Notes under the pieces: model-generated
The model's database searches: none
What the model was told of the DNA's origin: nothing
What the model saw: only the letters and a program-made list of their open reading frames with translations
Made by a program: the position numbers and the translations under genes
Shown here: one piece after another, positions 1 through 64,000 of the stretch
How positions within the stretch are numbered: position 1 is the stretch's first letter
Layout: each line of letters opens with the position of its first letter
Assembly: GCA_949841355.1 (NCBI GenBank)
Contig: CATKZP010000006.1
Coordinates: 1-64,000, forward strand
Direction: 5' to 3'
Length of the DNA stretch: 64,000 nt
Source of the DNA: an uncultured Oscillospiraceae bacterium
GTDB taxonomy: Bacteria > Bacillota > Clostridia > Oscillospirales > Oscillospiraceae

Positions 1-27
1 ATTTAGCTGTACAATCTTTTCCGACAT
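1..27 (-). CDS. IS256-family transposase, N-terminal fragment cut by window edge
   Basis: An ATG at 27 on the minus strand has an AAGGAG ribosome site about 10 nt upstream and reads MSEKIVQLN before the window ends. From memory this matches the N-terminus of IS256 (mutator) transposases of gut Firmicutes. Only nine residues are visible, so the DDE catalytic domain cannot be checked. The assignment rests on the N-terminus together with the IS256-like terminal sequence at about 95-125. Confidence 0.65.
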
Positions 28-125
28 GGTTTGCTGTCTCCTTTCTGAATGTGGTTCCTCAACTCCATTCTACTTGAGACTGCAAACCTTGTCCTTTTTA
101 TTTGCGCAATTTATTGTACCTTATC
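1..125 (-). mobile_element. IS256-family insertion sequence, one end only
   Basis: Read on the minus strand, 125 down to 95 starts GATAAGGTACAATAAATTG and resembles the terminal inverted repeat of IS256 (GATAAAGTCCGTATAATTG). The transposase start lies about 100 bp inside it, the normal arrangement. The other end is outside the window, so the 8-9 bp target duplication cannot be tested. Confidence 0.55.
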
Positions 126-159
126 GAGGCCAATCTGACATCGTTTTTTCCCTGCTTGT

Positions 160-280
160 CATGCGAAGCATGGAGCCACGCCGAAGGCGTGTTCGACTGG
201 ATGCGGAAGCGGCCAGTCCGGGGCTTGGGGCGGAGCCCCAACAAGTGAGCGGCGATATCCGAAAAGGATATCGCCGCTCA
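160..280. repeat. Cluster of four short hairpins between the IS and the ABC gene
   Basis: Four palindromes follow one another: CATGC/GCATG at 160-172 and CACGCC/GGCGTG at 177-191, both with GAA loops; GGGGCT/AGCCCC at 220-239; and a perfect 15-bp stem at 246-280 with a GAAAA loop. The last is strong enough to end transcription from the ABC gene, but no T-run follows it on either strand. The block may be an element end or a REP-like structure. No coding signal is seen. Confidence 0.5.
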
Positions 281-291
281 TTGCTTGCAGA

Positions 292-358
292 TGTTATCAG
301 AAACAGATACTCAAACCGCTGAAATTACTGGGCAAGGAAGGAAGAATTTCTGATAACA
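292..358. repeat. 12-bp perfect inverted repeat pair, 43 bp apart
   Basis: TGTTATCAGAAA at 292-303 is exactly inverted at 347-358. The pair lies between the hairpin cluster and the stop of the ABC transporter gene. It could be a recombinase or attachment-related site or the base of a long stem. No function is shown by the sequence. Confidence 0.45.
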
Positions 359-384
359 GCATCTCTGATAGTACAAAACTGACC

Positions 385-2013
385 TTAGCGAGCTTCATTC
401 TTAGAACATAATATACCGTTAGCTAGTTCATAGATCCCATCGTATCGTGGGATCAGGGTGGGGTTCGGTTTATGGCAGACATGAAGTACCATTGCCGGCT
501 CATTTAACAGCAGATGCTCTATCATTGCTGAATTGTTTTGATCGAGCGCAGAGGTAACTTCATCTAATAAATATATTGAGGGACACCCAACCATTGCGCG
601 TGCCAAAGCCACACGCTGCTGCTCCCCGCCGGATAACGAATCCATAATTTCCGGCGTTAGCTCTTCATCATGGTACCTCTCCAGCAAATACTCCAAATTC
701 AGCTTTCTAATTACATCGTAATAAACATCTTTGGAAATTGGCCTCCCCAAACAGATATTGTCCTCTAAAGTAGCATAGAAGAGATAGGGAGTTTGAAAAA
801 CGGGGCAGACTTTTTCGTAATATGACTCATATGCTATAGATCTGATTTCGTGTTGATTGTAGAGAATTTGCCCGCCATATTTGGTATTCCCAATTTGGGC
901 GATTAAACGGAGCAAGGTGGATTTCCCGCTTCCGCTTTTGCCAGTGATGAGATATTTTCCACCGGCAATAAAGTGTGCGCAAATATCATTTAGAATTGTG
1001 AGGTCCTCAACCTGGTAAGAAATGTGGTCAATGGATAACTGTTTCAAAGTTTCGGCTTGATTGGTTCGCAACGCCTTGTTTTCGGGCGTGCTATTGATCA
1101 TGCGCCTATACTGCTCCAGGATTGGCAGTGCTTCGTTGCGTCCGTGCCGCAGGTAGGCTAACACCTCAATGGGGCTGCTGATCACTTCAGCCAGTTGTAT
1201 TACAGCGACAAGGCTTCCAACATCCATTTCGTTTCTGGAAATAAGGTCAATGCCAATCATGAGAATCAAGACCGTTTTCGCAACTTGCAGAAAGATTGTA
1301 ATTCCCTGAACGATCAATTGATGTTTCAGCAAGACGGCTTCACTCTTCGCGATCCCATCATTCGCCGCATTGATTGTTCCTGCTGCGTATGGCTGACAAC
1401 GATATGCCTTCACCAAACGAAGGCCATTTAAAATCGATTGCAGTGTTGTGTTATATTTGCCTAACATTCCTGAATAGATTTTTCTGGCTTCGCCTCCCCG
1501 CTTTCTCATGGTATTAGGAAAAACTACAATAAGAATGCTGACGCCAACAATCGTAAGGGCTAATATCCAATGAATGAACAGCAAGGACAAGGCAGAAAAG
1601 AGGATAATGCATGTACATTTAATAATATCAATTGTCCCTAAAAAATACTGCTCGGCCACGCTGGGGATATCGTTATTGATAAATGATGTAAATGCGGAAA
1701 TTCCTTCTCTTGTGGAACTTTCCTGTGCAGAAAAAGAACGAAACGCATTTTCGCGCATCTGCTTCTTCTGCTTAATCTTTAAGGTGTCGCTCATGTAGTT
1801 ATCCAGCTCGGCAAAACAAATCTGAAAAAAGCTGACGGACAAAAATACACACAGTATGATCACGCGATTGGAAGAATCCGTAAGAACGGAAGTTATTAGA
1901 CGTCCAGAAATTGTAGGAACCGCAACTCCGATCGCAGAGTAAATAAGTCCCACAAGTAATGTTAATAGGAAAAATCTTTTATTCTTCCCCAGAAGCGAAA
2001 GAAAACCTGTCAT
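385..2013 (-). CDS. ABC transporter, fused permease and ATPase (half transporter)
   Basis: This is an exporter-type half transporter of 542 residues. An N-terminal six-helix membrane domain spans about residues 10-290 and a nucleotide-binding domain about 320-540. The Walker A motif GKSGSGKST, signature LSGGEQQRV and Walker B IYLLDEVTSALD are all present, so ATP hydrolysis should be intact. It probably works as a homodimer in the cytoplasmic membrane. No peptidase domain is present at the N-terminus. The gene is AT-rich compared with its neighbours and follows a radical SAM/SPASM gene on the same strand, suggesting export of a modified peptide. The start has a GGAGGG site. The substrate is unknown. 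Confidence 0.9.
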   Translation of the reverse strand: MTGFLSLLGKNKRFFLLTLLVGLIYSAIGVAVPTISGRLITSVLTDSSNRVIILCVFLSVSFFQICFAELDNYMSDTLKIKQKKQMRENAFRSFSAQESSTREGISAFTSFINNDIPSVAEQYFLGTIDIIKCTCIILFSALSLLFIHWILALTIVGVSILIVVFPNTMRKRGGEARKIYSGMLGKYNTTLQSILNGLRLVKAYRCQPYAAGTINAANDGIAKSEAVLLKHQLIVQGITIFLQVAKTVLILMIGIDLISRNEMDVGSLVAVIQLAEVISSPIEVLAYLRHGRNEALPILEQYRRMINSTPENKALRTNQAETLKQLSIDHISYQVEDLTILNDICAHFIAGGKYLITGKSGSGKSTLLRLIAQIGNTKYGGQILYNQHEIRSIAYESYYEKVCPVFQTPYLFYATLEDNICLGRPISKDVYYDVIRKLNLEYLLERYHDEELTPEIMDSLSGGEQQRVALARAMVGCPSIYLLDEVTSALDQNNSAMIEHLLLNEPAMVLHVCHKPNPTLIPRYDGIYELANGILCSKNEAR

Positions 2014-2109
2014 TGAAATATCCCTCCTACATGGAATCTTTTGAAATCAAGTAAAATACCTGATGTTCTTTGACCACAGCTGGAGGCTCCACGCTATATC
2101 ATCGAAGCA

Positions 2110-2166
2110 TCAGATATGCTGCGACAAAAGCTGATATAGCATCCTAACCATACTATAGTAATTCAT
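2110..2166 (-). CDS. Short ORF between maturase and exporter, possible peptide precursor
   Basis: An 18-residue ORF (MNYYSMVRMLYQLLSQHI) starts with ATG at 2166, with an AAAGGA ribosome site about 8 nt upstream. It lies in the 297-bp gap between a radical SAM maturase and an ABC exporter, where ribosomal peptide precursors often sit. The same frame is open upstream to 2298 (62 residues) but with a poor ribosome site. It has no leader/core signature, so this is a candidate only. Confidence 0.3.
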   Translation of the reverse strand: MNYYSMVRMLYQLLSQHI

Positions 2167-2310
2167 ATTATTTTTCCTTTCCCCAGGTGTCGATAGCCCT
2201 TCTTTTCCGTTTTGGCCCGTTACCCAGTTCGTATTTATTTTATGTAAGCACAAATAGCCCACACGCCGTTGTTGAACGCTGTTTTCCAATTGATTCATAC
2301 AAAACAGATT

Positions 2311-3432
2311 TTAAGATATCTCATCCTCAAATACAAGGGGATCAAGAAAAATATCCAAATTCTGCAAAACAATCTGGATCGCGTCCAGAGTATAATCCCG
2401 GCATCGATCTCTATAAATGGTATTATCATCCAAACAACCGAATTCACAAAAATTCCTTAATGCACATTTTTGACACTCTACAGTGTACTTGCTAGAATGC
2501 TGGACATATGGTATCAGCGCCTTCTCAGATATAATTTCTTTTTCGGAATCAAAAGCCCCAATAATTGATGTGGAAATTTGTGGGCAGCAATAAATTAAAT
2601 TATTTGTGAAATCATATACTTTGGTATTACAAATATTACAGCGTTTATATGAAATCTCTCGCTCGGTGAGCAAATCAGATATTTTATTAGCGACTACTGA
2701 ATTAACAAAGAGATTTGCATGGTGAACCGTTTTTTTCAATTCCACAAATAGTTTTAAAAGCGTTTCGGTAGGCAATTCGTCTTCCGTATGCAGAACCTTA
2801 TTTAGGAGAATTGGATACTCTTGGCTAAAGTGATCGGAAAGATATTGCACCAATCTAACAATCTCATCAGAATTATTTGAATCAACATTAATTTGAATAG
2901 CAAACGGTATCTTTTTTTCTCGAAGAAAATGCAGATTTGACAGAATTCGTGCAAAACCATTCTCTCGCCCCAAAGGCCTTCTACGATTATGGGTACATTC
3001 TAAACCATCTATAGAAATAATTATGGTTTCAACCTGCTTAGTATTTTGCGTCAAAAAAGCACGTACTGAATAATCAAAATATCCATTAGAAAAGAAAGTA
3101 AACTTCTTCTCCGGGTCAATGGCAAAAAGGAATTCAAGGCTTTGCAGATTTTGTGCCAAAAATGGCTCTCCTCCAAAGATTACTATATCATGGTTATTCT
3201 GTAGTACTTTCCTTAAAAGTAAATTATACTGATTTAGAATGACCGGATGAGTGCATTGATGCGTTCCCTGAAAGCAATATTTACACTGTGCATTACAAGA
3301 ATTAGTTATTTTAAGATAAACTCGGCTTTTTTGCGAGTAGGATCTAGGTGGATTAAGCTGCAATATTCCATTCGAATCTTTAATAGTGAAATGTTCCAAG
3401 TCAAGTGTGATGTCATTAGATGTTATTTCCAT
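2311..3432 (-). CDS. Radical SAM/SPASM peptide-modifying enzyme
   Basis: The protein has 373 residues. The radical SAM cluster motif is CNAQCKYC near residue 46, followed by the GGEP-type motif FGGEPF. The C-terminal third carries a SPASM-like cysteine set: CNIC, a CCP pair and CQKCALRNFCEFGC, with a further Cys, enough for auxiliary Fe-S clusters. The family modifies ribosomal peptides or acts as a sulfatase-maturase-like enzyme. The gene starts 20 nt after the ssb stop with a GGGAGG site and is followed by an ABC exporter, so a small natural-product cassette is likely. Low GC against the flanking genes points to recent acquisition. The peptide substrate and product type cannot be read from the sequence. 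Confidence 0.88.
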   Translation of the reverse strand: MEITSNDITLDLEHFTIKDSNGILQLNPPRSYSQKSRVYLKITNSCNAQCKYCFQGTHQCTHPVILNQYNLLLRKVLQNNHDIVIFGGEPFLAQNLQSLEFLFAIDPEKKFTFFSNGYFDYSVRAFLTQNTKQVETIIISIDGLECTHNRRRPLGRENGFARILSNLHFLREKKIPFAIQINVDSNNSDEIVRLVQYLSDHFSQEYPILLNKVLHTEDELPTETLLKLFVELKKTVHHANLFVNSVVANKISDLLTEREISYKRCNICNTKVYDFTNNLIYCCPQISTSIIGAFDSEKEIISEKALIPYVQHSSKYTVECQKCALRNFCEFGCLDDNTIYRDRCRDYTLDAIQIVLQNLDIFLDPLVFEDEIS

Positions 3433-3452
3433 ACCCCTCCCGCAGCACGTTT

Positions 3453-3905
3453 TCAGAATGGCAGGTCGCCGTCGTCATCCGCTATGTCAGCGAAGCTGTT
3501 GTCAGAGCCGGCGCCGAAATCACCAGGCAACTGGAAATCGTCATCCTTTCCGGCCTTGCCCCCAGTGCTGCCGCCGTCCTTGGGCTTGCTGTCGCCAAAG
3601 TAGACGCTGGACGCTAGAATCTCCGCGCTGCGGCGCTTGTTCCCCTCCTTGTCCGTCCAGTCCCGGAGCTGCAAACGCCCCTCCACCACGGCCATACGGC
3701 CTTTGGCGAGGTACTTGCTCACAAACTCGCCGGTGGAGCGCCATGCCACACAGTCAATGAAATCGGTGACGCGCTCACCGGTCTCCTTGTTCTTGAAGTC
3801 CCGGTCCACCGCCACGGTGAAGCTGGCCACGGCCGTGCCGGCCTGGGTGTGCCGCAGCTCCGGGTCTCGGGTCAGACGGCCCATCATTACGATGTGGTTC
3901 AACAT
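3453..3905 (-). CDS. ssb: Single-stranded DNA-binding protein of the mobile element
   Basis: This 150-residue protein has an OB-fold over about residues 1-105 (start MLNHIVMMGRLTRDPELR), a Gly/Asp-rich linker and the acidic tail DDDGDLPF, which recruits replication partners in SSB proteins. It probably protects single strands during transfer or replication of the element. The start has a strong AAGGAGG site. It follows the MoxR gene on the same strand and ends just before the cargo genes. Confidence 0.95.
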   Translation of the reverse strand: MLNHIVMMGRLTRDPELRHTQAGTAVASFTVAVDRDFKNKETGERVTDFIDCVAWRSTGEFVSKYLAKGRMAVVEGRLQLRDWTDKEGNKRRSAEILASSVYFGDSKPKDGGSTGGKAGKDDDFQLPGDFGAGSDNSFADIADDDGDLPF

Positions 3906-3926
3906 GATATTATCCTCCTTGTATTA

Positions 3927-5321
3927 TTATTGCAACGCCGCCAGCTGTTCCAGCGGCGTGTAGGTGAAGCCCACCGTCTCGTGGGCCTTTCGGTTGATCT
4001 GTTCCATATCCGCCAGCAGGCCGTCCGTCAGCGCCTTCTCGCCATCGGACTGGACAGATGCCGCCAGCCTCTGCTGTTCATTGTAGAGCCGCACCAGTTC
4101 GCCCCGCAGCTTGATGAGGGCCTTGCTGCCCGCGTTGGGTTTACTGGTATCGGAGATGGCTGCGTCGAACTCCGTCCGCACGTCCACCGCCATGGCGCGG
4201 ATGCCGTTCACCTTGTCCTGCATGGGGTTGACGCACATGCGCTCCAGCACAGTTTCCACCCCGGGCCGGTCCCCCGGCTTCTGCCAGAGGTAGTTTTTCA
4301 GGGCCAGCAGATCCTGGGACTCCACCTGGCTGTGGCCGGACAGCCACGCCTTAGCCTGGGCGATGGGGTAGTAATTGAGGTACTTGCGGTCCGACACTGG
4401 GACGCCGTCCTTCCGAAGCTGGCACAGGATATCGTCAGCCAGCTCGTTCACAGCGTCGGGCACCGGGATCGCCGCCACTTCCTTCTGCATCTGCTCCAGC
4501 TCATCCAGTGTGATGGATGCGGCGATCTGTCCGGTGCGCCCCGCCTGCTTGTCCGCCAGCACCGCCAGCCGCTTGGCGCGGTCTGAGATGTTGTCCGTTA
4601 CCACCTTCAGCTCCAGACGGTCATAGAGGGCCTCCAGGATCTTCTCCTGGGGATCGTTGAAGTTAGGGATCTCGTTGGAGGCAGCGAAAAAGGAGATGGT
4701 GGGGATGGGATAAGTACGGCCCTCGTTGGTGTACTTGCGCTCGTTGAGGGCGGTGAGCAGGGAGTTGAGCACCCCATCGTTGCACTTGAAAATTTCGTCC
4801 ACGAACACAATATCCGCCTCGGGGATTTTCCCGGCAGTAAGTACAGAGGGCTCGCCGGAGTGAAGTGTCGCCAGAGCCGCCCGATAATCTGCCAGAGCCG
4901 CCGTGTGCGCCCTCAGCAGTTCATAGGTTGATGGCGAATCCTTTTGGCTGGAAAAGCTTTCTACAAAACACTCCAGCTTTGAACGCAGGTGTTGGTAGAG
5001 CTCATCGCCGCTCACAACGGACTCCGGCACGCTGCCGGGGAGCAGGCTGGACAGGTCAACGCGCCCGAAAAGCTGTTCCTCATCGGTCTGCTTGGACAGC
5101 AGGCGCTCAAACTGCCGGGCCCCGGTGATCCGGGCGCGGAACTGGTTGATGGCGTAGCTCTTGGCCTGGCCGGGCGCACCCAGGATGAACAGGTTCTTTC
5201 GGGTGAGCAGGGCGATGGCGATGGCCTCCACCAGCTCCTCCCGCTCCGCCACCTGGCCGTTCACATCGGCCATGACGGCCAGCATACGGTCACGCAGGGA
5301 CTGTGTATTTTGATTTGGCAT
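3927..5321 (-). CDS. MoxR/RavA-family AAA+ ATPase
   Basis: A 464-residue AAA+ protein. The start chosen is ATG at 5321 (MPNQNTQSL) with a GAAAGGGG site; the longer open frame upstream has none. Walker A is GAPGQAKS near residue 51 and Walker B is IVFVDEIFK, followed by the sensor region FFAASNEIP, all as in MoxR/RavA chaperone-like ATPases. The C-terminal part is helical. These proteins usually remodel partner proteins, often with VWA-domain partners, but none is seen nearby. It is part of the conserved minus-strand backbone of the element, and its job in transfer is unknown. Confidence 0.85.
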   Translation of the reverse strand: MPNQNTQSLRDRMLAVMADVNGQVAEREELVEAIAIALLTRKNLFILGAPGQAKSYAINQFRARITGARQFERLLSKQTDEEQLFGRVDLSSLLPGSVPESVVSGDELYQHLRSKLECFVESFSSQKDSPSTYELLRAHTAALADYRAALATLHSGEPSVLTAGKIPEADIVFVDEIFKCNDGVLNSLLTALNERKYTNEGRTYPIPTISFFAASNEIPNFNDPQEKILEALYDRLELKVVTDNISDRAKRLAVLADKQAGRTGQIAASITLDELEQMQKEVAAIPVPDAVNELADDILCQLRKDGVPVSDRKYLNYYPIAQAKAWLSGHSQVESQDLLALKNYLWQKPGDRPGVETVLERMCVNPMQDKVNGIRAMAVDVRTEFDAAISDTSKPNAGSKALIKLRGELVRLYNEQQRLAASVQSDGEKALTDGLLADMEQINRKAHETVGFTYTPLEQLAALQ

Positions 5322-5334
5322 AGTTTTACCCCTT

Positions 5335-5826
5335 TCAATCCTGTGATAATTCCAGAGATTTTTCATACTCCGCATAGCAAGGCGGACAGGACAGATTGCG
5401 CCGGGGCTGGTATCCTGCCGTTTGCAGGAGCGCCACATACAACAGGGCGTCCCGCGCACTTTGGAAAGCCTCCGTTTTTACCGCGCAGCCGCAGAAAACA
5501 CAGTGTTCCAAAACCACTTCACAGGATGTCCCAACCGATTTCCGCCGGATTTCGTAGCTGCGGGCAATTTCCCGCAGCCCGTCGTCCGGCATATGGAACA
5601 GCGCCGCGAACCGCTCCCCGAAATCCTTCGTCCTGCTTTTCAAGTCGGTGTTTTCCGCCCGCGCCTTGGTCAGCTGGAGGCGCAGGAACCGGGCTTCCTG
5701 ACCGGCATTTTCGCCCAACTCTTCCGCGTCCGCCCATTCGCTCTCCCGGTCAATGAAATGCCGCGCCATGAAGCGAGACAGCCGGCGGCAAAACCCTTGC
5801 AATGCCGCGCGCAGACGGTACATCAT
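5335..5826 (-). CDS. Unknown element protein with C-terminal cysteine pairs
   Basis: About 163 residues. The start is uncertain: a GGAGG site overlaps the first ATG at 5835 and fits the ATG at 5826 better. The N-terminus is basic and helical, the centre looks like a coiled coil (about residues 45-75), and CVFCGC and CPPCYAEYEKS near the C-terminus could bind zinc. No family is recognised. The stop lies 13 nt before the MoxR start, so the two are probably cotranscribed. Confidence 0.65.
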   Translation of the reverse strand: MMYRLRAALQGFCRRLSRFMARHFIDRESEWADAEELGENAGQEARFLRLQLTKARAENTDLKSRTKDFGERFAALFHMPDDGLREIARSYEIRRKSVGTSCEVVLEHCVFCGCAVKTEAFQSARDALLYVALLQTAGYQPRRNLSCPPCYAEYEKSLELSQD

Positions 5827-5842
5827 CACAGCCATCCTCCAC

Positions 5843-6202
5843 TTACGCCGCGCTCAGCTGCTGATACAGCCTGCTGTCCTCCCGGATAGCGTCGAGGGAA
5901 ATGATGTTTCCTCCACGGAACTCCTTCGGAGCGCCGGTGATGCCGGTCAGGCGGCGGACCTCCTTGCAGTTGAGCAGCTCATATTTCAGCTGCGCGTAGA
6001 TGCGTTTTTTTAGAGAACCCTTGGCCGGGTCGTAGGTGTCCACACAACGGATCAGCCGGATGGCCAGCTGCTGGTACACATCGTCCCGTTCAAGGTGCGC
6101 GGCCTGGATCAGCGTCCAGTTCTGCCGGATCACAGTGTCGATGCAGTGGAGGTGCTCCTCCACCACGCGGTTGCGAAGCTCATAGGAAATATTGTTTTTC
6201 AT
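5843..6202 (-). CDS. Sigma-70 region 2-like protein of the element
   Basis: This 119-residue protein starts at ATG 6202 (MKNNISYEL) with an AAGGAG site. The segment DDVYQQLAIRLIRCVDTYDPAKGSLKKRIYAQLKYEL resembles region 2 of sigma-70 factors (core binding and -10 recognition). No region 4 follows, so it may need a partner or act as a regulator of element genes. It lies in the minus-strand backbone operon. Confidence 0.6.
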   Translation of the reverse strand: MKNNISYELRNRVVEEHLHCIDTVIRQNWTLIQAAHLERDDVYQQLAIRLIRCVDTYDPAKGSLKKRIYAQLKYELLNCKEVRRLTGITGAPKEFRGGNIISLDAIREDSRLYQQLSAA

Positions 6203-6282
6203 TTCAAAAACTCCTTGTATTTTGGGGTCCTGCGCGTGGGGCGCAGGACCAATTTGTTTGCCGGCCATTCGTGTGCCCTGTG

Positions 6283-6828
6283 TCAAGCCGCGATGACCCG
6301 GTACTTCAGGGACAGCTCTCCCCGAACATTCTTGTCAAAGACGAGCTCCCGCCCGGTGACTGGGTCGATGTTCCTACACCGGTCATGGATCAGGTACTCA
6401 TAGCCCCTACTTCCCCTGTGGCGGCGGGCATTCTGCCGTCCGGCGCCACTGGAAAAGCTGCGAAAAAAGCCCACCATGCTCCAATATCCGGCGTTCGGGG
6501 ATTGGGCCGCCTTGCGGTCCCAGCCGTCCATGGCCTCCTGTTCGTCCTCCGTGGCCGGGCGAAACCCGCTGTTGTAGACGGAGAGGATATCGCCATCCAG
6601 CTCAAATCGAGCAGACCGCTCCACCCGCAGCTGGGACGTTTTCTGATTGGGATCGTTCAGTCCTTCCGTGGTGTTGAGCGCCAGGTCAAAGCCATAGCTG
6701 CGCACAGCGGCGATGCGGCGGGGGCCCCGCAGCCAAGGCGCAAAGCCAGACGTTTCCCCGTTGCGCCAGAGCAGCTCCAGGAAAATGGGCCGCTCCTGTG
6801 CCACTCGCTTAAATTCATTCAGCGTCAT
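6283..6828 (-). CDS. Unknown element backbone protein, 181 aa
   Basis: This soluble 181-residue protein has no visible signal peptide, membrane segment or cysteine cluster. The start has an AAAGGA site 9 nt upstream. The N-terminal half (PIFLELLWRNGE, RYGFDLALN-like strands) looks like a compact alpha/beta fold and the C-terminus is basic. I do not recognise the family. Its place in an unbroken run of minus-strand genes suggests a conserved accessory role in the element. Confidence 0.6.
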   Translation of the reverse strand: MTLNEFKRVAQERPIFLELLWRNGETSGFAPWLRGPRRIAAVRSYGFDLALNTTEGLNDPNQKTSQLRVERSARFELDGDILSVYNSGFRPATEDEQEAMDGWDRKAAQSPNAGYWSMVGFFRSFSSGAGRQNARRHRGSRGYEYLIHDRCRNIDPVTGRELVFDKNVRGELSLKYRVIAA

Positions 6829-6851
6829 GTTCAGCGTCCTTTCTTTAAACT

Positions 6852-7139
6852 CTACGGTGCTTTTTCAACAATCTTCCAGCAGAAATTCAAAATTACACCC
6901 GCAGGCAGGACCTTAAACTTCTCCTGCCGCTCCGGGGAAAGGGCGCTATACACCTGACAGACCACGTTAGCCGTCACAGCGTCCAGCCAGGTCCAGCCCT
7001 TCCCATTTTCAAAAGGCTCGCACAGGTCGTACTGCCCGGGTGTTTCCGAGCTGGGGCGTATCATGCGCAGGCCCCCGGATCGCACGATCTCGCAGCACTC
7101 CAAAAACGTCAGGCCATTCCTCGTTCCAGGCTCACACAT
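6852..7139 (-). CDS. Unknown small element protein, 95 aa
   Basis: The ATG at 7139 (MCEPGTRNG) overlaps the stop of the upstream gene by 8 nt and has a GGAGG site, so it is preferred to the longer frame that starts at 7238. The protein is rich in aromatic residues and has three cysteines, with no motif I can name. Translational coupling to the 7132-7491 gene is likely. Confidence 0.55.
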   Translation of the reverse strand: MCEPGTRNGLTFLECCEIVRSGGLRMIRPSSETPGQYDLCEPFENGKGWTWLDAVTANVVCQVYSALSPERQEKFKVLPAGVILNFCWKIVEKAP

Positions 7140-7491
7140 GGCTTCCGGCCTCCCCGGCGTCCTTTTGCTCCATCTGCCGCCGGTATTCTGACTCCAATTC
7201 TTGGGCCGGCGTATAGCGGTGCAGGTTCTGATTGACATATTCGCCGGCGTGGTGCATCAGCACACCGCACAGCTCGCCCATGATCTTGGTGGCATCCAGA
7301 TCCCGCCTCAGCGTTTTCAGCGTGCCCACATGGAGGGAGCACCGCCTGGATTCATCAAACTTGCCCTTCAGATAGCAGTCGATGTACTCCAGCCTCCAGC
7401 CGGTGGGAAGGAAGTGCATAGAGTAAAAGTCTGTCAGCTCCCGGAAATCATGGCTCTGATGCCCCGGACACTCGCACCAACGATCACTCAT
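7132..7491 (-). CDS. Unknown element protein, 119 aa
   Basis: The ATG overlaps the upstream stop by four bases (ATGA), the usual sign of coupled translation. The protein is charged, has a short CECPGH cluster at the N-terminus and a predicted helical C-terminus, and has no membrane segment. I do not recognise the family. Confidence 0.55.
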   Translation of the reverse strand: MSDRWCECPGHQSHDFRELTDFYSMHFLPTGWRLEYIDCYLKGKFDESRRCSLHVGTLKTLRRDLDATKIMGELCGVLMHHAGEYVNQNLHRYTPAQELESEYRRQMEQKDAGEAGSHV

Positions 7492-8054
7492 CCCTGCCCA
7501 CCGCCTTTCTCCGCTGGGGCAGGCCCGGAGGGCTGCACACGCGAACGGTCAAAATACGACAGCGGGATCGCTCTGAACGTATCGAAGTAAAAATAGTAGG
7601 GTTTCAAACCGTCGTCGATCTCAATGACCTCCCCATACTCCACCTGGTTTCTGATTTCAGAGGTAACACAGGTGCTCACATCGGACAGCATCGCGTCATA
7701 AAACTGCTTGGCAGTCATGCCCAGCGGAAATTCAAGGCGCAGCTTGTAACGGTGTGCGGAAACAGAGCGGTATGCATCCTGCTCATTGCCGCTCCTGGCC
7801 GCAGACGCCTCCCGGTTGAGGAGCCAATCCATGATCGACGCCTCGCTATTCACAAAGCCATAGACACGGCACACCGGCGGGGAGATCAGCCGGGGGCACC
7901 ATCTGGGGGGCTTGTATTTCGGGTCGGACTTGCGGAACCGCTTGGGTTTCCGCTTTTTCGGGAAACCATTGCAGTAGCGCGTGCAGCCCACAACCTGGTG
8001 GTACTGACAGCCGGGGCAAGTCGGCACCGGGAAGGTGTACTTTGTTTTTTCCAT
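7488..8054 (-). CDS. Unknown element protein with Cys-rich N-terminus, 188 aa
   Basis: Residues 12-28 contain CPGCQYHQVVGCTRYC, a likely zinc or metal site, followed by a strongly basic stretch (KKRKPKRFRK) that could bind nucleic acid. The C-terminal half, with EFPLGMTAKQFYDAML, looks like a separate alpha/beta domain. The gene starts directly after the preceding stop and overlaps the next gene by four bases. The function is unknown; a DNA- or RNA-binding accessory protein is a guess. Confidence 0.6.
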   Translation of the reverse strand: MEKTKYTFPVPTCPGCQYHQVVGCTRYCNGFPKKRKPKRFRKSDPKYKPPRWCPRLISPPVCRVYGFVNSEASIMDWLLNREASAARSGNEQDAYRSVSAHRYKLRLEFPLGMTAKQFYDAMLSDVSTCVTSEIRNQVEYGEVIEIDDGLKPYYFYFDTFRAIPLSYFDRSRVQPSGPAPAEKGGGQG

Positions 8055-8480
8055 CTACGACCCCTCCCTGATGCGAGAGTTCTCATTTCCAGCACGCCAG
8101 TTTAGCCATTCCTGCACAAATTCCCGATCAGATTCGTGAAACAGCGATATAAACATATCTCGGAAGCAGTTTACATTGGCGGGAAGCCGTTCATTTTGCG
8201 CACTCCACATCTGAAACATCCAACGGTAGATCTCCGTCAACAGTTCATCCGGCGTGGCCTGACTGGGCAATTCCCTGCCGATGCACAGGTCACCTCCACA
8301 GATTCGGCATCGGCCGATTTTGCACAGGCGGCGGCCTTCTTCCGGCTCCAGGGTGGTATACTTCAGTTCAAAGCCGGAGAACTCAAAATAGTTCATGAGG
8401 TGATTAACCTGTATGGCTATGTCATCATTTTTCCAGTCAATACAATGGCACATCGACTGTTTATGCTCACATTCCCGCAT
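8055..8480 (-). CDS. Unknown element protein with zinc-ribbon-like cysteines, 141 aa
   Basis: The ATG at 8480 (MRECEHKQ) has a GAGGAGG site and overlaps the upstream TAA by one base, so it is preferred to the GTG at 8513. Cysteines occur as CEHKQSMCHC at the N-terminus and CKIGRCRICGGDLC near residue 60, consistent with metal binding. The family is unknown. It is tightly coupled to the DUF3268 gene before it. Confidence 0.6.
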   Translation of the reverse strand: MRECEHKQSMCHCIDWKNDDIAIQVNHLMNYFEFSGFELKYTTLEPEEGRRLCKIGRCRICGGDLCIGRELPSQATPDELLTEIYRWMFQMWSAQNERLPANVNCFRDMFISLFHESDREFVQEWLNWRAGNENSRIREGS

Positions 8481-8884
8481 TACGCAGCCTCCTCGTTGTT
8501 CCATTTTTCGCACAGCTCAATGACCCTCTGACACTGATCCATCTCAAACCCGCCGATATGGGCGCGGCTCTCGGATAGGCGGAGCTCCCCCGCCAGCCAG
8601 CGGTACGCCCCCGTCCGGGTCATGCGCCCGCTTTTCCAAAGGGTGTCGAACACCCGGTGGGCCTCCATCCGCTTCAGCCGCAGCACCTCATTGGCCACAT
8701 TGCCCAAGGCCCGCGTGGTGCCCTTGTGGCAGCCCACCCGGGCGTTGCAGTTCTGGCATTGATAGACAAACTCGCCCTCCATGCCCAGCCGCCGGGCGGA
8801 CTCGCCGTAGACCGCTTTGGCGGGAATCAGCTTGATCACGCCGCCACAGTAGCGGCAGATGTCGTTCTCCTTCAAGCACCGCAC
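8480..8884 (-). CDS. DUF3268-type zinc-finger protein
   Basis: This 134-residue protein has CRYCGG near residue 11 and CQNCNARVGCH near residue 43, the paired cysteines typical of DUF3268 (zinc-finger-containing) proteins found in phages and integrative elements. The C-terminal half is helical with an HTH-like stretch (TRTGAYRWLAGELRLS). The GTG start at 8884 is weakly supported. It probably binds nucleic acid, but its role is not established. Confidence 0.7.
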   Translation of the reverse strand: MRCLKENDICRYCGGVIKLIPAKAVYGESARRLGMEGEFVYQCQNCNARVGCHKGTTRALGNVANEVLRLKRMEAHRVFDTLWKSGRMTRTGAYRWLAGELRLSESRAHIGGFEMDQCQRVIELCEKWNNEEAA

Positions 8885-8887
8885 CCC

Positions 8888-10069
8888 CTACGCCGCCTTT
8901 TTGGCGGTTTTGGCTTTGGGAGATTTGGACTTTGCAGCCTTTTCCGGCTTGGCTTTTGTCGCCTCCCGCACCACCACCGGGGCAGCCACAGGCTCCCGCA
9001 TGGCGGTCTGCATATAGTAGGCTCCCTCGGTGGACAGATCCAGCATCCCTGCCTGGGCGATGCCCAGGGTGGCCGTGCCGGACAGCGAACGCAGGCAGGC
9101 CATCAGGTCGGAGATGAGATACCAGTATCCGCCCTGGGGAGTTCCCGTCAGCGGGGCGGTCTCCAGCTGCTGGCTGGCCTCGCCCAGCTCTCCCTTGCAG
9201 GAGAAGGTGATCCGCCCACCGTCAAAGGCCAGCTTCACCCGGCCCTTGGGGTCTACCGCCGCCACGGTCTTCAGCGTCCGCCGAAGCTCGGCCACATCGG
9301 TGAGCAGCGTGAACTGGTTGCGGATGTTGTTCATCAGCCGGTCCGTGTCCATATAGTCGCCCTCCATCAGCATGGCCCCGAAGGTGAGCCCCGGACGTTG
9401 GAACACCAGGAACTTCCCGGCTACGCCCACGTTGAACTCATCTGCGTCCGAACACAGCCCGGCCAGCTTTTCCAGAGAGTTGGCGGGCAGCAGCAGGCTG
9501 ATGTTCCCGGCGGATTTGTCGTCGCCCTTGGCGGCGACCAGGCACCGGCCGTTGTAGCCCACGCCCTTCAGCCCTTCCCGGGTGAACATCAGGTTCACGC
9601 AGCGCATCAAGGGTTTGTCCTTGTCCTCAGATGTGGCGAACATGGTCTGCCGGGCCATGGACGGGATGCCGGACAGCTTTACCGTGTCCTCCGGGAACGG
9701 GAGCTCTATTTTGGGGAACTCGCCCCGCTCCCCGATGCTCCAGCTGTAGATGGTCTCCCCGCTGCTCAGCGTGAGCACGCGGGTTCCCGGCCTGCGGAGC
9801 AACTGTGCCGTTTCGCCGGACATCAGCCCCAGCATCCCGGCCAGCAGCTTGGCGTTCATCACCAGCGCGTCATCTTCTCCAACGGTACAAACCAGCTTCT
9901 GCTCCAGGGAAGTCTCGATGTTGGTGGCGGTGAGGGTGAGCGTACCCGCGACGGCGTCAGCCTCTAAAAGTACCCCCTTCAGCGGTTCCAGGGGCGCGTC
10001 CTCCGACGCAATGGCCGCGGCCTTCTGGACGGCGCTCAACAGTTCCGCCCGGTTGATTGTGATGTTCAA
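8888..10069 (-). CDS. DnaN-like sliding clamp of the mobile element
   Basis: This 393-residue protein resembles the DNA polymerase III beta clamp. It starts LNITINRAELLSAVQKAAAI and continues through ATNIETSL, with three clamp-like repeats and a Lys/Ala-rich tail. The best start is TTG at 10069 with AAGGAGG 5 nt upstream; no ATG fits. A clamp carried on the element could load an element or host polymerase during extrachromosomal replication, or take part in repair. It is divergent from chromosomal DnaN. It lies downstream of the helicase gene on the same strand, with a 175-nt gap that holds a 7-bp hairpin at about 10153-10172. Confidence 0.75.
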   Translation of the reverse strand: MNITINRAELLSAVQKAAAIASEDAPLEPLKGVLLEADAVAGTLTLTATNIETSLEQKLVCTVGEDDALVMNAKLLAGMLGLMSGETAQLLRRPGTRVLTLSSGETIYSWSIGERGEFPKIELPFPEDTVKLSGIPSMARQTMFATSEDKDKPLMRCVNLMFTREGLKGVGYNGRCLVAAKGDDKSAGNISLLLPANSLEKLAGLCSDADEFNVGVAGKFLVFQRPGLTFGAMLMEGDYMDTDRLMNNIRNQFTLLTDVAELRRTLKTVAAVDPKGRVKLAFDGGRITFSCKGELGEASQQLETAPLTGTPQGGYWYLISDLMACLRSLSGTATLGIAQAGMLDLSTEGAYYMQTAMREPVAAPVVVREATKAKPEKAAKSKSPKAKTAKKAA

Positions 10070-10244
10070 AATAACCTCCTTCCGGGACTGTTGGCAAAAC
10101 CGACTGCCAGCGACTGACTTGGCTATTTCCTGCCATTTCGGCTCAAAATCCTCAGGAATACACAAAGTATTCCCTGCGGTTTTTTACCAAACTGGCGAAA
10201 AATCCCCTGCGTCATTCATCTGGCGCAGTCTTGTCAACAGCCCT

Positions 10245-11671
10245 CTACGCAGCAAAGCCGTCGAGGGTGAATTGATTTTCGTCCACGACAGGCTTCTTCG
10301 GTTTCTTTTTCTTCTTTTGTTCCTCCAGCGTCCGCTCCAGCAGACCGTCGAACTCCTTCCGGCGGGTACGGGCGCTGGTGTCCCGGATGGCGGCGGCTTT
10401 CGGTGTCGGAAGCTCCGGCGCGGACGGGGCCGCGGCGCGAGCACGCCTCTCGGGGTTGATGACCGCCATCTTTTTGAACGCGGCGGCGATATCCTCTACA
10501 TTGTCCTTGATGCCCAGGGCCAGTTCCTTCGCCATCTGGGAGGTCAGATCCCGCACGTCGCTCATGGCGGCAAGGCCTTCCTCAGAGAAGCCACCCTCGA
10601 TGATGCCCGCCACCGCCAGCTTGGAGGCCATCAGCTTCATGGCCTTGGCCTGCATGGTGTCCTTGTAGTAGAGCAGGTAGACCTCCACTCGGGGCGCGGT
10701 CTGGTTGATCCGCCAGCTCCGACGGGACGCCTGCCGCAGGGTGAACAGGTTATAGCCCATGCTGTAGAAAATCAGCGTGGTGAAATCATTTAAATCCAAG
10801 CCTGTCTCCACGCATTTTGGATTGGTGATGAGCACCTGGAGCCCCGAGCGCACCCGTTTTTCCACCCATGCCTCCCGCTTGCTGGGGGAGACGGTGGGTG
10901 GGAGGATCTCCGTGCGGTATCCCTCCCCGGTGAGCAGCTTCAACAGCTTTTGCTGAGAATCGGTGCGGGTCCAGCTGGTGTAGATGAGCACCCGCTCTCC
11001 TGCTGCCGCCTTTGCCCGGACGATCTCCAGCACCTTCTCCTCCTTGGGAAGGATATCGTCAGAGCAGGCGGCATTGGCGGGCTTTACGATCACACTGCCG
11101 TTAATGGGGTCAACGATCTCAGGCTGGTCATAGGGCTGGTCCGGGTAGACGGTGAGCAGGTTCAGATAAGTGGACAGCAGCTTGTTGGCCGCCTCTCGGT
11201 CTGTTTTCAGCACCTTCTGCAAAATGTGTTCAGCCTGTTTGTAGCCGTTCTCCACCGGTTCCGGCATATCCAGCGGCACCGGGATCTCCTCATAGTCCGG
11301 CAGGTCCTTTCCCATGTCGGACAGGGAGAGGAAGCTGGTATACTCCAGCAGGAACCGGGAATACACCAGCGGCGACACTCCGGGGAGCTGCCTGCTTCGC
11401 ACCCGCCGCTTCACCGTGTGCCGGTTGGAGTTATAATCCGGCTCCGACAGCTCGTAGACGTTCTCAGTGACGCCGTATTCCTCGTCAAACCAGGCGGGTT
11501 TGCGGTAAGGTTTGCCGTCCCGCCCCATCAGGCCGGGCACCAGGCGGTAGAGCAGGTGAAACAGGCCCGAGCTGTACCCGTTGATGAGGGTGGCGGTCAT
11601 GCCCACAAACAGCCTGGACACGCCGAACAGCTCGCCCATGGCGTCCCCCTGGCCACTGGCGTTGTTGTACT
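10245..11671 (-). CDS. Helicase, C-terminal exon (motifs III-VI), downstream of group II intron
   Basis: This is exon 2 of an SNF2/DEAD-like helicase. It begins AGTACAAC at 11671, directly after the intron, and continues with motif III (GMTATLING) and the C-terminal RecA domain (RVLIYTSWTR, QVLITNPKCVETGLDL, QASRRSWRINQ). The C-terminus is basic. Joined to exon 1 (14149-15766) it gives 3,045 nt, exactly 1,015 codons, with the DELH box restored as DELHEYNN. Without splicing this part would not be made as a working protein. The gene belongs to the element backbone and probably acts in DNA unwinding. Confidence 0.85.
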
Positions 11672-14148
11672 GTAGGGTAGGCCCCCGGCGCCTTTCCGCG
11701 TTTCTGCGGTAGGTTTCCAAGGGCCCCCCTCCGAACCGGACGTACACCTCTCGGCGTATCCGGCTCTCCGCTTGCATCAGTCTTGTGTGCCGTTGTGAAT
11801 TTTGCGGTGACATTCCTTACAAACAGCGAGAGTTTTACGTTTCCTCGCAATCATTATGACTTCCCAGTGCTTTTTTCCCTTGAGGTCTTTTAGCTTTCTG
11901 ACATGGTGTATTTGGAGGGCAACCCCCTCTTTCCCACACAATTCACATCTCTGAGCAGCCAGCCTGTCCGTTAGTTTTGTACGGCTATAATAGACCGTTC
12001 CATTGGGCAGGGTGTCATTGACCTCGTAAGATAGTTTTTTCCGTTTGAACCCTTCATTGTAGAACAGCACAGTGCGCTCTTTTCCATTGCCCTGCTTCAC
12101 TTTTACCCCAAAATCCTTTCCTACACGCATACGCATGATGATTTTCTTTTTGGCGCATTTATACTTGTTGGCTAAGGTCTTGAACATACTGTACTGCATG
12201 ATGTGCTTGAAATTATTTAGGATTCCACTGTTGATTGCCAGTGCATAGTAGTTATATAACCCTCGGATTTCCGCATTATAGCGTAGGATAATTTCCACAT
12301 CTTCCTGTGAAATCAAATAATCTCTGGACTGCGCTTTCCAAACTTTATGCCCGTTATGGGACACCAGTTTTAATGCACCATAGGATAAAAGACGGTTTCG
12401 GATTGTTTCCCCAGGGATTTTGAGAACCACATTACCTAATCGTGTTCTCCTTATCTTCCCGTCCTTTGTCTTTCTGGGCGTTGCGTTATTGCGGACTGAT
12501 ATTTCATAACCGAGAAATCCCGCAGAATCTTGCGCGTTCGTTATCAAGGTTTTTTCATCTGATAGCTCCAAATGAAGTTCTGTAAACAAAAATTCCTTAA
12601 TATCTTGCTTGATTTTTCGGCAATCCTCTTTGGTGCCAATCACTCCAATGAGGAAGTCATCAGCATAACGTTCATAGCGTAGTCTTTTGAAGTTTGAATC
12701 CATTGGGTCTTTTGCTGGTGTTTGCAGTTGTTGACGTTTTAGGACTTGGATTTCCTCTATCAACATCTGACGCTTGACAATATCGGTGGTTTCCCGCAGT
12801 TTCAGGGTTCTTTTCCGGATTTTACCGCTTAACCTTGTATATTCTGGCGGCACCCTTCGAGCTTCACCACTTTGAAAATTATCAGCATATCCTTTTATAA
12901 ACTTATCCAGCTTATCCAAATAGATATTTGCCAGAATAGGACTGATGATTCCGCCTTGCGGTGTGCCGCTGTAGGTGTTGTGAAACTGCCATTCTTCCAT
13001 GTAACCAGCTTTAAGAAATTTGCGAATCAAGCGAAGGAACATTTCGTCTTGAATCCGCTCCCGCAATATACCAATTAGCACCTCATGATCTATTTCATCA
13101 AAAAACGCATGAATGTCGCCCTCAATAAACCATTTGACCCCCGAATAATATTTTTGGATACAGGTCAATGCTGTATGGCAACTGCGGTTTGGTCGAAATC
13201 CATGTGATGTTGGTTCAAAGGCACCTTCATAAATGCTTTGGAGCATCATGCGGATAACCTCTTGTACCAGTTTGTCATCAAAAGAAGGAATTCCGAGTGG
13301 CCGCATTTTTCCATTCTTTTTAGGGATATAGTGCCTGCGAGCCGGTGCAGGCTGGTAGCTTTCATCTTTTAACTGCCCAATCAGTTTATCAATCCTTTTC
13401 AGGCTCATGGCATCAATAGTTCGTTCGTCTGAACCTTTTGTCATGTTACCCGCTTTGGCGTAGATATTCTGATAGGCTACATAGAAAAACTTAGGATTAT
13501 AAAGGTTGCGGTATAGCCGTTGATAGGTATAGCCACTTTGACCGCTATGGTCTGCAAGACTGTTCAGCACATTTTCAGGACTTCTCAAATGTATCACACA
13601 CTTTCCTAATCAGTTGCTGACATACAAGTTGTCCCCCTTCGCCATGTGAACGGCTTTCCCGTTCTCGGACTACTACGAGGACTCCGTTGCCATGCTGAAT
13701 ATTCAGCGTCCATTGACGCATAGCCTTATGGCGTTTCAGTTTAGGCAATCCCCATTTCAACGTGTATTGACATAGCTTGATGAATTGTCGGGTATGATTT
13801 CCGCCCGTTTACGCTTATTGCGTATGCGCCGCCAGTTACCTGTGTCCGTCCTCCTCCACGAATGGAAGACGGAACTGACGGAACAGCGTATATAACTACC
13901 TTCCGCTGCTGACACGAGTGGGGCCGCTTGGACTGTCATTCAACCAGTATGGGTTTTACCCTCATATTCATCGTTTCACCCTACCTGTTCAGTCGTGGCT
14001 TGGTAATTAGCCAACTTACAGCCGTTTTGGCATGCTACAGTCCCCAAACAAATTTCTTCGTTTAAGTAAGCCAATGGGTGAGAGGTCAATCAGGTACTAA
14101 CCTCCTGCCTGCTACAGCAGATTCAGATACACGCCCTTATGGGCGCAC
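11672..14148 (-). mobile_element. Group II intron, 2,477 nt, inserted in the helicase gene
   Basis: The 5' end is GTGCGCCC at 14148 (consensus GUGYG) and the 3' end is CCCTAC at 11672 (consensus AY). Domain V is visible at about 11733-11767 on the minus strand: GAGAGCCGGATAC, an internal bulge, and GTACGTCCGGTTC. Domain VI follows to the 3' end. The intron carries a reverse transcriptase ORF (11777-13597) in the same direction. Both boundaries are confirmed by the host reading frame, which is restored exactly on removal. The stretch 13598-14148 is intron RNA domain I without coding content. Confidence 0.93.
11777..13597 (-). CDS. ltrA: Group II intron reverse transcriptase/maturase with HNH domain
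   Basis: This 606-residue protein has RT blocks from about residue 75 to 330 with the catalytic YADD (RYERYADDFLIGV). A maturase/thumb region follows, then a C-terminal HNH-type endonuclease (CELCGKEG, IHHVRKLKDLKGKKHWE, CKECHRKIH). The protein should bind the intron RNA, assist splicing and drive retrohoming. All key residues are present, so the intron could be active. The GTG at 13597 has an AGGAAAG site. The ORF ends just before domain V, the usual arrangement. Confidence 0.95.
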   Translation of the reverse strand: MIHLRSPENVLNSLADHSGQSGYTYQRLYRNLYNPKFFYVAYQNIYAKAGNMTKGSDERTIDAMSLKRIDKLIGQLKDESYQPAPARRHYIPKKNGKMRPLGIPSFDDKLVQEVIRMMLQSIYEGAFEPTSHGFRPNRSCHTALTCIQKYYSGVKWFIEGDIHAFFDEIDHEVLIGILRERIQDEMFLRLIRKFLKAGYMEEWQFHNTYSGTPQGGIISPILANIYLDKLDKFIKGYADNFQSGEARRVPPEYTRLSGKIRKRTLKLRETTDIVKRQMLIEEIQVLKRQQLQTPAKDPMDSNFKRLRYERYADDFLIGVIGTKEDCRKIKQDIKEFLFTELHLELSDEKTLITNAQDSAGFLGYEISVRNNATPRKTKDGKIRRTRLGNVVLKIPGETIRNRLLSYGALKLVSHNGHKVWKAQSRDYLISQEDVEIILRYNAEIRGLYNYYALAINSGILNNFKHIMQYSMFKTLANKYKCAKKKIIMRMRVGKDFGVKVKQGNGKERTVLFYNEGFKRKKLSYEVNDTLPNGTVYYSRTKLTDRLAAQRCELCGKEGVALQIHHVRKLKDLKGKKHWEVIMIARKRKTLAVCKECHRKIHNGTQD

Positions 14149-15766
14149 CATGGAGCTCATCGCATAGCAGCCCGTCGATTCGTCCCCGGTACTTCTTTTT
14201 AATGTAGGTGCTCAAGGGAAAGCGCCGGCAGGCCCCCCGCACCGGCTCATAGCCGTCCGGGTTGGCCTCGATGCCGTCCAAGTGGGCCAGGATACGCTCG
14301 TTTTTTGTCCTCTTACGGTGCATTGCCGCCTGGGGGCGGTACACCCAACCGTAATCGCTGATCTTTGCCCAGGGGATGTTCCGCCCCGGATTGATGGCGG
14401 ACCACAGGGATGTCCCGCAGCTTTTGCAGGCGTGGTTTCCCCGGTGCTCCCGTATGAAATAGAGCTGATCCGCGTTCACCTCGTATTTTGTGCCGTCGCC
14501 GCCGACCGTCATCTGCACGAGCTTCCCGCAGTCCGGGCAGCGGAAACCTTTGGCCCTGCGGTCGTAGGTCGCGGCGGGATAGCGCATATAGCCGTCTCTG
14601 GCCTTCTCTTTGCTGAACACGGCGTACACGCTCCTATCTCCGGCTTGGTAGGCGGCGTACAGCCAGTCCAGGTCGGTAATGCTCTTGACCACCATGGCGA
14701 ATGTGTTGGGCAGGGTCTCGCCGATCTCCCGCACCCATTTCCCGGTGACATGGGAGGGGGCCATAATGAGGTTGAAGGTCTTGCCCCGCTTGCCGGCGGC
14801 GGCGTGCATCCCCTGGAGCGCGCCTATGGCCGTGGAGCCGATCTTGCTCTTGCCCGAGCCGCATTCCGCCACAATGAGCGCGACCTTCTTGCGGTCTAAC
14901 TGCCGCTTGGTGGCCTCCGCCACAGCAAGCTGGGCGTCGTACAGGGAGTACCCCGCTTTCGCCATGATCGTGTCGTTGACGGCCAGCACCTCCTCGGACA
15001 AGGGCTCCGCCGCCGGGTCGAACAGGGGCTGGAACTGGCTGCGGATGCGCTGGGCTACCGTGGGGCCAAAGGCGTTCAGGTAGCCCACAACGCTTTTCAC
15101 ATCGCTGAAGCCGTCCGGCTGGCCGGGGACCGCGCCGGGAATGGCGATGCGGCCGCTTTTCAGGCCGGCCTCCAGGATTTCCACCACATTGGCGTCCTCC
15201 GGCTTCAAGCTCAGAACAAAGGCGTCCAGCTTCTCCTTTAGCGAGAACACCTCCAGCTGCCGCAGGTCGCCCCGGGCGGTGAGCTCATCCAGCACATAGT
15301 CCCGAAACGCAGGGATCATCGGCGCGGCGGTCTTACGGTCCACCTCCTCAAACAGGCGGTCCCGGTCCCCGGCGGGGCAGAAAATGTAGCACCTCCGGGG
15401 CTGGAGCTCCTGTTGGACGCCTGCTTCCGCTTCATCCTCCTCATCGCCCTGGATCTGGGCGGTGAGGGCGTCGTCGTTGGCCATCAGCGTAGCGGAGGCA
15501 TATACCCCATCGTGGCTCATCTGCCGCCGGTAGCCCTTGGGAGTGCTCTTGAGGTCTCGCTTTGTGCCGTTCTGCACCGCTTCGATCGTGCCGCCGCCGT
15601 AGATAGCGTCCGACATAGCCCGCACCATCTCTGGGTAGCCGCCGAAGCGGATAGCGGTGATGGTGCTGTTGTCCCGATCCACCATAATGGTGTCCGCATA
15701 GGCGGTGAGCCGCAGCTCTGCCTTGGGATCGAAATAGGACAGCTCAATCAATCTGCTTTCTGACAT
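14149..15766 (-). CDS. Helicase, N-terminal exon (Walker A to DExH box)
   Basis: Exon 1 covers an N-terminal region of about 290 residues of unknown fold, Walker A (VAECGSGKSKIG), a zinc-ribbon insert (CPDCGKL, CKSCGTS) and the DExH box, read as CDELH. The intron begins one base after the His codon, so the DELH motif itself sits at the splice junction. The start is ATG at 15766 behind AAGGAA; another ATG at 15770 is out of frame. The spliced product would have 1,014 residues. It is probably a DNA helicase/translocase of the element. Confidence 0.87.
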
Positions 15767-16089
15767 TCATCTGCGTACTTCCTTTCTGGACGCAAAAAAA
15801 GACCGTGACCGCCCCCATGGGCAATTCACAGTCTTCATGGTCCGTATTTTGTTCTTCCAGGCCGCTTCAGTCCGGCGGAGGGCAGACTTTGCCCCCTTTC
15901 CACGCTGTTCCTCCCTCGCTTACTCCGCCCTAACTTACTCCGCCCTGAAATACAGGTTCATTGTACCATGCCAGAGTGTGGGTGGATAGGTGGAGGGGTT
16001 CCACCCGCCTGTTCAGCGGAAGAAAAACATGGTTGCAAAAGCAGCGGCGCTGTACTATCATTTTAAGAAAAAGAGAGGGAGGGAACCTT
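15767..16089. other. Leader of the helicase operon and upstream of the ferredoxin gene
   Basis: This 323-bp stretch has no gene. It carries a terminator-like hairpin near the helicase start (separate entry), two direct copies of CTTACTCCGCCCT at about 15918-15948 and a GGAGGG site for the plus-strand EFR1 gene. Nothing else is recognised. Confidence 0.5.
15794..15834 (-). terminator. Rho-independent terminator or attenuator upstream of the helicase gene
   Basis: On the minus strand AGACTGTGA pairs with TCACGGTCT (9 bp, one G-U), with an inner GCCC/GGGC stem, followed by seven T. It lies about 30 nt before the helicase start. No minus-strand gene ends just upstream of it, so leader attenuation of the backbone operon is possible. 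Confidence 0.6.
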
Positions 16090-16854
16090 ATGAAATCATC
16101 ACGGCTCTTGACCGCCTATTTCAGCCCCACAGGAACTACCCAGAAAATCGCCCATACGGTGGCGGAGGGCATGGCTTATCCCAACCAGGACATTGACCTG
16201 TCGATTCCACAGAAAATGGAGGAGATCAGCGAGGACACAGTATTGCTGGTCGCCGTCCCGGTATATGGGGGCCGGGTCCCCGCCGTGGCCCTGGAGCGGA
16301 TCTCTCAAATGCGCGGCAATGGACAAAATGCTGTGGCTGTGGTGGTCTATGGGAACCGGGAGTTTGAGGACGCCCTTTTGGAGCTGAAAAACACCATGGA
16401 GGGTATTGGCTTCCGGGTGATTGCCGCCGCCGCTTTCATCGCGGAGCATTCCATTGTCCGCTCCATCGCCGCCGGCCGCCCCGATGAGGACGACCTGGGG
16501 ACGGCGCGGGAGTTTGGAGCACAGGTGGCGGAAAAGCTGTCCAAGGATGACCGCCCATCCTCCGTCCAGGTCCCAGGCAATATGCCGTATCGGGAATTTG
16601 GCGGAATGCCCGCCCACCCCAAGGCGGGGAAAGCCTGTATCAAATGCGGCCTGTGCGCCAAGCGGTGTCCGGTCGGCGCGATCCCCACAGAGCGCCCGGA
16701 CACAACGGACCCGGAAAAGTGCATCACCTGTATGCGCTGCGTAGCGGTCTGCCCGAAAAAGGCGCGGTCGCTGCCGGCCCCCATGCTGCTGGCCTCGAAA
16801 ACGATGCTGAGTGTGAAAGCGGCAGGATACAAAAAGCCCCAAACCTTCCTTTGA
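16090..16854 (+). CDS. EFR1-type flavodoxin-ferredoxin protein
   Basis: This 254-residue cytoplasmic redox protein starts at ATG 16090 (MKSSRLLTAYFSPTGTTQ) with a GGGAGGG site. Residues 1-150 form a flavodoxin-like domain with the phosphate loop SPTGTT. The C-terminal part has two 4Fe-4S motifs, CIKCGLCAKRCP and CITCMRCVAVCP. It probably passes electrons between ferredoxin or flavin partners, and the partner is unknown. It stands alone on the plus strand inside a minus-strand element backbone and has its own terminator, so it looks like a later insertion. Confidence 0.88.
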   Translation: MKSSRLLTAYFSPTGTTQKIAHTVAEGMAYPNQDIDLSIPQKMEEISEDTVLLVAVPVYGGRVPAVALERISQMRGNGQNAVAVVVYGNREFEDALLELKNTMEGIGFRVIAAAAFIAEHSIVRSIAAGRPDEDDLGTAREFGAQVAEKLSKDDRPSSVQVPGNMPYREFGGMPAHPKAGKACIKCGLCAKRCPVGAIPTERPDTTDPEKCITCMRCVAVCPKKARSLPAPMLLASKTMLSVKAAGYKKPQTFL

Positions 16855-16873
16855 ACCACCGCAGTAAAATGAG

Positions 16874-16914
16874 AAAGGCCCGTGCCGTCGAGTTTGACAG
16901 CACGGGCCTTTTTG
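16874..16914. terminator. Terminator between convergent genes
   Basis: AAAGGCCCGTGC at 16874-16885 pairs with GCACGGGCCTTT at 16900-16911, followed by TTTTTG on the plus strand and by AAA-complement Ts on the minus side. It ends the EFR1 transcript at 16854 and separates it from the minus-strand S1 gene, which ends at 16915. Confidence 0.85.
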
Positions 16915-17364
16915 TTACCGCTTGCTCAGAATTTTGCCATACATCTGCCGCTTCTCCCGCTCAAACCGCTGCACCACCAGCGTGACGTGATCCCCGGACT
17001 GGAACTCGGAGTCCTCGTGCTGATAGGAGTAGTTGCACATACACACCGTGCCGTCCGGCAGGTTGCAGAACACTCTGCCGCCGTATTTCCCGGCGATCAC
17101 CGCATAGCGGCGGCTGCCCACGGGATGACGCTGCTCCGCGCCCTCGAAGGGGTTGCTCTCCGTCTCCTTCACCGAGATTAGTAACTCCCGCCGGGGGGCG
17201 TCGTAGCCTTTCACGATGCAGTCCAGTTCATCGCCGGGGCGGTACTGGGTGCGCAGGTCGGCGATGGCGGTGTAGCTGAGCTCACGCTGGGTGAGGTCGA
17301 TATCGTGGCCGTAGCACTCCGCCAGACAGCGCCGGGGCCCCACCGCCAGCAGGCGGCATTTCAC
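16915..17364 (-). CDS. S1-domain RNA-binding protein of the element
   Basis: This 149-residue protein has two S1-like segments: YRPGDELDCIVKGYD...RRELLISVKE and FQSGDHVTLVVQRFE. The ATG at 17364 overlaps the stop of the preceding gene by four bases. That gene carries a third S1-like segment, so the two may form one functional unit that has been split. It probably binds RNA; the purpose in the element is unknown. Confidence 0.7.
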   Translation of the reverse strand: MKCRLLAVGPRRCLAECYGHDIDLTQRELSYTAIADLRTQYRPGDELDCIVKGYDAPRRELLISVKETESNPFEGAEQRHPVGSRRYAVIAGKYGGRVFCNLPDGTVCMCNYSYQHEDSEFQSGDHVTLVVQRFEREKRQMYGKILSKR

Positions 17365-18266
17365 CCTGGCCCCCTCGGCGCCAGATCGGGCCGGTGGGCG
17401 AAGAAATATCGCTGGGCACGGGCGGCCTGCCGCCGGGACGCGATGGCATAGCTCCCCTCCCGGTCCACCTTGGTGATGATGAAGTCAATGGTGGAGCCCA
17501 TCATGTTCTGGAGCACATAGTCCGGGCGGGCCTCGCCCATCCACATCTCGGTGGCGGGGATGTAGACGGGCACCCGGTAGACCAGCACCACCACGCAGTA
17601 CATGGTGCGCCGCTCCACCTGGCCGGTTTCCCGATTTCGCACGTTCATGGAGTGGGGGTCGGTGCCGATGACTGTGCCGGACAGGGCGCTGTGGCCCCGG
17701 AAGGAAGCGTAGATGGAGTTCCACGCCTGCCGTTCCTCCGCGGTAAGGCCCCGATCCAGCTCGTGGAAACCCAAGGCGAAGAAGCTCTGGCGCTCCGTCA
17801 GGGGCGGCGCGGGGGGCGCTTCCTCACCCGGCATGGGTTCCGGGAGCGGGGCATCGTCCCCGGCCAGGGCGAAAACGGCGCGAGTGGACGGATCATCTCC
17901 TGTGGGTACGTCACCATTAGGTCCCAGTTCCTGCATGTCCAAAGGCTGCCCATCCCCCGGTGCGGTGTCGGGCGGCTCTATAGGGGGAACTTCCTCCAGG
18001 CCGCTGTCCAGCGGGACCGGGGCCGTGGACACATCCACCGCCATCACCTCCTCGGCTTCCCCCTCGCCGTCCCCGGTCAGGTCGGGGACATCGCCGGGCA
18101 TGGCATTGTCCAGTTCCCCAAACTCCGGGGACAGACTTCCATCGGGCGCACCCATGTCCTGGGGCGTTTCTCCCAGGGCGGCGTGGGCTTCTTCCCCGGC
18201 CTGCTCCGCCGTCATGGCGGCAGTCTGTTCGGGTTCCTCTGTGGGATTGACTTTCTTTTTAGGCAT
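17361..18266 (-). CDS. Acidic protein with C-terminal S1-like domain
   Basis: This 301-residue protein starts at ATG 18266 (MPKKKVNPTEEP) with GGAGG 8 nt upstream. Residues 1-150 are strongly acidic and proline-rich, probably disordered. About residues 165-300 hold an S1-like fold (HSALSGTVIGTDPHSMNVR...GSTIDFIITKVDREGSYAIASR). The following gene continues with more S1 segments. It may be an RNA-binding scaffold, and the family is not well characterised. Confidence 0.65.
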   Translation of the reverse strand: MPKKKVNPTEEPEQTAAMTAEQAGEEAHAALGETPQDMGAPDGSLSPEFGELDNAMPGDVPDLTGDGEGEAEEVMAVDVSTAPVPLDSGLEEVPPIEPPDTAPGDGQPLDMQELGPNGDVPTGDDPSTRAVFALAGDDAPLPEPMPGEEAPPAPPLTERQSFFALGFHELDRGLTAEERQAWNSIYASFRGHSALSGTVIGTDPHSMNVRNRETGQVERRTMYCVVVLVYRVPVYIPATEMWMGEARPDYVLQNMMGSTIDFIITKVDREGSYAIASRRQAARAQRYFFAHRPDLAPRGPG

Positions 18267-18292
18267 ACTGGTTTCCTCCAAAAATGTATTTT

Positions 18293-18820
18293 TTACGGCC
18301 CGTTAGAGCCATAAAAGCGATGTGTCCCGTCCAGCTGGCGGGCGGCGAAAAAGTGCTTGGGCGGCAGCGTCAGCCCTTTGGGTGACTCACCGCTGTCCGC
18401 GATCCAGACGATGCGCTCTGCCCTGCCCCGCTCCAGCAGCTCGGCGGGGGCGGCGTCCAGAGAAGCCACGGTGAACGGGCGCAGATCGTCCCCGTAGGCG
18501 AAGCGAAGCAGACGGGGCGGTTCCCGGCTGGCGTTGAATTCCTGGGGCTTGCCCCCGGTGAGCTCCAGCATCACGTCGATGGCCTCCAGGCGGCGGGCGT
18601 CCGGCTGGGCATTGGACAGCCAGGCCAATTCCCTGTCCATCCGCACATCGGCCGTACCTGCACGCAGCTGACGCAGCATGGCGTCCATGCGGGTCCGGGT
18701 GATCTCGAAGCCGCCCTGCTGGAAACGCCCCTGTACCAACGCGTCAAGCTGCTGCCGTCGGACGCAGTTCAGCTTTTTCAGCACATCCAGGATGAATCTC
18801 TGCTGTATGGACAAAAACAT
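18293..18820 (-). CDS. DUF5697-type element protein
   Basis: About 175 residues. The ATG at 18820 (MFLSIQQRFILDVL) is preferred because GGAGGTGA lies 7 nt upstream; the GTG at 18829 overlaps that site. The N-terminal 60 residues look like a winged helix (QQRFILDVLKKLNCVRRQQLDALV...TRMDAMLRQLRAG). The family is common in Firmicutes integrative elements, next to repA. It is probably a DNA-binding regulator or replication accessory. Confidence 0.65.
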   Translation of the reverse strand: MFLSIQQRFILDVLKKLNCVRRQQLDALVQGRFQQGGFEITRTRMDAMLRQLRAGTADVRMDRELAWLSNAQPDARRLEAIDVMLELTGGKPQEFNASREPPRLLRFAYGDDLRPFTVASLDAAPAELLERGRAERIVWIADSGESPKGLTLPPKHFFAARQLDGTHRFYGSNGP

Positions 18821-18825
18821 GGCCG

Positions 18826-19935
18826 TCACCTCCCGTCTTCTGGGGCCCCCATGCGAACCCAGCGAAGCGGTTCACATGGGGAGAGGAGGAGCGGCGAAGT
18901 GAGTGAGCCTTCGGCGTCAGCCGGAGGTGAGGGATATGGAGCCTGCGACGACGAGCGCAGCCCGTTCAGATACGGGTCTACCATCAGGTCGCTCTCGCTC
19001 TCCGCAATGCAGTTGAAAATCGTGGCCATGGCATAGGCAGTGGAGTTCTTCACCGGCCTGTCCAGGTTGGCGTGGAGCTTGGCCTCGGCCACCTGCAAAA
19101 TCGTGTAGTCCAGCAGCTTCAGCCTGGCCCGCACCCGGCTTTGGGGCAGGGCGGCATTGCCCACCCGAAAGTTGTCCGCGTAGTAGAGCCGTTCGATGGC
19201 GTTCTCAAATACCCGGGCAGTTTCGCGGGAGAAACACTGGAGCTCACAGGCATCCAAAATGCCCATGAGCTCCGCTTCCCCGTCCGCCCGTCCGTCTCCG
19301 CGCGGGACGGATAGACTGACATCAATATGACTGGGGTAAGTATGACTAAGATCTTTATAACTTGGCCGCGCTTTCTGCGGTTCTGGAACCTCGGAATCTG
19401 CGTTTCTTGAGGCACAGCTTTTACGGTTCTTGCCACCCATATCCTGCGGTTCTTGGGAGGGCGTGGGAAAATCCGAACCGTCAAGAACCTCGGAATCGGC
19501 TGTTCTGGAAGCGTCATCATCCGGGCCTACAAAGGGGGCGCTGGTGTAGTCCGGGTCGTCCTGGGGCTCCACGGTAGCCAGGTAAATTTGGTTGGCGTCA
19601 CCCCGGCCGCACCGCTTCTCCCAAATCAAGTTCAACTCCTTCAGCGTGCGAAACGCCGCCGTCACCCGCTGTTCGCACACCCTCAGTTCCCGTGCCAGCT
19701 CCTTGCGGGGGAAAATGACGAATACCTCCCCGAAGTCGTTCACCCAGCCGTTCCTGCGGGAGAGCTGGAAGCGGTTGAGCAGGAAGGTGTAGGCCACCTT
19801 GGCATCCAGGCTCATGCCGGCGTAGCGTGGGTCTGAAAACAGCCAGCGGGGCATCTGCATATGGTAGATAGTCTGCACGTCCGTCTGCCGCATCAGCGGG
19901 AAGGACGGACGCTCTTTCATGGTCGCGGCCCTCAT
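18826..19935 (-). CDS. repA: Replication initiator, RepA_N family
   Basis: This 369-residue protein has an N-terminal RepA_N winged-helix region (MPRWLFSDPRYAGMSLDAKVAYTFLLNRFQLS... ELARELRVCEQRVTAAFRTLKEL) that binds the origin in plasmids and integrative elements. The start ATG at 19935 has GAAGGAGG. The middle is a low-complexity linker and the C-terminal region a second helical domain. The last 30 or so codons are overlapped by a copy of a repeat also found on the chromosome (18877-18951), so the C-terminus may be altered. A replicative stage of the first element is implied. Confidence 0.85.
   Translation of the reverse strand: MRAATMKERPSFPLMRQTDVQTIYHMQMPRWLFSDPRYAGMSLDAKVAYTFLLNRFQLSRRNGWVNDFGEVFVIFPRKELARELRVCEQRVTAAFRTLKELNLIWEKRCGRGDANQIYLATVEPQDDPDYTSAPFVGPDDDASRTADSEVLDGSDFPTPSQEPQDMGGKNRKSCASRNADSEVPEPQKARPSYKDLSHTYPSHIDVSLSVPRGDGRADGEAELMGILDACELQCFSRETARVFENAIERLYYADNFRVGNAALPQSRVRARLKLLDYTILQVAEAKLHANLDRPVKNSTAYAMATIFNCIAESESDLMVDPYLNGLRSSSQAPYPSPPADAEGSLTSPLLLSPCEPLRWVRMGAPEDGR
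18877..18951. repeat. Dispersed repeat copy inside the 3' end of repA
   Basis: The sequence around GTGAGTGAGCCTTCGGCG and GAGGGATATGGAGCCTGCG is clearly related, at roughly three bases in four by eye, to the tandem 113-bp repeats before recG at 49591-49816 (AATGAATGAGCCTTCGCG ... AAGATATGGAGCTTGCG). This suggests a mobile or REP-like family present both in the island and in the chromosome. Confidence 0.5.
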
Positions 19936-19969
19936 GGGGATTCCTCCTTCAATTTTAAGCGGGTGCCCA

Positions 19970-19999
19970 TTGACACCATATATGACACCGTGCTATAAT
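19970..19999 (+). promoter_or_regulatory. hicAB promoter with possible operator repeats
   Basis: A consensus -35 TTGACA (19970-19975) and -10 TATAAT (19994-19999) lie 18 bp apart, ahead of hicA. TGACACC occurs twice (19971-19977 and 19983-19989), a 12-bp period, and could be the operator for the HicB antitoxin. Confidence 0.75.
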
Positions 20000-20036
20000 T
20001 TGCCGTAGAAAGACATATCATGTGGGGTGATACTGT

Positions 20037-20283
20037 TTTGAGCCAGTGGGATAAACTCGTTGCCGAGATATTAAAACAAAGCCCAAACCTGCGTTTTGAA
20101 GATTTGTGTAAAGCGTTGGTTAAAATAGGCTATACGGCGGAGCAGCCACGGGGAGGCAGCAGCCATTACACATTCCGCAAGGATGGCTGTATGCCCATCA
20201 CGCTGCCAAAGCACACACCCATGAAAAAAGCGTATATCAATTTGGTGGCTGACGCCGTCCGCGCGTATCTCCAGGAGGTGTGA
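20037..20283 (+). CDS. hicA: HicA-type mRNA interferase toxin
   Basis: About 81 residues from TTG at 20037 (LSQWDKLVAEIL), with GGGGTGA 8 nt upstream; an ATG at 20020 in the same frame lacks a site. The double-stranded-RNA-binding-like fold of HicA is shown by GYTAEQPRGGSSHYTFRK with the catalytic His in SSHYTF and by ITLPKHTPMKKAYI. The toxin cleaves mRNA when not held by HicB. The gene is on the opposite strand to the element backbone and is followed one base later by hicB. Confidence 0.88.
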
Positions 20284-20284
20284 G

Positions 20285-20635
20285 ATGAACAAGGATTTGG
20301 ACTACTATATGTCGCTGCCCTACCGGGTGGAGGTGATCCCGGATGAGGAAGAAGGCGGGTTTGCCTTGCATTGCCCGGATCTGAATGGTTGCATAACCTG
20401 TGCCGAAACGCTGGAGGATGGGTTCAAAATGCTGGAGGACGCCAAGCGGTGCTGGTTCACCGCTTGTATCGAGGATGGCATCCCCATTCCAGAACCCACA
20501 CGTCTGGAGGATTACAGCGGCCAATTCAAGCTGCGGCTCCCCAAATCCCTCCACAGGCTGCTGGCCCAAAAGTCCAGCGAGGAGGGCGTGTCCATGAACC
20601 AGTACTGCGTCTACCTTCTCAGCAAAGGGATCTAA
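20285..20635 (+). CDS. hicB: HicB-type antitoxin with C-terminal DNA-binding domain
   Basis: This 116-residue protein has an N-terminal HicB fold (YRVEVIPDEEEGGFALHCPDLNGCITCAETLEDGFKML) that covers the toxin and a C-terminal ribbon-helix-helix-like end (FKLRLPKSLHRLLAQKSSEEGVSMNQYCVYLL) that should bind the operon promoter. It starts just after the hicA stop with AGGAGGTG. The pair probably stabilises the island. Confidence 0.9.
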   Translation: MNKDLDYYMSLPYRVEVIPDEEEGGFALHCPDLNGCITCAETLEDGFKMLEDAKRCWFTACIEDGIPIPEPTRLEDYSGQFKLRLPKSLHRLLAQKSSEEGVSMNQYCVYLLSKGI

Positions 20636-20662
20636 TCATTACGTTTCAAACTCCCGCCGGAA

Positions 20663-22789
20663 TCATCTCTCCGGCGGGAGTTCTTCATCCTCATCGTTTC
20701 CACCCACCACGCCGTCGGCCCCTAGCTCCACCATGCCCAGGCCCTGGCCGGTGAGCTGGTATTCCAGGCCCTGAGCCGGGTTTGGCTCATCGTCAGAATC
20801 CGGTTGCTTTGGCGCCGCGGGCGGTTCCTGCCCGGGTACATCCGGCGGAGCCGTCTTTTTTGCCGCTTGTGCCTTTTTCTGTGCCTCCTTCAGCCTCCAC
20901 TCCGGCGTGTAGTCCGCCACCCGGCAGGATTTCAGTTCTTCATACCCCGGCAGCTCCTCCGGCGTCAGCTTGTAGAGCAGCGCGGGCTTCCTGCCCTGGA
21001 ACAGGGCGATGCACTGGCGGCGGTCCAGGCGCAGGATCTCATCCGGCTGCATCAGCTCCCGTTGGCTGCTGCTGCGGGTCTGGGAGTAGGGCCGGGTATT
21101 GCCGTAGACGAAGCCATAGAGCGGCGGCTGGGGCTTGGACTGGCTGGTGAGGGCGATGGTCACCTTGCCGCACTTCTTGGAGATGTAGTCCGCCGAGGTC
21201 CAGTCATTGCAGCCCATGTAGAGGGTTTGATCAAAGGTGGCCAGCTGGTTCTCCCATTCCTTACCCGGATATTTTTCCTGCCACTGGGACAGAGACTGCA
21301 CCACCACCTGGCAGCTCATATTGAAGCCCCGGATGCTGTTGAGGGCATCGGCGATGCCGTCCATGTAGCCGATGTTGCAGTATTCGTCCAGGCAGAAGTT
21401 CACCAGCACCGGCAGGCGGCCGCCCTTGCCCTCCAGCCGGGCATAGTCGGACAGCCGGGGCAGGGCCAGGGAGAAGAACAGCGAGCTGAGGAAACGGTAG
21501 GCGCTGTCCTGGGCAGAGATGATGACAAAGTAGGCGCAGGGCTGCTGTCCTGGCAGCAGCAGGTCCACATCGTGGTTCCGAGTAATGGCATCCACCAGCT
21601 TGTTCTGGAAGATGGCCAGCCGGTTGCCCAGGCCGATGGCGATGCTGCCCCACAAGTTCTCCTTAGCCTTGAGGAACAGGCCGTGGTGGCCCTTGGCCGG
21701 GTGATCGGGGGGAAGCTGGGCCAGAGTGCGGTTGATGTCCTGGATGCTCTGATGGGCCAGCAGTTGGTACACATCGCCTAACCCCCGCTGTTCGATGGGC
21801 AGCAGCTCGCCCTTGCCGTCCTTCAGGTTCACCACGTAGTGGATCAGCGCCATGAGCAGGTTCAGCTCCGCGCGGCTCCAGAAGTCGTCCGCCTCGTGGG
21901 CCCCAGAGGTGTTCTGGATGATGGTGTTGGCTACGGTCTGGGCCAACTGGGGTTCCTTGTCCAGCCCATACAGGCAGTTCCAGCCGTCCGAGTGGGCCAT
22001 GTCCAGGAAGTTCACCGCCTTGACATAGTGGCCGTGCTCTTTAAAGTAGGGGGACAGCTTTTCAAAAAGCTCCCCCTTCGGATCTGTTATGTAAACTGAT
22101 TCCCCCCGCTGGGCACAGCCCATCAAAAACGGGATGATGAAGCCCCGGGATTTGCCGCTGCCCGGTGCGCCGATGCACAGCAGGTTGTTGTTGTCCCCCG
22201 GCACCATGCGGTGGGCGGCGTACAGTGCGTACTTGTCCGGGTCGTCCGGGTGTCTCTTGTATTTGCCCAGCATCATGCCCTTCACCTCGGACACGCTGCC
22301 CACCTCCAGAAAATCGGACATCTCCTTTTTCGTGAGGAAGCCGGAGGAGCCATGGGTGCCGTCGGGCAGGATGTCAAAGCCCCGGCTGTCCCGGGTGGCC
22401 TTGCAGCCGGAGAACCACTTGTTCTCCACCAGCATAGTGTCCCAATGCTCGACATAGAAATGGGCGTGTTTCATCTGCGGGCATTTGCCATTGTCATTGG
22501 CAAATGTCCAATCGCGCATAGCCGGATCGGTGAAGCCCCGGCGCTTCAAATCTGCCACAATCTGACGGTGATGGCGGGCCTCCTGCTCCGCTGTCTCCCG
22601 GTCAATGCGTTCCTGCTCACACCGGCAGGGACAGGGGAGCAGACGTCCCTCCAAAGGCGGCTTGTCCATGCGAAACTGCTTGGGAGTGCGGCACTTCCCG
22701 CAGTACAAAAGTCCATCTGCTCCGGTGTAGTCTCCTGGCTCCAACTTGGTCACGGTCATTCGCTTCACAATGCTGTCAAAATCATTCAT
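20663..22789 (-). CDS. DnaC N-terminus fused to VirD4/TraG coupling protein C-terminus
   Basis: A 708-residue chimera. Residues 1 to about 125 match the start of element-encoded DnaC-like helicase loaders (YTGADGLLYCGKCRTPKQFR, CPCRCEQER, RDWTFANDNGKCPQMKHA) up to HWDTMLVENK. The sequence then jumps to a VirD4/CD1115-type type IV coupling protein (FDILPDGTHGSSGFLTKKEM), with Walker A IGAPGSGKS, TDPKGELFEKLSPYF and Walker B-like LVNFCLDEYCNIG. The DnaC ATPase and the VirD4 membrane anchors are both missing, so neither parent function is likely intact. It is coupled by four bases to the upstream repA, as dnaC normally is. Confidence 0.88.
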   Translation of the reverse strand: MNDFDSIVKRMTVTKLEPGDYTGADGLLYCGKCRTPKQFRMDKPPLEGRLLPCPCRCEQERIDRETAEQEARHHRQIVADLKRRGFTDPAMRDWTFANDNGKCPQMKHAHFYVEHWDTMLVENKWFSGCKATRDSRGFDILPDGTHGSSGFLTKKEMSDFLEVGSVSEVKGMMLGKYKRHPDDPDKYALYAAHRMVPGDNNNLLCIGAPGSGKSRGFIIPFLMGCAQRGESVYITDPKGELFEKLSPYFKEHGHYVKAVNFLDMAHSDGWNCLYGLDKEPQLAQTVANTIIQNTSGAHEADDFWSRAELNLLMALIHYVVNLKDGKGELLPIEQRGLGDVYQLLAHQSIQDINRTLAQLPPDHPAKGHHGLFLKAKENLWGSIAIGLGNRLAIFQNKLVDAITRNHDVDLLLPGQQPCAYFVIISAQDSAYRFLSSLFFSLALPRLSDYARLEGKGGRLPVLVNFCLDEYCNIGYMDGIADALNSIRGFNMSCQVVVQSLSQWQEKYPGKEWENQLATFDQTLYMGCNDWTSADYISKKCGKVTIALTSQSKPQPPLYGFVYGNTRPYSQTRSSSQRELMQPDEILRLDRRQCIALFQGRKPALLYKLTPEELPGYEELKSCRVADYTPEWRLKEAQKKAQAAKKTAPPDVPGQEPPAAPKQPDSDDEPNPAQGLEYQLTGQGLGMVELGADGVVGGNDEDEELPPER

Positions 22790-23499
22790 AGGCTATCGCC
22801 CTCCTCGTAAATGTAATCTGGTATGCTCTTGCCCTTGCGCCTGTCCTCCGCTGCCCAGTGGCGAATGGTGGCGGCATGGTTCTGGTAGGTCTTGCCAGTG
22901 GAGGCCATATACTCGGACAGCTTCTCCACATAATGCTGCCAGAGGTCGGGCAACTCCGCTTGCAGTTCGGCTATCTCCGTATCCGAAAGGAAAACATTCT
23001 GATAGCGGCCTCGCACATGGGCTCTATCACTCACTCTACTCAAGTTATTCTTCAAGTTACTACTACCTATTTTATTAGGGGCCAGTTTTCTGGCTATCTG
23101 ACGGCCAACTTTTGGGCTGTCAGCAGACCAATTTTCTGGCCGTTTGACAGCCAGTTTTTTGTCCATCAGACGGTCAATATCCTGGCTGTCTGGCTGCTTC
23201 ACATAGATACGATTTGGCATCCCATTCCCACAGCGCCGACGCTCAATCAGCCCAGCCGTTTCCAATTCGGTCAATGCGTTCTTGACGGTTGAGGGACCTT
23301 TGTCCACCAGATCGGCAATTTTGTTGAGCGGAAAGACGATGTAGATATTCCCGTCCTCGTCCGTCCAGCCATTGGCACGGGAGAGGTTGGCTCTGTCCAA
23401 AAGAACGGCATATAGAACTTTGGCGGTCTGTGTCAAATCTACATCCAGGAGGAATCGGGGATAGGGCAGATATGAGAGCAGCTTGCTATCTTTTCTCAT
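22786..23499 (-). CDS. repA: RepA-type replication initiator of the second element
   Basis: This 237-residue protein has an N-terminal winged helix (YLPYPRFLLDVDLTQTAKVLYAVLLDRANLS... STVKNALTELETAGLIERRR), a variable linker and a short C-terminal domain (HYVEKLSEYMASTGKTYQNHAATIRHWAAED) typical of plasmid/ICE RepA proteins. It overlaps the next gene by four bases. The ATG at 23499 has only a distant AGGAGGTG (about 19 nt away). It differs clearly from the RepA_N protein at 18826-19935, indicating that two replication modules are present. Confidence 0.82.
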   Translation of the reverse strand: MRKDSKLLSYLPYPRFLLDVDLTQTAKVLYAVLLDRANLSRANGWTDEDGNIYIVFPLNKIADLVDKGPSTVKNALTELETAGLIERRRCGNGMPNRIYVKQPDSQDIDRLMDKKLAVKRPENWSADSPKVGRQIARKLAPNKIGSSNLKNNLSRVSDRAHVRGRYQNVFLSDTEIAELQAELPDLWQHYVEKLSEYMASTGKTYQNHAATIRHWAAEDRRKGKSIPDYIYEEGDSL

Positions 23500-23628
23500 A
23501 TAGTTTGCGATAGGGCTTCACCTCCTGGCCTTGTTGCACCGTTGCGGGCTGTCTGAGGGCCTTCCGGAGTGCTGGATGGGAAAAGTATCAGCCCCCCTAT
23601 TGACCAGCACCCGGAAACCCTTGATAAA

Positions 23629-24003
23629 TCAGGGCTTTTTAAGCCCTAAAGCGTGACAGTTCTGCCTTTGTTTCCGCTTACGCTCGGTGGCCTTGGTCCG
23701 CTTCATGCGTGTGGCACAGTTCGGGCAGTATTTCGCCCGGTTGGATTTTGGCGCAAAGTAGCTGCCGCAGATGGCGCAGGGCTTCATGCGGTCACGGTAG
23801 AGCAGGGCGGCGCACAGGCCAGTGTCCAGCGGCAGGACGGCGGCACGAAACCAGCGACAGACAAGCGAGTATGTGATACACTGAACACAAACACATTCCT
23901 CACCATTGTCCAGGAGCAGACAGTTCCCGCAATCGTAATTGCAGCAACTATGTACCAGCCTTCGGGCCGCCCGGTACTGCTGATAGTTCATGTGGGGGAT
24001 CAC
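23629..24003 (-). CDS. Cysteine-rich VLP-type element protein
   Basis: About 124 residues. CCNYDCGNCLLLDNGEECVCVQC near the N-terminus and CAICGSYFAPKSNRAKYCPNC near the C-terminus form two clear zinc-type clusters, with a basic tail. The family travels with MobL relaxase modules in Firmicutes. The GTG at 24003 overlaps the upstream stop; an ATG at 23991 is the alternative start. DNA binding is probable. Confidence 0.7.
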   Translation of the reverse strand: MIPHMNYQQYRAARRLVHSCCNYDCGNCLLLDNGEECVCVQCITYSLVCRWFRAAVLPLDTGLCAALLYRDRMKPCAICGSYFAPKSNRAKYCPNCATRMKRTKATERKRKQRQNCHALGLKKP

Positions 24004-24341
24004 GGCTCGTCCTCCATGATGGGCAGCTTGACATAGATGTGATAGGGGGTATGGAGAGCAATCAGCTTCTTTTCCACCAGCCCAACATCCTCCAATTCCC
24101 GCAGGGCTTGGGCCACGGTGCTGGGAGTGCGGTCGATGATCTCCGCAACGGTCTTGTTGTAAAGCGCCAGATAGCGCCGCCCACGCTTATCCGTCTGGGC
24201 GTGTTCAGAATCAAGCGTCATGTTCAGCATGATGGCGTAGACCTCTTTCACGGTCAGCCGGACATTCAGCCCCAGCAGGAACCGGGGATAAACCAGGTAT
24301 GGCGGCAGGGCGGGAGTGCCGGTGATGTAATCAGTTTTCAT
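24000..24341 (-). CDS. RepA-like winged-helix protein
   Basis: About 113 residues, starting at ATG 24341 (MKTDYITGTPALPPY), with GGAGA 8 nt upstream, inside the end of parB. It has the same layout as the N-terminus of RepA: YLVYPRFLLGLNVRLTVKEVYAIMLN, then a winged helix (IIDRTPSTVAQALRELEDVGLVEKK). It lacks the C-terminal domain. It is probably a regulator or partial initiator of the second element. Confidence 0.7.
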   Translation of the reverse strand: MKTDYITGTPALPPYLVYPRFLLGLNVRLTVKEVYAIMLNMTLDSEHAQTDKRGRRYLALYNKTVAEIIDRTPSTVAQALRELEDVGLVEKKLIALHTPYHIYVKLPIMEDEP

Positions 24342-25185
24342 GTTCATTCTCCATTTCGTGTCGGATTTCATGTACCTTCTCGAAAAATTCTTTGATTGCG
24401 GTCGTAACAGAATACGCACTATTGCCCAATGCGTCAAATTGGGAAATTGACATTCCGGCGAAAATGCCTGCCCGGTGATGAAGGGATTTGATACCGGAAA
24501 CATAGCGGGAGCAGAGAGACGTAAACTCTCTCAAAGCCGCTTCGCTGTCCATCATCCCCTGCTTCTTCGGCGTGGGTGGGGCTATGGTTAGAACGGCAGC
24601 GGCCTCCGCCTGCTGGTCAGGGGGCAGTCTGGATATTTTCAGCGCGTCCCCTTTGGTGATTTTATCGCCAGCATTCCGGATGGTTTTCTTGGCCTCCGGG
24701 GTCAGATTGGCGGCGGTCTGGACAAGCCGCTCAACGGTGCGTTTGCTGATTCCCAGCTTATCGGCAGTATCCTCCGAAAAGGGCTTTGCCGCTAAAACCG
24801 TCAATTTGTCGTTTTTAGCTGTCTGACCGTTTCGCTGGCCTTGGCGCGTCTCCGGGTGGATGGCTTCATAGAGTTCCTTCCGACGCAGAAGCAGATCGCC
24901 CAATTCGCGGTGGGATAGGCCAGCCCGAACAAAGTTCTCGTCAATCTCGGCCAACTCCGCTTGCAGTCCGTCTGCATCGCTGATGGTACACTCGATCTCC
25001 GTCCAGCCCAGCAGCTTCACCGCCTCCAACCGATGCAGGCCAGCAATAAGCGTGTTGTCCTGGGTGACGGTGATGAGATTCATCAGGCCCACGGCGGCGA
25101 TACTCCGGGCCAGTTCCTCCACGTTTCTCTGTTGGGTATCCCGCCGTCCGGGATTGATTTTGATATTGCTGATTTTGACTTTCAT
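24331..25185 (-). CDS. parB: ParB/Spo0J-family partition protein
   Basis: About 284 residues from ATG 25185 (MKVKISNIKINPGRRD), with GAGGG 9 nt upstream. The ParB N-domain includes GLMNLITVTQDNTLIAGLHRLEAVKLLGW and an HTH follows (DTADKLGISKRTVERLVQTA). No ParA is present nearby, so it may act as a regulator or as an orphan partition factor. It overlaps the HTH gene upstream only if the TTG at 25200 is used. Confidence 0.85.
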   Translation of the reverse strand: MKVKISNIKINPGRRDTQQRNVEELARSIAAVGLMNLITVTQDNTLIAGLHRLEAVKLLGWTEIECTISDADGLQAELAEIDENFVRAGLSHRELGDLLLRRKELYEAIHPETRQGQRNGQTAKNDKLTVLAAKPFSEDTADKLGISKRTVERLVQTAANLTPEAKKTIRNAGDKITKGDALKISRLPPDQQAEAAAVLTIAPPTPKKQGMMDSEAALREFTSLCSRYVSGIKSLHHRAGIFAGMSISQFDALGNSAYSVTTAIKEFFEKVHEIRHEMENEHEN

Positions 25186-25196
25186 TGTGGTTTCCC

Positions 25197-25517
25197 TCAA
25201 TGCGAAAACGCAGCGATAATCCGGTTGAGCATTTCCAGATCGGGGCTGTCAAGATGCTCCCCCAGCCTGCGGAGGAAAGAGATTTCCGCAGAGTTCAGCG
25301 AACGGCGGTCAAGATGAAACCACTCCGCCACTCGAACACCGCCATGACCGCCCTGGACGGTTTCAATCGGATAGGAGCAGGTCAGCACCACAATGTCACG
25401 GCGAATTGTCCCGGTGCTGACGTTAAACTCATGCGCCAAGTTGCCATAAGTATCATGCCGCCGGAGGCACAAAGCCTCCAAAATCTTCTGGCGGCGTTCC
25501 CACGGGTTCAGGTCCAT
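25197..25517 (-). CDS. DeoR-like helix-turn-helix regulator
   Basis: This 106-residue protein has an N-terminal HTH (RRQKILEALCLRRHDTYGNLAHEFNVSTGTIRRDIVVL) like the DeoR DNA-binding domain and lacks the sugar-sensing domain. The C-terminus (SLNSAEISFLRRLGEHLDSPDLEML) is helical. It has a GGGAG site and lies between the relaxase gene and parB, so local control of transfer genes is likely. Confidence 0.75.
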   Translation of the reverse strand: MDLNPWERRQKILEALCLRRHDTYGNLAHEFNVSTGTIRRDIVVLTCSYPIETVQGGHGGVRVAEWFHLDRRSLNSAEISFLRRLGEHLDSPDLEMLNRIIAAFSH

Positions 25518-25550
25518 TTTCCAAAAACTCCCTTCGGTAAAATTGATGAT

Positions 25551-26993
25551 TTATCGTTCTTGCTCTTTCTGCTGGTGCTGTCCCTCACGAGCCAAACGGT
25601 CAGCAGCCTTGCGGAGATTTTCAACAGCCTTGATTTCATCCCGCATGGCCCGCATTTTTGTGTAGTCCACATCCTTCTGCGCAGTCAGCTTCGTGGCCTC
25701 GGCCCTCCACGCTTTAGGCATGATCGCCTCACCTGATTCTTTCAGCGATTTCAGAAAATGGGCGGCAGCGTCAAAGTCTGCTAACTCTGCCCTATGCTCC
25801 TGCTGGTATTTCTCCCGCTTGCTTGGTTTCACCTTGTCCATCTTCTGGCGGATGGACTTGTACTTCTCGTACTGCGCCCACATTTCCAGCCGTTCATCCA
25901 GGACAGCGAGGCGGCGCTCGGCCTTGACAATCTGCCCACGGAGATCGTAATAATCCTTGTTCATGGCAGAGACTTTTTCATAAAGTTCCTGCATGGAATT
26001 GATTCCGTTGCCCTGCAAAAATGCCAGCAGTTTCGCGTTCTCCTGGAGAGCCTTAATCTTGCCAGAACGGGAACGGGCTTTGTTGCTGTTGACCTTGGCC
26101 TGGGCTTCATAAAGACGAGCCACAAGACTACCACCATCTTGGGTCTGGTCCTCCTCAGCCTGTTCCTTCGTCCAGTTGTAAATCCGGGTGATACGTGCCT
26201 TGATTTCCTTCAGCAGTTTGTTGTCAGCGGCAATCTGGCGGTTAATGTCTCCCTTCTCCGTAGCAATGTCCCGCCGTTCCATCTGACTGGCGGCAACGCC
26301 CATGTGGATGGAAGGGATTTTCTCAATGCCCTGCCGCTTGTAACTGCGGTGGTCAATGCGCTCCGGCCTGCCAGCAGCTTCTAAAGCCCGGTTCGCATAA
26401 GTAGCCCACGCCGCCCGCCACTTCTCGGCGTTCTCCCGATTGTTCCAATCGGTGGTGTCCTCCCGATGATTCTTCCATCCGCCTTTACCGTCCGGGATAC
26501 GGTTGCCCTGGCTGTCCAGGTCATAAACTTTCCGGCACTTCGGCCCCCATCGTCCGTCCGGTTTCAGCGGGCGAATGGTCAGCATGATATGAGCGTGGGG
26601 ATTGCCGTCTCCCTTGTCATGGAGCGCAAAGTCGGCGCACATTCCCTCTGCTACAAAATTGTCTTTGACGAAAGCCCGGACAAGTGCCAGCTGCTCCGCT
26701 CTGGACAGTTCCACGGGCAGGGCAACTTCGATTTCACGGGCAAGCTGGGCGTCGCTGGATTTCTCGATTTCCTCTACGGAATTCCAAAGCGTGGAACGGT
26801 CTTGAAACTCTGGCGGGGCATGGACGGGCAGCATAATTTCTTTGTGAATAACACCGGGCTTGTGCGTGAAGTCATGGGTTCGTCCGTCCCACTCGTTTGT
26901 CAGCCGTTCGCCGCTCCGGTAGGCGGCAGCAGCGACAGCCGAACGGCCTATGCTCCGCTTGATGATTTGAATGGGACAGTGAAAAATAGCTAT
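25551..26993 (-). CDS. mobL: MobA/MobL-family relaxase
   Basis: The conserved N-terminus reads IAIFHCPIQIIKRSIGRSAVAAAAYRSGE, followed by the histidine motif HDKGDGNPHAHIMLT and a long coiled C-terminus, as in MobA/MobL relaxases that nick oriT and lead DNA transfer. An AAAGGAGG site lies 8 nt before an ATA codon at 26993, where other members start with ATG. Upstream ATGs in frame lack sites and belong to unrelated sequence. Initiation at ATA, or loss of the start, is inferred. The helical region past residue 250 is intact. Confidence 0.87.
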   Translation of the reverse strand: MAIFHCPIQIIKRSIGRSAVAAAAYRSGERLTNEWDGRTHDFTHKPGVIHKEIMLPVHAPPEFQDRSTLWNSVEEIEKSSDAQLAREIEVALPVELSRAEQLALVRAFVKDNFVAEGMCADFALHDKGDGNPHAHIMLTIRPLKPDGRWGPKCRKVYDLDSQGNRIPDGKGGWKNHREDTTDWNNRENAEKWRAAWATYANRALEAAGRPERIDHRSYKRQGIEKIPSIHMGVAASQMERRDIATEKGDINRQIAADNKLLKEIKARITRIYNWTKEQAEEDQTQDGGSLVARLYEAQAKVNSNKARSRSGKIKALQENAKLLAFLQGNGINSMQELYEKVSAMNKDYYDLRGQIVKAERRLAVLDERLEMWAQYEKYKSIRQKMDKVKPSKREKYQQEHRAELADFDAAAHFLKSLKESGEAIMPKAWRAEATKLTAQKDVDYTKMRAMRDEIKAVENLRKAADRLAREGQHQQKEQER

Positions 26994-27199
26994 GCGGGTT
27001 TCCTCCTTTCTCCGCAGTCCGTGGCGGGAGGGATAAAGGCCAGCGAAAACGGAACAGACGCAAAACGGATGTTTTGTTTTTGCTGGCGCACAAGGGGTTT
27101 GGGGAAGGTACTTCCCCATCGCGTCCGTAGGACGCAACAGCCCCCGGCAGGGCGCACGACATCGGACACGGTGTATAAGTGCGCCGTTGTCCCAACGGA

Positions 27200-27475
27200 C
27201 TATCCCTCGTCCCCGGTTTTCTGTGCTTTTTGTGCCGTTTCCCACGCTCCCGGCAGGCGGGAAAGTGCGATTAAAAACGCTTCTACCGCTTCGCCCTCCA
27301 TGCTGGCGGTGAAGGGAAACACGCCCTCCATAATCGCGCCATGCACAATCAGGCGATGGTTCCGGGCGTTGCGTTCTTCCTTACGGATTCGATTTAGAAG
27401 TATCTTCTGCTGGTTCTCCAACTGGCGGACTTCCTTCTCCGCCTCCGCCTTTTGGACCTCTAATGATTTCCCCAT
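27200..27475 (-). CDS. DUF3847-type relaxosome accessory protein
   Basis: This 91-residue protein starts at ATG 27475 (MGKSLEVQKAEAEKEVRQLENQQ). Its N-terminal coiled coil and RIRKEERNARNHRLIVHGAIMEG match the small DUF3847 proteins found just before MobL genes. It probably helps the relaxase at oriT. An AAGGAGG lies about 12 nt upstream. Confidence 0.75.
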   Translation of the reverse strand: MGKSLEVQKAEAEKEVRQLENQQKILLNRIRKEERNARNHRLIVHGAIMEGVFPFTASMEGEAVEAFLIALSRLPGAWETAQKAQKTGDEG

Positions 27476-27482
27476 TTTGTTC

Positions 27483-27728
27483 TCAAGCCTCCTTCGGCAT
27501 CCAGCCATGTTTCATGAAAAAATGCTCCAGCTTCGTGAGCGCATTGGTGGCGGTGCGGGCGTAGACCTGCCGGACGTGAGCCGGGGGCAGATTCGCCAGC
27601 AACAATGCTACTGCGGCTCCATCCTCACCCTGGACTGTCAGATTTTTCAAAGGCAGTATCAGGAGCGGAATGGAAGTGCAGTTGATAGGGCAGCGGGGGT
27701 GGCGGTGGTGCAATCTGATAATTGTCAT
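27483..27728 (-). CDS. Unknown small protein upstream of the relaxase
   Basis: 81 residues from ATG 27728 (MTIIRLHHRHPRC) with AAGGAGG. It has a hydrophobic centre (TSIPLLILPL) and a helical C-terminus (VRQVYARTATNALTKLEHFFMKHGW). The family is not recognised. The position before DUF3847 and mobL suggests a mobilisation accessory. Confidence 0.5.
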   Translation of the reverse strand: MTIIRLHHRHPRCPINCTSIPLLILPLKNLTVQGEDGAAVALLLANLPPAHVRQVYARTATNALTKLEHFFMKHGWMPKEA

Positions 27729-27751
27729 AAAGACCTCCTTCAAATGTCAGA

Positions 27752-27781
27752 AGGGACAAGCCGCCACAGCAGCTTGTCCCT
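27752..27781. repeat. 10-bp perfect inverted repeat near the mobilisation genes
   Basis: AGGGACAAGC at 27752-27761 is exactly inverted at 27772-27781 with a 10-bp spacer. No T-run follows on the minus strand, so it is a poor terminator. The place, upstream of the relaxase operon, would suit an oriT hairpin, but no nick site is recognised. Confidence 0.4.
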
Positions 27782-27829
27782 CCCGGTGATGGAGCATATC
27801 GCCCCTCACCTTATAGCCGTTTTGAACGG

Positions 27830-28243
27830 TCAATCGTGGGGGTGGTTTTTGAAGCATTTCAAATAATTTTTTCTGACCGCTTCAACAGAATCACGCACAG
27901 CGTACTTTGAACATCCGCAGATTTTTCCGACTTCCTCATAGCTGAGATCATAGAGAGCATGGAGCAGAAACCGCTCCCGCTGCTTCTCGGTGCAGAGGGC
28001 CAGCACCGCAAGAATTTCCGCGCGGGTTTCCATACGGCAGACATACTGCTCCGGCGATTCACAGTAGGGCAAGCGGCCCTCGGTGACAACTATGTATTCG
28101 TCATAGCCGCGCTCGTCCCAATGGTCTTTCCACTCACGATAAAAACTCCGGTCAAACTGCTTGGCTATCACCCAAAGCTCGTCAAGGGTGGTGGCATCAT
28201 CATAGGACAAATTGCGCCTATGCTTTCTGATGGTAATTCCCAT
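27830..28243 (-). CDS. Sigma factor-like protein with region 4 HTH
   Basis: 137 residues. The C-terminal part (LCTEKQRERFLLHALYDLSYEEVGKICGCSKYAVRDSVEAVRKNYLKCF) is a sigma-70 region 4 helix-turn-helix. The N-terminal part is short and does not show a clear region 2. Such proteins open the mobilisation modules of gut Firmicutes. It has a GAAAGGA site and is the first gene of the second backbone. Confidence 0.75.
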   Translation of the reverse strand: MGITIRKHRRNLSYDDATTLDELWVIAKQFDRSFYREWKDHWDERGYDEYIVVTEGRLPYCESPEQYVCRMETRAEILAVLALCTEKQRERFLLHALYDLSYEEVGKICGCSKYAVRDSVEAVRKNYLKCFKNHPHD

Positions 28244-28333
28244 CCTGCATTTTCCTTTCGTTTAGATTTTTGTTGGGGTCTGAACGAAAGGGGCGGGGAG
28301 CGGCAGCGTGGCCGATGTGATTGGCCTGGAAAT

Positions 28334-28370
28334 ACAAAAGCACCCGGACGGCACAAGGCCATTCGGGTGC
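28334..28370 (-). terminator. Rho-independent terminator, minus strand
   Basis: GCACCCG and CGGGTGC (28340-28346, 28364-28370) form a stem, with TTTTG after it on the minus strand. It stands about 90 nt before the sigma-like gene start and would stop transcripts from the ABC operon entering the mobilisation genes. Confidence 0.65.
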
Positions 28371-28530
28371 AGGTAACAACATTATGAGCCGACAGAAAGT
28401 GACGGTTTTCGCAAGCGTGGGCGGGAGACGCCGATGCGGGGATCAGGCTTTTTTTGACAAGTGAATATCAAGCTGATTTTGGCATCGCAGCCGCAGGGTA
28501 GCATCCTCCTATGTGCCGCCTGCTAGTCAT

Positions 28531-28563
28531 AAAAACGGCGGCTTTGATTTCTCAAAACCGCCG
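28531..28563 (-). terminator. Rho-independent terminator of the ABC operon
   Basis: A 12-bp stem (CGGCGGTTTTGA with TCAAAGCCGCCG on the minus strand) is followed by TTTTT. It lies about 85 nt after the stop of the last permease gene. Confidence 0.75.
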
Positions 28564-28648
28564 CATAGGCATGATACCTTGGCATGGGGATAACACCTGC
28601 CCAGCAGCGGTTTTTTTCTTTTCTGCCGCTGGGCAGATATTTTTCAGA

Positions 28649-29662
28649 TTATTGAATTACTTGTCTTTGACGCTGGGTGGAAATCAAAACATACAGTGAA
28701 AACCATACGATACAGTGAATTGCCAGGACGCCAATATCCTCCACTGCCATCCCCATGTTTTCGCTGGACAGTGCCATAATGCCATCAAAAGCAGGCTGGG
28801 ATGGCACGAGGTTACAGATCACGGCCAGTGGCCCGCTCACCCCTATTAAGGCGCATACAATCGGCACAGCGATAAACAGCAGCATGACGATTTTGATATA
28901 GACCACGCCTACCATCAGGCTTTCAGAAAACTTGCCGATAAACAGTCCGATCAGCGCCGCCACAAAGGATGACAAAAGGATCAGCACCAGCATGATCCCC
29001 ATATCCCGCCAGGACAGCCGGAAGCAGATACACGCTGTTACGATGGACGATAAACTTCCAAAGAGGAACCCCACTACAACTTTAATCAAAATATACTGGC
29101 TTGGCGTCATGGGCAGGATTTCATTGACAAACGCCACGCCGTCCTCTTTTTCGGAGATGATGTTCATGGCGTTGAACGTACAGCCCATGAACATGGCAAC
29201 AATCAGCACGGCAGGAATAAAAATGTCTTGAAAACTTTCCAGGATGTCAGGCCGGTCCAACGTTTGGATCTCCACTTTTTCGACCCACTCCCGCTGTTCA
29301 TAGAGAGCCGGGAGAGTTACTGCCGCCTGCCGGAAAATGTCGAGTTCATCCCCAGCGATTACTGTTTTGATACTCGCCCCGTCTGCTTTCACGCCGATGA
29401 TGTTGGTGGATGGTTCATTGATGGCGGCGGTTAGTTCCTCCTGCGTTTCATAAACTGTCACCGGGCCATATCGTTCCAGCCATGCGACAGTCTGCGGGGA
29501 CAGGTCGTTTTCCAGCACACCGAAGTGATGTTCCCCCAAGCTGGACAGGTCGATGGAACCCATAAAGTTCAGCGCCACAGCAACCACGATGGGCAGCAAG
29601 AAGGTCATTAAGCAGAATTTGTCTTTCAACACACTTTTAAGCTGATATTTCAAGCCTTTCAC
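28649..29662 (-). CDS. ABC-2-type permease, second subunit
   Basis: This 337-residue membrane protein has one N-terminal helix (MTFLLPIVVAVALNFMG), an extracytoplasmic loop of about 130 residues and five to six helices from about residue 150 (ALIVAMFMGC, VVGFLFGSLSSIVTACI, LVLILLSSFVAALIGLFIG). This is the ABC-2 exporter layout. It is the last gene of an operon with a second permease and an ATPase and lies next to a two-component system, an arrangement seen for antimicrobial peptide or bacteriocin resistance exporters. The substrate is unknown. Confidence 0.82.
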   Translation of the reverse strand: MKGLKYQLKSVLKDKFCLMTFLLPIVVAVALNFMGSIDLSSLGEHHFGVLENDLSPQTVAWLERYGPVTVYETQEELTAAINEPSTNIIGVKADGASIKTVIAGDELDIFRQAAVTLPALYEQREWVEKVEIQTLDRPDILESFQDIFIPAVLIVAMFMGCTFNAMNIISEKEDGVAFVNEILPMTPSQYILIKVVVGFLFGSLSSIVTACICFRLSWRDMGIMLVLILLSSFVAALIGLFIGKFSESLMVGVVYIKIVMLLFIAVPIVCALIGVSGPLAVICNLVPSQPAFDGIMALSSENMGMAVEDIGVLAIHCIVWFSLYVLISTQRQRQVIQ

Positions 29663-29665
29663 ACC

Positions 29666-30658
29666 TCATCCCTCCTTTCCCATTTCCCGGTGAAATGCAC
29701 ACTGCACCACCAGGAACAGCAGCAAGATCATGCTGACCGCGCCGACATAATAGATTGGCGAAATGTCCATCCCGAAGTAGGCATTTTTCAGGCCCATGTA
29801 GACGTGATAGAATGGGTGGTAGGCAATCCAGTCAAATTTCACTGATGTATTGGCGGACAAAAATACTGGCGTTGCTGCAAAAATGGCGATAATCAGGTAG
29901 GCCAATGTGAATTGCCGGAAGTCCTTCAGCAGCAGGGCGCAGAGCAGTCCTACCAAAGCCATCACCAGGGAAAGGATAGCAGTTTGGAGCAGGACAGCGG
30001 GCAGCAGCGCCGCTCCATCGGCAAGCCCTACATTCAGCAGAGTAAGCAGTATCGCAAAGACAAGGTCAGAGAGCAGGAACACCATCAGCTTGGACAGGAG
30101 AAACAGCTCTTTCCGCAACGGGAGGATGGCGTGGACACGAATTACCCCCATCCCCTTTTCCTTGAACAGCACAGCGGCGATTCCCAAGAATCCCACAGCG
30201 GCCAGTTCAAAAAACAGCAGTTCACAGGTGATCTCTTTCCGCGCCTTTTGTTCCGGCGTGTTAGTCCCGATGATCTCCGAGGCGCTGCCGGTGGAGGGCC
30301 GCAGCAGAGACAGCGCGTAGTCCGCCCGGTGGCGGTCAACGTGTTCCGCTCCGGCGTAAAGTACCACACGCACAGTCTCGCCGCTGGCATCCAGCCCTAC
30401 GCCGTTGGCGTCGGCAAGCAGCGCCTCGTCCATAGCTTCCAGGGATGCAACGGCATGAACCAGGGACGATACCTCTGTCTGTGTTCCTGCTGGATCATAC
30501 AGGTATACGTTGTAGGGCGACATCTGCATGAAACGGATATACCCTAAGTTCACATACGCCGTATAGAGGGCCAGAAAACCTACCGCCATCAGGAAAAACT
30601 TCCCTGATACCAACATCCGGCAGTCCTTTTTGAACAGGGCGCAAAATCCTTTCCACAT
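29666..30658 (-). CDS. ABC-2-type permease, first subunit
   Basis: This 330-residue membrane protein has the same plan as its partner: one helix near residue 25, a loop, then a cluster of helices (LLFFELAAVGFLGIAAVLF, LLPAVLLQTAILSLVMALVGLL, TLAYLIIAIFAATPVFL). Its start overlaps the ATPase stop by one base. The two permeases probably form a heterodimer with two copies of the ATPase. Confidence 0.82.
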   Translation of the reverse strand: MWKGFCALFKKDCRMLVSGKFFLMAVGFLALYTAYVNLGYIRFMQMSPYNVYLYDPAGTQTEVSSLVHAVASLEAMDEALLADANGVGLDASGETVRVVLYAGAEHVDRHRADYALSLLRPSTGSASEIIGTNTPEQKARKEITCELLFFELAAVGFLGIAAVLFKEKGMGVIRVHAILPLRKELFLLSKLMVFLLSDLVFAILLTLLNVGLADGAALLPAVLLQTAILSLVMALVGLLCALLLKDFRQFTLAYLIIAIFAATPVFLSANTSVKFDWIAYHPFYHVYMGLKNAYFGMDISPIYYVGAVSMILLLFLVVQCAFHREMGKEG

Positions 30659-31506
30659 CAGGACAGCCCCCTCCCTGTGTACTGGATAAACATATCCTCC
30701 AGGGTCGGCTCCTGGGAGTGGATGCTGACAATCTCGTCATGGGCAAAAGGAATGCCCGCCTCCAGTTCCTGGGCCTCTATGGTTTTCGTTTCCCGTTGTC
30801 CCTGATACAGATAGTCAATCACGACCCGGTGATTGCTGTTTTTCTCTTTCAGACGCTTGGGCGTGTCCAGGGCCACCAGGTTCCCGTTGGAGATGAAAGC
30901 CACCCGGTCGCACAGCAGATCAGCGTCCATCATGTTGTGGGTTGTAACAAAAATTGTTGTCCCTTTTTTGCGCTCCTGCTCGATAATCCTGCGGAACAAC
31001 ACCGCGCCGGAGGGATCAAGGCCGCTGGTGGGTTCGTCCAGGAACAGCAGCCGGGGATTGCTGACCAATGCCCGCGCCATGCTCACCCGCTGGCGCATAC
31101 CTTTGGAATAGGAGGACACCGGCTTTTTCAGAAAGTCCGGCTTAAATTCCAGCGTCTCCAGCAGCTCCCCCACATCCCGCCGCTGCTCCTTGGGATAGAA
31201 CGAGGCAAAGTAGTTCAGATTGTCCACGGCGCTCAAATTGGCGTATAGGTAGGGGAACTCAAAGAGAACACCAATTTTCTGAAAAAACTCCGGGCCGTGG
31301 GCGGCGGAGATGTCCTGCCCGAACAGGGAAACCTTTCCACCGTGGCCCTTCAGAATCCCGGTCAGGATTTTTTGGGTCGTGGACTTCCCGGAGCCGTTTG
31401 GCCCCAGGAAACCGAAGATTTCCCCGTCCTCCACGGTAAAGTCCAGACCATGAAGGGCCTGCTTATCCTTGCTGTAGAAGAACGTCAGGTTCTTAACTTC
31501 AATCAC
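30658..31506 (-). CDS. ABC transporter ATP-binding protein
   Basis: This 282-residue ATPase has Walker A GPNGSGKST, signature SYSKGMRQRVSMARAL and Walker B LLFLDEPTSGLDP with the switch His in VTTHNMM. The C-terminal 80 residues are of the drug/peptide-exporter type. The GTG at 31506 overlaps the stop of the small membrane protein gene (GTGA). It energises the two permeases downstream. Confidence 0.93.
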   Translation of the reverse strand: MIEVKNLTFFYSKDKQALHGLDFTVEDGEIFGFLGPNGSGKSTTQKILTGILKGHGGKVSLFGQDISAAHGPEFFQKIGVLFEFPYLYANLSAVDNLNYFASFYPKEQRRDVGELLETLEFKPDFLKKPVSSYSKGMRQRVSMARALVSNPRLLFLDEPTSGLDPSGAVLFRRIIEQERKKGTTIFVTTHNMMDADLLCDRVAFISNGNLVALDTPKRLKEKNSNHRVVIDYLYQGQRETKTIEAQELEAGIPFAHDEIVSIHSQEPTLEDMFIQYTGRGLS

Positions 31507-31649
31507 TCATCGTCACCCCACTTCCCGCGCTGGTTCTTCCCCTGCTGGCGCTTGCTCCACCACTTCATAAACTTGACCTTGCAGGGGATGGAGACAATCA
31601 GCACCACCACAATTACCAGCCACCAATACCACGCTAAACCTAAAAACAT
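31503..31649 (-). CDS. Small single-pass membrane protein, first gene of the ABC operon
   Basis: 48 residues from ATG 31649 with AAGGAGG. One hydrophobic helix (WYWWLVIVVVLIVSIPC, about residues 7-23) is followed by a basic tail (KWWSKRQQGKNQRGKW) and an acidic end. It is coupled to the ATPase gene by a four-base overlap. No family is recognised; a regulatory or assembly subunit of the exporter is likely. Confidence 0.7.
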   Translation of the reverse strand: MFLGLAWYWWLVIVVVLIVSIPCKVKFMKWWSKRQQGKNQRGKWGDDE

Positions 31650-31696
31650 AAGAAAACCCTCCTTATTTTTGAGATAAGGAGAGTTTAGATGGGCGG

Positions 31697-31737
31697 GGTG
31701 AAATTGGTGTGAGGTCGCTGTGAAATCCGTGTGAAAT
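31697..31737 (-). promoter_or_regulatory. Four direct repeats with 11-bp period before the ABC operon
   Basis: On the plus strand GGTGAAAT (31697), TGTGAGGT (31708), TGTGAAAT (31719) and TGTGAAAT (31730) start exactly 11 bp apart. Read with the ABC operon they are ATTTCACA-type half sites lying upstream of its first gene and right after the kinase stop. Direct repeats at one helical turn are the usual binding pattern of OmpR/PhoB-type regulators, and one is encoded just upstream. Confidence 0.65.
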
Positions 31738-32765
31738 TATTCGGCAGCGGGGATAGAGAAATAGAACCGCACTCCGTCTGCCAGATTTTCCGCGCCATAG
31801 GGCAGCTTCTGCATGGACAGGATTTGTGCCACGATGGACAGCCCCAGCCCGGAACCGCTGTATTCCGCGCCGCTGTCCCGATAGAATTTTGTCCAGATTT
31901 TGGGGAGGTTGTCTGCTGGAATGGGCCTACCCTGATTGAAGATGGCAAAGTGCAAGTCCCCATCGTCCTCGGTCAATTCCAGCCGCAGGACGCCGCCGGG
32001 GAATACATTTTTCTTGGCATTGACAATCAAATTGCCCAAAACCTGCTCCATGCGCTGCTGGTCTGTCCGCACGAAAAACTTTTGTTCCGGCAGTTCATAC
32101 TGCAATTCAAAATTTGTATCGGGAGCGTCCACCAGGAGCCGCCCGGCCACTGTTTCCACCAGCTCTACAAAGTCAAACCGGATGACGTTCAGTTGAGCGG
32201 CCCCGCTCTCCAGCGCCGACAAATCCAGCAGGGCCACAATCAGATCGTTCATGCGCTCCACTTCGGAGACAATGACCTGGGCGTATTTCTGCTTTTTGGT
32301 TTCGTCTGGTTCGTCCTGCAAGCCCTCGGCATAGGCCCGGATGATGCCTAACGGAGTTTTCATTTCGTGAGACAGACTGTCCACCAGTTCCTTGCGCTCT
32401 TCCAAAGAATTTTCCAGGCGGGAAAGGGCCTGTTGCAGATTTTCAGCCATTGTGTTCAGACTGGCGGATAACTCGCCAAATTCATCTGTTGAAGTAATAT
32501 TGCAGGGGGCCGAGAAATCCAGCCCCGCCATGCGCTTTGCCGAAGTGTTTAATTCTGAAATCGGCTTTGTGATGAAGCGGCTCATAAAAAAGTCCATCCC
32601 CAAAACCAGCAGCAGAAGAAAACCCATCCAAATCAGGAAGGAAACATCCTCGCTGACAGGCAGATGGGTAGACAGAATATAGGAAAAAATCAGCACAATT
32701 CCAGCCAGTTTAGAGAGCATAACAATCTTTTTTCGCACTGTGCGGAGGGAAAAAGCCTCTTTCAT
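31737..32765 (-). CDS. Sensor histidine kinase
   Basis: 342 residues with two close N-terminal helices (VMLSKLAGIVLIFSYIL and FLIWMGFLLLLVLGMDFF) and a very short outer loop. A HAMP region, the HisKA site DSLSHEMKTPLG (His phosphorylation) and the HATPase boxes NLIVNAKK and SGSGLGLSIV follow. The tiny sensor loop resembles intramembrane-sensing kinases that work with ABC transporters. It is coupled by ATGA to the response regulator gene. Confidence 0.92.
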   Translation of the reverse strand: MKEAFSLRTVRKKIVMLSKLAGIVLIFSYILSTHLPVSEDVSFLIWMGFLLLLVLGMDFFMSRFITKPISELNTSAKRMAGLDFSAPCNITSTDEFGELSASLNTMAENLQQALSRLENSLEERKELVDSLSHEMKTPLGIIRAYAEGLQDEPDETKKQKYAQVIVSEVERMNDLIVALLDLSALESGAAQLNVIRFDFVELVETVAGRLLVDAPDTNFELQYELPEQKFFVRTDQQRMEQVLGNLIVNAKKNVFPGGVLRLELTEDDGDLHFAIFNQGRPIPADNLPKIWTKFYRDSGAEYSGSGLGLSIVAQILSMQKLPYGAENLADGVRFYFSIPAAE

Positions 32766-33430
32766 ATTGTTACCTCGAATTTATAGCCGGAGCGGATCAG
32801 CGTGACGATATGCCTGCCCTCGTCCCCCAGCTTTTGCCGCAGGGTCTTGATATGGGTATCCACGGTGCGGGTTGTTCCCTCGAAATCATAGCCCCATACA
32901 CGGTTCAGAATCTGCTCTCGATTGAATATCTGCCCAGGGTTTGCCATGAGAAAGGCGAGCAATTCATACTCCTTGTGGGTCAATGTAATCTCTTGACCGT
33001 CAAGATAAACCTTGTGTGCGTTGGGGTGGAGCATGATTTTTCCAGCGGTGATTGCTCCAGCAGAAACGGGGGAGGAACGGCGCAGGAGGGCGTTCACCTT
33101 TGCCAACAGTACCTTTGGACTGAATGGCTTTGTCATATAGTCGTCCGCGCCGTAGTCATAGCCTTTCAGCTTATCGTCCTCCGCACTTTTGGCGGTCAGC
33201 ATGATAATGGGCATATTGCTCATTTCCCGCGCCATCTTGCAAACAGAGAAGCCGTCCAGGTGGGGCATCATTACATCCAGGATTATCAAATCCATAGGAT
33301 GATTCTTCAGCATGACAAGGGCATCTATGCCATCTCCGGCGGTAAAACAGGTATGTCCGCCTTTTCTCATATAGTCCACGATAATGTCCTGCATAGCCTT
33401 TTCATCTTCAACGATCAGAATGTTTGCCAA
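32762..33430 (-). CDS. OmpR-family response regulator
   Basis: About 222 residues. TTG at 33430 (LANILIVEDEKAMQ) is chosen because GGGGTGA lies 6 nt upstream. The receiver domain has the phosphorylation Asp in LIILDVMMPHLDGF and Lys in TKPFSPK. The C-terminal winged helix includes LTHKEYELLAFLMANPGQIFNREQIL and RTVDTHIKTLRQKLG. It probably drives the ABC operon through the 11-bp repeats at 31697-31737. Confidence 0.94.
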   Translation of the reverse strand: MANILIVEDEKAMQDIIVDYMRKGGHTCFTAGDGIDALVMLKNHPMDLIILDVMMPHLDGFSVCKMAREMSNMPIIMLTAKSAEDDKLKGYDYGADDYMTKPFSPKVLLAKVNALLRRSSPVSAGAITAGKIMLHPNAHKVYLDGQEITLTHKEYELLAFLMANPGQIFNREQILNRVWGYDFEGTTRTVDTHIKTLRQKLGDEGRHIVTLIRSGYKFEVTI

Positions 33431-33456
33431 AGAAATCACCCCTTTTTCTACCAAAC

Positions 33457-33485
33457 ATTATAATTCTATTCTTGCAAGAACACAA
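33457..33485 (-). promoter_or_regulatory. Two-component system promoter with palindrome
   Basis: On the minus strand TTGTGT (33485-33480) and TATAAT (33462-33457) lie 17 bp apart, just before the regulator gene. The perfect palindrome TTCTTGCAAGAA (33469-33480) fills the spacer and is a probable operator. Confidence 0.7.
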
Positions 33486-33537
33486 GCGATAAAACTGCGA
33501 TGATAAGAAGAGGTAACTATGTGCCGCCACATATAGC

Positions 33538-33573
33538 AAAGCGACCAGACGGACTTTTCCCACTGGTCGCTTT
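33538..33573. terminator. Hairpin after tnpV
   Basis: AAAGCGACCAG pairs with CTGGTCGCTTT (11 bp, loop of 14) next to the tnpV stop at 33579. The flanking T/A runs are short on both sides, so termination may work in either direction. Confidence 0.6.
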
Positions 33574-33578
33574 AGCAA

Positions 33579-33938
33579 TTAGCAGTAAATCAGTTCCGAA
33601 AAAATGATTTCCTCAACTCTGGCCTTGCAGTTATTCATCAGCCCCACCCACGCCATCTGGTCACGCGCTTTCAATTCCTCTGTTACACCAGCAGCTTTCA
33701 TCAATTGGGGCAGGAGTGTGTCCATGCGTTGCTCTGCCATCCGCTCAACACCCTTCAAGTGGTTGGCCAGCTTGCCGCTGCTTACCAGCACCATCCATAG
33801 CCCAGGCCGATGTTCCCGGAGATAGTCACGTCGAAGATCACCGTACTTGCCATAGAATACATCCTGTTCTGGTTCCTCGTCAAGTATCAGATCGGGGATG
33901 TAGTAGTCTCCCACTCTCGTATACGTTAATTCTGCCAT
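33579..33938 (-). CDS. tnpV: TnpV-type transposon protein
   Basis: 119 residues from ATG 33938 (MAELTYTRVGDYYIPDL) with AAGGAGG. The stretches GDLRRDYLREHRPGLWMVLVSSGKL and DQMAWVGLMNNCKARVEEIIFSELIY are characteristic of TnpV of the Tn4451 family, a small protein of unknown role carried with large serine recombinases. No recombinase gene is found beside it, so the parent transposon is incomplete here. Confidence 0.82.
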   Translation of the reverse strand: MAELTYTRVGDYYIPDLILDEEPEQDVFYGKYGDLRRDYLREHRPGLWMVLVSSGKLANHLKGVERMAEQRMDTLLPQLMKAAGVTEELKARDQMAWVGLMNNCKARVEEIIFSELIYC

Positions 33939-34132
33939 AATGAACCTCCTTGTGTTCAAGTCCTGTTGTCCTATTCTTTCCACGAAAAGTTCAGTTGATC
34001 GCGTCCCTGTTCGTGAATTTTGTTGGGCAACTGAACTCGTCACAAGGTATTATGGCATATCGCGGTCCGTCTGCTGGGTGCTGACGCTGAAAGAGCCAGT
34101 GCGCCCTTTGCTCTGGCTGTGATTTCGGTGGA

Positions 34133-34670
34133 GTAGGGAGGCACCGCCTTGCCATATTACTATGGCAGGTTTGCACCACCCTCTCTGGGAACCGGACTTA
34201 CATCTCTCAATGTATCCGGCTCTATTATCGCTTGGTCAGCATTGAATCATTGGTTATAAATCACAATATGGAATTTTCTGCAAAAGACCAGCGTCTTACG
34301 GCGCTTTGCAAACATCACGATTTCCCAGGGCTGTTTGCCCTTTAGATTTTTAAGCTTATTTATATGGTGGATTTCATAACAATCGCTTTCGGTCGTACCG
34401 CATAACTCACAAACCTTTGCTTTTAGCCGCTTTTCGAGTGCATTTCTGGAGTACCCATACATGATTGCAGCATTGCATATCACATCCGATGGGTCAGATT
34501 TACCTTTGCAGTCGGCGTATTTTGCAAAATAGCACCGTTTCATGCCTGCCTTTGTCTCATAGGGAATGCCCCATTTTCCGTTTCTGTCCTTGAACATGGC
34601 AACGACCTTGGAAATGGTGCATTTATGCTTGCTGGCAAGAGTTTTTAGGCAACTGTACTCCATAAGGTAA
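34133..34670 (-). mobile_element. 3' remnant of a second group II intron
   Basis: The remnant holds the last 140 or so codons of a maturase with HNH, then domain V (AGAGCCGGATAC ... GTAAGTCCGGTTC near 34190-34225) and domain VI ending CCTACT at about 34133. The 5' two thirds of the intron are missing. At 34670 the intron sequence is joined directly to a sugar isomerase reading frame. It differs from the intact intron at 11672-14148. On the far side, 34132 to 33939, lies about 190 nt of exon-like sequence without a clear ORF. Confidence 0.75.
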
Positions 34671-34867
34671 CTGGGATGGAACATAAAGCCGCACAGCTCG
34701 ATGCCGTCATAGCCCGCCGCTTTCATGTTCGCCATGGTGTCCGCCGCCTGGGCCTCGGTGTTCATCACCGTGCCCAGCATGAATTGCTGCAGCGCCGCGT
34801 TGAGCTGCTTGACGGCCCCCTCGGGCACCGCGTCCCCCGCCTGCTTGAGCAGGCTTTGGAGGGTCAT
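34247..34867 (-). pseudogene. Sugar isomerase N-terminus fused to maturase C-terminus
   Basis: A chimeric frame. Residues 1-66 from ATG 34867 (MTLQSLLKQAGDAV ... GYDGIELCGFMFHPS) match the start of sugar phosphate isomerase/epimerase-type proteins. From YLMEYSCLKTLASKHKC onward it is a group II maturase with CELCGTTESDCYEIHHINKLKNLKGKQPWE. The expected last HNH residues are degenerate (CRKFHIVIYN). The ATG overlaps the GH2 stop by four bases, so the isomerase was once coupled to that glycosidase. Neither half should work. Confidence 0.78.
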
Positions 34868-36950
34868 CCGGCCATCATCCGTTTCAACGCTGGATTGTCC
34901 TTTACGCTGGCCGCCACGTCCCCGCGGCTGGCGGCGGCCGCCTCCATCATCTGTTCCACGATGGCGTTGGCCTCGGGGCATTTCGCAATCTCTCCCAGGG
35001 TGTCGTAGACAGAGTAGCAGGCGGGATCCAGATCCTCTTTGTCGAACCAGTTCACTACGTCCCCGGCCTTGTTGAACACGTAGTCCGGGTTGGGTTTGTC
35101 CACCTTCCGCACCAGGATCACGCTGCTGTGATCCCCCGCCCGGGCCTCGATGGAGTGCTCCCCGGTGAGGGGCACCCGGAAGCGGAATACCGGCCCGCCC
35201 TCCCGGGTCTCCAGTTCGTGACCGTCTATGTACAGGGTGACGGAGGGCTGGTTGGAGTACGCCTTCACCTCGGTGATATCCTCGCCCGGTCCACGTAGCG
35301 GCTGCCGCACAGGTGGACGAAGGGCTCGCGGCTCCAATGGGCCTTGTAGAGATAAAAAGCGTCCTTCTTCAGCCTGCGGTCGAAGGTGACCAGACCCTTC
35401 TGGTTCTGGCCGTGCTTGCCGCCCTCGTCCCGGCCGTCGGCGGCGAAGTCGAACATGTTCCACACATGGGTGCCCCACAGCCAGGGCCGGGCCTCAATCA
35501 TGCGCAGCATATGCTCATGGTACAGGCACTGGTAGCCCTCGGTGTAGTCCCCCTTCTCCGGGTGCGAGGACTGGTACTGGGGGTTGGCGTCCGCGCCGTA
35601 CTCCGAGAAGCCGATGACCTTATCCGGGTACTTGGCGTGGAAGCTGTCGAAGAACTCGTCGGTCTGCTCCAGCTCGCCCAAGTACCAGCCGAAGTACAGA
35701 TTATAGCTGTTGATGTCGGGAATGTCCAGGATGGGGCTGTCCGTCTCCAGCATGAACACGTTGGCCATGGTGGTGGGCCGGGTGGGGTCCAGCTTATGGC
35801 ACAGCTCGTTGAGCAGACGGTGGTTTTCCAGCAAGTCCCCGTCCACGGCGCTGGCGGCGGTGATCTCGTTGGAGAGGCCCCAGCACACGATGGAGGGATG
35901 GTTGTAGCACTGCACCACCAGTTCTTCCATCTGGGACAGGGTGTTGGCCCGGCCATCCCTCATGTGCATGGTGATGTAGGGGATCTCCGCCCATACCACC
36001 AGGCCGTTTTCGTCGCAGAGGTCGTAAAATTCCTGGGCGTGCTGGTAGTGGGCCAGCCGGACGGTGTTGGCCCCTATTTCCAGGATGAGGCCGACGTCCT
36101 CCCGGTGTTCCGTCAGGGTGAGGGCATTGCCCAGCCCTCCCGGTCCTGGTGCCGGGACACCCCCCGCAGGGGATAGCTGCGTCCGTTCAGGAGAAAGCCC
36201 CGCTGGGGGTCCATCTCGAACGTCCGGCAGCCGAACCGGGCGGATACCTCCTCGCCGTTGTCCAGCCGGGCGGCGGCGGTGTAGAGGTGCGGATCGTCCA
36301 ACCCGTCCCACAGGCGGGCGTGTTCCAGGGCGAACACCGCCTGGGCACGGCCCCCCTCCACGGGGGCGGTTTGCTCCTGTCCGTCTACGGTAAATATGAC
36401 CTGGCCGGCGTTCTTCACCCACGCCTCCACCGTGACCTCCACTGTTTTGCGCTCCAGATCGGTGACAATGGGGGTGACCTTGATGCCGGGGGCGCCGCAG
36501 CAGTCCAGGTCGAAGTGGGCCTCGGGCACTACTACCAGCTTCACGCCGCGGTACAGCCCGCCGTAAAAGGTGAAGTCGGCGCTTTGCGGGTAGACGTGGT
36601 TGCTGCTGTTGTCCACGCTGACGGTGAGCAGAGTCTCGTCCTGCTTGAGGTAATCTGTGATATCCACCCGGAAGGTGGAGCAGCCCCCCTCATGGCGGGC
36701 CGCTTTTTCCATGTACAAGAACACCTCGCAGGTGTGGGCCGCGCCGTCAAATTCCAGGTACGCCCGGCCCCCGGCGGGGATATCCGGCCGCTTCAAGCCC
36801 CGGGCGTACCAGCAGGTCCCCCGGTGGTAGTCGTTGCCGCAGTCCTGGTTGTCTATGGCGTTCCAGGTGTGGGGAGGGTGACCTCCTCGCCCTTTCTCCC
36901 CCGTTTGAGGTTGTTCACGTCTTTGAAAAAGCTCCACTTGTCCAAGGACC
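34864..36950 (-). pseudogene. GH2-family glycosidase with three frameshifts
   Basis: Read across three frames the sequence gives one GH2 (beta-galactosidase-like) enzyme: WSFFKDVNNLK..., HTWNAIDNQDCGNDYHRGTCWYARG, the sugar-binding domain, the catalytic region (CWGLSNEITAASAV with the acid/base NE; VIGFSEYGADA with the nucleophile E) and a C-terminal beta domain. The frame breaks near 36880, 36140 and 35288, each in a run of C or G one base too short for the expected frame. The true N-terminus is lost at the head-to-head junction near 36940. The breaks may be assembly errors, but the 5' truncation is independent of them. Confidence 0.78.
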
Positions 36951-38344
36951 TAGTGAACTGGAAGCGGTGCCCCCTCACCGGCGGGCCGATGTACGATTAC
37001 GCCCCCGACGTGCGGGTTGTGGGGGACTGGATGTATTTTTGTGCCAGCCGCAAGGGGGAGCCCTACGATTTCTACCGCACCCGGGACCCGGAGGGCGGCG
37101 TGTTTGAGCGCATTCCCGGCGCCTTCGACTTCTGGGACCCCAACCTGTTCGTGGACGACGACGGTCGGTTCTATTTCTACTGGGGGTGCAGCAATATGAC
37201 CCCCATCTGGGGGGTGGAGCTGGACCTCGCCGCCATGGAGCCCCTGGGGGAGCCTGTGCCCCTCATTGAGAACCGCAAGACGGAGCACGGCTGGGAGCGT
37301 ACCGGAGAAAACCACCATTATGACCCCGGAAAGAGCAGCGTGGCCCAACTGCTGCGCGCCCAGATGGCCCAGGTCCTGGGCTGCCGCCCAGAGGAGGTCA
37401 CTGATCTCACCCCCGCTATTGAGGCCGCGCCGGAGCAGTATCGGACCCTGCTGCGGGCGGCGCTGTCCGACAGCCTCTACATTGAGGGGGCGTGGATGAC
37501 CAAGCACGGTGGGAAATACTATCTGCAATACGCCTGCCCTGGGGCGCAGTATAACGTGTACTGCGATGGGGTGTATGTGGGGAGAGCCTCCTGGGCCGCG
37601 CCGGAGTGGATGCTGCTCAGCTATGGCAAACGGGCCTGGGCCAGCAGCGAGGACAAACCCGCCGCCAACGCGGTGGACGAAAACGTCCAGACGTGGTGGA
37701 GGGCTGGGGCGGATGACAAAGCTCCCCGGCTCACGGTGGATTTGGGGGATGTGTGCACGGTGAACGCGGTGCAGGTGAATTTTGCCGACGACATGGGGAC
37801 CGTGGAGCGCCTCCCTGAGGGCGCGGAGCTGGTGGGCGATCCCGGCCGGGGACGGTACATTGAGGAGCGGGAATTTTTCACCCGCTGGCTGCTGGAGACC
37901 AGCACGGACGGGGAGAGCTGGATCGTACTGGAGGATAGGCGGGAGGCGAACACCGACCTGACCCACGACCTGGCGGCGCGGGAGGGTGGCGTGGACGCCC
38001 GGTATGTCCGGCTCACCGTCACCGAGACGGCCTATCATGCCCCGGCCTGTATCAGCGGGCTACGGGTGTTTGGCCGCGGCCGGGGCGGGCCGCCGGAGCA
38101 GGCCGCCCAGGTCTCCGCCCGCCGCAGGGACGGCATGACCATGGAGGTGCGCTGGCGGGGGGACGCCGTGGGCTGCGAGGTGCTGTGGGGCCATAGCCCA
38201 AACAAACTTTACCACAGCTTCCGGGTATTTGGAAAGAACCAGGTGGAGATCCGGGGCCTGAAGGCTGATGTGGAACGGTATTATGTCCGGGTGGACGCCT
38301 TCAATGAAAATGGAATCACCGCAGGGGAAACCTGCGCGGTGTAA
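36932..38344 (+). pseudogene. 5'-truncated GH43-type glycosidase with discoidin-like domain
   Basis: Coding begins within the fold at LHLSKDLVNWKRC and continues through APDVRVVGDWMYFCAS, FDFWDPNLFVDDDGRFYFYWG and IEGAWMTKHGGKYYLQYA, the middle and late GH43 blades with the probable catalytic Glu. The first blade with the catalytic base Asp is missing. A discoidin-like sugar-binding domain (SYGKRAWASSEDKPAANAVDENVQTWW) and an FN3-like end follow. The upstream open frame is antisense GH2, not GH43. The enzyme should be inactive. Confidence 0.75.
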
Positions 38345-38358
38345 GCGGCGAAACGATA

Positions 38359-38397
38359 CGGCGGACATCCGAAATAAGGGATGTCCGCCGTGCGTTT
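38359..38397. terminator. Bidirectional terminator after the GH43 remnant
   Basis: CGGCGGACATCC (38359-38370) pairs with GGATGTCCGCCG (38379-38390), and TTTTG follows on the plus strand. It separates the GH43 frame from the convergent hydrolase gene, which ends at 38425. Confidence 0.75.
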
Positions 38398-38424
38398 TGT
38401 CAAGATATATGCTTTTTCATCTCT

Positions 38425-39351
38425 TTATTCGAGATCGACAGCCGCGTCCTGGTACATCGGGTTGTCCAGAATTTCGGGGCTTTCCCCTATGAACGCCTTT
38501 GCGGCGTTCTGGTCGCCCTGCAAATGCCACATGAACCAGGCCGTCACATAGCCGTCCTCAGAATATTGGGTTGCGCCGTGAGGGGTGTTTTTTCTGCGCA
38601 GCATCACTTTCCGAGAATTAATGTCGTCGTAAATATCGGTGAGGCCCTCCAATGTAACCACCCAGTCATCGCCGCCGCCCTCCCCGGAGACAAGCATGAT
38701 GGGGATGGCTATGTTCGCCGCGTCATAGGGCCACTCCAATCCCTGGGCCAGCTCCTTGTTTGTGGGAGACAGCGCGATTGCCGCTTTGTAGACGTCCTTG
38801 TGGTCCGTGTTCGTGATGGCGTTGAATACGCCTACGCCGCCCTGGGAATGGCCGATGATGCCGATGTTTTCGAAATCTATCTTCTGATAAAAAACATTTT
38901 TCTTGTCATTGATGGTTTGATTGTCGTTCAGCCGATACAGGTGCCGGATGGCCATTTCCGCGCCGAAGGCGTTCCAGGAGTAGGCCTCCTCGCTGCCGAT
39001 GACGATGAAGCCCCAGGATGCGTAATGCTCATAGATCGGCTTTGATTTGGATGCCTTCCAGCCTGTGCCGTTGCAGACAACGATCACGGGATATTTCTTA
39101 TTTTGGTTCGCCAGCTCGGCGGGGTAGAAGATCTCGTATTTTTCAAACACCTGCACGGCTGCTTCTTCATAATAAGCCGTTTCATAGGCCCCGTTTTTTA
39201 AGTATTCCGCTTCAATCGCTCCGCCCGTCTCCAATTTTTTCTGATAGCCTGCGGATGGGACGGGCAGCCGGCTGATAAGCTGGAGAGCGATGATTGCGAT
39301 GACGATGACTGCCAATAGGGCAAACCCAATTACTTTTAACATTTTTTTCAT
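38425..39351 (-). CDS. Membrane-anchored alpha/beta hydrolase
   Basis: 308 residues. An N-terminal helix (FALLAVIVIAIIALQLI) anchors the protein outside the membrane. The alpha/beta hydrolase core has an oxyanion-type VVCNGTGW, the nucleophile elbow GHSQGG, an acidic region near VSGEGGGDDW and a late His in NTPHGATQY. It resembles chlorophyllase/dienelactone-type esterases. The substrate is unknown. It follows a second hydrolase on the same strand after 9 nt, so a three-gene operon under the divergent TetR regulator is likely. Confidence 0.82.
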   Translation of the reverse strand: MKKMLKVIGFALLAVIVIAIIALQLISRLPVPSAGYQKKLETGGAIEAEYLKNGAYETAYYEEAAVQVFEKYEIFYPAELANQNKKYPVIVVCNGTGWKASKSKPIYEHYASWGFIVIGSEEAYSWNAFGAEMAIRHLYRLNDNQTINDKKNVFYQKIDFENIGIIGHSQGGVGVFNAITNTDHKDVYKAAIALSPTNKELAQGLEWPYDAANIAIPIMLVSGEGGGDDWVVTLEGLTDIYDDINSRKVMLRRKNTPHGATQYSEDGYVTAWFMWHLQGDQNAAKAFIGESPEILDNPMYQDAAVDLE

Positions 39352-39360
39352 GGCCTCTTC

Positions 39361-40338
39361 CTATTTCACCGGCATATATTTGTCCAAATACTCCTCAATG
39401 GCCTCCATCCACTGCTTGGACAGGGCGTTGTCGTTCTGGAGGGCGTGGCCGGAGTGGGGGAACTCGAAGTATTTGTGATCCACGTGGTTCTCCTCCAACG
39501 CGGCCTTGAGCCGCAGAGAGGCCAAGAACGGCTGCACCCGGTCGTGGGCGCCGTAGGCGGCCACCGTGGGGACGGGGTTCTCCTTTACCCACTCGGCGGC
39601 GGCGATGGGCTTCATCTTCTCCAGGTAGGAGCCGTCCGCTACTTCTCCGGCGGTGATCTCCACCCCGGCCATCACGCCGAAGAGCTCTGCGCAGGCCTCG
39701 TCGCTCTGGTCCAGGCCGAAAACGCCCCAGTCCTCCTGATAGAAGCTGGACGGCCCCACCCCGCCGAAGGTGAGCACCACAGGTACCGGGGCCGACCCAC
39801 CGTCCCGGTAGGCGTAGATCATGGCCAGGCAGTGGCCCGCCGAGCCGCCCGCCACCGTCATTTTGTCGATGGGATACCCGGCCTCCTCCGCGGCCTGGAT
39901 GACCTGGGGCACCGCCGCCTTGATCTCCGTAGACTGGGTGAGGACGCTGGCCTCCGGGTGGGCCTCATCGCGCAGGGTGTAGTTGATGCCCGCCGCCACG
40001 TAGCCCTTGGAGCACAGCCAGGCCAGCATGTCCCGGTCGTCCGCCTTGTCCCCCATGGTGAAGCCCCCGGCGTGGAGGTAGACCACCAGGCCGTAGCTGT
40101 CCCTGCCGCCGGCGGCGGGAAGGTAGAGGTCGAACTTGTTGGCCTCCCCCTCGCCGTAGGGGAGGTCTGCTTTCAGCGTGCCCAGCGCGTCGCTCCACTG
40201 GACGGAGTAGTCCTTGGACCAGGCGGGCTTGACGGCGGTTTTTGACACGACTCCGGCCCCAAAGGCCGCCAGAAATACCAGAATACCCAACCAGACTGGC
40301 ACAGCCTTCACCCTCTTTTCTTTTACCGATTTGCTCAT
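39361..40338 (-). CDS. Membrane-anchored esterase/lipase-type alpha/beta hydrolase
   Basis: 325 residues. An N-terminal signal-anchor (VWLGILVFLAAFGAGVV) precedes a hormone-sensitive-lipase-like fold with LHAGGFTMG (oxyanion region), the nucleophile elbow AGGSAGH and a catalytic His near FPHSGHAL. Asp in AYGAHDRVQPF completes the triad. The start overlaps the small membrane gene (ATGA). It probably hydrolyses a small ester at the cell surface. Confidence 0.85.
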   Translation of the reverse strand: MSKSVKEKRVKAVPVWLGILVFLAAFGAGVVSKTAVKPAWSKDYSVQWSDALGTLKADLPYGEGEANKFDLYLPAAGGRDSYGLVVYLHAGGFTMGDKADDRDMLAWLCSKGYVAAGINYTLRDEAHPEASVLTQSTEIKAAVPQVIQAAEEAGYPIDKMTVAGGSAGHCLAMIYAYRDGGSAPVPVVLTFGGVGPSSFYQEDWGVFGLDQSDEACAELFGVMAGVEITAGEVADGSYLEKMKPIAAAEWVKENPVPTVAAYGAHDRVQPFLASLRLKAALEENHVDHKYFEFPHSGHALQNDNALSKQWMEAIEEYLDKYMPVK

Positions 40339-40469
40339 AGGAAACTCCCTCCAAACAGCGTGCCGCCCACCAGGAGGTTCAGTACGCCCCGTACCGCCAG
40401 CCGGCCCAGCACAAACGCCGCCACGGCGATGACAGCCAGGATCAGCAGCCTTTTTTGCGTCAGTGTCAT
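40335..40469 (-). CDS. Small membrane protein, 44 aa, first in the hydrolase operon
   Basis: ATG at 40469 has GGAGG about 8 nt upstream. One hydrophobic helix (RLLILAVIAVAAFVLG) is followed by LAVRGVLNLLVGGTLFGGSFL. The stop overlaps the esterase start by four bases. It has no known family, and its coupling to the esterase argues that it is real. Confidence 0.65.
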   Translation of the reverse strand: MTLTQKRLLILAVIAVAAFVLGRLAVRGVLNLLVGGTLFGGSFL

Positions 40470-40483
40470 TTCAACGTCCTCCC

Positions 40484-40512
40484 TTGACAGAGTGATTTCG
40501 GTGTGTTATGAT
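40484..40512 (+). promoter_or_regulatory. Promoter of the tetR gene
   Basis: TTGACA (40484-40489) and TATGAT (40507-40512) lie 17 bp apart, about 70 nt before the TetR start. The promoter is placed back to back with the hydrolase operon, whose first start is 15 nt away on the other strand, so the regulator can control both. Confidence 0.75.
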
Positions 40513-40580
40513 GTGGAACAATTGTAACGGCGATATGAATGTAGCAGAAGCAAACAAGTTTGTCAATGGAGGCGGCAAAA

Positions 40581-41105
40581 ATGGAACAAAAGAGGAAAAA
40601 TGTATCACCGTTCAGCAACGAGAGCCGCAACGCCTATGTGGTGGAGCATCTCACCGGGGCCATGCTGGCGCTGCTGGAGGAAAAGCCGGTTGCGGAAATA
40701 TCCATCAGCGAGCTGTGCGATCAGGCCGGGGTGGGGCGGACGTCTTTTTACCGCAATTTCGAGGAAAAAGAGGATATCATCAAGGCGCACATGAGGCGTT
40801 TGTCCCAGGGCTGGGCGGACGAGTGCAAAAGCACGCCCAACATCCCGGTCAGAGAGATCGTTCGGATTGTGTTTTCCCATTTTGAGGCCAACCGGGAATT
40901 CTACAGCCTGCTAAACAAACGAGGGCTGGTCTATCTGCTCAAGGACATCATTTTGGACTTGTGCGGCTTCAATCCGGAGCAGGACATGGTGGCCGCGTAT
41001 TCCTCCGCCTACGTGGGGTTCTTTTTATACGGCTGGATCGAGGTATGGTTCCGGCGGGGGATGCGGGACACGGCGGAGGAACTGATCGCGTATCTTCCCG
41101 AATAA
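40581..41105 (+). CDS. TetR-family transcriptional regulator
   Basis: 174 residues from ATG 40581 (MEQKRKNVSPFSN), with GGAGG 7 nt upstream; earlier in-frame starts at 40560 and 40566 lack sites. The N-terminal HTH reads EKPVAEISISELCDQAGVGRTSFYRNFEEKEDIIKAH. The C-terminal helical domain is of the TetR_C type with an aromatic-rich end. It is divergent from the small membrane protein and hydrolases and is likely their regulator. The ligand is unknown. Confidence 0.9.
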   Translation: MEQKRKNVSPFSNESRNAYVVEHLTGAMLALLEEKPVAEISISELCDQAGVGRTSFYRNFEEKEDIIKAHMRRLSQGWADECKSTPNIPVREIVRIVFSHFEANREFYSLLNKRGLVYLLKDIILDLCGFNPEQDMVAAYSSAYVGFFLYGWIEVWFRRGMRDTAEELIAYLPE

Positions 41106-41178
41106 AAAAATTTCAAAAGGGCGGAGCCTCACAGACCGGCCGCTTGGGAACTTTTTATGGAAATTTTCCCCGCTTCGG

Positions 41179-41259
41179 TTGCTTTTTCCCGCGGCCCATG
41201 ATAGAATGATAAAAGAAACACCCATGGGTGTTTGTGTTCGCGCTGTTCTTAGCGCGAAC
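41179..41259 (+). promoter_or_regulatory. Promoter and palindromes upstream of the riboswitch array
   Basis: TTGCTT (41179-41184) and TAGAAT (41202-41207) are 17 bp apart. The perfect palindrome AAACACCCATGGGTGTTT (41216-41233) covers the expected transcription start, followed by a second inverted repeat GTTCGCGCT/AGCGCGAAC (41236-41259). An operator for a dimeric repressor, possibly the TetR protein nearby, would fit the first. The rest of 41106-41360 holds no ORF I can support. Confidence 0.6.
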
Positions 41260-41361
41260 AAGAAGCGATTGCAGCTGGAAAGGGGTGGGGAGCATGAGAG
41301 TGGAGCCGCCGTGGCGCCGGCCCGCTGTCAGATGGCCGATGGCGGCGGGGTGAATGGAAAG

Positions 41362-41454
41362 CGGCATTTGGCAAACCACGGGAAACCGTGGGACAGCAAA
41401 GCTACGGGACTAAGGTAACGGAAACCTTCCGATGCTATGTTCGCCGGGTTGCAA
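41362..41454 (+). promoter_or_regulatory. c-di-GMP-I (GEMM) riboswitch, copy 1
   Basis: The class I signature is present: GGCAAACC, a stem CCACGG capped by the GAAA tetraloop and closed by CCGTGG, then GGGACAGCAAAGC, GGGACTAAGG and the closing GCCGGGTTGC. These elements form the two helices joined by the tetraloop-receptor contact that bind cyclic di-GMP. It is the first of three tandem copies upstream of the SLH protein gene. Confidence 0.88.
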
Positions 41455-41542
41455 TTTAGCAAACCATTGGAAACGGTGGGACAGCAAAGCTACGGGACTA
41501 AGGCGCGGGAAATGCCGCGCTATGTTCGCCGGGTTGCGATTG
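41453..41542 (+). promoter_or_regulatory. c-di-GMP-I (GEMM) riboswitch, copy 2
   Basis: The second copy reads AGCAAACC, CCATTG-GAAA-CGGTGG, GGGACAGCAAAGC, GGGACTAAGG and GCCGGGTTGC, with a different second hairpin (GCGCGG/CCGCGC) from copy 1. It abuts copy 1 with no linker, CAAT and ATTG closing its base. Confidence 0.88.
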
Positions 41543-41623
41543 AGCAAACCACAGGAAACTGTGGGACGCAAAGCTAATCAGGGGTCTAAGGCGCGTTTTG
41601 CGCTATGACAGCCCGGCTGCCGG
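41541..41623 (+). promoter_or_regulatory. c-di-GMP-I (GEMM) riboswitch, copy 3
   Basis: The third copy reads AGCAAACC, CCACAG-GAAA-CTGTGG, GGGACGCAAAGC (the exact consensus), GGGTCTAAGG, GCGC hairpin, and GCCCGGCTGCC. It lies 40 nt before the start codon. The sequence after it holds a CTTTG/CAAAG hairpin next to the GGGAG ribosome site but no T-run, so control may be on translation or RNA stability. Confidence 0.85.
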
Positions 41624-41663
41624 ATAACTTTGCATCCGAACAAAGCAAAGAAAGGGAGTTAAA

Positions 41664-42788
41664 ATGATGAAGGTATTAAAAAAGACGTTGGCCCTGCTGC
41701 TGGCGCTGGTCATGTGTGTGGGGATGCTGTCCGTCGCGGCCTTTGCGGCAGAGGACGAGGACCATGAACATGGCAAGGGCGGTTGGTTCTGTACCATAAA
41801 GGAAGAGCTCACCTGCGAGACCAAAGAACACAGCCATGACAATGGCGATTGCGAAGATGAATCTGATCTGATCTGTCAAACGGAAGAGCATACGCATGGC
41901 AAATCGTGTTTTACCGAGGGCACGACGCCTACTTGTGGCCGGGAGACTCACACTCACACCGAAGCTTGCTATGAAGTAAAGTGTGAGCTTACCGTGCATA
42001 CCCACGACTCTGCCTGCTATGAGACCGTATGGGATTGTTATAAGCAGCCCTGTATTTGGGGAGGTAAGACTAAAACTGTGGACCCCACCTGCACAGAGCC
42101 GGGTAAGAAAGTGAAACTCTGCGAAGAGTGTGGCGGTGAAATTGGGACGATCGTAGATGAGAGTTCCCCGGCCCTGGGCCACACCGTGGTGACTGATCCT
42201 CGTGTCGAGCCCACTACTACAAGCACCGGTCTGACGGAGGGTTCTCACTGCTCCGTGTGTGATGAGGTGATCGTGGCGCAGAAAGAGATTCCCATGCTGC
42301 CCACCAATCCCGCCCCCGGCCCCGGCGGCACCGAGATCGAGGACCCCGACGTCCCCATGGGCGGCGATCCCGATGACGGCGGCGCTGACGACGGCGCGGT
42401 GCTGATCGACGAGCCCGAGGTGCCTCTGGCCGGTCTGATGACCCGCGCGGAGTTCGTGAATTACCTCTACGTCCAGGCCGGCAGCCCCGACGCCCAGGCG
42501 TCCACCTTTGTCGACGTGGCGGAAGACCACGAGTACGCCGCGGCCATCGGCTGGGCTCAGGCCAACGGCATTGCCAAGGGCATCACCGAGGACGAGTTCG
42601 CCCCCGATGAGATCGTGAGCGTGGACCAGGCCCATCTGTTCCTAGTGCGCTACGCCCAGTTCATGGGGGTGGATATGCCCGAGCTGGCCGCTCTGGCCGG
42701 CAAGGACCCCCTGGAGATTCTGGACAACGCCGACGAGGTGCTGGCCGAGTTCTTCGCGGCCATCAGCCCGAAGGAGCAGGCGGCGTAA
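41664..42788 (+). CDS. Secreted Cys/His-rich protein with SLH domain
   Basis: 374 residues. A signal peptide is clear (KKTLALLLALVMCVGMLSVAAFAA). About residues 40-140 hold repeats of the type EHTHGKSC, ETHTHTEACY and TVHTHDSACY with many cysteines, as found in large surface adhesins of gut Firmicutes. Two CxxC-type hairpins follow (CEECGG, CSVCDE), then an acidic Pro/Gly/Asp linker. Near the C-terminus is one S-layer homology-like unit (LMTRAEFVNYLYVQAG ... YAAAIGWAQANGIAKG). It is probably held on the cell wall. Expression is set by three c-di-GMP riboswitches in its leader. Confidence 0.85.
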   Translation: MMKVLKKTLALLLALVMCVGMLSVAAFAAEDEDHEHGKGGWFCTIKEELTCETKEHSHDNGDCEDESDLICQTEEHTHGKSCFTEGTTPTCGRETHTHTEACYEVKCELTVHTHDSACYETVWDCYKQPCIWGGKTKTVDPTCTEPGKKVKLCEECGGEIGTIVDESSPALGHTVVTDPRVEPTTTSTGLTEGSHCSVCDEVIVAQKEIPMLPTNPAPGPGGTEIEDPDVPMGGDPDDGGADDGAVLIDEPEVPLAGLMTRAEFVNYLYVQAGSPDAQASTFVDVAEDHEYAAAIGWAQANGIAKGITEDEFAPDEIVSVDQAHLFLVRYAQFMGVDMPELAALAGKDPLEILDNADEVLAEFFAAISPKEQAA

Positions 42789-42814
42789 GCGCCAAGCGCG
42801 GCAAAAAACAAACG

Positions 42815-42848
42815 GCCCCGGAGGGAAATCCCTCCGGGGCTGTTCTGT
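42815..42848. terminator. Bidirectional terminator between convergent genes
   Basis: GCCCCGGAGGG (42815-42825) pairs with CCCTCCGGGGC (42830-42840). A T-rich tail follows on the plus strand and a run of T (complement of AAAAAA at 42803-42808) on the minus strand. It ends both the SLH gene and the flavodiiron operon. Confidence 0.85.
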
Positions 42849-42852
42849 TTGC

Positions 42853-44070
42853 TTACTCTTTTGGCATGGATTCGATGATGGCGTCCGCCAGGGCGTCCAG
42901 CTCGGCGGCCTTGTCCCCGTGGAGGGCGGAGGCCAGGGTGAGCCGGTCGCCCAGCACGGTCATGTTCTTCATCTCGTCCTCCAGGAACTTCTGCATCAGG
43001 TCGCCGGACTTGATGGCCCAGGAGCCGTTTTCGATGACGGCGCAGGTGCGGTGCTGGAGGTTGAGGGCCTTGAGGTGCATCAGGAAATCGTGCATCACGG
43101 GGTAGATGCCCAGGTTGTAAGTGACCGAGGCGAACACCAGGTGGCTGAGCCGGAACGCCTCGCTCACCAGCTGGGAGACGTGGGTGTTGGACACGTCGTA
43201 CACCCACACGTTGGTCATCCCCTTTTCGCACAGCTTGGCGGCCAGGGCCTGGGCGGCGCTCTCGGTATTGCCGTACATGGAGGCGTAGGCGATCATGACG
43301 CCCTGCTCCTCGGGCTGGTACTTGCTCCACTTGTCGTACTTATCCACGAAGTAGAGCAGGTTTTCCCGCCACACCGGCCCGTGGAGGGGACAGATGAACT
43401 TGATCTGGTCCAGGATGCCCGCGGCCTTTTTCAGCAGCGCCTGCACCTGGGGGCCGTACTTGCCCACGATGTTGGTGAGGTAGCGCCGGGCTTCGTCGAT
43501 CCAGTCCCGGTCGAAATTCACCTCGTCGGCAAAGAGCTTGCCGTCCAGGGCGATGAAGGAGCCAAAGGCGTCGGCGGAGAAGAGCGCGCCGTTGGTGGTG
43601 TCAAAGGTGACCATGGCCTCGGGCCAGTGGACCATGGGGGCGGCGATGAAGGTGACGGTGTGGGCGCCGAAGCTGTAGGTGTCGCCCTCCTTGACCTCGA
43701 TGAGCTCCTGATCGTCCACGGTGAAGCCGAACTGGCGCATGAGCATGAAGGCCTTGGCGGTGGAGATGATCTTCACGTTGGGCCAGCGCAGGAGGATCTC
43801 CTCGATGGACGCGCCGTGGTCGGGCTCCATGTGGTTGATGACCAGGTAGTCCAGGGGGCGGCCATCCAGCACGTGGTCCAGGTTCTCGATGAGCTGGCGG
43901 CAGACGGACCAGTCAACGGTGTCGAACAGCACGGTGGACTCGTCCATCAGCAGGTAGGCGTTGTAGCTCACCCCCCGGGAGATGGGATGGATGTTTTCGA
44001 ACAGGTGGGTGCGGTGGTCGTTAGCGCCCACCCAATACAGATTGTCGGTGACGGTGCGGACACAGTACAT
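42853..44070 (-). CDS. fprA: Flavodiiron protein (FprA-type oxygen/nitric oxide reductase)
   Basis: 405 residues. The metallo-beta-lactamase-like N-terminal domain carries the diiron ligands in NHMEPDHG and further His/Asp sites (APMVHWPEAM, FSADAFG, CPLHGPVW). A C-terminal flavodoxin domain follows (MIAYASMYGNTESAAQALA). The enzyme reduces O2 to water or NO to N2O with electrons from rubredoxin. It starts 41 nt after the acyl-CoA dehydrogenase/EtfA/rubredoxin fusion on the same strand, with AAAGGAGG, so the rubredoxin domain is the likely donor. Confidence 0.93.
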   Translation of the reverse strand: MYCVRTVTDNLYWVGANDHRTHLFENIHPISRGVSYNAYLLMDESTVLFDTVDWSVCRQLIENLDHVLDGRPLDYLVINHMEPDHGASIEEILLRWPNVKIISTAKAFMLMRQFGFTVDDQELIEVKEGDTYSFGAHTVTFIAAPMVHWPEAMVTFDTTNGALFSADAFGSFIALDGKLFADEVNFDRDWIDEARRYLTNIVGKYGPQVQALLKKAAGILDQIKFICPLHGPVWRENLLYFVDKYDKWSKYQPEEQGVMIAYASMYGNTESAAQALAAKLCEKGMTNVWVYDVSNTHVSQLVSEAFRLSHLVFASVTYNLGIYPVMHDFLMHLKALNLQHRTCAVIENGSWAIKSGDLMQKFLEDEMKNMTVLGDRLTLASALHGDKAAELDALADAIIESMPKE

Positions 44071-44111
44071 ATTGAAATTCCTCCTTTACGTTAATGGCGG
44101 CAGGGGCGCGC

Positions 44112-46022
44112 TCATGCCTCAATAAACTGGTCCTTGTCCTCGGCGCACTCGGGGCAGACCCAGCCGTCGGGCAGCTTTTCGAACAGGGTGCCGGGGGCGG
44201 CCTCGCCGTCCGGGTCGCCCAGCTCGGGGACGTACTCGTAGCCGCAGCCCATGCACACGTAGCGCTTGCCGATGGGCTCGGGCTTGGGGGGCTGGGGCCG
44301 CTTCATCTTCACCATGGGGGGCGCGGGCTGTTTGTCCTCCAGCCCCAGGGCCTGGGCCAGCAGGGGCAGGATCTCGTTCACGTCGCCCACGATGCCGTAG
44401 TCGCAGTTTTTGAAGATGGGGGCGTTGGAGCTCTTGTTGATGGCCACGATGGTGGACGCGTCCTTGATGCCCTTCAGGTGCTGCACCGCCCCGGAGATGC
44501 CGCAGGCGATGTAGAGGTTCCCCTTGAACTTCTGACCGGACATGCCCACGTAGCGGTTGAGGGGCACATACTTATGGGTTTCGGCCACGGGGCGGCTGGA
44601 GCCGATGGCGGCGCCGGCGGCCTTGGCCAGGTCCTCAATGAGCTTCATATTCTCCTTGGAGCCGATGCCCTGGCCGGCGGACACCACCCGCTCCGCCTGG
44701 GCGATGGGGGTGTCCATGGGGATGCCCACGGAGAAGTCGTAGCCGTCCTTTTTCAGGGCCGCCACCAGGGCGTCCACCCGCTCCCGGGCGTCCCCCTCCT
44801 TGAGGATCAGGCCCTTGCGCACCCCGGTGATGGGGGCGGGCTTCTTGGCCGTGCTGGACGAGCCGCCCTCCCGCTTGGGGGGCTTGCCCATGATGGACGC
44901 GCCGATGACCATGCGCTGGACCTCGCTGGTGCCCTCGTAGATGGTGGTGATCTTGGCGTCGCGGTACATCCGCTCCACGTCCATGCCCTTGAGGAAGCCG
45001 GTGCCGCCGAAGATCTGCACCGCGTCGTTGGTGACCTCCAGGGCGATCTCGGAGGCGTACAGCTTGGCCATGGCGGCGTCCACGCTGTAGGGCTCGTGGT
45101 GCTCCTTCTTCTCCGCGGCGGAATACACCAGCATCCGGGCGCACTTCAGCTTGGTGGCCATGTCGGCCAGCTTGAAGGTGAGGGCCTGGTTGAAGCCGAT
45201 GGGCTTGCCGAACTGGACGCGCTCCTTGGCGTACTCCACGGCGGACTCATAGGCCCCCTGGGCGATGCCCAGGGCCTGGGAGGCGATGCCGATGCGCCCG
45301 CCGTCCAGGGTGGCCATGGCGATTTTAAAGCCCTGGCCCTCCTTGCCCAGCAGGTTCTCCTTGGGGACCTTCACGTCGTCGAAGTTGAGCTGGCAGGTCT
45401 CGGAGGACCGAATACCCATTTTATCATAATGAGGCTCAAAGGTAAAGCCCTTCCAGCCCTTTTCTACAATAAAGGCGGAGATGCCTCTGGTGCCGATGTC
45501 GGGGGTGGTGACGGCAAACACCACGTATGTGTCCGCCACGCCGCCGTTGGTGATGAAAATTTTCTGGCCGTTGAGCAGCCAGTAGTCTCCCTTGTCGATG
45601 GCGGTGGTCTCGGTGCCGCCGGCGTCCGACCCGGCGTTGGGCTCGGTGAGGCCGAAGGCGCCGATTTTCTCGCCGCGGGCCAGGGGAACTAAGTACTTCT
45701 GCTTCTGCTCCTCGGTGCCGAAGGCGAAGATGGGCCAGGTGCCCAGGGACACGTGGGCGGACAAAATCACGCCCGTGCCGCCGTCCACCCGGGACAGCTC
45801 TTCCACGGCGATGGCGTAGCTGAGCACATCCAGCCCCGCGCCGCCGCACTCCTTGGGGTAGGGAATGCCCATCAGGCCCAGTTCGGCCAGCTTTTTCACG
45901 GCCTCGGCGGGGAAGCGGCTCTCCTGGTCCATGAGGATGGCGTTGGGCTTCACCTCCGCCTCGGCAAAGGCGCGGATTTTGGCGCGCAGCTCCTCGTGGG
46001 CCGGTGTGGTCTGGAACAACAT
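44112..46022 (-). CDS. Acyl-CoA dehydrogenase-EtfA-rubredoxin fusion
   Basis: 636 residues from ATG 46022 ([15 protein letters not shown]) with AAAGGAGG. Residues 1-380 are a butyryl-CoA dehydrogenase-type FAD enzyme with the catalytic Glu in [14 protein letters not shown]. About residues 395-570 match the FAD-binding C-terminal domain of EtfA ([48 protein letters not shown]). The last 55 residues are a rubredoxin (CMGCGY ... [14 protein letters not shown]). One chain could take electrons from an acyl-CoA through two flavins to a one-electron iron centre. No EtfB or EtfA N-terminal domain is present. It is cotranscribed with fprA. Confidence 0.92.
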
Positions 46023-46048
46023 ACGAGAACCTCCTTTGAGTGATATTT

Positions 46049-46109
46049 GATAATAATAGGAATCATTATCTGCTGATATCAATGTAACATGGCGCAGGCG
46101 GTTTGTCAA
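46049..46109 (-). promoter_or_regulatory. Promoter and Fur/PerR-like box of the dehydrogenase-fprA operon
   Basis: On the minus strand TTGACA (46109-46104) and TACATT (46086-46081) lie 17 bp apart. Between the -10 and the ribosome site, 46049-46070 reads as an imperfect inverted repeat built on GATAATGATT and ATTATTATC, close to the Fur/PerR type of operator. Repression by iron or peroxide sensing would suit the oxygen-reducing role. The regulator is not in the window. Confidence 0.6.
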
Positions 46110-46181
46110 TGTGGATTTTGGGTTTTGCACAAAAAAGGCAGGGCGGTCCATTTTCTCTGCGGCAAAACGCCCAAAATCCCG

Positions 46182-46210
46182 TTGCCTTTCCCGCCGGAGA
46201 GTGGTATGAT
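46182..46210 (+). promoter_or_regulatory. Promoter of the GH2 gene
   Basis: TTGCCT (46182-46187) and TATGAT (46205-46210) lie 17 bp apart, 45 nt before the GH2 start. The promoter is divergent from the dehydrogenase operon. Confidence 0.65.
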
Positions 46211-46255
46211 AAATTTGGATAACACAGGAAATCACCGGGGAAAGGAAGAGACGCT

Positions 46256-47938
46256 ATGGAATTCAACGCTTGGGACCGGTATTACCCCCGCCCCCAGCTC
46301 CGGCGGGACAGCTTTTACCCTCTGGACCGGGGCTGGACTCTGAACGGCAGACCCATCCGCCTGCCCTGGCCGCCCCAGGCCCCTCTGTCCGGCTGGCGGG
46401 GCGCGGTGGGGGATGTGCTGTGGTACGAGACGGCCTTCACCCTTCCCGCGGGCTTTGCGCCCCGGGGCAGCCGGGTGCTGCTCCACTTTGGCGCGGTGGA
46501 CCAGGTGGCCCAGGCGTGGCTCAACGGCTCGCCTGTGGTTCGCCACGAGGGAGGCTATCTGCCCTTCTGCGCGGATATCACCGATATGCTGCGGCCGGGG
46601 GAGAACCGCCTGGAGGTGAAGGCGGTGGACACCCTCTCCCGCGACTACCCCTACGGCAAGCAGCACAGGCGCCCCCACGGCATGTGGTACACCCCCGTGT
46701 CCGGCATCTGGCAGAGCGTGTGGCTGGAGGCGGCGCCGGAGCAGGGGGCGGTGAGGTCGGTGCGCCTCACGCCCGACCTCACCGGGGTGACGGTGACGGT
46801 GGAGGTGGACGCGGGGGGCGCGGAGTATAATCTGGCGGTCCCTCTGGGGGAGGGAAAGCTGCTCACCGCCGCGGGGAAGAGCGGCCGGCCCCTCCGGCTG
46901 GAGGTGCCCAGCCCCCATCTCTGGACCCCCGGCGACCCCTACCTCTACACCGTGACCATCGCCACCCCCACCGACCAGGCGGAGAGCTATTTCGCCCTGC
47001 GCACGGTGAGCGCCCAGGAGATGGGCGGCCACACCCGGCTGTGCCTCAACGGGGAGCCGGTTTTCCTCCACGGGGTGCTGGACCAGGGGTATTTTGAGGA
47101 CGGCCTGTTCCTGCCCCGGGACCCGGAGGGGTATGACCGGGACATTCTGCGCATGAAGGCGCTGGGCTTCAACACCCTGCGCAAGCACGTCAAGGTGGAG
47201 CCCGAGGCGTTTTATTACGCCTGCGACCGGCTGGGGATGCTGGTGGTGCAGGACATGGTGAACTCGGGGGAGTACCGCTACGTCCGGGACACGGTGATCC
47301 CCACGTTCCTGAGCAAAAAGCGCGGCGACCTGGGCACGGGGGGCAGCGAGCAGCGCAAATCCTTTTTTGAGCGCCACTGCCTGGACACCGTGGCCCACCT
47401 CTATAACCATCCCTGCGTCGTGGGCTGGACCATCTTCAACGAGGGCTGGGGCCAGTACGACTCCGACCGCATTTACCGCCTGCTCAAGCCCGCCGACCCC
47501 ACCCGGTTCTTCATGTCCACCTCCGGCTGGTTCGCCCAGGAGGAGAGCGACGTCCAGAGCGAGCACGTCTACTTCAGCAGCCGGGTGCTGAAGGGGACGA
47601 GGCCGGGGAAATTTCTCTTTCTCAGCGAGTGCGGCGGCTTCTCCCGCCGGGTGGAGGGCCATGTGGCCCGGGACCGGAAAAACTACGGCTACGGCGAGCA
47701 GGCCCAGAGCGAGCAGGCGCTCACCCAGCGCATCCGGGAGATGTATGAGGAGATGGTGTTGCCCTCCGTGCCCAACGGCCTGTGCGGGTGCGTCTACACC
47801 CAGCTCAGCGACGTGGAGGGGGAGACCAACGGCCTTTACACCTACGACCGGCAGGTGCGCAAGGTGGAGCCGGAGGCCATGCTGGACATCGCGGACCAGG
47901 TGAGGCGCGCGCTGGCCCAGGCGGTGAAAAACGGTTGA
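46256..47938 (+). CDS. GH2-family glycoside hydrolase
   Basis: 560 residues without a signal peptide, hence cytoplasmic. The N-terminal jelly-roll sugar-binding domain (WYETAFTLPAGFAPRGSRVLLHFGAVDQVAQAWLNG), an Ig-like middle and a TIM barrel are present. The acid/base lies in GWTIFNEGWGQYD and the nucleophile probably in FLSECGGFS. Length and order fit short GH2 beta-galactosidase/glucuronidase-like enzymes. The exact sugar cannot be told. The frame is intact, unlike the GH2 gene at 34864-36950. Confidence 0.88.
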   Translation: MEFNAWDRYYPRPQLRRDSFYPLDRGWTLNGRPIRLPWPPQAPLSGWRGAVGDVLWYETAFTLPAGFAPRGSRVLLHFGAVDQVAQAWLNGSPVVRHEGGYLPFCADITDMLRPGENRLEVKAVDTLSRDYPYGKQHRRPHGMWYTPVSGIWQSVWLEAAPEQGAVRSVRLTPDLTGVTVTVEVDAGGAEYNLAVPLGEGKLLTAAGKSGRPLRLEVPSPHLWTPGDPYLYTVTIATPTDQAESYFALRTVSAQEMGGHTRLCLNGEPVFLHGVLDQGYFEDGLFLPRDPEGYDRDILRMKALGFNTLRKHVKVEPEAFYYACDRLGMLVVQDMVNSGEYRYVRDTVIPTFLSKKRGDLGTGGSEQRKSFFERHCLDTVAHLYNHPCVVGWTIFNEGWGQYDSDRIYRLLKPADPTRFFMSTSGWFAQEESDVQSEHVYFSSRVLKGTRPGKFLFLSECGGFSRRVEGHVARDRKNYGYGEQAQSEQALTQRIREMYEEMVLPSVPNGLCGCVYTQLSDVEGETNGLYTYDRQVRKVEPEAMLDIADQVRRALAQAVKNG

Positions 47939-47962
47939 CACCGGGGCGGAATGTGCTATACT
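47935..47962 (+). promoter_or_regulatory. Promoter of the ferritin gene
   Basis: TTGACA (47935-47940) overlaps the GH2 stop. TATACT (47957-47962) lies 16 bp on, with an extended TG (TGCTATACT). The ferritin start is about 52 nt downstream, so it can be transcribed on its own. Confidence 0.78.
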
Positions 47963-48014
47963 GGCTTGGAAAACGCGCGGGGCGCGAACAAGAGAAAAAA
48001 GGAGCGTTTGGATT

Positions 48015-48524
48015 ATGGATCAAAAGGTCGCAGAGCTGCTGAACGATCAGATTAACAAGGAGCTGTACTCCGCCTACTTATACCTGGACATGGCCAACTT
48101 CTACAGCGCCAAGGGGCTGGACGGCTTCGCCAACTGGTACGAGATCCAGGCCAGGGAGGAGCAGGACCACGCCATGCTCATGTACCGCTACCTCCACAAC
48201 AACAGCCAGACCGTCACCCTGGAGGCGGTGGCCAAGCCGGACAAAGCCTTCCGGGAGCTGTCCGACCCGCTGAAGGCGGCCTATGAGCACGAGCAGTATG
48301 TCACCGGCCTCATCAGCGCCATCTACGCCGCCGCCCAGGAGGTCCGCGATTACCGCACCATCCAGTTCCTGGACTGGTTTGTAAAGGAGCAGGGCGAGGA
48401 GGAGAAGAACGCCTCTGACCTCATCACCAAGATGGAGCTGTTTGGCGGCGACGCCAAGGGGCTGTATATGCTCAACAGCGAACTGGGCGGCCGGGCGTAC
48501 TCCGCGCCGTCTTTGCAGCTGTAA
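48015..48524 (+). CDS. ftn: Ferritin, iron-storage protein
   Basis: 169 residues. It is a four-helix bundle with ferroxidase ligands visible as E in NKELYSAYLYLDMA, E..H in AREEQDHAMLM, E in AAYEHEQYV and the E-rich QGEEEKNASDL. It oxidises and stores iron in a 24-mer shell in the cytoplasm. The start has an AAGGAG site. It stands beside the oxygen-defence operon but on the other strand, and a strong terminator follows at 48661-48696. Confidence 0.95.
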   Translation: MDQKVAELLNDQINKELYSAYLYLDMANFYSAKGLDGFANWYEIQAREEQDHAMLMYRYLHNNSQTVTLEAVAKPDKAFRELSDPLKAAYEHEQYVTGLISAIYAAAQEVRDYRTIQFLDWFVKEQGEEEKNASDLITKMELFGGDAKGLYMLNSELGGRAYSAPSLQL

Positions 48525-48660
48525 GAAGCGCGGAGAAGCGGACAGTGAGGGAGCTTGGAGCAAAGTGAGGGAAAGAACCCAGCCGCCGCGCAGCGGCAGG
48601 CGGATCTTGCCCGAGACGGAGCGAAAGCGACCGAACGTCCTGGCCGCTTCGCAGCGTGAC

Positions 48661-48696
48661 AGCGCCCGGCCCCCTTTGGGGCCGGGCGCTTTTTGT
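48661..48696 (+). terminator. Rho-independent terminator downstream of ferritin
   Basis: AGCGCCCGGCCCC and GGGGCCGGGCGCT form a 13-bp stem with a short loop, followed by TTTTTG. It touches the parS site and also ends near the stop of the convergent M23 gene. Confidence 0.88.
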
Positions 48697-48709
48697 TTCA
48701 CGTGAAACG
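48694..48709. other. parS: parS chromosome-partition site
   Basis: TGTTTCACGTGAAACG matches the ParB-binding consensus TGTTTCACGTGAAACA at 15 of 16 bases and contains the full 14-bp palindrome GTTTCACGTGAAAC. It is intergenic, between ferritin and the M23 peptidase gene. Such sites normally cluster in the origin-proximal part of the chromosome. Confidence 0.82.
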
Positions 48710-48715
48710 CTGGTT

Positions 48716-49468
48716 CTAGTTCTGGGGCAGGTAGCCCACGGGGTCCACGGCCACGCCGTCCTGGTACATGGCGAAATGGAGATGGGCCGGCTGGCTGCTC
48801 TCAGAGGCGGCGGTCTGGCCCACCGTGCCGATGATCGCCCCGGTGGTCACCGCGTCGCCCACCGATACGGTGGGGGCCTCGGACAGGTTGGCGTACAGGC
48901 TCACCAGCCCCTGGCCGTGGTCGATCTTCACCACCGTGCCCATCAGGTCGTCCTGATAGATGGCGGACACGGAGCCGTTGGCGGTGGACAGCACCTTGGT
49001 GCCCAGGTCGGCGGCGATGTCCATGCCGCTGTGGGTGCGCCAGTCCCCCATGGTCTCGTTATAGACCAGGGCTTCCACCGAGAAGGCCTTTGCCACCGCG
49101 CCCTTTACCGGCCATGTAAACACCAGCGGCGCGGGCGCGAGGGAGGGGGTGGGAGCCGCGGAGGACTCGGGAGCGGCGGAGGGCGCGGGGGCCGCAGAGA
49201 TGGCGGGGGGCGCTGTGACCCGGGCGGAGGGCGCGGGGGACGGAGAGGGCTTGAGGGACGGCCGGGCCGACGGGGCGGGCGTGTCACGGATGGCGGCGGA
49301 GCCGGTGACGGGCTGGTCCAGCGTGCTGTCCAGGCCGCCCCGGACCCCTTGGACCAGGTAGTAGCCCGACAGGGCGATGGCCGCCACGCAGATGAGTACC
49401 ACAAGATAGAAACCCTTTCCTGAGATGAAATCGCTCAGCTTGTCGATCCATGTTCGTTTGTTGTGCAT
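48716..49468 (-). CDS. M23 peptidase with membrane anchor, SpoIIQ-like
   Basis: 250 residues from ATG 49468 (MHNKRTWIDKLSDF) with GGAGGTG. One N-terminal helix (GFYLVVLICVAAIALSGYYLV) is followed by a Pro/Ala/Ser-rich linker of about 70 residues and a LytM/M23 domain with the zinc ligands in THSGMDIAAD and AHLHFAM. It should act on or bind peptidoglycan outside the membrane. The short anchored layout resembles the sporulation protein SpoIIQ, but no spoIIIAH partner is here, so that name is tentative. Confidence 0.82.
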   Translation of the reverse strand: MHNKRTWIDKLSDFISGKGFYLVVLICVAAIALSGYYLVQGVRGGLDSTLDQPVTGSAAIRDTPAPSARPSLKPSPSPAPSARVTAPPAISAAPAPSAAPESSAAPTPSLAPAPLVFTWPVKGAVAKAFSVEALVYNETMGDWRTHSGMDIAADLGTKVLSTANGSVSAIYQDDLMGTVVKIDHGQGLVSLYANLSEAPTVSVGDAVTTGAIIGTVGQTAASESSQPAHLHFAMYQDGVAVDPVGYLPQN

Positions 49469-49590
49469 AACAACACCTCCGTGGCTATTGTGGACGGAGG
49501 CGTTACAATTTATACCAGAGCGCCCGGGAAAAATCCTGTGGGGATTGTTTTCTTGCGGGAGATTGTGGTAAACTAATGAAAAACTGCGGC

Positions 49591-49816
49591 TGTCCGCAAA
49601 AGCCGGGGCCCCCGCAAAGCCGGTCTTTGGCTTTGTGGGGAGGCGAGCCGCAGCGGAAAGAATGAGCTTTCGCCATAGGCGGAGGCGAACGATATGGAGC
49701 TTGTGTCCGGAAAAGCCGGGGCCCCCGCAAAGCCGGTCTTTGGCTTTGTGGGGAGACGAGCCGCAGCGGAATGAATGAGCCTTCGCGACAGGCGGAGGCG
49801 AAAGATATGGAGCTTG
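49591..49816. repeat. Two tandem 113-bp repeats before recG
   Basis: Units at 49591-49703 and 49704-49816 are nearly identical. Each starts TGTCCGCAAAAGCCGGGG (C or G at one position), runs through CCGGTCTTTGGCTTTGTGGGG and ends GATATGGAGCTTG. A related copy lies inside repA of the island (18877-18951). No ORF is supported. The pair stands between the M23 gene and recG and ends 18 nt before the recG start. Confidence 0.85.
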
Positions 49817-49834
49817 CGGCGAGGAGGTGAGGTC

Positions 49835-51907
49835 ATGCCGCTGACACGGGAGACGCCCCTGACCGACCTGCCGGGGGTGGGCCCCGCCAGGGGGAAAAAA
49901 TTGGAGAAGCTGGGCCTGCGCACCCTGGGGGACACGCTGGACCACCTGCCCCAGCGGTACGAGGACCGGCGGGAGCGCCATACCATGCGGGACGCGCCGG
50001 AGGACCGGCCCTGCTGCGTGTGCGCCATGGTGGCGGAGACGCCCCGGGTGAGCTATATCCGCCGGGGGCTGTCCCTGGTGAAGGTGAAGGCGGTGGACGA
50101 GACGGGGACGGCCTGCATCACCTTCTTCAACCAGGATTACATCCGGGAGGTGCTCCGCCGGGGGGAGAGCTACGTGTTTTACGGCGCGGTGGAGCGGCAG
50201 GGAAACCTGTTCTCCATGACCAACCCGGCCTTCGAGCGGGAGGGCGCCCAGCGGGCCACAGGGCTCATCATGCCGGTGTACCCGCTGACGGCGGGCATAT
50301 CCAACAACCTGATGGCGGGGCTCACCCGCCGGGCGGCGGAGGAGTGCCTGGACGGCCTGCCCGAGATCCTTCCCGCCCGGGTGCGGAAGGACCACCAGCT
50401 CTGCCAGACCCAGTTTGCCCGGAAAAACATCCACTACCCCGCCGACTTTGAACAGCTGGCCATCGCCCGGCGGCGGCTGGTGTTTGAGGAGCTGTTCGTC
50501 CTCACCTGCGGGCTGGCCCAGCTGAAGGACCGGCGCTCGGCGGGGGAGGGCCGGGTGCTGGCGGGCGCGCCGGAGGACTTCTTCCCTCTGCTGCCCTTCC
50601 CCCCCACCGGGGCCCAGCGCCGGGCCATGGCGGACATGGCCGCCGACTTGGCTTCGGGCCGCGCCATGAACCGGCTGGTCCAGGGGGACGTGGGCTCGGG
50701 CAAGACGGCGGTGGCCGCCTTCGGGGCCTGGGCGGCGGCGAAAAACGGGGTGCAGTGCGCCCTCATGGCCCCCACCGAGCTGCTGGCCGAGCAGCACGCC
50801 CGCACCATGGAAGCGCTGCTCTCCCCCGCGGGAGTGCGGGTGGGGCTGCTCACCGGATCGGTGAAGGGGAAGGAGAAAAAGGCCCTGCTGGCGGCTCTGG
50901 CGGCGGGGGAAATCGACCTGGTTGTGGGCACACACGCCCTGTTCTCCCAGGGGGTGGAGTACCGCGACCTGGGGCTGGTCATCGCGGACGAGCAGCACCG
51001 CTTCGGGGTGGCCCAGCGGGGGGCGCTGGCGGAGAAGGGGGGAAGCGTTCCCCCCCATGTGCTGGTCATGTCCGCGACGCCGATTCCCCGCACACTGGCC
51101 CTCATCATCTACGGCGATCTGGACGTGTCCGTCATGGACGAGCTGCCCCCGGGACGCACGCCGGTGAAAACCCTGCTGGTGGGGGAGGATAAGCGGGAGC
51201 GGATGTACGGCTTTGTCCGCAGGCAGGTGAAAGAGGGCCGGCAGGTGTATATCGTGTGCCCCTCGGTGGAGGAGAACGGCGGCTGGGAGGACGGCCCCGG
51301 CATGGACCTGAAGGCGGTCACCGCCTATGCCGCCCAGCTGCGGGAGCGGGTGTTCCCCGAGCTGCGGGTGGGCTTCGTCCACGGCAGGCTGAAGGCGAAG
51401 GAAAAGGAGGAGACTATGTCCGCCTTTTCCGCCGGTGAGCTGGACGTGCTGGTGTCCACCACTGTTATCGAGGTGGGGGTGGACGTGCCCAACGCGTCGC
51501 TGATGATTATTGAGAACGCGGAGCGGTTCGGGCTGTCCCAGCTCCACCAGCTCCGGGGCCGGGTGGGCCGGGGGAAGCACGAGAGCTTCTGTGTGCTGGT
51601 CACCGCCAGCCGCAGCGACACCGCCCGGGAGCGGCTGCGGGCGCTGTGCGCCACCAACGACGGCTTTCAGATCGCGGAGGAGGACCTGCGCCTGCGGGGG
51701 CCGGGGGACTTCTTCGGCAAGCGGCAGCACGGCCTGCCCCAGCTGAAGGTGGCGGACTTCGCCGCCGACATGGAGCTGCTCAAGGAGGCCCGTCAGGCGG
51801 CGGAGGAGCTGGTGGCCGCCGACCGGTCGCTTTCGAAGCCTGCCCACCGGCTGCTCAAGAAAAAGGTGCGGGAGCTGTTCCGGGAGAACGCGGAGCTGTT
51901 CAATTGA
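49835..51907 (+). CDS. recG: ATP-dependent DNA helicase RecG
   Basis: 690 residues from ATG 49835 (MPLTRETPLTDLPGVGPARGKKLEKLG) with AGGAGGTG. The N-terminal wedge/OB domain (residues 1-230) is followed by the helicase core: Walker A QGDVGSGKTAVA, DEQH box IADEQHRFGV, MSATPIPRTLAL, and the C-terminal motifs STTVIEVGVDVP and QLRGRVGRG. The TRG-type end is present. RecG remodels stalled replication forks and Holliday junctions. It lies 55 nt ahead of the GTPase-nuclease gene. Confidence 0.97.
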   Translation: MPLTRETPLTDLPGVGPARGKKLEKLGLRTLGDTLDHLPQRYEDRRERHTMRDAPEDRPCCVCAMVAETPRVSYIRRGLSLVKVKAVDETGTACITFFNQDYIREVLRRGESYVFYGAVERQGNLFSMTNPAFEREGAQRATGLIMPVYPLTAGISNNLMAGLTRRAAEECLDGLPEILPARVRKDHQLCQTQFARKNIHYPADFEQLAIARRRLVFEELFVLTCGLAQLKDRRSAGEGRVLAGAPEDFFPLLPFPPTGAQRRAMADMAADLASGRAMNRLVQGDVGSGKTAVAAFGAWAAAKNGVQCALMAPTELLAEQHARTMEALLSPAGVRVGLLTGSVKGKEKKALLAALAAGEIDLVVGTHALFSQGVEYRDLGLVIADEQHRFGVAQRGALAEKGGSVPPHVLVMSATPIPRTLALIIYGDLDVSVMDELPPGRTPVKTLLVGEDKRERMYGFVRRQVKEGRQVYIVCPSVEENGGWEDGPGMDLKAVTAYAAQLRERVFPELRVGFVHGRLKAKEKEETMSAFSAGELDVLVSTTVIEVGVDVPNASLMIIENAERFGLSQLHQLRGRVGRGKHESFCVLVTASRSDTARERLRALCATNDGFQIAEEDLRLRGPGDFFGKRQHGLPQLKVADFAADMELLKEARQAAEELVAADRSLSKPAHRLLKKKVRELFRENAELFN

Positions 51908-51962
51908 CGGGCGCAATATAGAGCGGGGCCGCTGCCGGCCCCATAGATAAGGAGTGCGGAAT

Positions 51963-54527
51963 TTGAAGCGGTTGACCATCGGGATGCTGGCCCACGTGGA
52001 CTCGGGCAAGACCACCCTGTCCGAGGCCATGCTGTTCCGGGCCGGCGCGGTGCGCAGGCTGGGGCGGGTGGACCACGGGGACGCCTTTCTGGACACCGAG
52101 GAGCAGGAGCGGGAGCGGGGCATCACCATCTTCTCCAAGCAGGCGCGGCTGGAGTGGAAGGACTGCCGGATCACGCTGCTGGACACCCCCGGCCACGTGG
52201 ACTTCTCCGCCGAGACGGAGCGGGCGGTGCAGGTGATGGACTACGCCGTGCTGCTCATCAGCGGCTCGGACGGGGTGCAGGGCCACACCGAGACCCTCTG
52301 GAAGCTGCTGGAGCGCCACCGTGTGCCCACCTTCCTGTTCATCAACAAGATGGACCAGCCGGACACCGACAGAGGGGCGCTGATGGCCCAGCTGCGGGCG
52401 CGGCTGAGCGACGGCTGCGCCGACTTCTCCGGCGATTGGGGAGAGGCGGTGGAGCAGGCCGCGCTGTGCGATGAGGAGCTGATGGAGCGCTACCTGGAGA
52501 CGGGGGAGCTGGACGACGCCGACCTGTCCGCCCTGGTGGTGGAGCGCAGGCTCTTCCCCTGCTGGTTCGGCGCGGCGCTGAAGGTGGAGGGGGTGGACGG
52601 GCTGCTGGACGGGCTGGCGCGGTTCGCCCTGGAGCCGGACTGGCCGGAGCGGTTCGCCGCCCGGGTGTTCAAAATTTCCCGGGACGACAGGGGGGAGCGG
52701 CTCACCTGGCTCAAGGTCACCGGGGGCGCGCTGAAGGTGCGGGACGCGGTGAAGGGCTCGGGCTGGGAGGAGAAGGCCACCCAGCTGCGCCTCTACTCGG
52801 GGGCCAAGTTCGTCCCCGCCGACAAGGCCCCCGCGGGGACGGTGTGCGCCGTCACCGGCCTGAGCCAGACCCGCGCGGGCCAGGGCCTGGGCGGGGAGGA
52901 GGACTGGGAGGGGCCTCAGCTGGAGCCGGTGCTGGCCTATCAGGTGCTGCCCCCGGCGGGGGGCGACGTGCACACCCTGCTGGGCCAGCTGCGGATTTTG
53001 GAGGAGGAGGACCCTCAGCTCCGGGTGGAGTGGAACGAGGCGCTGGGGGAGATCCACGTCCATCTCATGGGAGAGGTTCAGCTGGAGGTGCTCTCCCGGC
53101 TGATGGAGCGGCGGTTCGGCGTGGAGGTGGCCTTCGGCCCCGGGCGCATCGTCTACCTGGAGACCATCGCCGCCCCGGCGGAGGGGGTGGGCCATTTTGA
53201 GCCCCTGCGCCACTACGCCGAGGTCCACCTGCTGCTGGAGCCGCTGGAACGGGGGGCGGGGCTGGAGCTGGACACCGCCTGCTCAGAAAACGTGCTGGAC
53301 CGGAACTGGCAGCGGCTTATCCTCACCCACTTGATGGAGAAAATCCACCTGGGCGTGCTCACCGGGTCGCCCATCACCGATATGAAGATCACCCTGCTCA
53401 CCGGCCGCGCCCACCTCAAGCACACCGAGGGAGGCGACTTCCGCCAAGCCACCTACCGGGCGGTGCGCCAGGGGCTGATGTGCGCCAAAAGCGTGCTGCT
53501 GGAGCCCTGGTACAGCTTTCGGCTGGAGGTGCCTACGGGGAACGTGGGCCGGGCCATGACGGATTTGCAGCGCATGGGGGCGCAGTTCCAGCCGCCGGAG
53601 AGTGCGGGGGAGCGCGCGGTGCTTGCCGGCAGCGTCCCCGTGTCCGAGCTGGGGGGCTACTGGACGGAGGTGGCGGCCTACACCGGGGGGCGGGGGCGGC
53701 TGTCCTGCGCGGTGGAGGGCTACCGCCCTTGCCACAAGGCAGAAGAGGTGATTTCCCAGTCGGGCTACGACCCGGAGCGGGACGTGGATAACCCCGCCGG
53801 GTCGGTGTTCTGCGCCCACGGGGCGGGGTTCAACGTGCCCTGGGACGAGGTGCGCGCCCATATGCACGTGGACAGCGGCTGGAAGCCCCGCCAGGAAGGT
53901 CCCGCCCGGGAGGCGTCCGCTCCCGTGGGCGGCGGCGCCATGAGCTACGAGTCCCGGGCGGCGCTGGACAAGGAGCTGGAGGCCATCTTCGAGCGGGTCT
54001 ACGGCCCTATGAAGCCCCACGCTTTTCGCCCGGCGCAGAAAAGCGCCCCGCCCAAGCCCAGACCCTGGAAGGGGCTGAAGCTCCGGGACGGGGAGGACTA
54101 CCTGCTGGTGGACGGCTATAACATCATCCACGCGTGGGACGAGCTGCGCGCCCTGAGCCGGGAGGATTTGGACAGCGCCCGAGAACGGCTCATCCACCGG
54201 CTGCGCAATTATCAGGGGTGGAAGCGGTGCAAGGTCATCGTGGTGTTCGACGCCTACAAGGTGAAGGGGAGCCCGGGCAGCGTGGAGCGGCTGGGAGACC
54301 TGTTCGTGGTGTATACCAAGGAGGCGGAGACGGCGGATATGTATATCGAAAAGACCACCTACGCCCTGGCCAGGGAGCGCAGGGAGCACCGGGTGCGGGT
54401 GGCCACCTCCGACGGGCTGGAGCAGATGATTATTCTGGGCCACGGGGCGGTGCGTATGCCCGCCGCCGAGCTGGAGTTCGAGGTGCGCCAGGCGGAGCAG
54501 GAGATCCGCCGGATCATCGGCGGCTGA
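51963..54527 (+). CDS. TetM/EF-G-like translation GTPase fused to Rae1-type NYN nuclease
   Basis: 854 residues from TTG 51963 (LKRLTIGMLAHVDSGKT), chosen for AAGGAG 8 nt upstream. Residues 1 to about 640 have the ribosomal-protection/EF-G plan: G1 AHVDSGKTT, G2 ERGITI, G3 DTPGH, G4 NKMD, then EF-G-like domains II-V. After a linker (KSAPPKPRPWKG), about residues 690-854 match Rae1/YacP NYN endonucleases: LLVDGYNIIHAWDELR, VIVVFDAYKV, VVYTKEAETADMYIEK and VATSDGLEQMII, with the acidic active-site residues kept. Rae1 is known to cut mRNA in the ribosomal A site. The fusion would link a ribosome-binding GTPase to that cut. It is not evidence of tetracycline resistance. Confidence 0.92.
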   Translation: MKRLTIGMLAHVDSGKTTLSEAMLFRAGAVRRLGRVDHGDAFLDTEEQERERGITIFSKQARLEWKDCRITLLDTPGHVDFSAETERAVQVMDYAVLLISGSDGVQGHTETLWKLLERHRVPTFLFINKMDQPDTDRGALMAQLRARLSDGCADFSGDWGEAVEQAALCDEELMERYLETGELDDADLSALVVERRLFPCWFGAALKVEGVDGLLDGLARFALEPDWPERFAARVFKISRDDRGERLTWLKVTGGALKVRDAVKGSGWEEKATQLRLYSGAKFVPADKAPAGTVCAVTGLSQTRAGQGLGGEEDWEGPQLEPVLAYQVLPPAGGDVHTLLGQLRILEEEDPQLRVEWNEALGEIHVHLMGEVQLEVLSRLMERRFGVEVAFGPGRIVYLETIAAPAEGVGHFEPLRHYAEVHLLLEPLERGAGLELDTACSENVLDRNWQRLILTHLMEKIHLGVLTGSPITDMKITLLTGRAHLKHTEGGDFRQATYRAVRQGLMCAKSVLLEPWYSFRLEVPTGNVGRAMTDLQRMGAQFQPPESAGERAVLAGSVPVSELGGYWTEVAAYTGGRGRLSCAVEGYRPCHKAEEVISQSGYDPERDVDNPAGSVFCAHGAGFNVPWDEVRAHMHVDSGWKPRQEGPAREASAPVGGGAMSYESRAALDKELEAIFERVYGPMKPHAFRPAQKSAPPKPRPWKGLKLRDGEDYLLVDGYNIIHAWDELRALSREDLDSARERLIHRLRNYQGWKRCKVIVVFDAYKVKGSPGSVERLGDLFVVYTKEAETADMYIEKTTYALARERREHRVRVATSDGLEQMIILGHGAVRMPAAELEFEVRQAEQEIRRIIGG

Positions 54528-54659
54528 TGGAGAAACAAAATTTCACCAATTTTTGTATGCAATTTACAGAAGTGTTCAATGCTTACAGAACAATTCCGGC
54601 CGTTACCGGCGGAAATCAAAAAGATTTACATTTTCGTGAAATTAAATTTCTTCTTTCTC

Positions 54660-54689
54660 TTGACGGGCTCCGATAGAACAGGATATGAT
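54660..54689 (+). promoter_or_regulatory. Promoter of the first RpiR-family gene
   Basis: TTGACG (54660-54665) and TATGAT (54684-54689) lie 18 bp apart, 63 nt before the regulator start. The rest of the 225-bp gap after the GTPase-nuclease gene (54528-54752) is AT-rich with no ORF. Confidence 0.6.
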
Positions 54690-54752
54690 AGAGATATCAA
54701 AATGTCCGGCAGCCCAAGCGAGAGGCAATGGGACGGGCGGAAAGGAGAACAT

Positions 54753-55607
54753 ATGCCTTACGGCGATGTATTCACGAAAATCAACCGGGAGTATTACCAG
54801 CTTACCGGGGCGGAGAAGAAGATCGCAGACTATATTCTCCTCCAGCGGCAGGACTGCCAGTACATGTCTATCTCCGAGCTGGCGGAGGTGGCGGAGGTGG
54901 CGGAGGCCACGGTGTCCCGCTTCTGCCGGAGGCTGGGCTACCGGGGCTACAGCGCCTTCAAGCTGGCGGTGGCCGGATCCGGCGCGGGGCAGAGAAGCTC
55001 CAATCCGCTGTACGGGGAAATTCTCACCGAGGACAATGTGGGGGAGATGTGCCGGAAAATCTGCGCGGCGGACGTGGACGCCATCACCCAGACCCTGGCC
55101 ATGATCGACCCCGCCGCCATCACCGCCGCGGCGGACCTGCTGCTGGGGGCGGACCGGGTGCTGTGCATGGGGCTGGGGGGGTCCATGATCCTGGCCACGG
55201 AGGCGGCCCACCTGTTTTCCACCGCCCTGCCCAATTTCTATGCCGTGGAGGACTCCCACCATCAGGCCATCCGGGCCGCCATGCTCACTAGCCGGGACGC
55301 GGTGCTCTACTTCTCCTATTCCGGGTCCACCAGGGACATGGTGGAGCTGATGAAGCTGGCGCGGGGGCGCGGGGCGGGGACGGTGCTCATCACACGCTTT
55401 CCCAAGTCCCCCGGGGCGGCGCTGGCCGACATCGTGCTGGAGTGCGGCGCTAAGGAAGGGCCCCTCCAGATGGGGTCCATCGCGGCCCGCATGGGGCAGC
55501 TCTACCTCGCTGACGTGCTGTTCAACGAGATGTGCCGCCGGGATATGGAGGGCTGCCGGGAGCGGCGCAGGATGGTGGCCGACGCCCTGGCGGACAAGCA
55601 CCTGTGA
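54753..55607 (+). CDS. MurR/RpiR-family sugar-phosphate-responsive regulator
   Basis: 284 residues from ATG 54753 (MPYGDVFTKINREYYQLTGAEKKIADY), with AAAGGAG. The N-terminal HTH_6 (MSISELAEVAEVAEATVSRFCRRLGYRGYSAFKLAV) is followed by a SIS domain (ADRVLCMGLGGSMILATEAAH, DAVLYFSYSGSTRDMVEL). It probably senses an amino-sugar phosphate and controls nagB and nagA just downstream. Confidence 0.93.
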   Translation: MPYGDVFTKINREYYQLTGAEKKIADYILLQRQDCQYMSISELAEVAEVAEATVSRFCRRLGYRGYSAFKLAVAGSGAGQRSSNPLYGEILTEDNVGEMCRKICAADVDAITQTLAMIDPAAITAAADLLLGADRVLCMGLGGSMILATEAAHLFSTALPNFYAVEDSHHQAIRAAMLTSRDAVLYFSYSGSTRDMVELMKLARGRGAGTVLITRFPKSPGAALADIVLECGAKEGPLQMGSIAARMGQLYLADVLFNEMCRRDMEGCRERRRMVADALADKHL

Positions 55608-55665
55608 CGCGGATGGAAAAACATTTCATTTGACAAAATCCGTAAAAAATCATTTTCGCTTTGTG

Positions 55666-55694
55666 TTGACAAACAGGGTCCGGACCGATACAAT
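55666..55694 (+). promoter_or_regulatory. nagBA promoter
   Basis: TTGACA (55666-55671) and TACAAT (55689-55694) lie 17 bp apart. Upstream, two similar AT-rich stretches (GGAAAAACATTTCATTT near 55616 and GTAAAAAATCATTTTCG near 55642) could be regulator sites. Confidence 0.75.
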
Positions 55695-55763
55695 CTATAG
55701 AAGATGCGGTACGCCGGACAGGCGGCCGCCCAACTAAAAATTCTTATGTCGGAGGGTATTGCC

Positions 55764-56492
55764 ATGCGAATCTATTGTGAAAAGGACTACAATGCCATGA
55801 GCCGCCGGGCGGCCGCCGTCATCGCGGCTCAGGTGGTGTCCAAGCCGGAGTGCGTGCTGGGACTGGCCACCGGCTCTACCCCCATCGGGGCATATCAGCA
55901 GCTGGTGGAGTGGTACAAGCAGGGGGACCTGAGCTTTGCCGGGGTTCGCTCGGTGAACCTGGACGAATACGTGGGGCTGGCCCCCACCCATGACCAGAGC
56001 TACCGCTGGTTCATGCAGCACAACCTGTTCGACCACGTGGACATCAAGCCCGAGAACACCAACGTGCCCAGCGGCCTCGCCGCCGACGCGGCGGCGGAGT
56101 GCGCCCGGTATGAGGACGTGGTGAAGGCTCTGGGCTACGCCGATTTGCAGCTGCTGGGGCTGGGCCGCAACGGCCATATCGGCTTCAACGAGCCCTGTGA
56201 CAATTTCCCCGTGGCCACCCACCTGGTGGACCTGACCCAGAGCACCATTGAGGCCAACGCCCGCTTCTTCGCCAGCGCGGACGACGTGCCCAAGCAGGCC
56301 CTCACCATGGGCATCGGCACCATCATGCACGCCCGCAGCATCCTGGTGGTGGCCAGCGGCGCGGACAAGGCGGATGCGGTGCGCAAGACCGTGCAGGGCC
56401 CCGTCACCCCGGATGTGCCCGCCTCCATCCTTCAGCTCCACCCCAACGTCACCATCATCGGGGACGAGGCGGCGCTGAGCGGCCTGAGGTAA
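55764..56492 (+). CDS. nagB: Glucosamine-6-phosphate deaminase
   Basis: 242 residues from ATG 55764 (MRIYCEKDYNAMSRRAA), with GGAGGG; the longer frame from 55704 lacks a site. The phosphate loop GLATGSTPIGAYQQL, the Asp in SVNLDEYVGL and the catalytic GLGRNGHIGFNEP are all present. It converts glucosamine-6-phosphate to fructose-6-phosphate and ammonia. It is followed by nagA after 6 nt, the two making one operon. Confidence 0.96.
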   Translation: MRIYCEKDYNAMSRRAAAVIAAQVVSKPECVLGLATGSTPIGAYQQLVEWYKQGDLSFAGVRSVNLDEYVGLAPTHDQSYRWFMQHNLFDHVDIKPENTNVPSGLAADAAAECARYEDVVKALGYADLQLLGLGRNGHIGFNEPCDNFPVATHLVDLTQSTIEANARFFASADDVPKQALTMGIGTIMHARSILVVASGADKADAVRKTVQGPVTPDVPASILQLHPNVTIIGDEAALSGLR

Positions 56493-56498
56493 CGGGCT

Positions 56499-57617
56499 AT
56501 GAAGCTGACAGGCGGAAAGGTATTTGACCTGGCAAAGGGCTTTGTGGAGCGGGACGTGTGCTTTGACGGCGCCCTGCTCACCCCGGACAGCCGGGACGGG
56601 AGCAGCTATGACGCGTCGGGCTGCTATGTGATCCCGGGCCTCACCGACGTGCACTTCCACGGCTGCGTGGGGGCAGATCTGTCCGACGGCGACGGGGACG
56701 GCCTTCAGGCCATGGCAGAGTACGAGCTGAGCCGGGGTGTGACCCAGATCTGCCCGGCGGGAATGACCCTGCTGGAGGACCGGCTGATGAAGGTGTGCCG
56801 GACGGCGGCGGAGCACAAGCGGGTCGGCCGCCCCGGCGCGGACCTGGTGGGCATCAATCTGGAGGGGCCCTTCCTGTCCCTGGCCAAGAAGGGCGCCCAG
56901 AACGGCGAGTGGCTCCACGCCCCCGACGTGGCCATGCTGCGCCGGCTGATGGACGCCTCCGAGGGGCTGGTGAAGCTGGTGTCCGTGGCCCCGGAGGAGC
57001 CGGGAGCCCTGGACTTCATCCGGGAGGTGTGCGAGGACGTGGCCGTCTCCGTGGCCCACACCACGGCGGACTACGACACCGCCCTGGAGGCGTTCCGCGC
57101 CGGCGCCCGGGAGGTCACCCACCTCTTCAACGCCATGCCGGGCTTTACCCACCGCGCCCCCGGCGTGGTGGGCGCGGCGCTGGACAGCCCCTGGAGCCGG
57201 GTGGAGCTTATCTCCGACGGCATCCACATCCACCCCAGCGTGGTGCGGGCCACCTTCAAGATGTTCGGCGCGGACCGGGTGGTGCTCATCTCGGACACCA
57301 TGCGGGCCGCGGGCATGTCCGACGGCAAGTACGATCTGGGCGGGCAGGAGGTCACCGTCAAGGGTCCCCTGGCCACCCTGGCGGACGGCACCATCGCTGG
57401 GTCGGCCACCGACCTGATGGCGTGCATGAAGCGGGCCGTCTCCTTCGGCATCCCCCTGGCGGACGCGGTGCGCTCGGCGGCGGTGACTCCCGCCCAGGTC
57501 ATCGGCATTTTTGACCGGGTGGGCAGCCTGGAGCCGGGCAAGCGGGCCAACGCGGTGGTGCTGGACGCGGATTTGAACGTGAAGAGCGTGTTTTTCCACG
57601 GCAGACAGGTGGTTTAA
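56499..57617 (+). CDS. nagA: N-acetylglucosamine-6-phosphate deacetylase
   Basis: 372 residues. The amidohydrolase barrel shows the metal site region GLTDVHFHGCVGAD, the Glu ligand in GINLEGPFLS, His in VSVAHTTADY and THLFNAMP, and the catalytic Asp in LISDTM. It removes acetate from GlcNAc-6-phosphate to feed NagB. The ATG follows the nagB stop after 6 nt with only a weak ribosome site, suggesting coupling. Confidence 0.96.
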   Translation: MKLTGGKVFDLAKGFVERDVCFDGALLTPDSRDGSSYDASGCYVIPGLTDVHFHGCVGADLSDGDGDGLQAMAEYELSRGVTQICPAGMTLLEDRLMKVCRTAAEHKRVGRPGADLVGINLEGPFLSLAKKGAQNGEWLHAPDVAMLRRLMDASEGLVKLVSVAPEEPGALDFIREVCEDVAVSVAHTTADYDTALEAFRAGAREVTHLFNAMPGFTHRAPGVVGAALDSPWSRVELISDGIHIHPSVVRATFKMFGADRVVLISDTMRAAGMSDGKYDLGGQEVTVKGPLATLADGTIAGSATDLMACMKRAVSFGIPLADAVRSAAVTPAQVIGIFDRVGSLEPGKRANAVVLDADLNVKSVFFHGRQVV

Positions 57618-57622
57618 CACAG

Positions 57623-57660
57623 AAAACAAGAGAGGCGCTTCCAGCGCCTCCCTTGTTTTA
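57623..57660. terminator. Bidirectional terminator between nagA and the DUF4830 gene
   Basis: AAAACAAGAGAGGCGC pairs, with one mismatch, with GCGCCTCCCTTGTTTT around a TTCCA loop. T-runs lie at both ends of the stem, so it serves both convergent genes. Confidence 0.85.
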
Positions 57661-58185
57661 TCAGACCGTCTGCCGTCTGCCCGCCGCCGGTGCGGGAGTG
57701 GGCGTGGGACTGGGCTCTCCCTCCGGGCGGAGGAATCCGTGGAGGAAGCTGCCGGAGGAGGACTGGATCTGGCCGCCCACCACCCGGTTTTTGTAGATGA
57801 GCAGGGAGATCTGCACCGGCTCAGTCTGCCCGGGGTAGTTGGTGAGCTGGTAGGTGTACCGCTTGACCCGCTTGCCCTGGTACTGGGTGAGGTCGAAGCC
57901 CTGGTCCTCCTGGAGCTTGAGATAGCCGGCGTAGCTGTCGTCGAACTGCTCGGGGATGAGCAGCTCCTCGGTGGCGATGGGCTGAGGAGAGGTCTGCCAG
58001 CCCAGGCCGTTGAGGTAGGCCAGGCGGTCGTCATTGTTCCTGATGTTCTTCACCTCCGCCGAGGCGGTCACCGCCCGGCCCCGCAGGGTGAAGGCGAAGG
58101 CCAGGACCGCGAACACGCAGCACAGGGCGGCGCAGGCCCCCGCCGCCAGCCGTCTCTTTGGTATACGGGCCGTGAAGATAATCAT
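57661..58185 (-). CDS. DUF4830-type membrane-anchored protein
   Basis: 174 residues. A signal-anchor (LAAGACAALCCVFAVLAFAFTL) is followed by an extracytoplasmic domain with the DUF4830 pattern (RLAYLNGLGWQTSPQPIATEELLIPEQFDDSYAGYLKLQEDQGFDLTQYQGK as separate blocks of strands) ending SGSFLHGFLRPEGE, and a Pro/Thr-rich tail. The function is unknown. The family is common in Oscillospiraceae. The start has GGAG. Confidence 0.8.
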   Translation of the reverse strand: MIIFTARIPKRRLAAGACAALCCVFAVLAFAFTLRGRAVTASAEVKNIRNNDDRLAYLNGLGWQTSPQPIATEELLIPEQFDDSYAGYLKLQEDQGFDLTQYQGKRVKRYTYQLTNYPGQTEPVQISLLIYKNRVVGGQIQSSSGSFLHGFLRPEGEPSPTPTPAPAAGRRQTV

Positions 58186-58277
58186 GGTACCACTCCGTTC
58201 TGTGATTTCTCAGAAAAAGAATATGTGCCTGGGCGCGGCAATATGATGACAGCGTAGGGCTGGACAGGAAAGGGGGG

Positions 58278-58985
58278 ATGGGCTTGGAGCGGTTGGACAA
58301 GCGCCTGGCGGCCACGGGCAGGTGGAGCCGGAAGGAGGCCCGGGAGCTGATCCGGGCGGGCCGGGTGTCGGTGGGCGGCACGCCCTGCCACGCCCCCGAG
58401 TCGAAGGTGGACGAGTGCGCCCCGGTGCTGGTGGACGGCGCGGCCATCGGCGCGGACCGGCCGGTGTACCTCATGCTCCACAAGCCGGCGGGGGTGGTGT
58501 CTTCCACGGCTGAGCTGGGGGAGCGCACGGTGCTGGACCTGCTGGGGGAGGAGTACCAAAATATCGGCCTGTTTCCCGCCGGACGGCTGGACAAGGACAC
58601 CGAGGGGCTGCTGCTGCTCACCAATGACGGGGCGCTGGCCCACCGGCTGCTCTCGCCCAGAAGCCACGTGGACAAGGTGTATTACGTGGAGGTGGACGGC
58701 GCGCTGGATCAGGACGACGTTCAGGCCGCCCGGGCGGGGATGACCCTGGGAGACGGCACGGAATGCCTGCCTGCGGAATTGGAGCTTTTATCCAGCGATA
58801 GCGCCCATATCACCCTGCGGGAGGGAAAATACCATCAGGTTAAGCGGATGATGGCGTCCAGAGGCAAGCCGGTGCGCTACCTGAAGCGGGTGCGCTTTGG
58901 CCCGCTGACCCTGGACGCGGCGCTGCCAAAAGGCGGGTGGAGAGCGCTGAGCGAGGGGGAGCTGGAGGCCATTCTTGGTGAATGA
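58278..58985 (+). CDS. rsuA: RsuA-type rRNA pseudouridine synthase
   Basis: 235 residues. An N-terminal S4 RNA-binding domain (RLDKRLAATGRWSRKEARELIRAGRVSVGG) is followed by the synthase fold with the catalytic Asp in FPAGRLDKDTEGLLLLT and the late motif EGKYHQVKRMMA. It probably modifies 16S rRNA near position 516, as RsuA does; the RluB/E/F relatives cannot be excluded. Confidence 0.9.
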   Translation: MGLERLDKRLAATGRWSRKEARELIRAGRVSVGGTPCHAPESKVDECAPVLVDGAAIGADRPVYLMLHKPAGVVSSTAELGERTVLDLLGEEYQNIGLFPAGRLDKDTEGLLLLTNDGALAHRLLSPRSHVDKVYYVEVDGALDQDDVQAARAGMTLGDGTECLPAELELLSSDSAHITLREGKYHQVKRMMASRGKPVRYLKRVRFGPLTLDAALPKGGWRALSEGELEAILGE

Positions 58986-59030
58986 TACGAAAATTTTTGG
59001 CAGTTTCAACAAAAAAATTTTGAAAAACTA

Positions 59031-59059
59031 TTGAAATCGGCAACGAAACTTTATATAAT
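59031..59059 (+). promoter_or_regulatory. Promoter of the CdaR-family gene
   Basis: TTGAAA (59031-59036) and TATAAT (59054-59059) lie 17 bp apart in an AT-rich 150-bp gap, 80 nt before the start codon. Confidence 0.8.
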
Positions 59060-59139
59060 AGTGTCGTATGAACGAGATGGATATCAACTCAGAGTGGCGG
59101 AGCACGCAACTCCCGGCCGCATAGAAAGGAGAAAACGCA

Positions 59140-60231
59140 ATGTCCAGCAGGATTTTTCAAAGCGTCGTTCTTCAGATGAAGGATTGTTCCGACCGGGCTG
59201 TTGGGGTCATCGACGAGCAGGGCACTGTGGTGGCCTGCAACGAGCTGACCCGCATCGGGGAGAAATGGGGCGCGGCGGCGGCGCTGCTGGCTGCGGAAGC
59301 GGAGTCCTCCGTAACCAGCAACGGCTTCACCTTCAAGGCCCTGTCCGGATGGAACGGCCAGTTCGACTATGCCGCCTTCGTCCGGGGCGAGGACGAGCAG
59401 GCGGCCCTGATCTGCTCCATGGCGGTGATCGCCCTCAACGGGGCCAAAGCCTACTATGAGGAGAAGAACGACAAGGCCACCTTTGTGAAGAACATCCTGT
59501 GCGATAATATTCTCCTGGGGGACATCTATGTCCGGGCCAAGGAGCTGCACTTTGTGTCCGAAGCGCCCCGGGCGGTGATCCTGGTGCGCCAGCTGGGCAT
59601 GCCCGACGTGTCCGCCGTGGATGTGATTTCGGGGCTGTACCCCGATAAGCAGACCGACTTTGTGCTGTCCGTCAGCGAGACGGACGTGGCGCTGGTGAAG
59701 CACCTGGGGGAGAACGCCGATGCCCGGGATCTGCAAAAGATCGCCCAAAACGTCCAGGAGGCCCTCACTCGGGACCTGGGCATCAAGACCGTGGTGGGCA
59801 TCGGCACCATCGTGGGCCATATCCGGGATCTGGCCCGGACCTACAAGGAGGCCCAGGTGGCCATCGACGTGGGCAAGGTGTTTGAGACGGAGCGTTCCAT
59901 CATCAACTATGAAAATCTGGGCATCGGGCGGCTCATTTATCAGCTGCCCACCACCCTGTGCGAGATGTTCCTGCGCGAGGTGTTCAAGAAGAACCCCATC
60001 GACGCGCTGGACCAGGAGACGCTGTTCACCATCAATAAGTTCTTTGAGAACAACCTGAACGTGTCCGAGACCGCCCGGAAGCTGTTCGTCCACCGAAACA
60101 CCCTGGTGTACCGGCTGGAGAAGATCAAGAAGCTCACCGGTCTGGACCTGCGGGAATTCGACGACGCCATCACCTTCAAGGTGGCGCTGATGGTCAAGAA
60201 ATATCTGGTTTCCCGGGGGATCGACTCCTGA
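59140..60231 (+). CDS. CdaR/PucR-family transcriptional regulator
   Basis: 363 residues, with an AAAGGAG site. The N-terminal part (DRAVGVIDEQGTVVACNEL) is a sensor-like domain, the middle a CdaR-type GGDEF-like region (VVGIGTIVGHIRDLARTYKEAQVAID) and the C-terminus the PucR HTH (FFENNLNVSETARKLFVHRNTLVYRLEKIKKLTGLDLREFDDAITFKVAL). The family responds to sugar diacids or related carbon sources. It stands alone between promoter and terminator; the downstream PTS could be a target. Confidence 0.87.
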   Translation: MSSRIFQSVVLQMKDCSDRAVGVIDEQGTVVACNELTRIGEKWGAAAALLAAEAESSVTSNGFTFKALSGWNGQFDYAAFVRGEDEQAALICSMAVIALNGAKAYYEEKNDKATFVKNILCDNILLGDIYVRAKELHFVSEAPRAVILVRQLGMPDVSAVDVISGLYPDKQTDFVLSVSETDVALVKHLGENADARDLQKIAQNVQEALTRDLGIKTVVGIGTIVGHIRDLARTYKEAQVAIDVGKVFETERSIINYENLGIGRLIYQLPTTLCEMFLREVFKKNPIDALDQETLFTINKFFENNLNVSETARKLFVHRNTLVYRLEKIKKLTGLDLREFDDAITFKVALMVKKYLVSRGIDS

Positions 60232-60252
60232 GAGAGGGATTGACGGAAGAAA

Positions 60253-60288
60253 GAGAGAGGCACGCGAAGCGTGCCTCTCTCTTATTTT
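60253..60288 (+). terminator. Terminator of the CdaR-family gene
   Basis: GAGAGAGGCACGC pairs perfectly with GCGTGCCTCTCTC around a GAA loop, followed by TTATTTT. Confidence 0.9.
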
Positions 60289-60441
60289 GCAGCGAATTGG
60301 CCTGTGCCCGCACCTCAGTGCGATTTGTCCAAAGTCTCCATTCAAACCCTGTTATGCGGCGGCATCTATCCGCTTTTTGCACAAACCTGCCGGCTCGTTT
60401 TGATATGAAACGCCGAAAATTTGAAAAGAAGGAGAAAATAC

Positions 60442-60470
60442 TTGAAATGATATTTCACATATGGTATGCT
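60442..60470 (+). promoter_or_regulatory. PTS operon promoter with operator-like palindrome
   Basis: TTGAAA (60442-60447) and TATGCT (60465-60470) lie 17 bp apart. The inverted repeat TGAAAT-GAT-ATTTCA (60443-60457) overlaps the -35 and spacer and looks like a repressor site, perhaps for the RpiR protein at the end of the operon. Confidence 0.68.
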
Positions 60471-60502
60471 CTGCCCATAGAAAGACGGAAGGAGGTTTTA
60501 CC

Positions 60503-60928
60503 ATGAAACCAAAACTTGTCCTGATGTCCCACGGGCATCTGGCGGAGGAGCTCCACAAATCCGCCCAGATGATTATGGGGGAGATCGACGGCCTGTTCAC
60601 CGTCTCCATGCTGGAGAGCGACGGGCTGGACGGCACCCGCGCCAAGTTCAGCGCGGTGCTGGAGCAGGCGGGCGGAGAGGCGCCGGTGATTGTGGCCGCC
60701 GACCTGCTGTCGGGCACGCCCTGTAACGTGGCGGTCCAGGCTATGTACGAGCACCCCGGCCTGCGGGTCATCACCGGTCTGAATCTCCCCATGGCCATCG
60801 AGTATGCCGCGTCGGACATGGAGGACGTGGACGAATTGGCCGAATACCTGTGGGATGTGGGGCACAACGGCGTCATTCTGGTGGAAAAGCCCCAGATCAC
60901 CTCCGGAGAGGAGGGCTATGAGGACTGA
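60503..60928 (+). CDS. Mannose-family PTS enzyme IIA
   Basis: 141 residues from ATG 60503 (MKPKLVLMSHGHLAEEL), with GGAGG. The phosphorylated His is in MSHGHLAEE. The domain stands alone, not joined to IIB. It takes phosphate from HPr and passes it to IIB. It is the first gene of the IIA-IIC-IID-IIB operon. Confidence 0.92.
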   Translation: MKPKLVLMSHGHLAEELHKSAQMIMGEIDGLFTVSMLESDGLDGTRAKFSAVLEQAGGEAPVIVAADLLSGTPCNVAVQAMYEHPGLRVITGLNLPMAIEYAASDMEDVDELAEYLWDVGHNGVILVEKPQITSGEEGYED

Positions 60929-61061
60929 CTGCTCCCCGCCGGACTGTGAACCTGTAGGGGCAAGCCTCAAGCCGCTGTCTGGGCGGGCCTGATCCCGTTC
61001 ATCCGCTGGCTTCGGCTGTGAATGCAGGTTCTATGAGAAAATTGTGTAGGAGGAATGTGCT

Positions 61062-61862
61062 ATGAACAGCATACCCATTTTGATCGTCGTACTTTTGACC
61101 CTGTACGTCGGCTTCGCGCAGCTGGATCAGATCTCTGTTCAGCTGGGCTTCTACTCCCCCCTGTTCGCCGCCACGGTCACCGGCCTGCTGATGGGCGACG
61201 TGGGCATGGGTCTGAAAGTGGGCGCTACCATGCAGCTGATGACCCTGGGCGTGGCCACCTACGGCGGCGCCACGGTGCCCGACTTCCTGTCCGGCTCCAT
61301 CATGGGCACGGCTTTCGCCATCATGTCCGGCCAGGGCGACGAGTACGGCATCGCGCTGGCGGTGCCCATCGGACTGCTGCTCACTCAGCTGGACGTGTTC
61401 GGGCGCATGGCCAACGTCATCTTCCAGCACCGGGCCGAGCGCTGCGCGGAGCGCGGCGACGACCGGGGCGTGGAGATTTCCAACATCCTGGGCATCCTGC
61501 CCTGGACCCTCACCCGCATGATTCCCGTGTTCGTGGGACTGTTCTTCGGTGAGGCCGTGGTCACCGCCATCAACCAGTACATCCCCGCGTGGCTCATGAG
61601 CGGCCTGAAGTACGCCGGCGGCCTGCTGCCCGCCATGGGCATCGCGCTGCTGATGCGCTACCTGCCCATGAAGAAGTTCTTCGCGTACTACATCATCGGC
61701 TTTGCGCTGATGGCTTACCTGCCCTCTCAGTTCACCATCCTGGGCGTGTCCCTGGTGGGCGTGGCGCTGGCGGCCATCTATATGTCCAATTCGGAGTCCA
61801 AGGGCGCCGCCGCTGCCGCTGTGGGGGCTGCCGACGATATGGAGGTGGAGATCGATGAGTAA
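61062..61862 (+). CDS. Mannose-family PTS enzyme IIC
   Basis: 266 residues with many membrane helices (IPILIVVLLTLYVGFAQLDQISVQL, LFAATVTGLLMGDVGMGLKVGATMQLMTLGV, IALAVPIGLLLTQLDVF) and the sorbose/mannose IIC pattern. With IID it forms the sugar channel. The C-terminus overlaps the IID start by 8 nt. The sugar is not readable from sequence; N-acetylated amino sugars, mannose or fructose are all known for the family. Confidence 0.93.
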   Translation: MNSIPILIVVLLTLYVGFAQLDQISVQLGFYSPLFAATVTGLLMGDVGMGLKVGATMQLMTLGVATYGGATVPDFLSGSIMGTAFAIMSGQGDEYGIALAVPIGLLLTQLDVFGRMANVIFQHRAERCAERGDDRGVEISNILGILPWTLTRMIPVFVGLFFGEAVVTAINQYIPAWLMSGLKYAGGLLPAMGIALLMRYLPMKKFFAYYIIGFALMAYLPSQFTILGVSLVGVALAAIYMSNSESKGAAAAAVGAADDMEVEIDE

Positions 61863-62700
61863 GCAGACGACCGAGACCTTGGCGGGCGGCAAGCTCACCA
61901 AGCAGGACCTCCAGAAGGTCTATGTGCGCAACCTGTTCGGCCTGCAGTGGGGCTGGAACTATGAGACCATGCAGGGCCTGGGCTACTGCTACGTCATCAT
62001 GCCCATCCTGCGCCGGCTGTACCGCAATAACCCGGAGAAGATGAAGAAGGCCCTCAAGACTGAGCTGGGCTACTTCAACACCTCCCAGCCCATGTCCCAC
62101 CTGATCGTGGGCACCGACGCCGCCCTCCAGGAGGAGCTGGGCATCGACGCGGCGGAGGACGCGCTGATCGGCGTCAAGACCGGCCTGATGGGCCCCTTCG
62201 CCGGCGTGGGCGACACCGTGTTCATCACCATCTACCGCGCTCTGGTGTTCTCCATCGCCGCCTACATCGCCATGGGCGGCCAGGCGGTGGCGCTGCTGAT
62301 CCCCATTGTGTGCGGCGTGGCCATGCTGGCCGTGCGCTACAAGTTCACCTTCATGGCCTACGAGCAGGGCCGCAAGCTGGCCTCCGGCCTGTCGGGACAG
62401 CTGAAACGGCTGACAGAAGCCGCCTCCGTGCTGGGCCTCACCGTGGTGGGCGCCCTGGTGCCCTCCGTGGTCAAGGCTCCCATGAACATCAACATCGTCA
62501 TCGGTGAGACCAACCCCATCAACATCCAGGCCATGCTGGACAAGATCATGCCCGCCGCTCTGCCCCTGGCCATCGTGGTGCTGTCCTACTGGCTGCTGGG
62601 TAAGAAGAAGATGACCACTGTGAAGCTCATCCTGATCCTGATGGTGGTGGGCGTGCTGTTCGGCCTGCTGAACACCTTCTTCGCCCCTGTCGCGGCGTAA
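61855..62700 (+). CDS. Mannose-family PTS enzyme IID
   Basis: 281 residues. The cytoplasmic N-terminus (LTKQDLQKVYVRNLFGLQWGWNYETMQGLGYCYVIMPIL) and the block TGLMGPFAGVGDTVFITIYRALVFSIAAYIA are typical of IID. C-terminal helices follow. It is translationally coupled to IIC. Confidence 0.95.
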   Translation: MSKQTTETLAGGKLTKQDLQKVYVRNLFGLQWGWNYETMQGLGYCYVIMPILRRLYRNNPEKMKKALKTELGYFNTSQPMSHLIVGTDAALQEELGIDAAEDALIGVKTGLMGPFAGVGDTVFITIYRALVFSIAAYIAMGGQAVALLIPIVCGVAMLAVRYKFTFMAYEQGRKLASGLSGQLKRLTEAASVLGLTVVGALVPSVVKAPMNINIVIGETNPINIQAMLDKIMPAALPLAIVVLSYWLLGKKKMTTVKLILILMVVGVLFGLLNTFFAPVAA

Positions 62701-62740
62701 GAAACCCGCCGGATACCCGAAGGGCTCTCAAATAGACGCA

Positions 62741-62784
62741 AAGGGCCCCCGGCGGCGCGTATGCTCCGTTCGGGGGCCTCTTTT
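62741..62784 (+). terminator. Terminator-like hairpin between IID and IIB
   Basis: AAGGGCCCCCGG pairs with CGGGGGCCTCTT around a GC-rich loop, followed by TTTT. It lies inside the operon, 17 nt before the IIB start, and may lower expression of IIB and the regulator relative to the membrane subunits. Confidence 0.6.
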
Positions 62785-62800
62785 GGAAAGGAAGATTATC

Positions 62801-63274
62801 ATGATTACTCATATGCGCATTGACGAGCGGCTCATCCACGGCCAGGTGGCCAGCGTGTGGACCAATTTCCTGGGCTGCTCCCGGATCATCGTGGCCAACG
62901 ACGAGGCGCCCAAGAGCGAAATGCAGATCGCCGCGCTGAAGCTGGCCTGCCCCACCGGGGTGAAGCTGTCCATCCTGGGGGTGGCCAAGGCCGCCGCCAA
63001 CATCCTGGCCGGAAAGTACGACGGGGATAAGGTGTTCCTCATCACCCGCAACGTGCCCGACTGCAAGCGCCTGGCGGACGCGGGCGTGCCCCTGCCCGGG
63101 GTGAACGTGGGCAATCTGGCCCATCATGAAGGGTTGCAAAAAATCAAAAAATCTGTTAGCCTTAGTCAAGAGGATATCGAACTGATCCGTCAGATGATCG
63201 CCATGGGCATCCGCGTCACCGCGCAGATGATCCCCGACGAATCCGACGCCAGCATCGAGACCTTCCTCAAATAA
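62801..63274 (+). CDS. Mannose/fructose/sorbose-family PTS enzyme IIB
   Basis: 157 residues from ATG 62801 (MITHMRIDERLIHGQV), with AAAGGAAG. The active-site His is in DERLIHGQVASVW. The family blocks IIVANDEAP and GVNVGNLAHHEG are present. It moves phosphate from IIA to the sugar during transport. It is placed last of the four PTS genes, an unusual but not unique order. Confidence 0.93.
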   Translation: MITHMRIDERLIHGQVASVWTNFLGCSRIIVANDEAPKSEMQIAALKLACPTGVKLSILGVAKAAANILAGKYDGDKVFLITRNVPDCKRLADAGVPLPGVNVGNLAHHEGLQKIKKSVSLSQEDIELIRQMIAMGIRVTAQMIPDESDASIETFLK

Positions 63275-63301
63275 AGACGCCGGGCAAAGGATGACGCGAG
63301 A

Positions 63302-64000
63302 ATGGACTTTCTCAAACATGTATCCATGCACTATAACGCCCTGCCAAAGCAGAGCAGGAAGCTGGCGGACTTCATCCGGGAGAACCCCTCCAAGGCCATC
63401 CGAATGACGGCCAAGGCGCTGGGGGAGGAGAGCGGCACCTCCGCCGCCGCCGTGGTGCGCCTGTGCCAGCAGCTGGGGTTCGACGGGCTGGAGCAGATGA
63501 AGCTCAGTCTGGTCCGATACGTCAGCAGCGAGGAGCTGAACACCCCCATCGACCCCATCATCGCCCCCGGGGACTCCATCCCGGACATCGCGCAGAAGCT
63601 GTGCCACATGCAGACCAACACCATGCAGGAGACGCTGGCCCTCATGGACTACGACGCGGTGAAGCGGGCGGTGGGGCTCATCCAGAAGGCCCGCCGGGTG
63701 TATCTGTTCGGGCTGGGCAGCTCGGGCCTGGTGGCCCAGGAGCTGTGCCACCGGCTCAACCGGATCGGGACGCCCTGCATCTTCCTGTCCGACGGGCACA
63801 CCAGCCTGGAGTACGCCGCCGTCATCCAGCCCCGGGACCTGATGATCTGCTTTTCCTACAGCGGGGAGACCAAGGAGGTCTACCTGGCCGCTCAGCACGC
63901 CCGGGAGCGGGGAGTGGAGGTCATCGCCGTGACCCGGGACACCGCCAGCACCCTCAGCGCCAGCGCGTCGGTGCTGCTCAAGCTGCCGGTGGCGGAGAAA
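63302..64000 (+). CDS. RpiR-family regulator, 3' end beyond the window
   Basis: From ATG 63302 (MDFLKHVSMHYNALPKQSRKLADFI) the frame stays open to the window end, at least 233 residues. An HTH_6 (MTAKALGEESGTSAAAVVRLCQQLGFDGLEQMKLSLV) is followed by a SIS domain (RVYLFGLGSSGLVAQELCHRL, DLMICFSYSGETKEVYLAAQ). It lies 27 nt after the IIB gene and probably controls the PTS operon. It is distinct from the RpiR protein next to nagB. Confidence 0.9.
   Translation, partial: MDFLKHVSMHYNALPKQSRKLADFIRENPSKAIRMTAKALGEESGTSAAAVVRLCQQLGFDGLEQMKLSLVRYVSSEELNTPIDPIIAPGDSIPDIAQKLCHMQTNTMQETLALMDYDAVKRAVGLIQKARRVYLFGLGSSGLVAQELCHRLNRIGTPCIFLSDGHTSLEYAAVIQPRDLMICFSYSGETKEVYLAAQHARERGVEVIAVTRDTASTLSASASVLLKLPVAEK

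Follow-up and report, generated by a model that had tools for sequence, protein, structure and literature searches.

An EF-G-like GTPase joined to a Rae1-type NYN domain appears to replace stand-alone Rae1 in Clostridia: a candidate translation-quality factor

Introduction

Rae1 (YacP) of Bacillus subtilis is described as a nuclease that cleaves mRNA in the ribosomal A site in a manner dependent on translation (PMC10100781, PMC6613710), and it is unusual in that translation is needed for it to find its target (PMC10100781). The A site is also bound by TetM-type GTPases, and in TetM Pro509 is positioned over the bound tetracycline (PMC7456112); a TetM variant with the substitutions S508A/P509A/V510A can be active, and the C-terminal helix matters (PMC4750697). 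The two activities meet in a set of Tet proteins from ten clostridial species that carry a YacP-like NYN domain, for which a resistance mechanism was proposed (Atkinson 2015, PMC4342817).

Here we analyze a gene of this kind in a stretch of 64,000 nucleotides (hereafter the window) from an uncultured Oscillospiraceae bacterium. Like the Tet-NYN fusions of Clostridiales, its product consists of a Tet-like GTPase followed by a C-terminal YacP-like NYN domain; the gene belongs to the Tet-NYN set as described by Atkinson, and the architecture is thus already in print (PMC4342817). Against the ten species named there, we count at least 125 frames of at least 780 aa in 393 genomes of the class. Besides this scale, our comparisons appear to add a single origin of the fused nuclease, an apparent replacement of rae1, a separateness of the GTPase from the Tet proteins and a wider, unfused subfamily of the same GTPase. 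A preliminary description of the locus knew of no functional study of such a fusion, and among the matches listed from open-licence PubMed Central full text we likewise found none.

Results

The fusion gene is a single frame without internal stops that encodes 854 aa from a TTG at position 51963. This start, chosen in the preliminary description, appears to fit best, because the sequence AGGAG lies 8 nt upstream and because 8 of 10 near relatives have, at the equivalent position, an ATG with AAG or AAA as its next codon (of the two exceptions, L035 has no such ATG and the sequence of L045 is cut there). Residue numbers follow P0001, a translation that begins at GTG 51954 and has 3 residues more than the TTG 51963 product. 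The features of the gene are collected in Table 1. The Pfam domains follow one another in the order expected from the preliminary description, which had placed an EF-G-type GTPase with its G motifs and a C-terminal Rae1/YacP NYN domain in one chain.

Table 1. Coordinates of the fusion gene and its parts in the window
Feature	Position	Strand	Evidence
Ribosome-binding site AGGAG	51950..51954	+	Sequence; 8 nt before TTG 51963
Whole fusion gene	51963..54527	+	ORF; ATG at equivalent position in 8/10 relatives
GTPase (G) domain, residues 7-223, G1-G4 present	51972..52622	+	Pfam GTP_EFTU 5.6e-49; motif alignment
EF-G-type domains II, III and IV, residues 234-511	52653..53486	+	Pfam EF-G_D2, EFG_III, EFG_IV; alignment
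EF-G-type domain V, residues 514-595	53493..53738	+	Pfam EFG_C 4.8e-17
Subfamily tail, in the place of TetM's C-terminal extension; overlaps the end of domain V	53703..53876	+	Alignment A1, match 9.1e-34
Linker, ~67 residues, poorly conserved except for a short DKELxxIFExxYGP	53892..54092	+	Conservation, consensus, dN/dS
NYN (Rae1/YacP) endoribonuclease domain, residues 717-852	54102..54509	+	Pfam, Rae1 alignment, invariance

The gene lies 55 bp behind recG (named by its domains) on the same strand and is followed by genes for an RpiR-family regulator, a glucosamine-6-phosphate isomerase-type protein and an amidohydrolase. Direct search found recG in 12 of 80 fused loci, many of which have short flanks, and in 11 of them it ends just upstream of the fusion. 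Conserved neighbors were not found in a rough survey in which the ORF picker prefers antisense frames in GC-rich loci; the commonest neighbor cluster was present at 10 of 81 loci. What is kept would therefore be the fusion rather than an operon, as far as so rough a survey indicates. A hairpin upstream of the gene is not kept in sequence among relatives. PADLOC returned no match, and a role in defence was rejected on that ground. In the genome that contains the window (2.76 Mb, 44 contigs, 94.6% complete), NYN_YacP matches only the fusion itself, and three proteins have an EF-G domain IV: a 704-aa EF-G adjoining tuf, a 694-aa EF-G-like protein and the fusion. The fusion is genuine and no assembly artefact, since many genomes, the single-contig G022, G191 and G383 among them, have fused frames.

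The GTPase half contains the motifs AHVDSGKTT, RGITI, DTPGH (with the PGH histidine) and NKMD, and the residues of G1-G4 are mostly invariant across 38 aligned fused proteins. It shares the GTPase and EF-G-like domains II-V with TetM and TetO at ~29% identity over residues 2-590, but differs from them in its domain-IV loops, in a tail that replaces the C-terminal extension, in the added NYN domain and in its score: the best NCBIfam match, tet_protect, reaches 401 bits against a cut-off of 775. Among the best 25 of 33 NCBIfam families, only the generic small_GTP model was above its cut-off, and no model for a Tet protein, EF-G or another named factor was. Within domain IV (EFG_IV, residues 398-511 by Pfam), the loops of the fusion read GHFEPLRHYAEVH and AHLKHTEGGDFRQAT, with residues mostly invariant in the 38 aligned rows, and the loop-I region is GHFEPLRHYAEVH or near-identical across the subfamily. 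In loop III, the alignment places LKH where TetM has SPV. The tip sequence SPVSTP is common to TetM, TetO, TetS and a Tet36-like protein and is APSSTA in an OtrA-like protein, whereas fused and unfused members of the subfamily have a tip of the KHT.GGD type with small variations (VHTVGGD in Ligilactobacillus salivarius).

EF-G is the translocase of the ribosome, and the EF-G of the same genome (C1, 704 aa) shares the domain layout of the fusion at 26% identity, with neither NYN domain nor tail. Its tip histidine in loop III (YH) aligns with the histidine of the subfamily (AH in the window; AH, SH or NH elsewhere; L. salivarius has S instead), and the TetM residue here is Y. The tail, which may hold a metal site, has the pattern GYxPCH...NPxGSVFCAHGAGFxVxW...MH, of which the C, S, F, C, G, W and H positions are invariant in 38 fused rows, and it is absent from TetM and EF-G in the alignment. 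Unfused GTPases with the same loop and tail type (L. salivarius WP_052757141 and those of G678, G697 and G259) are 41-50% identical to the fusion, and their chain stops after the tail. On these comparisons, the GTPase represents a subfamily distinct from TetM/TetO and from EF-G that also exists unfused. The preliminary description was accordingly right about EF-G-like domains in its "TetM/EF-G-type" GTPase, although the protein is not strictly TetM-like, given its loops, its tail, its score and its place in the tree below.

Searching with the C-terminal part confirmed its assignment to the Rae1/YacP family, with an NYN_YacP match of 3.4e-46 (157.7 bits against a cut-off of 24.6), an E value of 2e-25 against B. 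subtilis YacP/Rae1 (5MQ8/5MQ9) and 45% identity to B. subtilis rae1. The domain shares all five invariant acidic residues of B. subtilis Rae1: D720, D766, D795, E799 and D820 of the fusion match a set of positions (D7, D53, D81, E85 and D104 in B. subtilis) at which all 83 fused and all 33 stand-alone NYN domains compared have the same acidic residue. We take these positions to be the catalytic ones of the NYN family. The preliminary description had called the domain complete; the core is intact, but the last ~30 residues of Rae1, the region of R166, are missing from the window's NYN. The Pfam match covers NYN_YacP positions 1-135 of 166 and the alignment ends at Rae1 residue 138. R166P is listed among the suppressor mutations of B. 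subtilis rae1 judged to be loss-of-function (PMC6613710). Short ends are common: in 80 fused proteins measured for NYN length (L093 left out), 31, the window's included, end at most 146 residues from the NYN start, and longer forms keep a C-terminal extension.

Between the halves, the distance from the FCxHGxG-type motif of the tail to the NYN motif is 92 residues in the window and ranges from 87 to 156 in 80 fused proteins, so that the linker appears long enough, in principle, for one module to hand over to the other. Comparison with ten relatives at 74-86% identity (Nei-Gojobori, own script) gave dN/dS of 0.16-0.32 for the GTPase, 0.13-0.37 for the NYN domain and 0.29-0.55 for tail plus linker; the first two ranges indicate that both halves are under purifying selection.

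A survey of related genomes for the joined architecture, suggested in the preliminary description as a check against an artefact, found it widely: 80 full-length relatives could be aligned after 13 of 93 fused loci, cut by short flanks, were left out. In the window's order, 64 of the 148 genomes surveyed contain NYN_YacP; every one of these 64 has its best NYN match 354-717 bases from the GTPase tail and on the same contig. The fused frames of the order measure 833-1334 aa, except in G465 (465) and G489 (478), and G495 has a second NYN fragment of 47 residues on a separate contig. In five other genomes of this order the GTPase is unfused and NYN has no match; 79 of 148 have neither, and the function is therefore dispensable.

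Across the class, NYN occurred in 250 of 393 genomes, the tail in 165 and both in 158 (joint counts 158, 7, 92 and 136); the odds ratio of 33 is mostly the fusion itself and is uncorrected for kinship. The matches listed for 150 of the 165 tail-positive genomes comprise 125 frames of at least 780 aa, 19 of 600-779 aa and 6 shorter ones, and the 734-aa frame of G062 is also fused, as the NYN falls inside it. Fused forms are spread through many families of the class. Among the 18 unfused class genomes in the matches listed, NYN lies elsewhere in 12, for 10 of which a stand-alone frame is listed; the other 6 have no NYN match. In a sample of 219 genomes from the phylum, the tail was found in 18, of which 16 were fused, with a single NYN each, and 2 were unfused, with a separate NYN each.

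The Bacillus-like order of G678, whose Rae1 shares 63% identity with the B. subtilis protein, has NYN in 150 of 150 genomes and the tail in 9, all in unfused frames. The remaining 141 have NYN without the GTPase, so Rae1 in general needs no such partner. Conversely, nine genomes have an unfused GTPase without an NYN match (G025, G028, G054, G068, G178 and G288 in the class search; G405, G463 and G518 in the order search), and the GTPase therefore has some use alone. On these two counts we rejected the idea that GTPase and NYN strictly depend on each other. G203 is possibly a tenth GTPase-only genome; its 293-aa frame is perhaps cut by the contig end.

Stand-alone rae1 has a characteristic place. 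The locus reads cysS-mrnC-(thyX)-rlmB-rae1-sigH in the records of B. subtilis and C. difficile. The interval between rlmB and sigH also contains rae1 in G678, G697, G259 and G206, and four family f23 genomes have the gene next to sigH. B. subtilis Rae1 is a separate 170-aa protein encoded in this cluster, whereas the window's NYN forms the C terminus of a GTPase encoded behind recG and not in the rlmB-sigH position. No rae1 was found within 1.5 kb of rlmB at 30 of 30 loci of the order, that of the window's own genome among them (39 genomes searched).

Fused and stand-alone Rae1 are nearly mutually exclusive. Of the 250 NYN-positive genomes of the class, 5 have more than one NYN match (G284, G370, G120, G174 and G208), and the second matches of G120, G174 and G208 are under the Pfam cut-off. 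Both forms are intact in only 1 of 393 genomes, G284, where rae1 sits between rlmB and sigH. At that same position G370, which encodes a fused protein, has two short NYN fragments in different frames, to be read from their sequence as a decaying rae1. Genomes with both, with a relic and with the fused form only make up the series expected from a takeover by another gene, and the fusion thus seems to have taken over from stand-alone Rae1 in this clostridial lineage.

The NYN tree (71 rows, five duplicate rows removed) is consistent with this picture. It is divided by a 100/99 branch: one side holds all 38 fused domains together with a single stand-alone domain, L027 of G209, and the opposite side the remaining 32 stand-alone domains. 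The two NYN copies of G284 are separated by this branch. Most simply, the nuclease would have been joined once, as the fused domains share one side of the branch, and been split off at least once later, as L027 stands among them.

In the GTPase tree of 44 rows, 40 rows of the subfamily, fused and unfused, are set apart from TetM, TetO, an OtrA-like protein and EF-G at 100/99. Within the subfamily, 25 fused rows form a 100/100 group with the unfused L. salivarius protein, whose presence among them means that the fused rows need two changes in this tree; a single fused clade was not rejected (p-AU 0.387), and the long branches of the tree make finer placement unsure. This tree excludes G277, which was very long in a first tree of 64 rows and whose frame is suspect, as well as the Tet36-like protein, EFG2, TetS, three near-duplicate unfused rows and 13 fused rows.

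Discussion

On balance, we think it somewhat more probable than the contrary that the gene encodes a chromosomal translation-quality factor, in which a GTPase and an mRNA nuclease are fused and which replaces stand-alone Rae1. What the sequences themselves point to is the architecture, the conserved active-site residues and purifying selection in both halves, one nuclease origin and the replacement of rae1. As its function, we consider GTP-timed cleavage of mRNA at stalled ribosomes, in a housekeeping capacity, most likely. The EF-G/Tet-like half would recognize a ribosome whose A site is empty or blocked and bind it with GTP; domain IV would then remodel or clear the decoding site, and GTP hydrolysis would release the GTPase half. 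The tethered NYN domain could then enter the same A site and cut the mRNA there, which would leave the ribosome free for ordinary rescue. The two halves would act sequentially, or on neighboring collided ribosomes, and not together, because both modules should need one A site and cannot share it on a single ribosome. The role put forward in the preliminary description, in which GTP hydrolysis places or releases the nuclease, would fit this scheme. Ribosome binding, mRNA cleavage, the order of events and the stalled-ribosome trigger are the parts of this proposal that we infer. Against it speak the missing C-terminal stretch of the window's NYN, the nine GTPase-only genomes, the NYN-only genomes of the G678 order and the 79 genomes of the window's order that have neither half. 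A further-reaching version, in which the protein is a bacterial GTP-driven no-go-decay machine and the GTPase, as a subfamily not previously split from Tet, is the dedicated partner of Rae1, is a tentative and rather doubtful one.

The proposal in print is that proteins of this type confer resistance to tetracycline or another A-site drug, with the added RNase clearing the blocked ribosome (Atkinson 2015, PMC4342817). The domain order shared with TetM and the rank of tet_protect as best NCBIfam match speak for it, and fused copies can occur on secondary replicons (252 kb in Agathobacter rectalis, 518 kb in Monoglobus). Nor does the loss of SPV from loop III exclude drug protection, as the TetM triple alanine variant is described as able to be active and loop III alone is therefore not decisive (PMC4750697). 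However, conserved, unrelated sequence stands in place of both the SPV loop and the C-terminal extension, the subfamily forms a clade of its own, and no Tet or other named-factor model among the best 25 of 33 was above cut-off. The 55 bp behind recG contrast with the leader peptide gene that precedes the compared TetM, the fused forms are spread across families, and only 2 of 1375 matching plasmid records cover at least 80% of the query (a record from L. salivarius covers 75%); the two secondary replicons named above are typed as non-mobilizable. Taken together, loop and tail, placement in the tree, a score below cut-off and the rarity of copies on plasmids make drug protection less likely, and we regard it as quite improbable.

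The halves might instead be joined for convenience, with the NYN domain a Rae1 that has its own ribosome targeting, the GTPase doing a separate job and the common chain providing equal amounts of both. The NYN-only genomes of the G678 order, the nine GTPase-only genomes, the lineage that seemingly split the nuclease off again (L027/G209) and the long, variable linker would all suit such an arrangement, which we nevertheless hold to be rather unlikely: the join is maintained across many families, it is the fusion and not an operon that appears to be held in our rough neighborhood survey, and apparent fissions amount to 1 among the 33 stand-alone NYN domains in the tree. Far less probable still is a role of the NYN half in trimming rRNA or tRNA, with the GTPase as its guide to the ribosome. 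This would revive an older proposal for NYN domains cited by Atkinson 2015 (PMC4342817), but Rae1 of B. subtilis, the relative that has been characterized, is described as cutting mRNA endonucleolytically and only with translation (PMC10100781, PMC6613710), and the fusion apparently replaces rae1 itself.

The candidate translation-quality factor would matter in two respects. A natural fusion of an EF-G-like GTPase to Rae1, kept by many families of Clostridia in place of the free enzyme, would make the access of Rae1 to the A site testable in one protein. The second concerns gene names. The preliminary description expected automatic annotation to call the gene tetracycline resistance, which holds for the A. 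rectalis fusion, named as "TetM/TetW/TetO/TetS family", but not for that of Monoglobus, named "translation factor GTPase family protein". Some "tetracycline-resistance" genes of commensals, such as the fused gene of A. rectalis, may thus be translation factors with a housekeeping role, and resistance counts would then be too high.

A candidate metal site in the tail and a hairpin upstream of the fusion

Within the tail that follows domain V of the GTPase, two Cys residues and one His are all invariant, and a further His is replaced by Lys in many unfused relatives, that is, GTPases without the NYN domain. In those relatives with the Lys, a Cys is frequent after the last tail His. As judged from these residues, the tail could possibly be a metal site in which one ligand is swapped. 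Upstream, the gap between recG and the fusion gene contains a GC-rich hairpin (see table), and the same gap in 5 of the 10 relatives examined has a small GGCGG/CCGCC hairpin that differs from that of the window.

Positions of features discussed in the text
Feature	Position	Location	Context
Invariant Cys, Cys and His, and the further His	53730-53867	Window	Tail
GC-rich hairpin	51925-51945	Window	Inside the 55-bp recG-fusion gap
Unfused GTPase-subfamily member	L129:3995-5929	Ligilactobacillus salivarius plasmid pR1	Adjoins rpsN gene
Fused GTPase-NYN protein	L259:643-3444	Agathobacter rectalis plasmid, 252 kb	Adjoins BrnT/CopG-type toxin-antitoxin pair
Stand-alone NYN (L027), 190 aa	G209:C1:394804-395292	Genome G209	
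Broken rae1 (L124, L128)	G370:C56:81209-81444	Genome G370	Flanked by rlmB and sigH

Plasmid records and other NYN forms

The L. salivarius GTPase is annotated as TetM/TetW/TetO/TetS-type resistance, yet both loops and tail place it in the GTPase subfamily to which the fusion belongs. It is unfused and is placed among fused sequences in the 44-row GTPase tree, and it may have lost its NYN domain. The fused A. rectalis protein is named a tetracycline ribosomal protection protein. Plasmid-labelled Clostridioides difficile records with an NYN match, 12 in number, may be pieces of chromosome. The one from which gene content was taken (NZ_CP149721.1, 97 kb) holds the core genes cysS, rlmB, rae1, sigH, and tuf.

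Three genomes of one genus (G208, G174, and G120) have frames of 163-165 aa (L125, L126, and L127, respectively) with a weak 47-residue match to NYN_YacP, below the cut-off, possibly representing a further NYN-like family. The stand-alone NYN of G209 clusters with the fused NYNs in the 71-row NYN tree, and neither rlmB nor sigH was matched in the 6.5 kb examined at this locus; this gene is probably a split-off from the fusion. Finally, G370 carries the fusion together with a broken rae1, and this remnant is a snapshot of gene replacement.
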